This document shows, piece by piece, positions 1-36,514 of a stretch of DNA of 36,514 nucleotides; within the stretch, counting starts at the first letter, position 1; every line of letters begins with the position of its first letter. Position numbers and translations under genes: made by a program. Source of the stretch: Actinomycetota bacterium (GTDB taxonomy: Bacteria; Actinomycetota; Actinomycetes; JACCUZ01); NCBI GenBank assembly GCA_030841035.1, contig JAVEDI010000034.1, positions 1 through 36,514 on the forward strand. Direction: 5' to 3'. The notes below the pieces were generated by a model. It saw only the letters and a program-made list of their open reading frames with translations, made no database searches and was not told where the DNA came from.

Positions 1-947
1 ACCTGGGCCCGGTGGAGAGCGAGGAGGGCCTGCACTACCTGCGACCCGAGACTGCGCAGGGCATCTTCGTCAACTTCCTCAACGTCATGACCTCGGCCCG
101 CAAGAAGCCGCCGTTCGGCATCGCGCAAACAGGCAAGTCGTTCCGCAACGAGATCACGCCGGGCAACTTCATCTTCCGCACGCGCGAGTTCGAGCAGATG
201 GAGATGGAGTTCTTCGTCCAGCCGGGCACCGACGAGGAGTGGCACGAGTACTGGTTGCAGCAGCGCTGGAACTGGTACACCGACCTCGGGCTGCGGGAGG
301 AGAACCTGCGCTTGTTCGAGCACCCCAAGGAGAAGCTGTCCCACTACTCCAAGCGGACGGTGGACATCGAGTACCGATTCCGCTTCGGCGGCAAGGAGTT
401 CGACGAGCTGGAGGGCATTGCCAACCGCACGGACTTCGACCTCACCGCGCACTCCAAGCAGTCGGGTATCGACCTGTCCTACTTCGACCAGGAGAAGGGC
501 GAGCGCTGGACGCCGTACGTCGTCGAGCCCGCTGCCGGGCTCACGCGCGCGACACTGGCGTTCCTGCTCGACGCCTACACCGAGGACGAGGCGCCCAACG
601 CCAAGGGCGCGATGGAGAAGCGCACCGTCATGCGGTTCGACCCACGGCTCGCGCCGGTCAAGGCGGCCGTGCTGCCGCTCTCGCGCAACGCCGACCTGAC
701 CCCCAAGGCCAAGGACCTCGCCACCCGGTTGCGGGCCGCCTGGAACGTCGACTTCGACGACGCCGGGGCCATCGGACGGCGGTACCGGCGCCAGGACGAG
801 ATCGGCACGCCGTTCTGCATCACCGTCGACTTCGGCTCCCTCGAGGACCAGGCGGTGACCATCCGCGACCGCGACACCATGAAGCAGGAGCGTGTCGGCC
901 TCGACGCCGTGCAGGGCTGGCTGGCCGCCCGCCTGATCAGCGCTTGA
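1..947 (+). CDS. glyS: Glycyl-tRNA synthetase, C-terminal part (5' end outside window)
   Basis: This enzyme charges tRNA-Gly with glycine in the cytoplasm. The frame is open from base 3 ([20 protein letters not shown]), so the N-terminus is cut off by the window edge. Class II motif 2 ([19 protein letters not shown]) is followed by motif 3 ([19 protein letters not shown]) and a C-terminal anticodon-binding domain ([14 protein letters not shown] to [16 protein letters not shown]-like region, ending WLAARLISA). This is the homodimeric (alpha-2) type of bacterial GlyRS rather than the two-gene GlyQ/GlyS type. A hairpin at 986-1003 follows the stop codon. Identification is secure; only the length is incomplete. 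Confidence 0.96.
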
Positions 948-985
948 CGGTCGCGCCTGACGGGGCAGGCACGACATCCCTGGGT

Positions 986-1003
986 CCGCCGTCCTGACGG
1001 CGG
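986..1003 (+). terminator. Hairpin terminator candidate after glyS
   Basis: A perfect 8-bp stem, CCGCCGTC / GACGGCGG, closes a two-base loop 39 bp after the glyS stop. There is no clear T-run, as is common in high-GC actinobacteria. The rest of 948-1088 holds no gene that I can support. Confidence 0.5.
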
Positions 1004-1088
1004 CCACCGCGGCGACGCCCCCGAGAGCCGGTCGACAATGCGAGCCGGTAACGATGAAGTCCGCGGCCCGACCGGTCGATAGAGACGG

Positions 1089-2291
1089 GTGCGCAGTCCA
1101 CGATCGGATGTCAACAAGCAGGTGGCGGAGCTCCTCGTCACGGCCAAGGAGTCGCTGCACCTGTCCGTCGCGTTCCTGTCGCGGCTCGACGGCACGTTGC
1201 AGCACCTGGAGGTGGTCGAGTCCTCGGTGCCGTTCCTCTTCCGGGAGGGCGTGACGCAGCCGCAGGCGACGACGCTCTGCCAGGCGATCCTGGACAAGCG
1301 GTTGCCGCCGGTGATCCCGGACCTGAGGTCCTTCCCCGAGGCGATGAAGCTGCCGGCCGCGCGACTGCCACGCATCCGCAGCTTCGTCTCGGTCCCCGTC
1401 GTGCTCAGCGACGGCACGCTCTACGGCACGTTCTGCGCCGCGGGCCTCACGACGGACAAGGGGCTGACCAAGCGCGACAAGGCGCTGATGGACGTGCTCG
1501 CGCACGCCGCCTCAGTGGTGCTCGATCCCGAGGTGCGCGAGCAGGCGAGGTCGGCGGAGATCGAGGGCCGCCTGGCCCCGTTGATCGCGGCCGGCGGCCC
1601 TGCGGTGCTGCTGCAGCCGATCGTGGACCTCGCTTCGGGTGTCCGGGTGGGTGCCGAGGCGTTGAGCCGCTTCCCGGCCGCGTGGGGCAAGGCCCCGGAC
1701 GTCTGCTTCGCCGAGGCGCACAGCGTCGGGCAGGGCGACCAGCTGGAGCTGCTGGCGTTGGAGCGGGCCGCGGACCACCTCGCGCACGTCGAGGGGTACG
1801 TCGCGATGAACGTCTCGGCGGCCACCCTGCTGACCGATGCGTGCGGGGCACTGCTGCGCACCTTCCCGCTCGACCGGATCCTGCTCGAGCTCTCCGAGCA
1901 CGAAGCCGTCGAGGACTACCAGGCGCTCGAGGGCGCGCTCGCGCCGCTGAGGAGACGCGGCATGCGGCTGGCCATCGACGACGTCGGCGCCGGCTTCTCG
2001 TCGCTGCGGCACATCGTCGTGACGTCACCGGACGTCATCAAGCTCGACCGCAGCATCGTGTACGGCGTCGCGACGGACCGGGTCATCTCGACGTTGGTGC
2101 GAGCCCTGGTCGACTTCGGGCACGGCTGCCACGCCCACATCGTCGCCGAGGGCGTCGAGACTGCCGAGGACGCGGACGCGCTGCGGGCGCTGGACGTCGA
2201 CTACGGACAGGGGTGGTACCACGGCCGCCCGGGTGCGCCGGAGGCGCTCGACCCGGTGGGGACGCCCCTCGACGTACGCCTGAGACACTGA
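1089..2291 (+). CDS. GAF-EAL cyclic-di-GMP phosphodiesterase
   Basis: This 400-residue soluble protein probably hydrolyses cyclic-di-GMP. An N-terminal GAF-like sensor domain (about residues 10-150; PVVLSDGTLYGTFCAA, then a DKALMDVLAHAAS helix) is joined to an EAL domain (about 165-390). The EAL catalytic set appears complete: E190 in AEALSRF, N241 in MNVS, E267/E270 in LELSEHE, D297-D298 in AIDDVGAG, K318 in IKLD, E354 in AEGVET and Q374 in GQGW. There is no GGDEF domain or membrane segment. The GTG start is the first in a frame that reads directly into the GAF domain; no strong ribosome-binding site is visible. The dusB start lies 4 bp after the stop, which suggests co-transcription. The ligand of the GAF domain cannot be told. 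Confidence 0.88.
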   Translation: MRSPRSDVNKQVAELLVTAKESLHLSVAFLSRLDGTLQHLEVVESSVPFLFREGVTQPQATTLCQAILDKRLPPVIPDLRSFPEAMKLPAARLPRIRSFVSVPVVLSDGTLYGTFCAAGLTTDKGLTKRDKALMDVLAHAASVVLDPEVREQARSAEIEGRLAPLIAAGGPAVLLQPIVDLASGVRVGAEALSRFPAAWGKAPDVCFAEAHSVGQGDQLELLALERAADHLAHVEGYVAMNVSAATLLTDACGALLRTFPLDRILLELSEHEAVEDYQALEGALAPLRRRGMRLAIDDVGAGFSSLRHIVVTSPDVIKLDRSIVYGVATDRVISTLVRALVDFGHGCHAHIVAEGVETAEDADALRALDVDYGQGWYHGRPGAPEALDPVGTPLDVRLRH

Positions 2292-2295
2292 CGGT

Positions 2296-3450
2296 GTGAC
2301 CACGACCGCCACCCGGCCGTCGCGCATCGGCGCGGCGGCACTGCACGTGGGCCCGCACACCGTGTGGCCGCCCGTCGTGCTGGCCCCGATGGCGGGCATC
2401 ACCAACGTGGCGTTCCGGCGGCTGTGCCGCGAGTACGGCGGCGGGCTGTTCGTCAGCGAGATGATCACCACGCGCGCCCTCGTCGAGCGCGACCCCGAGA
2501 CGATGAAGCTCGTCGAGTTCGGCCCCGACGAGTCGCCCCGCAGCCTGCAGCTCTACGGCGTCGACCCGGTCGTCGTACGCGAGGCCGTGACGATGCTGGT
2601 CGCCGAGGACCGGGCCGACCACATCGACCTGAACTTCGGCTGCCCGGTGCCGAAGGTCACTCGGCGCGGCGGCGGGGCGGCGCTGCCGTGGAAGCGCGAC
2701 CTGCTGCGCGACATCCTCACGGCGGCCGTGCGTGCCGCGGGGGCGTCGCCCGTCACGATGAAGATGCGGATGGGCATCGACGAGGACCACCTGACCTATC
2801 TCGAGGCCGGTCGCATCGCCGAGGACTCGGGCGTCGCGGCCGTTGCGCTGCACGGGCGGACCGCCGCGCAGGCCTACTCGGGGCGCGCCGACTGGTCGGC
2901 GATAGCCCGGCTCAAGGAGCAGCTGACGTCGGTGCCCGTGCTCGGCAACGGTGACGTCTGGGAGGCCGCCGATGCGGTGCGGATGATGCGCGAGACCGGT
3001 GCCGACGGCGTCGTCGTGGGTCGCGGCTGCCTCGGTCGCCCGTGGCTGTTCCGGTCGCTCGACCGGATCTTCGCCGGTGAGCCCGACGAGCCGCACCCCT
3101 CGCTGGGCGAGGTGGCCGCGGTGATGCGCCGCCACGCGACGCTGATGTGTGACTGGCTGGGGGAGGACAAGGGTGCTCGGGAGTTCCGCAAGCACGTGTC
3201 CTGGTACCTCAAGGGCTTCGCCGTTGGTGGTGAGACCCGCTCGCGCCTCGGCCTGATCGCCTCGCTGGCCGAGCTCGACGACCTGCTCGCGACCCTCGAC
3301 CTGGGCCAGCCGTTCCCGGAGACCGAGCTGGGTGCGCCGCGCGGCCGCCTGGGCTCGCCGCGCCGCGTGGTGCTGCCCGAGGGGTGGCTCGACGACCGGT
3401 CCAGTGGCGTGCCCGACGCCGCTGCCGAGCTGTCCGTCTCCGGCGGCTGA
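2296..3450 (+). CDS. dusB: tRNA-dihydrouridine synthase, DusB/NifR3 type
   Basis: This FMN enzyme reduces specific uridines in the tRNA D-loop to dihydrouridine. The TIM-barrel signature motifs are present: VVLAPMAGITNVAFRRLC at residues 27-44, catalytic C116 in HIDLNFGCPVPKV, K156 in VTMKMRMG, an HGRTAAQAYSGRADW segment, and the FMN phosphate-binding GNGDVW and VVVGRGCLGRPWLF segments. Its 384 residues are normal for the family. The GTG at 2296 is used; the GTG two bases earlier is followed at once by a stop codon. The gene runs convergently toward oligopeptidase B and is followed by the repeat island at 3465-3581. Confidence 0.95.
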   Translation: MTTTATRPSRIGAAALHVGPHTVWPPVVLAPMAGITNVAFRRLCREYGGGLFVSEMITTRALVERDPETMKLVEFGPDESPRSLQLYGVDPVVVREAVTMLVAEDRADHIDLNFGCPVPKVTRRGGGAALPWKRDLLRDILTAAVRAAGASPVTMKMRMGIDEDHLTYLEAGRIAEDSGVAAVALHGRTAAQAYSGRADWSAIARLKEQLTSVPVLGNGDVWEAADAVRMMRETGADGVVVGRGCLGRPWLFRSLDRIFAGEPDEPHPSLGEVAAVMRRHATLMCDWLGEDKGAREFRKHVSWYLKGFAVGGETRSRLGLIASLAELDDLLATLDLGQPFPETELGAPRGRLGSPRRVVLPEGWLDDRSSGVPDAAAELSVSGG

Positions 3451-3464
3451 CCGTCCCCCCTCCG

Positions 3465-3581
3465 GTGATCGTGAGGGGGATCGGCACCCCTGTTCCGTGA
3501 TCGTGAGGGGGATCGGCACCCCTGGTACGTGATCGTGAGGGGGATCGGCACGGATTGCGTGCTGATTCCCCTCACGATCAC
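3465..3581. repeat. Three direct repeats at 32-bp period plus one inverted copy
   Basis: A 23-bp unit beginning GTGATCGTGAGGGGGATCGG starts at 3465, 3497 and 3529, exactly 32 bp apart. The first two copies share a further CCCTG. An inverted copy with two substitutions occupies 3559-3581. The third direct copy (3529-3551) and the inverted copy can fold into a 23-bp stem around a 7-nt loop; both substitutions give G-U pairs in RNA. The array lies wholly between two convergent genes. It could act as a bidirectional terminator, a REP-like palindrome or a protein-binding array. Confidence 0.85.
3529..3581. terminator. Long hairpin between convergent dusB and oligopeptidase B genes
   Basis: The 23-bp stem built from one direct and one inverted repeat copy lies 79 bp past the dusB stop and 128 bp past the oligopeptidase B stop. 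Its position and symmetry suit a terminator working in both directions. There is no T-tract. The function is inferred. Confidence 0.45.
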
Positions 3582-3606
3582 GGGCGGGAGAGGGGACCGG
3601 TGGCAC

Positions 3607-3660
3607 CGGCGGGACCGGCGGGACCGGCGGGACGGCGGGACAAGCGGGACAGACAGGCGG
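3607..3660. repeat. G-rich 9-mer tandem repeat
   Basis: Imperfect tandem copies of GGGACCGGC (3611-3619, 3620-3628, then decaying to GGGACGGC, GGGACAAGC and GGGACAGACA) fill the intergenic stretch downstream of the hairpin. GGG runs continue to about 3700. The G-runs on the plus strand could form a G-quadruplex. No gene is supported here. Confidence 0.6.
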
Positions 3661-3708
3661 GCCGGGCCAGGCCGGGTGGTTGGGACGGTGGCGGGTTGGG
3701 GCGGCAGC

Positions 3709-5796
3709 TCATCGGGCTGACTGGCCTAGCGCGTCGAGGACGAAGGCGTGCAGGAAGGCCTCGTCACGCCACGCGTCGTACCGGCCCGAGGGCCCGGTGT
3801 GGGCGGCGGCGCCCAGCGCGGTCTGCAGCAGCAACGGGGGCGCGTCGGTGGACGATGACTCGGCGGCGCGCAGCTTGGCCACCCACTTGGCCGGCTCGTG
3901 CACGCTGACCCGGGGGTCGTGGCGGCTCGCGGTCACCAGCAGCGCCGGGCGCTTCGGTCCGGGCAGGTTCTCGTACGGCGAGTAGGACCTGAGGTAGCGG
4001 TAGTGCTCGGGCAGGTGCGGGTCGCCCCATTCCTCCCACTCGCCCACGGTGAGCGGCAGCGTGTCGTCGAGCATCGTGGCCACCACGTCGACGAAGGGCA
4101 CCTGCGCGACGACGGCGCCGAACGCGTCCGGCGCCAGGTGCATGACGGCGCCCATCAGCAGCCCGCCGGCGCTCATCCCGCGCGCGGCCAGCAGGTCCGG
4201 CCGGGTGATGCCGCTCGCGCTCAGGTGCCGCGCACACGCGACGAAGTCGGTGAACGTCGTGCGCTTGGCCAGCAGCCGCCCCTGCTGCCACCAGGCGCGG
4301 CCCAGCTCACCGCCGCCGCGTACGTGGGCGACGGCGACCACGTAGCCCCGGTCCAGCAGCGGTCGCATCTCCCACCACAGCTCGGGGTCGAGACTGGCCT
4401 CGTAGGAGCCGTACCCGTACAGCAGGCACGGTCGCGGACCCGAGGCACCCGAGGCACCGGCAGCACCGGAGGTCAGCAGCGTCAACGGCACCAGCGTGCC
4501 GTCCTGCGCGCTCGCCCAGGTCTCCTCGCAGCGGTAGTCCCCTTCGGTCAGCACGCGCTGCTCGTGCGCGACGGTCTCGTGGCCGGTCCTCAGGTCGTGG
4601 TCGATGTCGACCGCCGGGCGCACCCACCCCTCCCGCACCACCCGCGCGGCCGCGACGTCGTACACCTCGTTGCGACCGAGACGCACCACCTCGCCGGGTG
4701 CCTCCGGACGCATCACCCGCACCGTCTGGCCCGCGGCGTCGAGGACGCGCAGCTGCAGATGTCCGTCCTGCCGTTCGGTGACCACGACGTGCTCGCCGAA
4801 CGCGTCGGCCGACACCACGCGCACGTCCGGCCGGTGCGGGAGCAGCTCCTGCCAGTGCGCCCGGTCGGGCGTGCGGACCGGGGAGGTGACGAGCCGGAAC
4901 TCCGGCCCGGTGTCGTCGACGACGATCAACAGCCGTCCGCCCTCGGGTCCCCGCTGGTGCTCGACGTGGTACTCCAGGCCCGTCCTACGTAGCTGTACGA
5001 CGACCGGGGCGCGCGTGGGGTCGCTGGTGGACACCAGCCGGATCTCGGAGGTGTCGCGGCTGAACGCCGTGAGCAGGACGAAGTCACCGCTCCGGGTGCC
5101 GTGGACCTCCAGCTCGAAGCGGCGGTCCGGCTCGTGCCAGACGACCACATCGCGGTCCTGAGACTGTCCGAGGACGTGGTGGTGCACCGTGTCAGGTCGG
5201 TAGGCCGCGTCCAGCGTCGTGTAGAGGAAGCTGGCACTGTCGGCAGCCCAGCCCAGGCCGTAGTACGTGCCGCTCAGGGTGTCGGGCACGTCGCGGCCGG
5301 TAGCCAGGTCCCGGACCCGCAGGGTGAAGACTTCGCTGCCGTCGAGATCGACCGAGTAGGCCAGCAGGCGCCCGTCGGGGCTGACCCGGCGCACGCCCAC
5401 GTCGACGTACGCCGCTCCTGCCTCGGCGGCCAGCGCGTTCTCGTCCAGCACGACCTGCTCGTCGGCGCACGCCGCGGCGGGCGCCCGGGCCAGGACGGTG
5501 TACTGCTCGCCCGCCCGGCGACGCAGCCGGTAGACCCAGTCACCCTCGCGCCACGGGGCGGACTCGTCGTCCTCGGGCAGCACGCGGGCCAGCTCGTCGT
5601 ACAGCGTCGCGCGTAGCCCGGCGAGATGTCCGGTCTGCTCCTCGGTCCATGCGTTCTCGGCGGCAAGGTAGTCGAGCAGCTCGGGGTCATCGACCTGCCG
5701 CATCCACGCGTAGTCGTCGGTGACGACGTCGCCGTGCAGGGTCCGGGTGGAAGGGCGGCGGGGTGCCCGGGGCACGGTTCGAGCGGAACGCTGCAC
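3709..5796 (-). CDS. ptrB: Oligopeptidase B, S9 prolyl-oligopeptidase family
   Basis: This 695-residue serine peptidase should cleave short peptides, classically after basic residues. An N-terminal seven-bladed propeller (about 70-410) gates a C-terminal alpha/beta hydrolase domain. The predicted catalytic triad is S542 in RGMSAGG, D627 in SRHDPRV and H666 in AAHTGPSGRYD; the YGSYEASLDPELWWEM and AHVRGGGELGRAWW signatures are also present. I chose the GTG at 5796 because the conserved N-terminus (RTLHGDVVTDDYAWMR) follows shortly. The open frame extends further upstream, but into the control region. There is no signal peptide, so a cytoplasmic location is likely. The gene is divergent from the ABC importer and shares its control region, which points to peptide or amide substrates being imported and then cleaved. 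Confidence 0.92.
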   Translation of the reverse strand: MQRSARTVPRAPRRPSTRTLHGDVVTDDYAWMRQVDDPELLDYLAAENAWTEEQTGHLAGLRATLYDELARVLPEDDESAPWREGDWVYRLRRRAGEQYTVLARAPAAACADEQVVLDENALAAEAGAAYVDVGVRRVSPDGRLLAYSVDLDGSEVFTLRVRDLATGRDVPDTLSGTYYGLGWAADSASFLYTTLDAAYRPDTVHHHVLGQSQDRDVVVWHEPDRRFELEVHGTRSGDFVLLTAFSRDTSEIRLVSTSDPTRAPVVVQLRRTGLEYHVEHQRGPEGGRLLIVVDDTGPEFRLVTSPVRTPDRAHWQELLPHRPDVRVVSADAFGEHVVVTERQDGHLQLRVLDAAGQTVRVMRPEAPGEVVRLGRNEVYDVAAARVVREGWVRPAVDIDHDLRTGHETVAHEQRVLTEGDYRCEETWASAQDGTLVPLTLLTSGAAGASGASGPRPCLLYGYGSYEASLDPELWWEMRPLLDRGYVVAVAHVRGGGELGRAWWQQGRLLAKRTTFTDFVACARHLSASGITRPDLLAARGMSAGGLLMGAVMHLAPDAFGAVVAQVPFVDVVATMLDDTLPLTVGEWEEWGDPHLPEHYRYLRSYSPYENLPGPKRPALLVTASRHDPRVSVHEPAKWVAKLRAAESSSTDAPPLLLQTALGAAAHTGPSGRYDAWRDEAFLHAFVLDALGQSAR

Positions 5797-5825
5797 AACC
5801 GACACGCTAACCGACGTGTGATCCG

Positions 5826-5845
5826 TACTGACCCGTGATTCAGCA
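5826..5845. promoter_or_regulatory. Operator candidate, copy 1 (TetR-type palindrome)
   Basis: TACTGACCCGTGATTCAGCA matches the perfect palindrome at 11799-11818 in 17 of 20 positions and keeps the CTGA-N8-TCAG core. It lies in the divergent region between oligopeptidase B and the importer operon, 5 bp upstream of a good -35 box. A TetR-family repressor gene is encoded at 15798-16403, so it is the obvious candidate binder. That link is inferred. Confidence 0.6.
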
Positions 5846-5850
5846 AGTGC

Positions 5851-5879
5851 GTGACAAAGCCGATCGGACGCACGATGAT
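5851..5879 (+). promoter_or_regulatory. Sigma-70-type promoter candidate for the importer operon
   Basis: GTGACA (5851-5856, five of six matches to TTGACA) and GATGAT (5874-5879, four of six to TATAAT) are separated by 17 bp. The operator candidate at 5826-5845 sits directly upstream. A short hairpin, CCGCAC-N6-GTGCGG (5881-5898), would lie at the start of the leader RNA. Confidence 0.45.
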
Positions 5880-5951
5880 TCCGCACAACGCAGTGCGGTC
5901 CCGGCACGGCTCGGGTTGCGGGCTCCGCCGCTCGGCCTGGAGGTGTCCCTC

Positions 5952-7835
5952 GTGTCATTGCCCGGATCGCGCGGACCACTCCGCCTGCTACGCCCACGAC
6001 CACGCCGCCTGCCGCCAGCAGTCGTCGTGGTGCTCGCGGCAGCCGCCCTGATGCTCGGCCCGCTCGTCGTGGACGCGCAGAGCTCTGTCCCAGCGAAAGC
6101 CAAGAAGGTCACCTTCACGGTCGGCATCAAGCAGGACATCGACTCGCTGAACCCGTTCACCGGCATCGTCGCGTCGGCCTACGAGATGTACCAGCTCAAC
6201 TACGAGACGCTGACCGACTACAGCGTCAAGGACTTCTCGGCCAAGCCGGCGCTCGCGGAGAGCTGGGACACCTCCGCCGACGGGCTGACGTGGACCTATC
6301 ACCTGCGTGCCGGGCTGAAGTGGTCCGACGGTCAGCCGCTCACCGCCCGGGACGTGGCCTACACATTCAACCGTGTCCGCAAGGGCAAGTACGAGCAGAC
6401 CAACTTCGGTAACTACGTGGCGGCGATGACGTCGGTGGAGGCGCCCGACGACCGGACCGTGGTCATCAAGGTGAGCAAGCCGACCCCGATCATGCTGCAC
6501 CTGTACGTCTACATCCTTCCGGAGCACATCTGGAAAGACATCGACGAGAAGAAGGTCACCGACTACACCAACGAGCCGACCGGAGCGGGCATCGTCGGCT
6601 CGGGACCGTTCCTGGTGACCGAGCACAAGAAGGGCCAGTTCGTGCGACTGCGGGCCAACCCCATGTACTGGGGCGGCCGACCCAAGGTCGACGAGCTGGT
6701 CTTCCGCATCTTCAACAACGAGGACTCGCTCGCCCAGGCACTGCGTCGCGGCGAGATCGACTTTGCCGACGACCTCGGGTCCAACGTGTTCAAGAGCCTC
6801 AAGAACGCGCCGGGCGTCACGACGTTCCCGGCCAAGTCCTCCGGCTTCGACGAGATCGCGATGAACACCGGCGCCGCCCTCGACGACGGCACCCCGATCG
6901 GCGACGGTCACCCGGCGCTCAAGGACAAGCGGGTACGGGTCGCCATCGCCCACGCCGTCGACACCAAGACGCTCGTCGACCGGGTCTTCGGTGGCTTCGC
7001 CACAGCCGGCACGAGCATCATCCCCTCGCTCTACCAGGACCTGCACTACGACCCGGGCAGCTCGGCCTACACCTTCGATCCCGCCGAGGCCGACCGGTTG
7101 CTCGACGCGGCCGGCTACAAGAAGGCCGCCAACGGGATCCGCACCATGCCGAACGGACGCCCGCTGCGCTTCCGGCTGTTCGGCCGCAGCAACTCGCAGA
7201 ACAGCCAGCAGACCGTGCAGTTCGTGCAGGGCTGGCTCAAGGACATCGGCATCGACGTCCGCAGCAAGATCGTGTCGGAGGACTCGCTCACCGAGATCAT
7301 CGGGCAGGGCAACTTCGACCTGTTCGAGTGGGGGTGGGTGGTCGAGCCCGATCCCAACTACCAGCTCTCGACCTTCACCTGCGCCAACCGCTCCTACAAG
7401 GACGCCGGCACGGTCTACGCGAACCTCTCCGACTCCTTCTACTGCAACAAGGCCTACGACGCTCTCTTCACCCGGCAGTCGCAACAGGTCGACGTCGCGG
7501 CGCGAGCCGAGACCGTCAAGGCGATGCAGAAGATGCTCTACGAGGACGCGCCGTACGTCGTCACCGCGTACTACGACGACCTCGAGGCCTACCGGTCCGA
7601 CCGGTTCACCGGGTTCCAGGCGCAGCCGTCGCCCCACGGGTCGCTGCTCTTCCAGTACGGCACGCACAGCTACCGGACGATCCGGCCGGTCACCAAGGCG
7701 GCCGGTCCCAAGGCCGCGCAGTCGCCGCGTTCCGGACTCGTGGTCGGCGGCGTCATCGGTGGCGCGGCGGTGCTCGGCGGCCTGGTGTTCCTCGGCCTGC
7801 GGGGCCGCCGTCGGCCCCGGTCGGAGGTCGAGTAG
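5952..7835 (+). CDS. ABC transporter substrate-binding protein, family 5, with C-terminal membrane anchor
   Basis: This 627-residue extracytoplasmic binding protein captures the ligand for the importer encoded downstream. GTG 5952 is favoured by GGAGG at 5939-5943 with an 8-nt spacer. A basic region (RPRPRR) and a hydrophobic stretch (AVVVVLAAAALMLGPLVV) form the signal peptide, but no lipobox cysteine is visible. The SBP_bac_5 fold follows (TFTVGIKQDIDSLNPFTG, AESWDTSADGLTWTYHLR, LKWSDGQPLTARDVAYTF). The C-terminus ends in a hydrophobic helix (SGLVVGGVIGGAAVLGGLVF) and then RGRRRPR, which fits a C-terminal membrane anchor in place of a lipid anchor. The family takes up peptides, nickel, opines or other amino compounds, so the ligand cannot be read from sequence alone. 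Confidence 0.9.
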   Translation: MSLPGSRGPLRLLRPRPRRLPPAVVVVLAAAALMLGPLVVDAQSSVPAKAKKVTFTVGIKQDIDSLNPFTGIVASAYEMYQLNYETLTDYSVKDFSAKPALAESWDTSADGLTWTYHLRAGLKWSDGQPLTARDVAYTFNRVRKGKYEQTNFGNYVAAMTSVEAPDDRTVVIKVSKPTPIMLHLYVYILPEHIWKDIDEKKVTDYTNEPTGAGIVGSGPFLVTEHKKGQFVRLRANPMYWGGRPKVDELVFRIFNNEDSLAQALRRGEIDFADDLGSNVFKSLKNAPGVTTFPAKSSGFDEIAMNTGAALDDGTPIGDGHPALKDKRVRVAIAHAVDTKTLVDRVFGGFATAGTSIIPSLYQDLHYDPGSSAYTFDPAEADRLLDAAGYKKAANGIRTMPNGRPLRFRLFGRSNSQNSQQTVQFVQGWLKDIGIDVRSKIVSEDSLTEIIGQGNFDLFEWGWVVEPDPNYQLSTFTCANRSYKDAGTVYANLSDSFYCNKAYDALFTRQSQQVDVAARAETVKAMQKMLYEDAPYVVTAYYDDLEAYRSDRFTGFQAQPSPHGSLLFQYGTHSYRTIRPVTKAAGPKAAQSPRSGLVVGGVIGGAAVLGGLVFLGLRGRRRPRSEVE

Positions 7836-7852
7836 CGGGTGACGCACCAGCC

Positions 7853-8896
7853 ATGACCCTGATCGCCACGGACGTCCCGTCGCCCTCCCCGGAGGACGAC
7901 CGCGGCAGGCAACGACGACGACGCGGCGGTCTCGCGGGCTTTGCCGTACGCCGCCTGCTGACCGGCATCGGGACCATGGCTTTCGTCCTGGTCTTCAACT
8001 TCTTCCTGTTCCGGCTGCTGCCAGGTGACCCCATCGCGCTCTACACCCGCGGTCGGAACACCGACCGCGAGCAGATCGCCGCGTTGCGACGCGCACTGAA
8101 CAAGCCCATCGGCGAGCAGTTCGTGAACTACCTGAAGAACCCGTTCTCGAGCGGGGTGGACTCGACGCAGTTCTCACGACCCGTCTGGGACGTCATCGGC
8201 GACTACGTCTGGCCGACCCTCGTGCTGCTCGGCACGGCGACGGTGCTCTCCGCGGTCATCGGCATCGCCATCGGCATCAAGGGCGGCTGGAGACGCGGCA
8301 GCACCTTCGACCGGACGTCGACAGCGGCGACCCTCACCCTCTACGCCATGCCGGAGTTCTGGCTGGGCATGGTGCTGCTGATCCTGTTCAGCACCGGGGT
8401 GGGCGTCTTTCCCGGGGTGTTCCCCAGCGGCGGCACGCTGACCCCCGGACTGGACCCGTGGTCGGTCGACGGCATCCTCGACCAGGCCTGGCACCTGTGC
8501 CTGCCGGCGACGACCCTGACCCTCGCCTACCTCGCGGAGTATGCGCTGGTGATGCGCTCCTCGCTGGTCGACGAGCTCGGCCAGGACTACCTGATGACCG
8601 CGCGCGCCAAGGGGCTGATGGACCGGCTGGTGCGCCGGCGGCACGCGGTGCCCAACGCCCTTCTCCCCACGATCACCCTGGTGTTCCTCAACATCGGCTT
8701 CGTGGTCTCGGGCGCCATCACCGTGGAGACGGTCTTCTCGTGGCCGGGGCTCGGGTTGCTGTCCTACCAGGCGATCCGCGGGCCCGACGTACCACTGCTG
8801 CAAGCCATCTTCCTGCTGTTCTCGCTGTCGGTCGTCGCGGCCAACCTCGTGGCCGACGTCGTCGTGGCGGCTGTCGACCCACGGGTCCGGACGTGA
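7853..8896 (+). CDS. dppB: ABC transporter permease, DppB type
   Basis: This is the first inner-membrane permease subunit of the importer, 347 residues with about six transmembrane helices. The N-terminus shows the family pattern: VRRLLTGIGTMAFVLVFNFF, then LLPGDPIALY. The EAA-type cytoplasmic loop that contacts the ATPases is visible (TARAKGLMDRLVRRRHAVPN), and the usual end FSWPGLGLLSYQAI to VVAAVDPRVRT is present. Translation starts at ATG 7853, 17 bp after the binding-protein stop. The stop codon overlaps the next start as GTGA. A stretch of about 65 charged and low-complexity residues precedes or interrupts the conserved N-terminal region less compactly than usual. The gene symbol is by family only. 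Confidence 0.92.
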   Translation: MTLIATDVPSPSPEDDRGRQRRRRGGLAGFAVRRLLTGIGTMAFVLVFNFFLFRLLPGDPIALYTRGRNTDREQIAALRRALNKPIGEQFVNYLKNPFSSGVDSTQFSRPVWDVIGDYVWPTLVLLGTATVLSAVIGIAIGIKGGWRRGSTFDRTSTAATLTLYAMPEFWLGMVLLILFSTGVGVFPGVFPSGGTLTPGLDPWSVDGILDQAWHLCLPATTLTLAYLAEYALVMRSSLVDELGQDYLMTARAKGLMDRLVRRRHAVPNALLPTITLVFLNIGFVVSGAITVETVFSWPGLGLLSYQAIRGPDVPLLQAIFLLFSLSVVAANLVADVVVAAVDPRVRT

Positions 8897-9807
8897 GCGC
8901 GCCGGCTGCTGCACCGGTCCTGTCGGCCCGCGCGGTCGTGCGGGCCCGGCGGCGCGCGGCGCGGCGGCGCTTCGTCGCCGACTTCCGCGCGCAACGCGCT
9001 GGTGTCGCCGGTGTCGCCATCCTCGTGGTGTTCATCGGGCTTGCACTGCTGGCGCCGGTGCTGTTCGGCTCCGACCAGCTGCAGGTCACCAAGGCGACCG
9101 GTGGCACGCTGCAGCCTCCCGACGGCTCGTTCCCGCTCGGCACCGACGAGACCGGTCGCTCGGTGCTCGCCCTCGTCGTGTGGGGCGCGCGCGTGTCCCT
9201 GCTCGTGGGCGTCGCCGCGACCGTGATCTCCATGGCCATCGGGACGCTGGTGGGCATCGCCTCCGGGCACTTCGGGAGCTGGCTGGGTGCCCTGCTCGAG
9301 CGGCTCACCGACTGGTTCCTCGTCATCCCGTTCCTGCCGCTCGCGATCGTGCTGGCCACGGTCCTCGGGTCCTCGCTGCTGAACGTCATCATCGTCATCG
9401 GCGTGACGTCGTGGCCGGGCACCGCGCGGCTGGTGCGGGCGCAGACCCTGTCGGTGGAGGCGCGGCCCTATCTCGAGCGCGCACGGGTGCTCGGCGGCGG
9501 CCACTGGCACCAGATGTCGCGCCACGTGCTGCCCAACGTCATGCCGCTCGTGCTGGCGAACACCACCCTCACCGTCGCGATCGCGATCCTGTCCGAGACC
9601 ACGCTGTCGTTCCTCGGCCTCGGCGACCCGTTCCGCGTCTCGTGGGGCTCGATGCTCGACAACGCGTTCGCCGCCGGGGCCATCAGCGCGGGCGCCTGGT
9701 GGTACCTCCTGCCCCCCGGCGTCTGCGTCGTGATCGTGGTGCTCGCCTTCACGCTGGTCGGCCGTGCCCTGGAGAACGTCCTCGACCCGCGCTCCCGGGA
9801 GGGCTGA
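8893..9807 (+). CDS. dppC: ABC transporter permease, DppC type
   Basis: This second permease subunit has 304 residues. It begins with an Arg-rich cytoplasmic segment (VVRARRRAARRRFVADF), then the first membrane helix (GVAGVAILVVFIGLALLAPV). The family landmark PLGTDETGRSVLALVVWGARVS precedes the membrane-spanning core. The EAA loop is EARPYLERARVLGGGHWHQM, and the protein closes with ETTLSFLGLGDP and the C-terminal ALENVLDPR. GTG 8893 overlaps the dppB stop by 4 bp, so the two permeases are translationally coupled and probably made in equal amounts. Confidence 0.92.
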   Translation: MSAPAAAPVLSARAVVRARRRAARRRFVADFRAQRAGVAGVAILVVFIGLALLAPVLFGSDQLQVTKATGGTLQPPDGSFPLGTDETGRSVLALVVWGARVSLLVGVAATVISMAIGTLVGIASGHFGSWLGALLERLTDWFLVIPFLPLAIVLATVLGSSLLNVIIVIGVTSWPGTARLVRAQTLSVEARPYLERARVLGGGHWHQMSRHVLPNVMPLVLANTTLTVAIAILSETTLSFLGLGDPFRVSWGSMLDNAFAAGAISAGAWWYLLPPGVCVVIVVLAFTLVGRALENVLDPRSREG

Positions 9808-9811
9808 GCCG

Positions 9812-10795
9812 ATGAGCCTCCTGCGGCTCGAGGACCTCACGGTCACCTACCGCACCGCGGAGGGCGCGGTCCCGGCGGTGCGTGGTGTCAGCCTCGAGCT
9901 CGAGGCGGGTACGACGCTGGGGGTGGCGGGCGAGTCGGGGTCGGGCAAGTCGACGCTCGCGGCGACCGTGCTGCGCCTGACGCCACCGACGGCCACGGTG
10001 GGCGGCCGCGTGCTGCTCGACGGCGAGGACGTGCTGACCATGTCATTCGGCCGGTTGCGCGCGGTGCGCTGGGCGGCGGCCGCCATCGTGTTCCAGGGGG
10101 CCCTGCACTCGCTCAACCCGCTGCAGCGGGTGGGCCAGCAGATCGCGGAGCCCGTGTTGCTGCACGACGCCGACGTCACGCGCCGCCAGGCCGACCAGCG
10201 GGTGCGCGACCTGCTCGGCCAGGTCGGGCTCGCCGGCCGGCTCGCGTCGGCGTACCCCCATCAGCTCTCCGGTGGCCAGAAGCAGCGCATGATGATCGCG
10301 ATGGCGCTGGCCTGCCGGCCGCGGCTGCTGATCGCCGACGAACCCACCACCGCGCTGGACGTGATGGTGCAGGCGCAGGTGCTCGACCTGCTCACGACGC
10401 TGGTGCGCGACCTCGGGCTGGGCCTGGTCCTCATCAGCCACGACCTGTCGGTGCTGGGCACGACGTGCGAGCGGCTCGCGGTGATGTACGCCGGCCGGGT
10501 GGTGGAGGAGGGGCCGTCCGCCGACGTGCTCGCCCGGGCCCGGCACCCCTACACGCGCGCGTTGTCGGCGGCCTTCCCGACGATCGGCGACGCGGCGGCG
10601 AGGTTCGCACCCCGGGGCCTGCCCGGTGATCCGCCGTGGCCCGGCGACCTGCCGCCCGGCTGCCCCTTCCATCCTCGCTGCGGGGAGGCCGTCGCCGCCT
10701 GCGCCGGGACCGACGTACGGCTGCGGGAGTGCGGCGGCGCGCACCGTGCGGCCTGCGTGCACGTGGGGACCCGGCCTGTCGAGGTCCGCGCATGA
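9812..10795 (+). CDS. dppD: Importer ATP-binding protein, DppD/OppD type
   Basis: This 327-residue ATPase powers the importer. Walker A is GESGSGKST (residues 40-48), the ABC signature is LSGGQKQR (152-159), Walker B is LLIADEP (172-178) and the switch histidine is in LISHDLS. The C-terminal oligopeptide/dipeptide extension (HPYTRALSAAFP, then GCPFHPRC with further cysteines) is typical of this subfamily; in some relatives this cysteine group binds an iron-sulphur cluster. ATG 9812 follows the permease stop by 4 bp, and the stop overlaps the next start as ATGA. Confidence 0.93.
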   Translation: MSLLRLEDLTVTYRTAEGAVPAVRGVSLELEAGTTLGVAGESGSGKSTLAATVLRLTPPTATVGGRVLLDGEDVLTMSFGRLRAVRWAAAAIVFQGALHSLNPLQRVGQQIAEPVLLHDADVTRRQADQRVRDLLGQVGLAGRLASAYPHQLSGGQKQRMMIAMALACRPRLLIADEPTTALDVMVQAQVLDLLTTLVRDLGLGLVLISHDLSVLGTTCERLAVMYAGRVVEEGPSADVLARARHPYTRALSAAFPTIGDAAARFAPRGLPGDPPWPGDLPPGCPFHPRCGEAVAACAGTDVRLRECGGAHRAACVHVGTRPVEVRA

Positions 10796-11811
10796 GAGGG
10801 CCGGCCGAGGGGCCGGTGCTGGAGGCCAGAGGCCTGGAGACGACGTTCCGCGGGCGGGGGGGCGGCACGGCGCGGGCCGTCGACGGTGTCGACCTTGCAC
10901 TGGGACGCTCCCAGATCGTCGCCCTGGTCGGGGAGTCCGGCTGCGGCAAGACGACGCTCGCCCGGACGCTGCTGGGGCTCGAGCGACCCTCGCGCGGCCA
11001 GGTCCTCTTCGACGGCCGCATCCTCGACTACGCGTCGAAGCCGTTGAAGGCCTACCGCCGCCAGGTGCAATTGGTGCTGCAGGACCCGACCGGCTCGCTC
11101 AACCCGCGACACAGCGTCTACGAGGCGGTCGCCGAGGGGCTGCGGGTGCACAAGGTGGGCGGCGACGAGGAGGCCCTGGTCGCCCGCGCACTCTCGCAGG
11201 CGGGACTGCGCCCGCCGGAGCGCTACTTCCTGCGCCGCCCGCACGAGCTCTCGGGTGGGCAGCGGCAGCGTGTCGTCATCGCTGGTGCGCTCGTCCTGCA
11301 GCCCGAGGTGCTGGTGGCCGACGAGCCCGTGTCGTCGCTGGACGCGTCGGTGCGCGGCGAGATCCTCGCCCTGCTGCTGTCCCTGCGCCAGGACCTCGGT
11401 CTTTCCGTGCTCGTCGTGACCCACGACCTGGGCCTCGCCTGGAACATCGCCGACCGCATCGCCGTGATGTATCTGGGCCGGATCGTCGAGACGGGCCCCA
11501 CCGAGAAGGTGCTCCGCGACCCGCAGCACCCCTACACGCAGGCCCTGCTCTCGGTGGTGCCGGAGACACGCCGCCTCGAGCAGGTGGTGCTGCGTGGTGA
11601 GCCGCCCGACCCCACCCGGATCCCGGCGGGCTGCAGGTTCCATCCTCGCTGCCCGGCGCTCGCCTCCGGTGTGGCGGCGGCGGCGAGGATCGCCGACGAC
11701 TGCCGCTCGACGCCGCTGGCCCCGCTGCCCGCGACGGAGGAGCACGCGGCTGCCTGCTTCCTCTCCGGGCTCGGACAGGGCATGCTGTCCCCAGCTGTTA
11801 CTGACTCGTGA
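10792..11811 (+). CDS. dppF: Importer ATP-binding protein, DppF/OppF type
   Basis: This 339-residue second ATPase pairs with the preceding one. Walker A is GESGCGKTT (47-55), followed by LVLQDPTGSLNPR in the Q-loop region, the signature LSGGQRQR, Walker B VLVADEPVSSLD and the switch histidine in VVTHDLG. It ends with the HPYTQALLSVVP and CRFHPRCPA extension of the oligopeptide subfamily. ATG 10792 overlaps the dppD stop. The last codons (ACT GAC TCG TGA) lie inside the 20-bp palindrome at 11799-11818, so this coding end doubles as a probable control site for the following genes. A further inverted repeat, GGACAG-N6-CTGTCC (11773-11790), is also inside the 3' end. Confidence 0.93.
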   Translation: MRGPAEGPVLEARGLETTFRGRGGGTARAVDGVDLALGRSQIVALVGESGCGKTTLARTLLGLERPSRGQVLFDGRILDYASKPLKAYRRQVQLVLQDPTGSLNPRHSVYEAVAEGLRVHKVGGDEEALVARALSQAGLRPPERYFLRRPHELSGGQRQRVVIAGALVLQPEVLVADEPVSSLDASVRGEILALLLSLRQDLGLSVLVVTHDLGLAWNIADRIAVMYLGRIVETGPTEKVLRDPQHPYTQALLSVVPETRRLEQVVLRGEPPDPTRIPAGCRFHPRCPALASGVAAAARIADDCRSTPLAPLPATEEHAAACFLSGLGQGMLSPAVTDS

Positions 11812-11818
11812 GTCAGTA
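11799..11818. promoter_or_regulatory. Operator candidate, copy 2 (perfect palindrome)
   Basis: TACTGACTCGTGAGTCAGTA consists of two perfect 9-bp arms around GT. It straddles the dppF stop codon and lies 27 bp before the start of the FAD oxidoreductase. The size and symmetry fit a TetR-family dimer. A close copy stands at 5826-5845, ahead of the importer operon. The TetR gene at 15798-16403 is the natural candidate regulator, but binding has not been shown. Confidence 0.65.
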
Positions 11819-11845
11819 GTCACTGACAGGACAAGGAGACCTCGC

Positions 11846-13471
11846 GTGACGAACCGGTACGACGTCATCGTCGTCGGCGGGGGCCACAACGGGCTCGTCG
11901 CGGCGGCGTACCTGGCCCGCAGCGGGCTGCGCACCGTCGTGTGCGAGGCGCGCCATGTCGTGGGGGGCGCAGCGGTGACCGAGCAGCCCTTCGGTCCCGC
12001 GTACAAGATCACGTCGTTGTCGTACGTCGTCAGCCTGCTGCCGCCGTCGCTGGTGTCGGACCTGGGCCTCGACCGGTACGGCTACCACGTCTACCCGCAG
12101 GGCCCCTACTTCGCGCCGCACGAGGACGGCCGGTACCTCGCGCTGCCCGACGACCGCGAGCGGCGCCGCGAGCAGATCGCCAAGTTCTCCGACAAGGACG
12201 CCGTCGCGATCGACCGTTGGGACGCCTGGATGGACGAGCTCGCGAGCGTTCTCGGCCCGCTGATCGACGAGATAGCCCCTCGGCTGGGATCGCACCGCCC
12301 GGCCGACCTGCCCTCGCAGCTGCGCCTCCTGCGGCACCTGAGCAAGCTCGACACCCGCCGCGCCGTCGAGGTCACCCGGATGTTCACGATGAGCATCGCC
12401 GACCTCCTCGACGACTTCTTCACCTCCGACGCCGTCAAGGGCGTGCTCTCGGTCAGCGGCGTCATCGGTACCTGGGCCGGGCCGCGCTCTGCCGGCACCG
12501 CCTACGTCATGGCCCACCACCACATCGGCGACCTCGGCGACGGCAAGGTCGGGACGTGGGGCTTCCCCCGCGGCGGGATGGGCGCAGTGACCCAGGCGAT
12601 GGCCGCGGCCGCACGGTCCTTCGGCGTGGTGATCCGCACCTCGGCACGGGTGGAGCAGATCACCACCCGTGGCGGTGCGGTGACCGGCGTCGTGCTGACA
12701 GGGGGAGAGGAGCTCGCCGCGGACACGGTCGTGACGACCGCCCACCCGACGATCTCCTTCCTCCGGCTGCTCGACCGTGCCGTGCTGCCGGCCGACTTCG
12801 TCGCCGACATCGAGCGGTGGAAGAGCCGCAGCGGCGCCGTCAAGGTCAACCTGGCTGTCGACCGGCTCCCGGAGTTCGCATCGCGACCGGGGTTCGACCG
12901 CGAGGTGCACGGTGCCACGATCGTGCTCGCGGAGTCGATGGACGGCATCGAGGGCGCCTTCCAGGACGCTGTCTCGGGACGGTCCTCGTCGGTGCCGTTC
13001 GCCGATGTCTGCATCCCCTCGGTGTTCGACGACTCGCTGGCTCCCGAGGGTCACCACGTGGTGTCGATGTTCACCCAGTGGGTGCCGCACGAGTGGTCGG
13101 CGCAACCGCACACGGCCGACCTCGAGGCGCACGCCGACCGGGTCGTCGCGCGGATGGAGGCGGTGGCGCCCGGCTTCACCGACTCGGTGCTGCAGCGGCA
13201 GGTCATCGGCCCGCACGAGATGGAGGCCGAGTACGGCCTGGTCGGCGGCAACATCTTCCACGGCGAGCTGTCGGGGTCGCAGCTGTTCCATGCGCGCCCG
13301 GCCGCGGGGTACGCCGACCTGCGCACCCCGGTGCGGGGGCTCTACCAGGCCGGCTCCTCGACCCACGGCGGCGGCGGCGTGACCGGCATCCCGGGCCGCA
13401 ACGCGGTGCGCCAGGTGCTGCGTGACCGTCGCCACGCGCGCTTCACGGCCCGCCGCTCGCGGCGCGGTTAG
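11846..13471 (+). CDS. FAD-dependent oxidoreductase, CrtI/phytoene-desaturase-like
   Basis: This 541-residue flavoprotein opens with a dinucleotide-binding fold (YDVIVVGGGHNGLVAAAYLA), then the second FAD contact ARHVVGGAAVTE. It closes with the family's C-terminal flavin motif (GLYQAGSSTHGGGGVTGIPG). It belongs to the broad CrtI/PYROXD2-like group and shows no sign of carotenoid context. Start GTG 11846 is set by AAGGAG at 11833-11838 with a 7-nt spacer. The neighbours are importer genes upstream and a Rieske oxygenase 12 bp downstream, so it probably performs an FAD-dependent oxidation in the same catabolic route. The substrate cannot be assigned. Confidence 0.85.
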   Translation: MTNRYDVIVVGGGHNGLVAAAYLARSGLRTVVCEARHVVGGAAVTEQPFGPAYKITSLSYVVSLLPPSLVSDLGLDRYGYHVYPQGPYFAPHEDGRYLALPDDRERRREQIAKFSDKDAVAIDRWDAWMDELASVLGPLIDEIAPRLGSHRPADLPSQLRLLRHLSKLDTRRAVEVTRMFTMSIADLLDDFFTSDAVKGVLSVSGVIGTWAGPRSAGTAYVMAHHHIGDLGDGKVGTWGFPRGGMGAVTQAMAAAARSFGVVIRTSARVEQITTRGGAVTGVVLTGGEELAADTVVTTAHPTISFLRLLDRAVLPADFVADIERWKSRSGAVKVNLAVDRLPEFASRPGFDREVHGATIVLAESMDGIEGAFQDAVSGRSSSVPFADVCIPSVFDDSLAPEGHHVVSMFTQWVPHEWSAQPHTADLEAHADRVVARMEAVAPGFTDSVLQRQVIGPHEMEAEYGLVGGNIFHGELSGSQLFHARPAAGYADLRTPVRGLYQAGSSTHGGGGVTGIPGRNAVRQVLRDRRHARFTARRSRRG

Positions 13472-13483
13472 GCGGGGTACGTC

Positions 13484-14617
13484 GTGCCGCCCCTGCAGGC
13501 CGCGCTCCCCGCGGCGTACTACATCGACCAGTCGCACTGGCGACGCGAGCGGGAGCAGGTGCTGCACCGCGAGTGGTTCTGCGCGGGACGGCTCTGCGAC
13601 CTCGGCCTGGTCGCCGAGGACGGCAGCCCGGCGACCCAGCGCCTCGCGGTCGTCGACGTCGCGGGCGAGAGCGTGCTGGTCACCTGCGACGCCGACGGCG
13701 CCCTGCACGGGTTCTACAACGTCTGCCGGCACCGTGGGTCACAGGTCGTGCCGGTCGAACCCCGCGCCGGGCGGCCGGCGCCGTGCCCGGCCGCGTCGCT
13801 GCGCTGCCCCTACCACTCGTGGACCTACGACCTGTCCGGCCGGCTGCTGCGCGCCCCGCACACCGAGGAGGTGACGGACTTCGACCCCGGGTCGTTCGGG
13901 CTGACCCCGGTGGCTGCCGACACGTGGGGCGGCTTCGTGTTCCTGCACCTCACGCCGGAGGAGGCGCCCCCGTTGCTCGAGTCGCTCGGCGCGGTGCCGC
14001 GGCGCCTGTCGCGCTACCCCCTCGCGTCACTCGTGGTCGGGCACCGACTGACCTACGACGTCGCGGCCAACTACAAGGTGGTGCTCGAGAACTACAACGA
14101 GTGCTACCACTGCGCCGGTGTGCACCCCGAGCTCGTCCGACTGGTGCCCGCCTTCGCCCGCGGCGGCACGGGCCTCGACTGGACCAACGGCATCGCGCAC
14201 CGCCCGGGGGCGTGGACCTTCTCGGACTCGGGCACCTCCCTGCGCAACCGCTTCCCGGACCTGGACGCCCACGAGCAGGTGCGGCACAAGGGCGAGCTCG
14301 TCTACCCCAACCTGATGCTGAGCCTCTCGGCCGACCACGTCGCCGCCTTCACCCTCTGGCCGACCGGTGCGGGGCACACGCGGATCGAGTGCGCGCTGCT
14401 CTTCGCCCCGGACGAGCGCGATCAGGAAACCTTCGACCCCTCAGACGTCGTCGGGTTCTGGGATCTCGTGAACCGGCAGGACTGGGCGGTGTGCGCGTCG
14501 GTGCAGCGCGGCATGTCGTCGCGCGGCTACCGCGCCGGATGGTTCGCACCGATGGAGGAACCCAGTCTCGACATCAGGCGCTGGCTGCTGACCCGGCTCG
14601 GGGACGAGACGTCGTGA
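13484..14617 (+). CDS. Rieske oxygenase alpha subunit, quaternary-amine (GbcA/CntA-like) type
   Basis: This 377-residue enzyme should use O2 and electrons from a reductase to oxidise or demethylate its substrate. The Rieske [2Fe-2S] ligands are C81 and H83 (CRHRG) and C108 and H111 (CPYHSW). The mononuclear iron ligands are H209, H214 and D333 (NRQDW). The bridging position is E206 in NECYHCAGVH; most ring-hydroxylating dioxygenases have Asp there, whereas carnitine monooxygenase has Glu. This favours a quaternary or N-methylated amine over an aromatic ring. The start is GTG 13484, and the stop overlaps the next gene as GTGA. No beta subunit or reductase gene adjoins it. Confidence 0.88.
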   Translation: MPPLQAALPAAYYIDQSHWRREREQVLHREWFCAGRLCDLGLVAEDGSPATQRLAVVDVAGESVLVTCDADGALHGFYNVCRHRGSQVVPVEPRAGRPAPCPAASLRCPYHSWTYDLSGRLLRAPHTEEVTDFDPGSFGLTPVAADTWGGFVFLHLTPEEAPPLLESLGAVPRRLSRYPLASLVVGHRLTYDVAANYKVVLENYNECYHCAGVHPELVRLVPAFARGGTGLDWTNGIAHRPGAWTFSDSGTSLRNRFPDLDAHEQVRHKGELVYPNLMLSLSADHVAAFTLWPTGAGHTRIECALLFAPDERDQETFDPSDVVGFWDLVNRQDWAVCASVQRGMSSRGYRAGWFAPMEEPSLDIRRWLLTRLGDETS

Positions 14618-15786
14618 GCCAGCCCGACGTCGTGGTCGTGGGCGGTGGAGCCCTGGGCAGCGCCACGGCGTGGCAGCTCGCGCGCCGGGGCGCCGACGTG
14701 GTGCTGCTGGAGCAGTTCGGGTTCGGCCATCATCGAGGCGCCTCGCACGGCACCTCCCGGATCCTGCGCCGCAGCTACCACACACCGGCCTACGTGCGGC
14801 TGGCGGACGAGGCCTACGCCGACTGGTCGGTGCTCGAGGCTGAGGCGGGGGAGCGACTCGTCACCCGCGTCGGCGGCCTCGACCTGTTCCCGCGCGACGC
14901 TGCCATCCCGCCGGCCGACTACGTCGCCAGCCTGACGGCGTGCGGTGTGCCGTTCGAGCAGCTGTCCGGGGCCGAGGTGTCCGCCCGGTGGCCCGCGCTG
15001 GTGCTGCCGGAGGACATCCTCGCGGTGCACCAGGCGGACACGTCCATCGTCCCGGCGGGCCGGGGCACGGCCACGCTGCAGCGCAGGGCGAGGGCGGCCG
15101 GCGCACGGCTCGTGGACAGGTGCCCGGTGCTCGAACTCGTCGACCGGGGCAAAGCCGGTGTCGAGGTCCGCACGCCCTTGGAGTCCTACCGGCCGTCGCG
15201 CGTCGTGCTGACCGCCGACTCGTGGACCAACGACCTGCTGGCACCGCTCGGCGCGGCCGTGCCGTTGACGGTCACGCGCGAGCAGGTCACCTACTTCGCG
15301 CCCGAGGACCCGGGCGCGTTCGGGCCCGACCGGCTGCCGGTGTGGATCTGGATGGACGACCCGTCGTTCTACGGCTTTCCGACGTACGGCGAGAGCGGCA
15401 CCGGGCACCTGGTCAAGGCGGCGCAGGACTGCGGGGGGGCGCTGACGAGTGCCGACGGGCGTTCGTTCGACACCGACCAGGCGGCGCTGGACCTGCTCAC
15501 CCGTTTCCTCGGCCCGCTGTTGCCCGGCGTCGGGCCCGCGGTGCGCACCGAGACGTGCCTCTACACGCTGACGCCGGACCGGGACTTCGTCCTCGGGCCG
15601 GTGGCCGCCCATCCCTGCGTGCTGCTCGGTCTGGGCGCCGGGCACGGCTTCAAGTTCGCGCCCACGCTGGGCGGGGTGCTGGCCGACCTCGTCGCCGAGG
15701 GCACCACGACCATTGACATCGCGGCGTTCGCCCCCGACCGACCGGCCCTCGTCCAGGCCGGCCACCCGGTCAGCTGGTTGGCGTGA
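14614..15786 (+). CDS. Sarcosine-oxidase-like FAD amine oxidase (MSOX/SolA family)
   Basis: This 390-residue flavoenzyme probably oxidises an N-methyl or secondary amine to an imine, releasing hydrogen peroxide and formaldehyde. The N-terminal FAD fold is VVVVGGGALGSATAW. H45 and R49 in SHGTSR occupy the positions of the monomeric sarcosine oxidase active-site pair. C315 in ETCLYTLTPD matches the cysteine that carries covalent FAD in that family, and K347 in GHGFKFAP corresponds to a conserved C-terminal lysine. GTG 14614 overlaps the Rieske stop by 4 bp, so the two are translationally coupled. Together they suggest stepwise N-demethylation. The exact amine is not known. Confidence 0.88.
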   Translation: MSQPDVVVVGGGALGSATAWQLARRGADVVLLEQFGFGHHRGASHGTSRILRRSYHTPAYVRLADEAYADWSVLEAEAGERLVTRVGGLDLFPRDAAIPPADYVASLTACGVPFEQLSGAEVSARWPALVLPEDILAVHQADTSIVPAGRGTATLQRRARAAGARLVDRCPVLELVDRGKAGVEVRTPLESYRPSRVVLTADSWTNDLLAPLGAAVPLTVTREQVTYFAPEDPGAFGPDRLPVWIWMDDPSFYGFPTYGESGTGHLVKAAQDCGGALTSADGRSFDTDQAALDLLTRFLGPLLPGVGPAVRTETCLYTLTPDRDFVLGPVAAHPCVLLGLGAGHGFKFAPTLGGVLADLVAEGTTTIDIAAFAPDRPALVQAGHPVSWLA

Positions 15787-15797
15787 CGGTGCCTCGG

Positions 15798-16403
15798 TCA
15801 GGGACGCAGGTCGCCGGGCGCGATGCCCAGCTCCGCGGCGGCGGTTGCCCGCACCCAGCCGCTGACCTGGCGGCTGCTGAGCAGCCCGTCGTGCACGGTC
15901 GCCTGCACCGCGAGGCCGTCGACGAGGGCGGTGATCCGCCAGGCCGCACCGCTGGGGTCGGCGCAGGTCAGCTCCCCCGACGCGACCCCCTGCGCGATGA
16001 CCGCAGCGACGGTGTCCTTCCAACGCACGTCCAGACGCCGCGACACCTCGGCCATCTGGGGGCTGCGCAGGGCAGCTGCCCAGGCGTCGATCCACAGCGC
16101 CCAGCCGGCCCCCTCGCCTTCCGGCCCGTACATCGTGAGGATGCGCGCCAGGCGCCGCCGCGCGCTACCGCGTCCCTGCGCGGCATGGTCGAGGCGCGCG
16201 AGGTCGCGCTCGGCGGCGTAGGCGAAGGCGGCCGAGAGCAGCGCGTCCTTGGACTCGAAGTGGTAGAAGATCAGACCGGTGCTGACCCCCAGGGCGGCGG
16301 CGACGTCGGCGGCCCGGGTGTTGGCGAAGCCGCGCTTCGCCACCTCGTCGCACGTCGCACCGAGGATCTCCTCCCGGCGGACCTCGACCTTCCGCCGAGC
16401 CAT
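15798..16403 (-). CDS. TetR-family transcriptional regulator (BetI-like)
   Basis: This 201-residue repressor has an N-terminal helix-turn-helix (ILGATCDEVAKRGFANTRAA, then DVAAALGVSTGLIFYHFESK, residues about 13-53) and a BetI/TetR_C_6-like ligand domain (WALWIDAWAAALRSPQM, ITALVDGLAVQATVHDG). BetI-type relatives often respond to choline or betaine-pathway compounds. The gene is convergent with the sarcosine-oxidase-like gene (11 bp between the ends) and divergent from the second Rieske gene (47 bp). It probably controls the importer and catabolic genes through the palindromes at 5826-5845 and 11799-11818. No copy of that palindrome is evident in its own 47-bp upstream region. Confidence 0.9.
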   Translation of the reverse strand: MARRKVEVRREEILGATCDEVAKRGFANTRAADVAAALGVSTGLIFYHFESKDALLSAAFAYAAERDLARLDHAAQGRGSARRRLARILTMYGPEGEGAGWALWIDAWAAALRSPQMAEVSRRLDVRWKDTVAAVIAQGVASGELTCADPSGAAWRITALVDGLAVQATVHDGLLSSRQVSGWVRATAAAELGIAPGDLRP

Positions 16404-16450
16404 GGCGCGACCCTACCGCCGCAGCCTGACCGCAGGGATGGGGCCGGCCG

Positions 16451-18073
16451 ATGACCGTCGCGCGTCGCGCCCCGTTCGGGACAGGTGCGCTCGACGCCGC
16501 CCTGCTGCCGTTCGGCGAGGGCACGATGCTCCCCGCCGAGGCCTACACGTCTGCTGAGGTGTTCGCCTGGGAGCAGCGCCACTACTTCGCGGGCACCTGG
16601 ATGTGCCTCGGCCGCCCCGACGAGCTGCGGGGCCGGTCGGGCTCTTCCAGCGGTACGACGCAGCGGGCGCTCACCGTCGGCGACGTACCCGTGCTGCTGC
16701 TGTGGGACCGGTCGGGTGAGGTGGCGGCGTTCGCGAACACCTGCCGTCACCGCGGCCACGAGCTGCTCGGCACCGGGCAGAGCTCCTCGCGCCGTGCCGT
16801 GGTCTGCCCTTACCACGCGTGGAGCTACGCACTGGACGGGTCGCTGCTGGCCGCGCCCGGGTTCCACGACGTCGGCTCCTTCGACGCCGCGGCGCACGGA
16901 CTCGTGCGGCTGCCGCTCGAGCAGCGGCACGGGTGGGTCTTCGTCAACGCGACCGGCGATGCGCCCTCGTTCGCCGAGCACCTCGGGGCGCTGCCCGACC
17001 TCCTCGAGCCCTACGCGCCCGAGCGGCTGGTGCGCGGCGCCGTGCACGACTACGTGCTGGCCGCGAACTGGAAGGTGATCACCGAGAACTACCACGAGTG
17101 CTACCACTGCCCGCTGATCCACCCCGAGCTGTGCCAGGTGAGCCCGCCGACCAGCGGTGCGAACTACGACCTGCCCGGTGCGTGGGTCGGTGGCTCCATG
17201 GACCTGCGCGACGGTGCACAGACCATGTCGTTGGACGGACGCAGCAACGGGGCGCCCATCCCCGGCGCGGACCCGCGGCAGGTCCGCTACCTCGGGCTGC
17301 TGCCCAACCTGCTCGTGTCGCTGCACCCCGACTACGTCATGACCCACCGGATGACACCGCTCGCTGCGGACCGCACGCAGTTGCAGTGCTCCTGGTACTT
17401 CGTGCCGCGCGAGGACGGGGAAGAGGTGGACCCGTCGTACGCCGTGGAGTTCTGGGACCTCACCAACCGGCAGGACTGGGCCGCCTGCGAGTCCGTGCAG
17501 CGTGGGCTCGCCTCGCCGCACTTCCGCCCGGGGCCGTTGGCTCCGAGCGAGGACGCGGTGCACCAGTTCGTGACGATGGTCGCGCGCGGCTACCTCGACG
17601 GTGACCTGCGCGCGGCGAGCGCAGTCGCGAGCGGACCGCTCGGGGGCGCGTGCCCCGGCGTTCCTACGCTGGGACGCATGACCCCGACCCCCGACGACGA
17701 CGTGATCGCCTTCGCCCACCAGATGTTCGACCTGGCCCGTGACGGCGCGGCGGACCAGCTCGCGGCGTACGTCGACGCCGGCTTGCCGGTCAACCTCACC
17801 AACGACAAGGGCGACACGCTGCTGATCCTGGCTGCCTACTACGGCCGCCCCGAGGCGGTCGAGGCGCTGCTCGCCCGTGGCGCTGACCACGCGCGCGTCA
17901 ACGACCGTGGCCAGAGTGCGTTGGCGGCTGCCGTGTTCAAGCAGTCACTACCCGCCGTGCAGGCACTGCTGGCGGCGGGCGCCGACCCCGCGGTGGGCTC
18001 GCCGTCGGCACTGGACACGGCGCGGTTCTTCGACCTTCCGCAGCTGGTGGAGCTGCTCCAATCGCCGCGCTGA
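16451..18073 (+). CDS. Rieske oxygenase (GbcA/CntA-like) continuous with a C-terminal ankyrin-repeat region
   Basis: The open frame encodes 540 residues. Residues 1 to about 385 form a Rieske oxygenase: cluster ligands C98 and H100 (CRHRG), C119 and H122 (CPYHAW); iron ligands H219, H224 and D342; bridging E216 in ECYHCPLIH, again the Glu of the carnitine/betaine type. A Gly/Ala/Pro linker (about 386-409) leads to three ankyrin repeats (about 410-540; GDTLLILAAYYGRPEAVEAL, then GQSALAAAVFKQS). No stop separates the two parts. ATG 17678 (M410) has its own -10 box, so the ankyrin part may be a separate gene that the Rieske frame reads into. Divergent from tetR. A true fusion would be unusual. 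Confidence 0.8.
   Translation: MTVARRAPFGTGALDAALLPFGEGTMLPAEAYTSAEVFAWEQRHYFAGTWMCLGRPDELRGRSGSSSGTTQRALTVGDVPVLLLWDRSGEVAAFANTCRHRGHELLGTGQSSSRRAVVCPYHAWSYALDGSLLAAPGFHDVGSFDAAAHGLVRLPLEQRHGWVFVNATGDAPSFAEHLGALPDLLEPYAPERLVRGAVHDYVLAANWKVITENYHECYHCPLIHPELCQVSPPTSGANYDLPGAWVGGSMDLRDGAQTMSLDGRSNGAPIPGADPRQVRYLGLLPNLLVSLHPDYVMTHRMTPLAADRTQLQCSWYFVPREDGEEVDPSYAVEFWDLTNRQDWAACESVQRGLASPHFRPGPLAPSEDAVHQFVTMVARGYLDGDLRAASAVASGPLGGACPGVPTLGRMTPTPDDDVIAFAHQMFDLARDGAADQLAAYVDAGLPVNLTNDKGDTLLILAAYYGRPEAVEALLARGADHARVNDRGQSALAAAVFKQSLPAVQALLAAGADPAVGSPSALDTARFFDLPQLVELLQSPR
17665..17670 (+). promoter_or_regulatory. -10 box for leaderless start of ankyrin gene
   Basis: TACGCT (a TANNNT match) ends 7 nt before ATG 17678, the spacing expected when transcription begins at the start codon. 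No convincing -35 box is seen. The same arrangement occurs at dnaG, the sigma gene and 33666, which supports an independent ankyrin gene. Confidence 0.4.
17678..18073 (+). CDS. Ankyrin-repeat protein (alternative separate gene within the fused frame)
   Basis: Read from ATG 17678, this gives a 131-residue protein made almost wholly of three ankyrin repeats, a size that occurs as a standalone protein in actinobacteria. A start at this methionine is favoured by the -10 box at 17665-17670 and by the low-complexity sequence just before it. Against separation, no in-frame stop ends the Rieske frame. Ankyrin repeats bind proteins; no partner can be named. The two readings may both be expressed, as a fusion and as a short form. 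Confidence 0.5.
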   Translation: MTPTPDDDVIAFAHQMFDLARDGAADQLAAYVDAGLPVNLTNDKGDTLLILAAYYGRPEAVEALLARGADHARVNDRGQSALAAAVFKQSLPAVQALLAAGADPAVGSPSALDTARFFDLPQLVELLQSPR

Positions 18074-18204
18074 CTGCCCAGGACCGGCCAATGGTCGTAG
18101 TACTGGCGTTAACACCCGCTTAGGTGTCCGATGGGCGGTCGCTAGGTGAAGAGCGCGCACAGTCGTTCCTGTCAGTCAGACAACGACGAGCGACGGAGAT
18201 AGCC

Positions 18205-18603
18205 ATGAATCGCAAGACCGCCACCCTCGGGCTCACCGCCCTCCTGCTGGCCGCCGGGTCGAGCGGGATCGCGCTCGCGGCCACCGGCTCGGACAGCCCC
18301 AGCCCGCAGTCCTCGCACTCCTCCTCCTCACGGTCCTCCCAGTCCTCGGGCCAGAGCTCGACGGTCGCTGTGCCCACGGCCACACAGTCCGCGGACGACG
18401 GCGCCCACCACGTGAGGCACACCGGGGTCAACGAGCCCGGCGACGACAACAACCGCAACCGGCACGGTCGCCGCGGTGCCACCCCCGCCACCGGCGTGGC
18501 CGCGGCCGCTGACGACAACGGTCGCCACGGTGAGCTGGAGCCCGGCGACGACCACGGTGGCCACGGGCAGGAGCCCGGCGACGACCACGGTGGCGACCGC
18601 TGA
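18205..18603 (+). CDS. Small secreted Ser/His/Asp/Gly-rich protein
   Basis: This 132-residue protein has a clear signal peptide (NRKTATLGLTALLLAAGSSG, then IALA-A, cleavage near residue 26). A Ser-rich stretch (SPSPQSSHSSSSRSSQSS) and a hydrophilic tail with EPGDDHGGHGQ and EPGDDHGGDR follow. The tail is encoded by a 24-bp direct repeat at 18538-18561 and 18571-18594. There is no membrane anchor. The His/Asp-rich tail could bind metal ions, but this is only a suggestion. I do not recognise a family. ATG 18205 follows GGAG at 18195-18198 with a 6-nt spacer, and the signal peptide fixes the start. A strong hairpin at 18622-18665 follows. Confidence 0.75.
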   Translation: MNRKTATLGLTALLLAAGSSGIALAATGSDSPSPQSSHSSSSRSSQSSGQSSTVAVPTATQSADDGAHHVRHTGVNEPGDDNNRNRHGRRGATPATGVAAAADDNGRHGELEPGDDHGGHGQEPGDDHGGDR

Positions 18604-18621
18604 CCCACCGCCCGCAACCCG

Positions 18622-18665
18622 CGACGCCCCCGCCCGCACCTGCACCGGTGCGGCCGGGGGCGTCG
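18622..18665. terminator. Bidirectional hairpin terminator
   Basis: CGACGCCCCCG pairs with CGGGGGCGTCG around an inner GCACC / GGTGC stem. It lies 19 bp after the secreted-protein stop and 33 bp from the stop of the convergent Gfo/Idh gene, so it probably ends both transcripts. Confidence 0.7.
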
Positions 18666-18697
18666 ACACGTGTCCGCCGGCTTCGGCCGATCGAGCA

Positions 18698-19684
18698 CTA
18701 CTCGCCCGGGTAGGCCAGCCCGATCTGGCGCCGGATCTCGTCCATCGTCGCCATGATCGAGACGGTCTCGTCGAGGGGCATGACCTCGCTCTCGGTCCGT
18801 CCCTCGCGCAGGCATCGCATCACCTCGGCGGCCTGGTGGCGCAGGCCGCGGGTCTCCGCCGGCGCCTCGAACACCTCGACCACGTCGTCGCGTGAGGTGA
18901 GGGTGAGGGTCGGTGACCGGTAGAAGCGCGAGTGCAGCTCGAGGCGCGCCTCGGTGCCGATGATCGCGGCCCGGTTGGAGCCGGTGGCCTCGAGCGTCGT
19001 GGTCACGACGGCGTGCCGGCCACCGTCGTGCTGCAACAGCGCGGACGTGGTGGCGTCCACGCCGGTGAAGGCAGGATCGCTCAGGGCGAGGACCCGCGTC
19101 GGCGTACCGAGGACCATCGACGCGAACGACACCGCATAGATGCCGAGGTCGAGCAGCGCCCCGCCGCCCAGGGTCCGGTCGAAGAGCCGGGAGGACGCGT
19201 CCCGCTCGAACCACTGCCCGTGGTCGACGATCACGGTGCGGACGTCACCCAGTGCACCCTCGGCCAGCAGCGCACGCACGTGTGCGTAGTGCGGCATGAA
19301 CCGGGCCCACATGGCCTCCATCAGGAAGGTGCTGCGCGCGCGGGCCGCCGCGACCAGCTCTCGGGCCTGTTCGGCGTTGACGGTGAACGGCTTCTCGACC
19401 AGTACGGCCTTGCCGGCCTCGATGGCGAGCAGCGCGGCGGGGTGGTGGCCCGGGTGAGGAGTGGCGACGTAGACGACGTCGACGTCGTCGTCGGCGACGA
19501 GCGCCTCGTACGACGCGTGCCGGTGCGCGGCGCCGAACTGCTGGCCGAACCGTTCGGCGCCCTCCGGGCTGCGGGACCCGACGGCGACCAGCTCGGCGTC
19601 GGGCAGCCGGGCGAGGTCGGTAGCGAAGGAGGCCGCGATGCGACCGGTCCCGAGGATGCCCCACCGGAACCGCCGGTCGTCCAT
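18698..19684 (-). CDS. Gfo/Idh/MocA-family NAD(P)-dependent oxidoreductase
   Basis: This 328-residue dehydrogenase has an N-terminal Rossmann fold (FRWGILGTGRIAASFATDLA) and the family hallmark VLVEKPF, followed by the C-terminal substrate domain containing GGGALLDLGIYAVSFA. Family members oxidise or reduce sugars, inositols and related polyols; trans-dihydrodiol dehydrogenase-like members look similar. The substrate is unknown. It is the last gene of a four-gene minus-strand operon: its ATG lies 2 bp after the stop of the DUF998 gene. Confidence 0.9.
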   Translation of the reverse strand: MDDRRFRWGILGTGRIAASFATDLARLPDAELVAVGSRSPEGAERFGQQFGAAHRHASYEALVADDDVDVVYVATPHPGHHPAALLAIEAGKAVLVEKPFTVNAEQARELVAAARARSTFLMEAMWARFMPHYAHVRALLAEGALGDVRTVIVDHGQWFERDASSRLFDRTLGGGALLDLGIYAVSFASMVLGTPTRVLALSDPAFTGVDATTSALLQHDGGRHAVVTTTLEATGSNRAAIIGTEARLELHSRFYRSPTLTLTSRDDVVEVFEAPAETRGLRHQAAEVMRCLREGRTESEVMPLDETVSIMATMDEIRRQIGLAYPGE

Positions 19685-19686
19685 GG

Positions 19687-20292
19687 TCAACGGTGTCCTC
19701 CTGCTCCGTTGCGGCTGCGCCGCGCTGCCAGAACCACGGCGAGCGGCCACAGTGCCTGGGCGCCGGCGGCGCATCGCTCTGCGAGACCGACGCGGCCCCT
19801 GTCGGACGCCAGCTCGAGCGCGAACCATGCCAGCAGCCCGAGCAGCGCCGCAGCCGCGCCCATCGACGGCAACGGCCGCAGCAGGCCCGGTCCGTGGCGG
19901 CGGACCGCGAGCGCGGGCCACAGCGACAGCGCCACGAACGCCGTGCCCGCCGCGGCGGCGTGCCCGGCGGAGCCGGAGCCGTCGCCGGGCAGCGGCACCG
20001 CGGCCACCCCGAGCGTCGCCAGGCCGCCGACGGCGAGCACCACGCGGCCCCCGAGACGTCCGGGTCGCAGCGCCAGCGCCGTCAGGACATGGCACACCGC
20101 GACGCCCTGCAGCGCCGTGGTCATCACCCACCGGTCGGTGGCGCCGTGGGCTGCGAGCGCGCTGATCGTGTCGACGAGCGGGTCGTAGCGGGCCGGCTGT
20201 CGTGCGGCTGCCACCGTCCAGCCGCCGACCAGCAGGACGGGTGCCCCGGCCGCTGACAGCACACCCCACCAGGGCACCGGCCGAGGGCTCAT
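19687..20292 (-). CDS. DUF998 family integral membrane protein
   Basis: This 201-residue protein has about six hydrophobic helices (for example VLSAAGAPVLLVGGWTVAAA, VVLAVGGLATLGVAAVPLPG, AALLGLLAWFALELA). The pattern, with DTISALAAHGATDRWVM after helix one, resembles DUF998 (frhE-like) proteins, whose role is not established. Its ATG overlaps the stop of the upstream CocE hydrolase by 4 bp, so expression is coupled. Confidence 0.78.
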   Translation of the reverse strand: MSPRPVPWWGVLSAAGAPVLLVGGWTVAAARQPARYDPLVDTISALAAHGATDRWVMTTALQGVAVCHVLTALALRPGRLGGRVVLAVGGLATLGVAAVPLPGDGSGSAGHAAAAGTAFVALSLWPALAVRRHGPGLLRPLPSMGAAAALLGLLAWFALELASDRGRVGLAERCAAGAQALWPLAVVLAARRSRNGAGGHR

Positions 20293-22283
20293 CCGAGGTC
20301 CCGTGCGACGCGGCGGCGCCAGGACCGCTTGGCGAACACCGCGCCGTCGCGCCACGTCTCGACCGTGAGCACGACCTCGAACGTCGACTCGTCCGCGCGC
20401 CACGTCAGGTCGCTGCGAGCCCGCACCGTCGACTCCGGCCAGCTGATCGTGAAGTCCGCCACCGACGTGGCCCGCTGGGCGAAGCTGTCCGTGTCGACCT
20501 CGACCCGGCCGGCGTACCGCTCGGCGACCGAGCCCGACTCGAGGTCGTGGCGGGAGCCGTGGTCGACGGCGCACGCCGTGGTCCGGCGCAGCACGTCGCG
20601 CTCCACCCACCAGCGGACGTCGCTCCCGCTGCCGTCCGGCGCGTCGGACCCGCCGGGCTGCGCCGCCGGCGCGCGCAGGATCAGCGGGTCGGTCGTGGGG
20701 GAGCTGCGGCCGGCGATCGGCAGCGTCAGGGTGGACGCCGACCGGTCGATGGTGAGCGAGAGCGGCGCCGGCGGTGCCAGGGTGTTGGGCCAGTCGGTGC
20801 CCGCGACAGCGAGCCGCAGCACATGACCCGGTGCGGCGACCCACGTCATCGCCTCCAGCTCGATGTCGACGTCGACCCACTCGTCGACCGGCAGCGCGGT
20901 CGGGTCGACCGCCGAGGAGCGGTGCGTCAGGTTGAGCAGGCCACGGGACAGCAGCGCCGAGGTGCCGTCGGAGAACACGTCGCACAGCTTGACCGAGACG
21001 AACGCCACCGGAGCGCTCGACCGCAGCCGCAGTCGCAGCCGGGGGTGACCGAGCAGCTCCAGGCCGTCGGCCGGCCACTCCCACGTCAGGGAGGCGGCGT
21101 CGTCGTACCGCTGGTCGTCGGGCTGTCCCCACGGCAGCGACGCGGCACAGCTGTTCCACGCCGCGACGCCGACGTCACCGACGACGGCGTACGTCGCCTC
21201 GCCTTCCCCGAGGGCGCGCGCCTCCTCGCGCGCCTCCGGCAGCGGCCAGCACGACGACGAGCGCCACTCGCCCTCGACCAGCGGCCGGTCGGGGCGGGGG
21301 CGCGTCGAGCGCTGCGCGAACCAGGTCGCCACCGGCTCACCGTGGACCTCCTCGCCCGTCCTGTGCTCGGCCTCGCCACGCAGCCACCGGTCCCACCACC
21401 GGGCCATGACCGGCACCAGGTCCACGTGCGGACCGGGCACCGAGGTCGCGGCGGACATGTGGCTCCACGGTCCGAGCAGCAGCTGGTGCGGGACGCCGGC
21501 CGACTGCAGTGCCTCGATGGTTCGGAACGTGTTGTTGCGGTAGCCGTCGGCCCAGCCGCCGACGAGCATCGTCGGGCAGGCGATGCGCTCGTACGCGGGG
21601 CGCAGCGAGCCGTGCCGCCAGTAGGGCGAGTCGCGCTGCTGCTCGATCCACGGCAGCACCCACGGCTCGAGGTCGTCGACCCTGGCCCGCCACGCATCGA
21701 CCCATCCGTCCCCGACCAGCGAGGGCACCGGCGGCAGCGCGTTCATCGCGACCATGTAGCTCGGGTAGTCGACGAGGTCGAGCAGCCGGAACGCGCCGCC
21801 CATGAAGTGCACGTCGTCGGTGTACCGGTCGTCGGTGGCGTAGATCGCGATGACCGCCTTGAGGGCCGGGGGCCGTGTGCACGCGACCTGCAGCGCGTTG
21901 AACCCGGAGTACGACGTGCCGTACATCCCGACGGCACCTGTGCACCACGGCTGCTCGGCCAGCCAGGCGATCACCTCCCGCAGGTCCTGCTGCTCCTGCG
22001 GGGGGTACTCGTCGACGGCCAGGCCGCCGGACGAGCCGGTGCCGCGCACATCCACGCGGGCGACCGCGATGCCGTGCTCGTCGCGCAACCGCACGTACTC
22101 CGGTCGGTAGGAGACCGTGAGGTCGTCCTTGCGGTAGGGCAGCGCCTCCAGCACGCACGGCACGGGCGCGCCGCGATCGGCTCCGGCCGGCAGGAACAAC
22201 GTCGTGGCCAGCCCGACGCCGTCGGTCATGCCGACGAAGAGCCGCTCGGCCGTACCCTCGGCGACCGCGGACCGCTTAGGCAT
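20289..22283 (-). CDS. CocE/NonD family hydrolase (X-Pro dipeptidyl-peptidase S15 fold)
   Basis: This 664-residue serine hydrolase cleaves esters or acyl-peptides; cocaine esterase and glutaryl-7-ACA acylase are relatives. The predicted triad is S124 in YGTSYSG, D246 in GGWADGY and H275 in LGPWSHM. An alpha/beta hydrolase domain with a helical cap comes first, and a C-terminal jelly-roll (about 430-660; DVFSDGTSALLSRG, VAGTDWPN) follows. No signal peptide is seen. ATG 22283 overlaps the end of the upstream P1 peptidase by 8 bp; the stop overlaps the DUF998 start. The operon combines two hydrolases, which suggests breakdown of amides or esters. Confidence 0.92.
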   Translation of the reverse strand: MPKRSAVAEGTAERLFVGMTDGVGLATTLFLPAGADRGAPVPCVLEALPYRKDDLTVSYRPEYVRLRDEHGIAVARVDVRGTGSSGGLAVDEYPPQEQQDLREVIAWLAEQPWCTGAVGMYGTSYSGFNALQVACTRPPALKAVIAIYATDDRYTDDVHFMGGAFRLLDLVDYPSYMVAMNALPPVPSLVGDGWVDAWRARVDDLEPWVLPWIEQQRDSPYWRHGSLRPAYERIACPTMLVGGWADGYRNNTFRTIEALQSAGVPHQLLLGPWSHMSAATSVPGPHVDLVPVMARWWDRWLRGEAEHRTGEEVHGEPVATWFAQRSTRPRPDRPLVEGEWRSSSCWPLPEAREEARALGEGEATYAVVGDVGVAAWNSCAASLPWGQPDDQRYDDAASLTWEWPADGLELLGHPRLRLRLRSSAPVAFVSVKLCDVFSDGTSALLSRGLLNLTHRSSAVDPTALPVDEWVDVDIELEAMTWVAAPGHVLRLAVAGTDWPNTLAPPAPLSLTIDRSASTLTLPIAGRSSPTTDPLILRAPAAQPGGSDAPDGSGSDVRWWVERDVLRRTTACAVDHGSRHDLESGSVAERYAGRVEVDTDSFAQRATSVADFTISWPESTVRARSDLTWRADESTFEVVLTVETWRDGAVFAKRSWRRRVARDLG

Positions 22284-23355
22284 AGTGCTCCTCGAGCAGC
22301 CGCTCGACCTCCTCGAAGGGCAACCCGGCCGACGCGTTGCCGTCGCGACCGAACACCGTCCGCGCGGCGAGCAGGCTGGTGACGACCGCCTCCTCGGTGG
22401 CCTCGACCGTGGCCGCGAAGAACGGGTCCAGCTCGCGGCCCGACAGCGGCGCGCCCGGCGCCGGCGCGCCGCGCCCGGCCCGCAGCCCGGTCGCCAGGGC
22501 GAGGAAGATCTCACCGCTCGCGTGGTGCGCGGTGCTGCCCGCGCGGGCCAGACCGAGACCCGCCCGTCGGGCCAGTCGCGTGCAACCGGCGCTGTCCAAC
22601 GGTGCATCGGTCACGACGACGACGATGCACGACCCGGTACCGCCCGGCCGCGGCGGACCGGCCATCGGTGGCAGCCGAAGACCGACCGGGACCCCCGCGA
22701 CGGTGAGCCGCTCGTGCTCGCCGAAGTTGCTCAGCAGCAGGACCCCGACCGTGTGACCGGAGGGCACGACGCGCGACGAGGTGCCGATGCCTCCCTTCCA
22801 CCCCAGGCAGCTCATCCCGGTGCCCGCGCCGACCGCACCCTCCTCCGGCGGCAGCCCCGTGCCCACCGAGAGCCGCGCGGCAGCCAGCGCCGAACGTACA
22901 TCGCTGCTCGAGAGCTGCATCCGACGCGCATCGGAGAGGAAGCTGTCGTCGCACTCCGCCACCAGCGGGATGACGACGTCCTCGAGGCCGATGCCGGGCT
23001 CCTGCTCGGCCAGCAGCTCGCACGCGGCGTCGTACACCCGCCCCACGTGCATCGTCGAGGTGAGGAAGACGGGTGTCTCCGCGAGCCCCCATTCCTGGAC
23101 GGCGAGCAGGCCCGTGCACTCCCCGGCGCCGTTGAGCACCGCACCACCGGCAGGCACGGGGGAGCGGAAGCAGTTGCCGCCGGGGTCCAGCACCGTGACA
23201 CCGGTCCGTGCCACGCCGCGCCCGTCGGGCGGGTCGGCCTCGTCGCGCCACACGGTCGCGTGCCCGACCCCGACGCCGGGGACGTCCAGGACCGAGGACG
23301 TCGGGCCCGGGGGCAGCAGACCGATCCGGACCGGCAGGTCGGCGGCGCGCGGCAT
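22276..23355 (-). CDS. P1 family peptidase (DmpA/S58 aminopeptidase)
   Basis: This 359-residue Ntn-type hydrolase is expected to cut itself into two chains. The probable cleavage is G241-S242 in GGTGSCIVVVVTDAPL, which frees S242 as the N-terminal nucleophile. Other landmarks are GVGVGHATVWRD near the start and GWKGGIGTSSRVV in the middle. Relatives are D-aminopeptidases or beta-peptidyl aminopeptidases. ATG 23355 is chosen because LPVRIGLL follows at once; ATG 23373 is possible. First gene of the minus-strand operon, divergent from the HDAC-family gene. Confidence 0.9.
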   Translation of the reverse strand: MPRAADLPVRIGLLPPGPTSSVLDVPGVGVGHATVWRDEADPPDGRGVARTGVTVLDPGGNCFRSPVPAGGAVLNGAGECTGLLAVQEWGLAETPVFLTSTMHVGRVYDAACELLAEQEPGIGLEDVVIPLVAECDDSFLSDARRMQLSSSDVRSALAAARLSVGTGLPPEEGAVGAGTGMSCLGWKGGIGTSSRVVPSGHTVGVLLLSNFGEHERLTVAGVPVGLRLPPMAGPPRPGGTGSCIVVVVTDAPLDSAGCTRLARRAGLGLARAGSTAHHASGEIFLALATGLRAGRGAPAPGAPLSGRELDPFFAATVEATEEAVVTSLLAARTVFGRDGNASAGLPFEEVERLLEEHYA

Positions 23356-23378
23356 CGGGTCAGCATGCCGCATGCCGG

Positions 23379-23404
23379 CCGGTCGCGCGCAGCAGCGCGA
23401 CCGG
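23379..23404. promoter_or_regulatory. Perfect inverted repeat in divergent promoter region
   Basis: CCGGTCGCGC and GCGCGACCGG are perfectly complementary around a 6-nt loop, within the 66 bp between the divergent starts at 23355 and 23422. It could be an operator for both genes or a leader hairpin. No -35/-10 pair is convincing. Confidence 0.45.
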
Positions 23405-23421
23405 GGAACCCTCGTGGCAGC

Positions 23422-24486
23422 ATGCACCCCGTGACGCTGCCCACGGTGGTGTGGTCCGAGGAGGTGCTACGCCACGAGCCGGGTGCCGAGATCTGGGTAG
23501 GCGTGCGGACCCCCGGCACCGAGGTGCCGGACCGGGCCCGGGTGCTGCTTGAGGCCCTCACGCGGGCGGGCGCCACCGTGGTGCCCGCGGCGGCGTACGA
23601 CGACGACGTGCTGCGCCGGGTGCACGACCCGGACCTCGTCGACCACCTCGCGAACGTGGCCGCCGACTGGGCCGCGGGCGGCTACGCAGACCTGGTCGGG
23701 CAGGACCGGGTGGTGCCCTACGTGTTCCCGACCGCCGGCATGCTCGACGGCCTGCCGGGCCGTGTCGCGAGCGCAACGCACGCCCGGGCCGGGCAGTACT
23801 GCTACGACACGATGAGCCTGGTCGGTCCCGGCACGTGGGAGGCGGCCCGAGCCTCGGTCGACGTCGCTCTCACCGCGGCCACGCTCGTCTCCTCGGGGGC
23901 GCACGCGGCGTACGCCCTCGTCCGCCCTCCGGGTCACCACGTCACGCGCCGCGCGTACGGCGGTTCGTGCTACCTCAACAACGCCGCCGTCGCCGCACAG
24001 GCGCTGCGCGACGCCGGGGCCGGCCGGGTCGCCGTGATCGACGTCGACGCCCACCACGGCAACGGCACGCAGGCGATCTTCTACGCCCGGCCCGACGTGC
24101 TCTACGGGTCGCTTCACGTAGACCCGGGAGCCGGCTGGTTCCCGCATTTCGTCGGCTTCGCCGACGAGCGCGGGACGGGCGCCGGCGAGGGAACGACGTA
24201 CAACCTCCCGCTCGTCCCCGGCACCGGGGACCAGGGGTGGCTGGCCGCCCTCGACGAGCTCTGTGCACGGGTCACCGCCTCCGGTGCCGAGGCGCTGGTG
24301 GTGTCCCTCGGCGTCGACGCGGCAGGGGCCGACCCCGAGAGCCCGCTCGAGGTGAGCACCGCGGGATTCCGGGCCGCGGGGGAGCGCGTCGCGGCGCTGG
24401 GGCGGCCCGCGGTGCTCGTGCACGAGGGCGGCTACGACCTTGCGCGCCTGGGCGTCGACACGCTGGCCTTCCTGAGCGGATTCTGA
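23422..24486 (+). CDS. Histone-deacetylase-family amidohydrolase (class II / acetylpolyamine amidohydrolase-like)
   Basis: This 354-residue zinc enzyme removes acyl groups from an amine such as a polyamine or lysine side chain. The active-site histidines are H172 and H173 in RPPGHH. Zinc ligands are D209 and H211 in DVDAHHGNG and D299 in SLGVDAAGADP, and the catalytic Tyr is in HEGGYD. ATG 23422 is the first methionine close to the conserved TVVWSEEVLRHEP. It is transcribed away from the P1-peptidase operon. A hairpin follows at 24484-24515. The substrate is not known. Confidence 0.92.
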   Translation: MHPVTLPTVVWSEEVLRHEPGAEIWVGVRTPGTEVPDRARVLLEALTRAGATVVPAAAYDDDVLRRVHDPDLVDHLANVAADWAAGGYADLVGQDRVVPYVFPTAGMLDGLPGRVASATHARAGQYCYDTMSLVGPGTWEAARASVDVALTAATLVSSGAHAAYALVRPPGHHVTRRAYGGSCYLNNAAVAAQALRDAGAGRVAVIDVDAHHGNGTQAIFYARPDVLYGSLHVDPGAGWFPHFVGFADERGTGAGEGTTYNLPLVPGTGDQGWLAALDELCARVTASGAEALVVSLGVDAAGADPESPLEVSTAGFRAAGERVAALGRPAVLVHEGGYDLARLGVDTLAFLSGF

Positions 24487-24515
24487 ATGGCGGTCGGGCC
24501 TGCGACCTGCATTCA
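24484..24515 (+). terminator. Hairpin overlapping the HDAC-family gene stop codon
   Basis: TGAATG pairs with CATTCA, and inside it GGTCG with CGACC, separated by a two-base mismatch. It begins at the stop codon, so it could end transcription before ppdK. No T-run is present. Confidence 0.45.
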
Positions 24516-24526
24516 GCCCGCGTGAG

Positions 24527-24563
24527 TAGGCTCCGCAAGGCGACCCCTGGATCGACGTCGATC
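24527..24563 (+). promoter_or_regulatory. ppdK: Candidate -10 box and 14-bp palindrome upstream of ppdK
   Basis: TAGGCT (24527-24532) fits the TANNNT -10 pattern. GATCGACGTCGATC (24550-24563) is a perfect 14-bp palindrome just before the ribosome-binding site. If transcription begins near 24539 the palindrome lies in the leader. An operator role is inferred from symmetry only. Confidence 0.35.
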
Positions 24564-24581
24564 ACGCGAGGAGTGTTGGCC

Positions 24582-27314
24582 GTGCCGAAGTACGTCTACG
24601 ACTTCACCGAGGGAAACAAGGACCTGAAGGACCTGCTCGGCGGCAAGGGCGCCAACCTCGCCGAGATGACCAACCTCGGGCTCCCGGTGCCTCCCGGCTT
24701 CACGATCACCACCGAGGCGTGCCAGGCCTACCTGCAGTCCGGCGACGAACCGCAGGAGATGCGCGAGGAGGTCAGTGAGCACCTTGACTCGCTGGAGAAG
24801 GCGATGGGTCGCACGCTCGGGCAGGGCGACGACCCGCTGCTGGTCTCGGTGCGCTCGGGGGCCAAGTTCTCCATGCCCGGCATGATGGAGACCGTGCTCA
24901 ACGTCGGCCTCAACGACGAGTCGGTACAAGGCCTGGCCAAGCAGTCGGGCAGCGAGCGGTTCGCCTGGGACTCCTACCGACGGTTGATCCAGATGTTCGG
25001 CAAGACCGTGCTGGGCATCGGCGGCGAGCACTTCGAGGACGCGCTCGAGGAAGCCAAGAAGGCCCGCGGCACCGAGTCCGACCTGGACCTGGACGAGAAC
25101 GACATGCGCCGGCTCGTCGACACGTTCAAGGGCGTCATCCGCGAGCAGACCGGCCATGACTTCCCCACCGACCCGCGCGAGCAGATGGATCTCGCCGTCC
25201 GCGCCGTCTTCGACTCGTGGAACGCGCCCCGCGCCATCCTCTACCGTCGCCAGGAGCGCATCCCCGCCGACCTAGGCACCGCCGTCAACGTCGTGGCGAT
25301 GGTCTTCGGAAACCTGGGCATGGACTCCGGCACCGGTGTCGCGTTCACCCGCGACCCGGGCTCGGGCCAGCAGGGCATCTACGGCGACTACCTGCAGAAC
25401 GCGCAGGGCGAGGACGTCGTCGCCGGCATCCGCAACACCTTGCCGCTGCAGAAGCTCGAGGAGATCGACAAGCCCGCCTACGACCAGCTGCTCGAGATCA
25501 TGAAGACGCTGGAGAACCACTACCGCGACCTGTGCGACATCGAGTTCACCATCGAGCGCAACAAGCTGTGGATGCTGCAGACCCGAGTCGGGAAACGTAC
25601 GGCGGGTGCGGCTTTCCGCATCGCGACGCAGCTGGTCGACCAAGGCCTGATCGAGATGGACGAGGCGGTCACGCGGGTCACCGGCGACCAGCTCGCCCAG
25701 CTGATGTTCCCCCGCTTCGACGCGAAGGCCGACAAGGAGCAGATCGCCGAGGGCATGAACGCCTCTCCGGGCGCGGCGGTGGGCAAGGCGGTCTTCGACT
25801 CCGACCGGGCCGAGGCGATGGCCAACGACGGCGAGGCGGTGATCCTGGTGCGCCGCGAGACCAACCCCGACGACCTCAACGGCATGATCGCCGCCCAGGG
25901 CATCCTCACCAGTCGCGGCGGCAAGACCTCCCACGCCGCGGTCGTCGCGCGCGGCATGGGCAAGACGTGTGTCTGCGGCGCCGAGGAGCTCGACGTCGAC
26001 CTCAAGGGCCGCAAGTTCACTGCCCGCGGTGGTGCGGTCGTGAAGGAGGGCGACGTCATCTCGATAGACGGCACCTCCGGTGCCGTCTACCTCGGCGAGG
26101 TTCCCGTTCAGCCATCGGAGGTGGTGCGCTACTTCGAGCGCGAGATCGACGCCGAGAGCCGCGACACCGACTCCGACGCGATGGACCTCGTCAGGGCCGT
26201 GCATCGGATCATGACCCACGCCGACGAGGCACGGGTGCTCAAGGTGCGCGCCAACTCCGACACCCCCGAGGACTCCGCGCGCGCGCGACGCTTCGGTGCG
26301 GAGGGCATCGGGCTGTGCCGCACGGAACACATGTTCCTCGGCGACCGCCGCCAGCACGTCGAACGGCTGATCCTCGCCACCACGCTGGCCGACTCCGACG
26401 AGGCGCAGGAGGAGCGCGACGCCGCCCTGCAGGCGCTGCTGCCCCTGCAACGCGAGGACTTCGTCGGCATCTTCGAAGCGATGGACGGCCTGCCGGTGAC
26501 AGTGCGGCTCATCGACCCGCCGTTGCACGAGTTCCTGCCCGACCTGACCGAGCTCACCTCGGCGGTCGCGGTCAAGGAGGCGCGGGGCGAGAAGGTCGAC
26601 GACCATGAACGGGCGCTGCTCGAGGCCGTGCAGCGAATGCACGAGCAGAACCCCATGCTCGGCCTGCGCGGCGTACGGCTGGGCCTGGTGATCCCCGGGC
26701 TGTTCGCCCTGCAGGTACGGGCCATCGCGGAGGCGGCCGCGCAGGTCAAGAGCGACGGCAAGGATCCGCACCCCGAGATCATGGTGCCGCTCGTCGGTGC
26801 GGTGCAGGAGCTCGAGGTGGTCAAGGAAGAGGCGCTGCGCATCCTCGCCGAGGTGGCGGAGGAGACCGGCCAGGACGTGCCGGCCCTGATCGGCACGATG
26901 ATCGAGGTGCCGCGCGCCGCGCTCACCGCCGGCCAGATCGCGGAGGCAGCCGAGTTCTTCTCCTTCGGCACCAACGACCTGACCCAGATGGGCTGGGGCT
27001 TCTCCCGCGACGACGTCGAGGCAGCGTTCTTCTCCCGTTACCTGCAGCTGGGCATCTTCGGTGTCTCGCCCTTCGAGTCCCTGGACCAGGAGGGTGTCGG
27101 CCGGCTGGTGCGTATCGCGTCGGAGGAGGGCCGGGCCGCGCGTCCCGACCTGCACCTCGGGGTCTGCGGCGAGCACGGCGGCGACCCCGACTCGATCCAC
27201 TTCTTCGCCGAGGTGGGTCTCGACTACGTCTCCTGCTCGCCGTTCCGGGTCCCGGTCGCCAGGCTCGAGGCCGGCCGTGCCGCGATCGTAGGAATGGGCA
27301 GCGACAGCAGGTGA
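24582..27314 (+). CDS. ppdK: Pyruvate, phosphate dikinase
   Basis: PPDK interconverts pyruvate, ATP and phosphate with phosphoenolpyruvate, AMP and pyrophosphate. The 910 residues comprise an N-terminal nucleotide-binding domain (LLGGKGANLAEMTNLGLPVP, SVRSGAKFSMPGMMETVLN), the phosphohistidine domain with H451 in GGKTSHAAVVARGMG and the neighbouring regulatory-type T449, and a C-terminal TIM barrel (GLCRTEHMFL, FGTNDLTQM, catalytic C862 in GVCGEHGGDP). GTG 24582 is favoured by GAGGAG at 24568-24573 with an 8-nt spacer; GTG 24573 overlaps that site. No regulatory kinase/phosphatase gene is nearby. The DUF218 gene follows after 7 bp. Confidence 0.97.
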   Translation: MPKYVYDFTEGNKDLKDLLGGKGANLAEMTNLGLPVPPGFTITTEACQAYLQSGDEPQEMREEVSEHLDSLEKAMGRTLGQGDDPLLVSVRSGAKFSMPGMMETVLNVGLNDESVQGLAKQSGSERFAWDSYRRLIQMFGKTVLGIGGEHFEDALEEAKKARGTESDLDLDENDMRRLVDTFKGVIREQTGHDFPTDPREQMDLAVRAVFDSWNAPRAILYRRQERIPADLGTAVNVVAMVFGNLGMDSGTGVAFTRDPGSGQQGIYGDYLQNAQGEDVVAGIRNTLPLQKLEEIDKPAYDQLLEIMKTLENHYRDLCDIEFTIERNKLWMLQTRVGKRTAGAAFRIATQLVDQGLIEMDEAVTRVTGDQLAQLMFPRFDAKADKEQIAEGMNASPGAAVGKAVFDSDRAEAMANDGEAVILVRRETNPDDLNGMIAAQGILTSRGGKTSHAAVVARGMGKTCVCGAEELDVDLKGRKFTARGGAVVKEGDVISIDGTSGAVYLGEVPVQPSEVVRYFEREIDAESRDTDSDAMDLVRAVHRIMTHADEARVLKVRANSDTPEDSARARRFGAEGIGLCRTEHMFLGDRRQHVERLILATTLADSDEAQEERDAALQALLPLQREDFVGIFEAMDGLPVTVRLIDPPLHEFLPDLTELTSAVAVKEARGEKVDDHERALLEAVQRMHEQNPMLGLRGVRLGLVIPGLFALQVRAIAEAAAQVKSDGKDPHPEIMVPLVGAVQELEVVKEEALRILAEVAEETGQDVPALIGTMIEVPRAALTAGQIAEAAEFFSFGTNDLTQMGWGFSRDDVEAAFFSRYLQLGIFGVSPFESLDQEGVGRLVRIASEEGRAARPDLHLGVCGEHGGDPDSIHFFAEVGLDYVSCSPFRVPVARLEAGRAAIVGMGSDSR

Positions 27315-27321
27315 CCGCATC

Positions 27322-27945
27322 TTGACCCTCGTCCGGCTGACCGTCCGCGTCGTGACGGGGCTGCTGGTGCTCTCGCTCCTGCTGATCGTCTTCGTCGCCG
27401 GCCGGGTCTGGTGGGTGGCCCGGCAGGACGACCGGCGGGTGTCGGACGCCATCGTCGTGCTCGGCGCCGCGCAGTTCGACGGCCGGCCGTCCTCCGTGTT
27501 CACCGCCCGCCTCGCGCACGCCAGCGACCTCTACCGGGCCGACGTGGCGCCGCGGATCCTGACCGTCGGCGGCCGCCGCGTGGGGGACCGGTTCACCGAG
27601 GCGCAGGCCGGCAAGCGGTGGCTCACCCAGCACGGCGTACCGGCGAAACGGATCGTGGCCGTGAACCTCGGCGTGGACACGCTCAGCAGCGTGCGCGCCG
27701 TGTCGGGCACGATGCGGGCGCGTCGCTGGTCGACCGCCGTCGTCGTCACCGACCCGTGGCACTCGCTGCGCACCCGCACGATGGCTCGTGACGTCGGCAT
27801 CGACGCGGTCACGTCACCGACGCGCCGCGGCCCGGCCGTGCGCACCCGCGACACGGAGCTGCGCTACATCGGCCGTGAGACGGTGGCCTACCTCTGCTAC
27901 AAGGCGTTCAGGCGCAGCATCGACTTCGGCCCGAACGCCCTGTGA
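27322..27945 (+). CDS. DUF218 (YdcF/SanA-type) membrane-anchored protein
   Basis: This 207-residue protein has one N-terminal membrane helix ([20 protein letters not shown]) and a DUF218 domain ([57 protein letters not shown]). Relatives are linked to envelope functions, but the reaction is not defined. It starts with TTG 27322, preceded by AGGTG. A GTG 11 bp upstream is in another frame and soon meets a stop. A GTG at 27352 is possible but would cut into the membrane helix. The stop overlaps the dgt start by 4 bp. Confidence 0.82.
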
Positions 27946-29171
27946 CCGGGTCGGGGGCCGCGTGGTGGGAGCAGCGGTGGGTTGCCGAGCCGACCAAGCG
28001 GCCCGGACGCACCGCTTACGAGCGCGACCGGGCGCGGGTGCTGCACTCGGCTGCGCTGCGCCGGCTCGCCGCGACGACGCAGGTCGTCGAGCCGGGGGAG
28101 AGCGACTTCCCACGGACCCGCCTCACGCACTCGCTGGAGTGCGCGCAGGTCGGGCGGGGGCTCGGCAAGGCGCTCGGCTGTGACCCCGACCTGGTCGAGA
28201 CGGCGTGCCTCGCGCACGACCTGGGTCACCCGCCGTTCGGGCACAACGGCGAGGCGGCTCTCGACGAGGTGGCCCAGGCGTGCGGCGGCTTCGAGGGGAA
28301 CGCGCAGAGCCTGCGCATCCTGACCCGGCTGGAGGCCAAGACGTTCGCCCCCGACGGCCGCAGCGTCGGGCTGAACCTGACCCGCGCGGCGCTCGATGCG
28401 TCGTGCAAGTACCCGTGGTCGCGCGAGAGCGAGGCGTCCGACGGGCGCAAGTACGGCGTCTACGCGGCCGACCTCGAGGTCTTCACCTGGTTGCGCCAGG
28501 GCGTGCCGGAGGCGCAGCGCTGCCTCGAGGCCCAGGTGATGGACTGGTCCGACGACATCGCCTACTCCGTCCACGACCTCGAGGACGCGGTGCACGCGGG
28601 CCACCTGCCCCTGGCCGTGCTCGACGACGTCGAGGAGCGCCACGCGGTCGCCGCGCTCGCCGCCACCCGGTCGCCGGGGGAGCCCGAGGAGTTCGCCGAG
28701 GCACTGGCCCGGCTGCGCCGCCTGCCGTACTGGCCGGGCGCGTTCGACGGTTCGCACCGGGCGCTCGCGGCGCTCAAGAACGCCACGAGCCAGCTCGTGG
28801 GCCGGTTCTGCGAGGCGGCGGAGGAAGCGACCCGGCAGGCGTACGGCGGCGGTGCCCTGTCCCGCTACGACGCCGACCTGGTCGTGCCACAGGACGCCCG
28901 CCTGGAGTGCGAGGTGCTCAAGGCCCTGACGGCGCGCTACGTCATGGAGAGCAAGCCGGCCGCCCGGCGCTACGCGGTGCAGCGGGAGATGATCCTCGAG
29001 CTGGTCGAGCTGCTCTGCCGGCGGGCGCCCGAGGGGCTGGACACGCTCTCGAGAGACGCCTGGGAGGTCGCCCCCGACGACGCCGCGCGACTGCGTGCCG
29101 TGCTCGACCACGTCGCCTCGCTGACCGACCGGTCGGCAGTGGCGCGCCACGCCGTCCTCCGGCAAGGATGA
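27942..29171 (+). CDS. dgt: Deoxyguanosinetriphosphate triphosphohydrolase-like protein
   Basis: This 409-residue HD-domain enzyme hydrolyses dNTPs to deoxynucleosides and triphosphate, controlling nucleotide pools. The metal-binding set is H63 in THSLE, H92-D93 in [14 protein letters not shown] and D204/D205 in [16 protein letters not shown]. The family start [20 protein letters not shown] follows a 20-residue N-terminus. GTG 27942 overlaps the DUF218 stop as GTGA. The order dgt followed by dnaG fits the common actinobacterial arrangement, though here a flavoprotein gene is between them. Confidence 0.95.
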
Positions 29172-29175
29172 GCTC

Positions 29176-30411
29176 ATGACGACCAACTCGACGCACGTCA
29201 TCGTGGGCGCCGGCCTCGCCGGCGCGAAGGCCGCACAGGCGATGCGCGACTGCGGGTTCGACGGGCGGATCGTCCTCGTCGGCGACGAGCGGGAACGCCC
29301 CTACGAGCGACCGCCGCTGTCCAAGGACTTCCTGCTCGGCAAGGCCACCAAGGAGAAGGGCTACGTCCACGACGAGTCGTGGTACGCCGAGCAGGACGTC
29401 GAGCTGCGCCTCGGCTCCACGGTGACCGGGGTGCACCGCGGTGGCCAGCAGGTCGAGCTCGCGGGCGGCGAGCGGGTCGGCTACGACCGGTTGCTGCTCG
29501 CGACCGGCTCCGCCCCGCGCCGGCTGACCGTGCCGGGTGCCGACCTCGACGGAGTCCACTACCTGCGCAGGCTCGGCGATGCCGAGAAGCTGCGCGACGT
29601 GCTCACCGCGGGGGGCGCGGTCGTGATCGTGGGTGGTGGCTGGATCGGTCTCGAGGTGGCCGCAGCGGGACGGCACTACGGCGCCGAGGTCACCGTCGTC
29701 GAGCCGCAGCCCACGCCGCTGTACGCCGCACTCGGCCGCGAGATCGGCGACATCTTCGCCGCGCTGCATCGCGAGCACGGCGTCGACGTACGCACCGGCT
29801 CGGGGGTCACCGCCTTCGAGGGCGAGGGCCGGGTCACCGGTGTCGTCACGTCCTCGGGTCAGGTGATCGCCGCCGACGCGGTCGTCGTCGGCGTCGGAGT
29901 CATCCCCAACACCCGGCTGGCCGAGGCGGCGGGCCTCGACGTCGACGGCGGCGTCCTCGTCGACGAGAACCTGCAGACGGCGGACCCGGCCATCTGGGCG
30001 GCGGGAGACGTCGCGAGCGCCTGGCACCCGGTGTACGACCAACGGGTGCGCGTCGAGCACTGGGCCAACGCCACCAACCAGGGCACGGCGGCCGGTGCCG
30101 CGATGGCCGGCAAGGGCGAGCCGTACGCCAAGCTGCCGTACTTCTACAGCGACCAGTACGACCTGTCCCTGGAGTACCACGGGCACGTCGGGGCGGCCGG
30201 GTACGACGCCGTCGTCGTGCGCGGCGAGCCGGGCGCCGGGCCGTGGTTCGCGTTCTGGCTGCGCGAGGGCCGGGTGCTGGCCGGCATGAACGTCAACGAC
30301 TGGGACGCCGCCGACGCGGTCAAGGCGCTGGCCCGCAGCCGCGCCCACGTCGAGGCCGCCCGCCTGGCCGACCCCGCCGTCCCCCTCACCGACGTCGACC
30401 GCCTGAGGTAG
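29176..30411 (+). CDS. FAD-dependent ferredoxin reductase-like oxidoreductase
   Basis: This 411-residue flavoprotein passes electrons from NAD(P)H to ferredoxin-type or rubredoxin partners. It shows FAD binding (THVIVGAGLAGAKAAQAM), the NAD(P) fold (AVVIVGGGWIGLEVAAAG) and the C-terminal FAD motif (DPAIWAAGDVASAWHP), plus the early PYERPPLSKDFLLGK segment typical of putidaredoxin/rhodocoxin reductases. No ferredoxin gene adjoins it. ATG 29176 follows AAGGA and starts 4 bp after the dgt stop. It is a possible electron source for the two Rieske oxygenases at 13.5-17.7 kb, but the distance makes that a guess. Confidence 0.9.
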   Translation: MTTNSTHVIVGAGLAGAKAAQAMRDCGFDGRIVLVGDERERPYERPPLSKDFLLGKATKEKGYVHDESWYAEQDVELRLGSTVTGVHRGGQQVELAGGERVGYDRLLLATGSAPRRLTVPGADLDGVHYLRRLGDAEKLRDVLTAGGAVVIVGGGWIGLEVAAAGRHYGAEVTVVEPQPTPLYAALGREIGDIFAALHREHGVDVRTGSGVTAFEGEGRVTGVVTSSGQVIAADAVVVGVGVIPNTRLAEAAGLDVDGGVLVDENLQTADPAIWAAGDVASAWHPVYDQRVRVEHWANATNQGTAAGAAMAGKGEPYAKLPYFYSDQYDLSLEYHGHVGAAGYDAVVVRGEPGAGPWFAFWLREGRVLAGMNVNDWDAADAVKALARSRAHVEAARLADPAVPLTDVDRLR

Positions 30412-30431
30412 GCGGGGCTCGAGAGAAGGCT

Positions 30432-30448
30432 GGGGACAGCCGGTCCCC
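30432..30448 (+). terminator. Hairpin between flavoprotein gene and dnaG
   Basis: GGGGAC pairs with GTCCCC around AGCCG, 20 bp after the flavoprotein stop and upstream of the dnaG -10 box. It may separate the two transcripts. Confidence 0.45.
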
Positions 30449-30465
30449 GAGCCCGGGGCCACCCG

Positions 30466-30471
30466 TAGACT
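30466..30471 (+). promoter_or_regulatory. dnaG: -10 box, leaderless dnaG promoter candidate
   Basis: TAGACT ends 7 nt before GTG 30479, so transcription could begin at the start codon. No ribosome-binding site precedes that GTG, which agrees with leaderless expression. Confidence 0.5.
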
Positions 30472-30478
30472 CGCCGCC

Positions 30479-32317
30479 GTGGCAGGACGGATCCGGGATG
30501 AGGACGTCGTGCTCGTCAAGGAGCGCGCCGACCTGTCCGAGGTGATCGGCGACCACGTCACGCTGCGCCCCGCGGGCGGCGGCAACTTCAAGGGGCTGTG
30601 CCCCTTCCACGACGAGAAGAGCCCGTCGTTCTCCGTGCGGCCCAGCGTCGGGTCCTGGCACTGCTTCGGCTGCCAGGAGGGCGGCGACGTCATCTCCTTC
30701 GTCATGAAGCTCGACCACCTGTCCTTCGCGGAGACCGTCGAGCGGCTCGCCGCGCGCTACAACATCGCGCTGCGCTACGAGGACGGCGGGCACACCCCCA
30801 ACCGCCAGCCGGGCCAGCGCAGCCGGCTGGTCGAGGCGCACAAGGTGGCCGCCCAGTTCTACGTCGAGCAGCTGGCCACACCGGCCGCGGCCGCGGCGCG
30901 CGGGTTCCTCGCCGAGCGCGGTTTCGACGCGGCGGCGGCCGAGCACTTCGGCGTGGGCTTCGCACCCAAGGACTGGGACTCGCTCAGCCGCCACCTGCGT
31001 GGCCGCGGCTTCACCGCCGAGGAGCTGATGGCCGGTGGGCTGGCCAGCAGTGGGCAGCGTGGGCCGATCGACCGGTTCAAGGGCCGGCTGCTCTGGCCGA
31101 TCCGCGACATCACCGGGGAGGTGATCGGTTTCGGGGCGCGGCGCCTGTTCGAGGACGACCGCATCGAGGCCAAGTACGTCAACACCCCTGACACGCCGAT
31201 CTACAAGAAGTCCACCGTGCTGTACGGCGTCGACCTCGCGAAGAAGGAGATCGCCCGCCGGATGCAGGCGGTCGTCGTGGAGGGCTACACCGACGTGATG
31301 GCCTGTCACCTGGCCGGCGTCGACACCGCGATCGCCACGTGCGGCACCTCGTTCGGCGAGGACCACATCAAGGTGCTGCGTCGGCTGCTCATGGATCAGA
31401 ACGAGTTCCGCGGCGAGGTCATCTTCACCTTCGACGGTGACGCCGCGGGGCAGAAGGCCGCCGAGCGCGCCTTCACGTTCGACCAGCGCTTCACCACGCA
31501 GACGTACGTCGCCGTGGAGCCGACCGGCGCGGACCCCTGCGAGCTGCGACAGGCCAAGGGCGACCTCGCCGTGCGCGACCTCGTCGCGCGTCGGGTGCCG
31601 CTGTTCGAGTTCGCGATCAAGGCATCGATCGGGCGCTACGACCTCAACACCCCCGAAGGGCGGACCAGCGCCACCCCCGCGGCGATGGAGGTCGTCCGCA
31701 AGATCCGCGACGTCTCGCTGCGCACCGCCTACGCGCGCCAGCTCTCCGGGTGGCTCGGTCTGCCCGACCCGGACGAGCTGGTCGTGCACGCCCGCGGCGG
31801 CACCAACCAGATCGGGCGCTTCACCACGTCCGTCGCGCCCGATGACCCCGCGCTGCGTTTCGAGCGCGACGCGCTCAAGGTGGTCCTCCAGTCGCCCGAT
31901 CTGGCCGATGCCTCGTTCGACGGGCTCGACCGCTCGGTCTTCACCGCCCCCGTCTACGCCGCGGTCCGTGACGCCGTGGTCGCAGCCGGTGGCGTCGCCG
32001 CAGCGGTCGGTGGCGGCGCGGGCTGGGTGGCGCGCGTGGAGGCGGCGGCGGCCGACGACGACGTACGGCGGCTCACGCGTGAGCTGGCCGTGGAGCCGCT
32101 GGCCACCAGTGACGCCGCCGCGCCGCGGTACGCCACCGAGGTGATCGTCCGGCTGGAAGAGCTCGCCGCCACCCGCGCCATCGCCGACCGCAAGTCCCGC
32201 CTCCAGCGCATCAACCCGGTGGAGGAGCCCGGCGGCTACAACCGGTTGTTCGCCGAGCTGGTGGCGCTCGAGCAGCACCGGCGGGAGCTGCGCGAGAAGG
32301 CCATCGGCATCCTGTAG
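30479..32317 (+). CDS. dnaG: DNA primase
   Basis: DnaG makes the RNA primers for DNA replication. The 612 residues contain the CHC2 zinc finger (C41, H44, C62, C65; CPFHDEKSPSFSV and WHCFGCQEGGD), the RNA-polymerase-like core with its TOPRIM acidic residues (VVVEGYTDVMACH, FTFDGDAAGQKAA) and a C-terminal helicase-interaction region (about 440-612). The length is usual for actinobacteria. Start GTG 30479 is supported by the conserved IRDEDVVLVKERADLSEVI directly after it and by the -10 box 7 nt upstream. The sigma gene follows on the same strand. Confidence 0.97.
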   Translation: MAGRIRDEDVVLVKERADLSEVIGDHVTLRPAGGGNFKGLCPFHDEKSPSFSVRPSVGSWHCFGCQEGGDVISFVMKLDHLSFAETVERLAARYNIALRYEDGGHTPNRQPGQRSRLVEAHKVAAQFYVEQLATPAAAAARGFLAERGFDAAAAEHFGVGFAPKDWDSLSRHLRGRGFTAEELMAGGLASSGQRGPIDRFKGRLLWPIRDITGEVIGFGARRLFEDDRIEAKYVNTPDTPIYKKSTVLYGVDLAKKEIARRMQAVVVEGYTDVMACHLAGVDTAIATCGTSFGEDHIKVLRRLLMDQNEFRGEVIFTFDGDAAGQKAAERAFTFDQRFTTQTYVAVEPTGADPCELRQAKGDLAVRDLVARRVPLFEFAIKASIGRYDLNTPEGRTSATPAAMEVVRKIRDVSLRTAYARQLSGWLGLPDPDELVVHARGGTNQIGRFTTSVAPDDPALRFERDALKVVLQSPDLADASFDGLDRSVFTAPVYAAVRDAVVAAGGVAAAVGGGAGWVARVEAAAADDDVRRLTRELAVEPLATSDAAAPRYATEVIVRLEELAATRAIADRKSRLQRINPVEEPGGYNRLFAELVALEQHRRELREKAIGIL

Positions 32318-32320
32318 AAG

Positions 32321-32345
32321 TTGATCACAAGTCCTTGTGGTTCAA
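32321..32345. promoter_or_regulatory. Dyad symmetry upstream of the sigma factor gene
   Basis: TTGA-T-CACAAG-TC-CTTGTG-GT-TCAA gives 10-bp interrupted arms starting 4 bp after the dnaG stop, in an unusually AT-rich stretch (32318-32400). It may be a terminator for dnaG without a T-run, or an operator for the sigma gene. Confidence 0.5.
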
Positions 32346-32418
32346 CGGATATCACCCGCTATCGGCCACTGATTTCATTGCGTCGGACAAATCACCAGCG
32401 CATTGCCCGGGCAGGAGG

Positions 32419-32424
32419 CAGACT
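32419..32424 (+). promoter_or_regulatory. -10-like box before the sigma factor start
   Basis: CAGACT ends 7 nt before GTG 32432, the same geometry as TAGACT before dnaG. GGAGG at 32414-32418 is 13 nt from this GTG, which is long for a ribosome-binding site, so leaderless translation is a reasonable alternative. Confidence 0.35.
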
Positions 32425-32431
32425 GGCCTGC

Positions 32432-33613
32432 GTGGGGACGGTGACGGTCGCTCTCGAGGCCGTGAACGAGGTGGTAGCCCGGCTGCGAGCCAGCGGCGGG
32501 GACGCTCGACTGATCCCCGCCCAGGCGGTGGCCGCCGAGGCCACGGCCTCCGGCCTCGCGCCCGACAGCATCGACGACATCGTGCGCCAGCTCGCCGACG
32601 AGGGGGTCGAGGTCGTCCTCGACGAGCCGTCGACCGACGAGCTCGTCCAGGTCGCCGTCGAGGACGAGATCGAGCCACCGTCGCTGGACGACGTCGGACC
32701 GGCCGCCTCGGCCGACCTGGTGCGTGTGTACCTGCGGGAGATCGGCCGCGTGCCGTTGCTGACCGCCGCGGGGGAGGTCGACCTGGCGCGCCGGGTCGAG
32801 GCGGGCGTCTTCGCCGCCGAGCGGCTCACCGACGGCACGCTGCTCACGCCCGAGATGGCCCGCGACCTCATGACGATCTCCCGCGACGGCGAGCGCGCGA
32901 AGCGCCAGCTGATCGAGGCCAACCTGCGGCTCGTCGTGTCCATCGCCAAGCGCTACTCCGGCCGGGGACTGCCCTTCCTGGACCTCATCCAGGAAGGCAA
33001 CCTCGGGCTCATCCGCGCGGTGGAGAAGTTCGACTACACGCGAGGCTACAAGTTCTCGACCTACGCCAGCTGGTGGATCCGCCAGGCCGTCTCCCGAGCC
33101 GTCGCCGACCAGGCGCGCACGATCCGCATCCCGGTGCACATGGTCGAGACCGTCAACCGCATCCTGCGCACCCAACGGCTGCTGGTGCAGACGCTCGGCC
33201 GCGAGCCGACCGTCGCTGAGATCGCCGAGCGCGTCGACCTGCCCGCCGAGCGGGTCTCCGAGATCCGCCGACTCGCGATGGAGCCGGTGTCGCTGCACTC
33301 GCCGGTCGGCGAGGAGGACGGCTCCGAGCTCGGTGACCTGATCGAGGACTCCGAGTCGATCGCACCGGCGGACGTGGTGTCGGTGGGCATGCTGCAGAGC
33401 CACGTCGAGGCGGTGCTGACCCATCTGGGGGAGCGCGAGCGCGAGGTCGTGCGGATGCGCTACGGGCTGGCCGACGGCGAGCCGCGCACCCTCGAGGAGG
33501 TCGGGCGCGCCTTCGGCGTCACACGCGAGCGGGTGCGCCAGATCGAGGCCAAGAGCCTCGCCAAGCTGCGTCACCCCCATCTGTCCGCCCAACTGCGCGA
33601 CTACCTGGGCTGA
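32432..33613 (+). CDS. RNA polymerase sigma-70 factor, group 1/2 (RpoD/HrdB/SigA-like)
   Basis: This 393-residue sigma factor directs RNA polymerase to housekeeping-type promoters. Region 1.2 is [20 protein letters not shown]; regions 2.1-2.4 run from [20 protein letters not shown] through [20 protein letters not shown] and [20 protein letters not shown]; region 3 includes [14 protein letters not shown]; and region 4.2 is [20 protein letters not shown]. The complete recognition helices argue for the primary or a closely related factor; which of the two cannot be told without the rest of the genome. GTG 32432 is chosen because the conserved acidic N-terminal region starts there. A hairpin at 33625-33644 follows. 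Confidence 0.93.
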
Positions 33614-33624
33614 CGGCGCCTGCC

Positions 33625-33644
33625 GCCGGCCCTCGCGCGCCGGC
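33625..33644 (+). terminator. Hairpin terminator candidate after sigma factor gene
   Basis: GCCGGC pairs with GCCGGC around an 8-nt loop, 11 bp after the stop. It lies just upstream of the TACGCT box of the next gene. Confidence 0.5.
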
Positions 33645-33651
33645 AGCGACG

Positions 33652-33657
33652 TACGCT
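33652..33657 (+). promoter_or_regulatory. -10 box, leaderless promoter candidate for gene at 33666
   Basis: TACGCT ends 8 nt before GTG 33666. No ribosome-binding site is visible before this start. Confidence 0.4.
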
Positions 33658-33665
33658 CTGCGACC

Positions 33666-34163
33666 GTGCGCTGGCCTCGACGGACCGCCCCCCTCCCGGA
33701 CGATCAGCGGGCGGCGCTCGGTCTGGGTCCTCGCGAGCGGGTCGTGGCTGCCGCCCGGCTGCGCGGCGGCAGCTGGGTGGCCGCGACCGACCAGGGGCTG
33801 GCGCTGGGCGACCTGCGCATCGACTGGGCCGCGGTGACCCACGCGCAGTGGTCCGACGAGGACGAGACGCTCACGCTGGCGTGGTTGGACGGGAGGGGCA
33901 CCGGCGAGCGGCGGCTGCTGATCGACGACCCCGGAGCCTTCCCCGAGACGGTGCACGCTCGGGTCACCGCGACGATCGTGCTGAGCCGGCGCCTGCGGGT
34001 GGCCGGGCGGCTGGGCGTGCGGGTCGCGGCGCGGCGCCAGCCGGGCAGCGACGAGCTGGTCTGGCAGGCCGTACCGGACCGCGGCGTCGACCCTGATGAC
34101 CCGGCTCTGCGCGCCGGCATCGACGCGGCGATCCGTGAGATGACGACGGAGCTGGGCGCGTAG
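33666..34163 (+). CDS. Conserved-looking hypothetical protein
   Basis: This 165-residue soluble protein has an Arg-rich N-terminus (RWPRRTAPLPDDQRAALGLG), then RVVAAARLRGGSWVAATDQG, a W-containing strand region (LRIDWAAVTHAQWSDEDETL) and a C-terminal helix (IDAAIREMTTELGA). The pattern of strands looks like a small beta-rich domain, but I do not recognise a family. No signal peptide or membrane helix. It is convergent with the topoisomerase gene, with 3 bp between the stop codons. The start is supported by the -10 box at 33652-33657. Confidence 0.75.
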   Translation: MRWPRRTAPLPDDQRAALGLGPRERVVAAARLRGGSWVAATDQGLALGDLRIDWAAVTHAQWSDEDETLTLAWLDGRGTGERRLLIDDPGAFPETVHARVTATIVLSRRLRVAGRLGVRVAARRQPGSDELVWQAVPDRGVDPDDPALRAGIDAAIREMTTELGA

Positions 34164-34166
34164 CGG

Positions 34167-35252
34167 TTAGGCGGCCGTGCGGGCGGCGCGGCTCGTGCGT
34201 GCCGGCTTCGTGACGGCGCGCGCCGCAAGGCGCTTGGGTGCCTTCAACATCCGCAGTACGGCGGCCTCCACCTGGCCGTGCGTCGCCGGCTGGCCGAAGT
34301 CGACGTCCGCCCCCAGGCGCTCGAGCGCGCGGGCCACGGTGACCCCGTCGTCGTAGAGGTCGATGACGCGAGGATCGATGTAGGACGACCGGCACACCGC
34401 CGGGGTGTTGCCGAGGTAGGCGCTCACCTCGGTCACGACGCGGTTGACGGCCCGCTTGCGCGCGCTCGCCGACGCCGGGGCGCTGGTCGACACGGCGAGG
34501 CCCACGGCGGTGAGCACGGTGGCATGCCAGGTCCGGAAGTCCTTGGCGCTCACCTCAGCGCCGAGGACGTGCTTGAGGTAGCCGTTGATGTCGGCGCTGC
34601 TGATGTCGTGCCAGCCGTCACGGTCGCGGTAGGCCAGGATCTCCTCGCCACCGCCGTCGCGCTTGAGCAGCGCTCGCACGACCTTGGTGACGCTCGGGTC
34701 CACGATGGCCTGCTGGCGCTGCTTGCCGCTCTTGGCGATGTAGTCGAAGGAGACGAGGTCGCCGATGACGGTCACGTGCTCACGGCGCATTGTCGCGAGT
34801 CCGTAGGTGCCGTTGTCCTCGGCGTAGGTCTCGCCGCCGACGCGGAAGAAGCCGAGGTCCAGCAGCCGGAATGCGGTGGCGAGCACCCTGGTGCGGGTCA
34901 GACCGCGCCCGGCAAGGTGCCCGCGCACGGTCTCGCGGGCCGCCGGCAGCCGGCGGGCGAAGTCCAGGACCCGTTCGTGCTTCGCGGCGTCGCGCTGCAC
35001 CCGCCAGTCGTCGTGGTAGCGGTACTGGCGGCGACCGGCGGCGTCGGTGCCCAGGGCCTGGATGTGCCCGCGCGGATGCTGGCAGATCCAGACGTCGGTC
35101 CAGCCCGGCGGGATCACGAGGGCGGCGATGCGATCCAGGACCTCGGGGTCGGTGACCTTGCTGCCGTCGGGGTGGACGTAGGAGAAGCCGCGACCGCGCC
35201 GCACCCGGCGGATACCGGGGCCGGCGCAGTCGACCCGCTTGAGCCGTGCCAT
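34167..35252 (-). CDS. DNA topoisomerase IB
   Basis: This 361-residue enzyme relaxes DNA supercoils through a 3'-phosphotyrosine intermediate. The catalytic tyrosine is predicted as Y291 in CRSSYIDPRVIDLY. R240 and H243 in AKDFRTWHATVL are the usual active-site partners, and the N-terminal DNA-binding domain includes GFSYVHPDG and VIPPGWTDVWICQHPRGHIQ. The C-terminal tail is rich in Lys, Arg and Ala (LAARAVTKPARTSRAARTAA). ATG 35252 starts the conserved RLKRVDCAGPGIRRVRRGRG. This eukaryotic-like type occurs in many bacteria as an accessory topoisomerase. Confidence 0.94.
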   Translation of the reverse strand: MARLKRVDCAGPGIRRVRRGRGFSYVHPDGSKVTDPEVLDRIAALVIPPGWTDVWICQHPRGHIQALGTDAAGRRQYRYHDDWRVQRDAAKHERVLDFARRLPAARETVRGHLAGRGLTRTRVLATAFRLLDLGFFRVGGETYAEDNGTYGLATMRREHVTVIGDLVSFDYIAKSGKQRQQAIVDPSVTKVVRALLKRDGGGEEILAYRDRDGWHDISSADINGYLKHVLGAEVSAKDFRTWHATVLTAVGLAVSTSAPASASARKRAVNRVVTEVSAYLGNTPAVCRSSYIDPRVIDLYDDGVTVARALERLGADVDFGQPATHGQVEAAVLRMLKAPKRLAARAVTKPARTSRAARTAA

Positions 35253-35278
35253 CGGTGTCGCGACCCTCCCGGCGATCG

Positions 35279-35497
35279 CTATTCGCTGCGTTCGCGGGCG
35301 AGCTTGTCGTCGAGCGACTCACCCTCGAGCTGCTCGGCGACGGTGGTGCCATGGGCGTCAGCCCCGGTGAACCCGTCACCCGGCAGGGCGGGCTCCTCTG
35401 GGTCGGGCACGCGAGAGCGCTCGGGGGAGTTGTCGTCAGCGACCTCGGGGATGTCGCCGTTGTCGACGTCGGGCGCTTCCTGGGCGTACTCGCTCAC
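35279..35497 (-). CDS. Small acidic DUF5709-like protein
   Basis: This 72-residue hydrophilic, acidic protein ends in GTTVAEQLEGESLDDKLARE, the type of C-terminal signature seen in actinobacterial DUF5709 proteins. Function is unknown. GTG 35497 is preceded by AAGGAG (on the minus strand) at normal spacing. It lies between the YtxH-like and topoisomerase genes, all on the minus strand, so co-transcription is possible. Confidence 0.7.
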   Translation of the reverse strand: MSEYAQEAPDVDNGDIPEVADDNSPERSRVPDPEEPALPGDGFTGADAHGTTVAEQLEGESLDDKLARERSE

Positions 35498-35542
35498 GCG
35501 GCTCTCCTTGCTGGCCTGGTGGTGGTGCGCTGGTGGGACGAC

Positions 35543-35857
35543 TCAGCCCATCTGGCCGTTGCTGCCGGCGATCCCGCCCGGCGTCATGTCGTCGGGGCCG
35601 TGACCCATCCGGGCAGGCTTCTTTTCCTGCCACTTGTCGTGCCACTTGTCGCCCAGCTTGTCGGCGGCCTTGTCCTTGGCCGTCGCGAGCACGTCATTGG
35701 CCTGGTGCTGGATCTGGTTGGCGGTGCTCTGGACCGCTGGGTTGCTGGCGAACGTCCGGGCGGCCTCGCGGATCTGCTCGTAGCGGGCCCGCCCCGCCCG
35801 GCTACCCATGACGTAGCCGGTTGCGAAGCCGGCGAGGAACGTGACCTTGGTGCGCAT
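35543..35857 (-). CDS. YtxH-like small membrane-associated protein
   Basis: This 104-residue protein begins with RTKVTFLAGFATGYVMGSRA, a short hydrophobic, glycine-containing segment typical of YtxH-type proteins. A long amphipathic helical region (RYEQIREAARTFASNPAVQS, then VLATAKDKAADKLGDKWHDK) and a Gly/Met-rich tail follow. The first segment may insert in the membrane. A role in stress or envelope maintenance is suggested for relatives, without proof. ATG 35857 follows an AGGAGG ribosome-binding site (minus strand) at 5-nt spacing, which sets the start against a longer open frame. Confidence 0.75.
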   Translation of the reverse strand: MRTKVTFLAGFATGYVMGSRAGRARYEQIREAARTFASNPAVQSTANQIQHQANDVLATAKDKAADKLGDKWHDKWQEKKPARMGHGPDDMTPGGIAGSNGQMG

Positions 35858-36028
35858 GGCGCCTCCTGGGTTTCGTGAGGGATCCCGCGGTCCGCTCCAC
35901 TGTCCTACGGTGTACGCGCCGCCCATACCCCTGGCTCACGAAGCGACACCTGGCAGCGGTGCGCTCAGGCTGAATGCGCTAATCTGTGACACCGCGACCG
36001 GCGCTGGGAGCCCCCTGGCGACGGACGA

Positions 36029-36101
36029 TCCCCTGTAGCTCAATTGGCAGAGCAGCCGGCTGTTAACCGGCAGGTTTCTGGTTCGAGTCCAGACGGGGGA
36101 G
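36029..36101 (+). tRNA. tRNA-Asn (GTT)
   Basis: A complete cloverleaf: acceptor TCCCCTG / CGGGGGA (one G-T pair), D-arm GCTC / GAGC, anticodon stem GCCGG / CCGGC with loop CTGTTAA (anticodon GTT at 36062-36064), and T-arm TCTGG-TTCGAGT-CCAGA. The discriminator base is G101. CCA is not encoded. Confidence 0.95.
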
Positions 36102-36186
36102 CGCGATGACGCCATGAGGTCCACCGGCTCGACAGCGCCGCCCCTCGGGGCCGGTCTGGTCTCACTCGGGTCGGCTCCCGTCACGC

Positions 36187-36232
36187 GGGGCGGTAGCTCA
36201 GCCGGTTAGAGCAAGGGACTCATGGTCCCTCG
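36187..36232 (+). pseudogene. tRNA-Met (CAT) relic lacking its T-arm and 3' acceptor strand
   Basis: The acceptor 5' strand GGGGCGG, TA, D-arm GCTC...GAGC and a complete anticodon arm AGGGA-CTCATGG-TCCCT are present and closely resemble the intact tRNA-Met 120 bp downstream. The sequence after it (CGCAGGGTAGTGCTCCGCCG) has no T-arm and no proper acceptor partner. The loop CTCATGG differs from the expected CTCATAA. This looks like a truncation product, possibly from integration or excision of a mobile element. Confidence 0.65.
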
Positions 36233-36277
36233 CAGGGTAGTGCTCCGCCGCAGGTCAGAACCTAGATGGCAGGTGAT

Positions 36278-36301
36278 TGACAGCCAAACTGACAGCCAAA
36301 C
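36278..36301 (+). repeat. Two tandem 12-bp repeats upstream of tRNA-Met
   Basis: TGACAGCCAAAC occurs twice without a gap (36278-36289 and 36290-36301). The TGACAG core also recurs in the repeats on the other side of the tRNA-Met gene (36399-36487). Confidence 0.8.
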
Positions 36302-36307
36302 ACTCTC

Positions 36308-36381
36308 GCGGCCGTAGCTCAGACGGTTAGAGCAGCGGACTCATAATCCGCCCGTCGTCGGTTCGAGTCCGACCGGCCGCA
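36308..36381 (+). tRNA. tRNA-Met (CAT)
   Basis: A complete cloverleaf: acceptor GCGGCCG / CGGCCGC (all seven pairs), D-arm GCTC / GAGC, anticodon stem GCGGA / TCCGC with loop CTCATAA (anticodon CAT at 36342-36344), and T-arm GTCGG-TTCGAGT-CCGAC. The fully paired acceptor end rules out initiator tRNA. An elongator methionine tRNA is most likely; a lysidine-modified isoleucine tRNA with the same anticodon is less likely. Confidence 0.93.
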
Positions 36382-36390
36382 CCGCCGGCG

Positions 36391-36514
36391 TGTATTGGTT
36401 CGGCTGAAGCTTGACAGTTGGGCTTCGGTTGAGGCTTTACAGGTCTTCGGCTGATGGTTGACAGCTACTTCGGCTGATTCTTGACACTCCCTGGACATGA
36501 GGGAGATGAGTGTG
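36391..36514 (+). mobile_element. Probable end of a mobile element (IS21-like?), truncated by window
   Basis: Directly after the tRNA-Met gene the sequence starts TGTATTGG and then carries four imperfect repeats of TTCGGCTGA-N2-CTTGACAG. Multiple sub-terminal repeats of this sort are typical of IS21-like elements; integrase arm sites are an alternative. After the repeats, GAGGGAG precedes ATG 36506 and GTG 36512 at the very end, which could be the start of a transposase or integrase gene. The protein itself is outside the window, so the type is unproven. Confidence 0.4.
36399..36487 (+). repeat. Four tandem 19-bp repeats with TTGACA cores
   Basis: Copies start at 36399, 36424, 36446 and 36469 (spacing 25, 22 and 23 bp). 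They read TTCGGCTGAAGCTTGACAG, TTCGGTTGAGGCTTTACAG, TTCGGCTGATGGTTGACAG and TTCGGCTGATTCTTGACAC. The even spacing and shared blocks indicate protein-binding sites, most likely of a recombinase. Confidence 0.8.

Follow-up and report, generated by a model that had tools for sequence, protein, structure and literature searches.

Fixed-length DNA hairpins dispersed in an actinobacterial genome are associated with a putative Vsr-like endonuclease gene

The window, by which we mean the entire 36,514-nucleotide stretch of contig JAVEDI010000034.1 (assembly GCA_030841035.1, Actinomycetota bacterium; genome G000), carries a group of repeats between two convergent genes, dusB and a prolyl-oligopeptidase-family gene (Table 1). 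A 23-bp arm, GTGATCGTGAGGGGGATCGGCAC, occurs there in three direct copies without mismatches that start 32 bp apart, the third at 3529-3551 (+), and a fourth copy with two mismatches is inverted (3559-3581, -). The arm had 0 matches in 100 dinucleotide shuffles, and two repeat finders likewise recovered both the 32-bp step and the inverted copy. These repeats, their stem, and their convergent setting are as an earlier, sequence-only reading described them, and the inverted repeat can be extended to 25 bp (3528-3552 / 3558-3582). That reading was also right to see neither a CRISPR nor an ordinary terminator here; the locus holds a dispersed REP-like palindromic repeat. The hairpin formed by the third and fourth copies lies 79 bp past dusB and 128 bp from the end of the convergent gene. 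In a genome of the same genus (G001), two BLAST-matched counterparts of the flanking genes lie about 30 bp apart with no hairpin of the family between them. Elsewhere in the window, at 36029-36486, there are two tRNA genes with adjacent tandem repeats (12-bp unit, 36278-36301; 22-bp unit, 36399-36486).

Table 1. Coordinates of the repeat features and flanking genes in the window
Feature	Positions	Strand	Remarks
53-bp hairpin unit	3529..3581	+	foot (12 bp), variable middle and inner stem, mirrored on either side of a 7-nt loop
Left 12-bp foot, GTGATCGTGAGG	3529..3540	+	also in other genera
Right 12-bp foot, inverted	3570..3581	-	repeat match
7-nt loop, GGATTGC	3552..3558	+	differs between copies
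Extra single arm	3465..3487	+	0 mismatches
Extra single arm	3497..3519	+	0 mismatches
G-rich 9-bp minisatellite beside the hairpin	3593..3650	+	
dusB, tRNA-dihydrouridine synthase	2296..3450	+	PF01207; flanking gene
Prolyl oligopeptidase family gene	3709..5775	-	PF02897 + PF00326; flanking gene

The absence of further copies from every genome, which would have counted against the sequence-only reading, does not hold, as copies are abundant in this one: the 23-mer has 162 matches at up to three mismatches (0 for a reversed control) and 120 BLAST matches. The 12-mer foot, RTGATCGTGAGG, has 163 exact occurrences in G000 and its reversed control none, and the pattern RTGATCGTGAGG-N29-CCTCACGATCAY is present in 66 exact copies, or 75 with up to two mismatches. 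Stretches fetched from G000 contained 75 units (70 distinct) at 54 sites when up to three mismatches per foot were allowed; 19 of the 54 sites hold more than one hairpin, and the hairpins are always exactly 53 bp long. The true unit is this 53-bp hairpin, and the 32-bp steps in the window are a local accident. The regular 32-bp array of the earlier reading is not a property of the family, most copies of which are single hairpins, with extra arms at distances of 21-23, 31-33, 37 or 42 bp. Extra single 12-bp feet beside hairpins (e.g., window 3465-3519, L110 2069-2136, and L111 2122-2146) follow steps of 21-23, 31-33, 42 or 13 bp, most of which appear to lie close to whole turns of the helix.

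The units are nearly all intergenic. With a simple codon-usage gene finder written for this analysis, 24 of the 54 sites were called tandem, 19 convergent, 8 divergent, and 3 as contig edges; its first run placed 2 of 57 units inside genes, both touching uncertain gene starts. Hairpin-free gaps of at least 60 bp, which served as background, comprised 29 tandem, 29 divergent, and 7 convergent cases. Convergent gaps are thus enriched among hairpin sites (19/51 versus 7/65) and divergent gaps are depleted (P 0.001 each), although the convergent setting seen in the window is not general across the family. Whichever of the three gene arrangements surrounds it, the hairpin has a C-rich left flank and a G-rich right flank, a switch that control gaps do not show. 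Across the 54 sites, this skew from C-rich to G-rich is seen on both strands, often with minisatellites. Among 107 proteins encoded beside the hairpins, only three weak pairs represented recurrent gene families. Rfam gave no above-threshold match for the hairpin. Viral contigs yielded neither the hairpin nor a nuclease relative, and phages yielded none.

Each hairpin has a nearly invariant foot (positions 1-12 and their partners), a loosely paired middle (positions 13-17), an inner stem (positions 18-23), and a loop of 7 nt. Foot and length are constant between genera, whereas the inner stem is altered on both sides: it is CGGCAC/GTGCCG in G000, of the CGGCC/GGCCG type in G006 and G007, and of the CTGGATTG/CAATCCAG type in MAGs labelled Geodermatophilaceae. 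In RNA of the + strand, both mismatches of the window copy become G-U pairs, giving an unbroken 25-pair stem (z -6.5), whereas in RNA of the - strand the same two positions are unpaired. The selection on an RNA hairpin that had been read from this G-U compatibility is not supported. Within G000, agreement at positions 13-19 is lower between a hairpin's own two arms (0.571) than between arms shuffled among the sites (0.631, P 0.0014); therefore, it is an imperfect, directional palindrome that is kept, with no sign of selection for RNA pairing. Strand-consistent G-U wobble (20 of 36 sites versus 12.2 expected) was considered as proof of selection at the RNA level and was dropped because the arms behave as inherited haplotypes and their pairing lies below the shuffle. 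A search of 3300-3800 returned 0 terminator-like sites and no T tract after the stem, and downstream flanks are G-rich, not T-rich. Neither RNA-hairpin selection nor a canonical terminator role is supported.

The sequence-only reading had suggested looking for a linked RAYT gene. None of the order's 8 genomes yielded the Y1 domain of this type (PF01797), while the control matched in 5 of 14 reference genomes; DUF3800 (PF12686) was likewise found in 0 of the 8. The gene that is linked encodes a putative DUF559/MTES_1575 Vsr-like endonuclease. In both G000 and G007, a gene of 293-299 aa has a hairpin on either side; the open frame in G000 is at L023 4387-5268, on contig C97. The gene lies between one that we take, from sequence inspection, to encode a HAD-phosphatase and one for a bacterial proteasome activator (Pfam match). 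It is the only DUF559/MTES_1575 (Vsr-fold) endonuclease homologue detected in G000. Its product matches PF18741 with E 1.5e-8 and 35.0 bits, under the cut-off of 38.2, and DUF559 with 16.0 bits (cut-off 20.6); among 18 relatives, PF18741 was matched in 11 and DUF559 in 10 at E 0.01, and the N-terminal AbiEi_4 domain ("Transcriptional regulator, AbiEi antitoxin") in 6. A passage of PMC3710099 describes the PF18741 domain as a Vsr-fold REase. An alignment of 18 sequences shows no variation at E194, D225, E236, and H243; the damaged L191 as well as L195 and L196 stood outside it. A profile search of the PDB returned 3hrl (E 1e-9), PvuRts1I (0.01), and 3r3p, a "mobile intron protein" (0.013). By these matches, we regard the protein as a putative Vsr-type PD-(D/E)XK-like nuclease. 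A single-sequence AlphaFold model of the G007 protein had a mean pLDDT of 37 and was discarded.

At up to two mismatches, 4 of the 393 genomes of the class have the pattern, each of them from the order to which the window belongs, and a scan of genome contigs for the hairpin yielded 22 loci from seven MAGs; copies are absent from G001. At this tolerance G006 has five copies and G005 two, and only distant nuclease homologues were found in both (G006 is 80% complete). G006 and G007 carry three and eight exact copies, and five of these 11 lie at gene borders that also bear hairpins in G000: downstream of ffh (G006 and G007), on both sides of the nuclease gene (G007), and at L080/L029 (G006). Such sharing is unlikely by chance (P 0.001 to 2e-6, with 54 sites and 800-3000 borders assumed). 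The ffh border is hairpin-occupied in G000, G006, and G007, tight in G001, G002, G004, and G005, and filled by other, unrelated sequence in G003. In G004, the HAD-phosphatase and proteasome-activator genes adjoin at a tight junction, without the nuclease gene and without hairpins. The palindrome near the ffh border of G004 is located after the amidohydrolase gene. Two junctions are thus occupied here and empty in relatives, which is the empty-site pattern of a transposable element. In the single case looked at for target duplication, a stretch of about 28 bp is repeated around a G006 copy. Copies at orthologous borders carry the inner stem of their own genome, which points either to recurrent insertion at preferred borders or to homogenisation of copies; the borders shared by G000, G006, and G007 could represent old, stable elements.

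Several observations accompanied these comparisons. At the ffh-amidohydrolase border in G007 (L062/L131), an ATG within the hairpin is in frame with the amidohydrolase and may act as its start codon (MIVR...). G004 has, in L152-L171, at least three further hairpin families of 59, 69, and 80 bp that start with CAAGATC, a pattern present there in 20 copies; two of these CAAGATC families have no adjacent nuclease in the stretches read. The MAG JAJAYQ (isolate CAN_BIN15) is titled Spirochaetaceae, a title that is probably wrong, as its loci L054, L058, L062, L065, L067, L071, and L074 match G007, which belongs to the order of the window.

Only protein similarity was used to pick nuclease homologues. 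The 8 genomes gave 24 matches, of which 20 had loci and the other four stand outside the counts; one Rhodococcus ruber and one Tsukamurella record were added. The nuclease genes are associated with hairpins: palindromes lie on both sides within 400 bp at 11 of 21 nuclease loci, with Tsukamurella outside this count, compared to 8 of 277 size-matched genes (P 6e-10), the controls coming from five genomes of the same order only (G001-G005). Similarity between upstream and downstream flanks exceeded the maximum of 282 control genes (17.0) at 15 of 21 scored nuclease loci, including Rhodococcus and Tsukamurella, and at 13 of 19 when the two loci that had given rise to the idea were removed. L184, L185, L192, L193, and L197 showed no excess similarity, L194 ties the control maximum, and L187 was not scorable. 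The flank repeats vary by nuclease type: examples are AGTGGACCGG at L180 and L186, CAGCACACAG at L188, L189, and L194, GACTGTCGG at L190, and ATCGCTAGTTG at L181. At L195, the brackets are single arms from a hairpin family also dispersed in G004; at L196, they are long inverted flank repeats. The idea that L195 shows how deletion of the gene leaves a hairpin as remnant was rejected, as the arms face the wrong way.

In most comparisons, hairpin type tracks the nuclease and not the genome. Across 12 loci, hairpin similarity correlates with nuclease identity (Mantel r 0.44, P 0.0007). The nuclease pairs with the highest identity (three pairs at 57-65%, each from different genomes) have a hairpin common to each pair, and none of six same-genome nuclease pairs shares one. 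The exception is L191, a damaged-looking gene with a foot near that of G000 at only 26-27% protein identity. The association extends to the added records. The R. ruber record (73,973 bp) has six hairpins of one family, all 49 bp long, two of which flank the nuclease homologue; of its 13 arm matches, 12 fall outside any annotated gene, and the motif has 0 matches when reversed. In Tsukamurella, two related hairpins of 41 bp stand one on each side of the DUF559 gene (WP_068740572.1), and similar stretches are present in two further records of the same species. Plasmid searches with three other nuclease types gave no match or the Rhodococcus record again, and a short Methylophaga DUF559 protein from the search that yielded the Tsukamurella record, which stands outside the counts, had no flanking hairpin pair. 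Two records titled plasmids, NZ_CP145323.1 and NZ_LR134454.1, look like chromosome pieces by their housekeeping and mycolic-acid genes: pks13 is found in both and serS in NZ_CP145323.1. Among the open-licence papers searched, none joins DUF559, MTES_1575, or Vsr with such palindromes.

Other readings account for part of these data. The hairpins might be regulatory sites at which a wHTH-nuclease regulator or defence protein binds the inverted feet, the dispersed copies being its regulon or structural sites and nothing being mobile. The AbiEi_4 matches in a third of the relatives, the invariant foot, and the spacing of extra feet near multiples of a helical turn would fit, yet the inner hairpin is palindromic in every genus although a dimer site does not need it, the over-represented convergent gaps are a poor location for operators, and a genome of the same genus has no copies; we consider this unlikely. 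It is quite unlikely that they are structural RNA hairpins at gene ends, acting in termination or in protection of mRNA 3' ends and multiplied by local duplication or gene conversion, with an incidental link to the nuclease. Such a role would explain the very stable fold, the excess of convergent gaps, and the rarity of divergent ones, but it is at odds with the terminator search and the G-rich flanks, with arms that do not co-vary within G000, and with the eight divergent sites, and it leaves the unrelated hairpins around homologous nucleases unexplained.

Classical REP elements moved by a RAYT (a Y1 HUH transposase) share with the family its intergenic, palindromic, multicopy, and clustered character. 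They are very improbable here: no conserved GTAG or CGTC tag appears beside the foot in the flank base profile of oriented copies, the 53-bp unit exceeds the 20-40 bp that the abstract of PMC3733652 gives for REPs, and the absence of PF01797 from the order's 8 genomes contradicts this origin unless assembly gaps hide a Y1 gene. Membership among the DUF3800-type RNA hairpins (Rfam RF02963), to which a sub-threshold match of 24.0 bits (cut-off 60.7) might point, is extremely improbable, given that PF12686 is missing from the eight genomes and that matches just as weak, to microRNA models, are obtained with other long hairpins of the family.

The window copy is instead probably a non-autonomous REP-like hairpin element belonging to a family that the cognate Vsr-like nuclease mobilises, and it most likely depends on that enzyme. 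The sister copies that bracket the nuclease gene suggest a REP-like genomic parasite that uses another kind of enzyme than the known ones. We infer that mobilisation is driven by the nuclease in the following way. Its N-terminal region (an AbiEi_4-type wHTH where matched) and Vsr-like domain would recognise the foot and the hairpin, the enzyme would cut at or near the hairpin, or at the target, and repair would then copy the hairpin into intergenic gaps. A full element would then consist of the nuclease gene with a hairpin at each side, and the dispersed hairpins would be its passengers. The loci without flank repeats, the hairpins of G005 and G006 without a close nuclease homologue, and the G004 families without an adjacent nuclease in the stretches read argue against mobilisation. 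More tentatively, and with less confidence than for the window copy, wHTH-Vsr-type endonucleases, kin of homing endonucleases, may form a distinct class of actinobacterial mobile elements that spread fixed-length DNA hairpins, an HUH-independent counterpart of REP/RAYT in which each nuclease lineage has its cognate hairpin.

The family resembles REP/RAYT systems (REPtrons, BIMEs, and REPINs) in its many intergenic palindromes, their local clusters, and the repeats on both sides of an enzyme gene. According to passages of PMC3733652, REPs or long inverted repeats border the RAYT genes; similarly, intact hairpins are replaced at some nuclease genes (L195 and L196) by single inverted arms or by long inverted repeats in the flanks. 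It differs in its enzyme, a predicted Vsr-fold PD-(D/E)XK-like nuclease in place of an HUH Y1 transposase, in its unit length (49 bp in R. ruber), and in lacking the tag and the Y1 gene. Like MITEs, the units are short and non-autonomous, with inverted ends and an internal part that is free to vary; unlike MITEs, they fold end to end into a single hairpin whose length is fixed, no known transposase accompanies them, and as regards target-site duplication they are candidate elements only. Vsr-like (EDxHD) homing endonucleases match the nuclease in the profile of the catalytic region (3r3p) and in the conserved E, D, E, and H, yet here no intron or intein was seen, hairpins bracket the gene, and the protein has an extra N-terminal half. 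The AbiEi-type antitoxin and DUF559 "orphan" proteins of Actinobacteria have the Pfam domains AbiEi_4, DUF559, and MTES_1575 in common with relatives of the nuclease, but we found no report of a hairpin association for them among the open-licence papers searched. Intrinsic terminators are also stable GC-rich hairpins between convergent genes, but they differ from this family, which has a conserved foot sequence, no T tract, and divergent and tandem sites too.

To our knowledge, HUH transposases (RAYTs) have so far been the explanation for REP-like repeats. The present genome, with its roughly 75 REP-like hairpins, no detected RAYT, and a bracketed Vsr-fold nuclease gene, offers a second route to repeats of this kind that can be tested directly. 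DUF559/AbiEi orphan genes are abundant in Actinobacteria, and the mobilisation proposed here would, if true, give a function to part of them.
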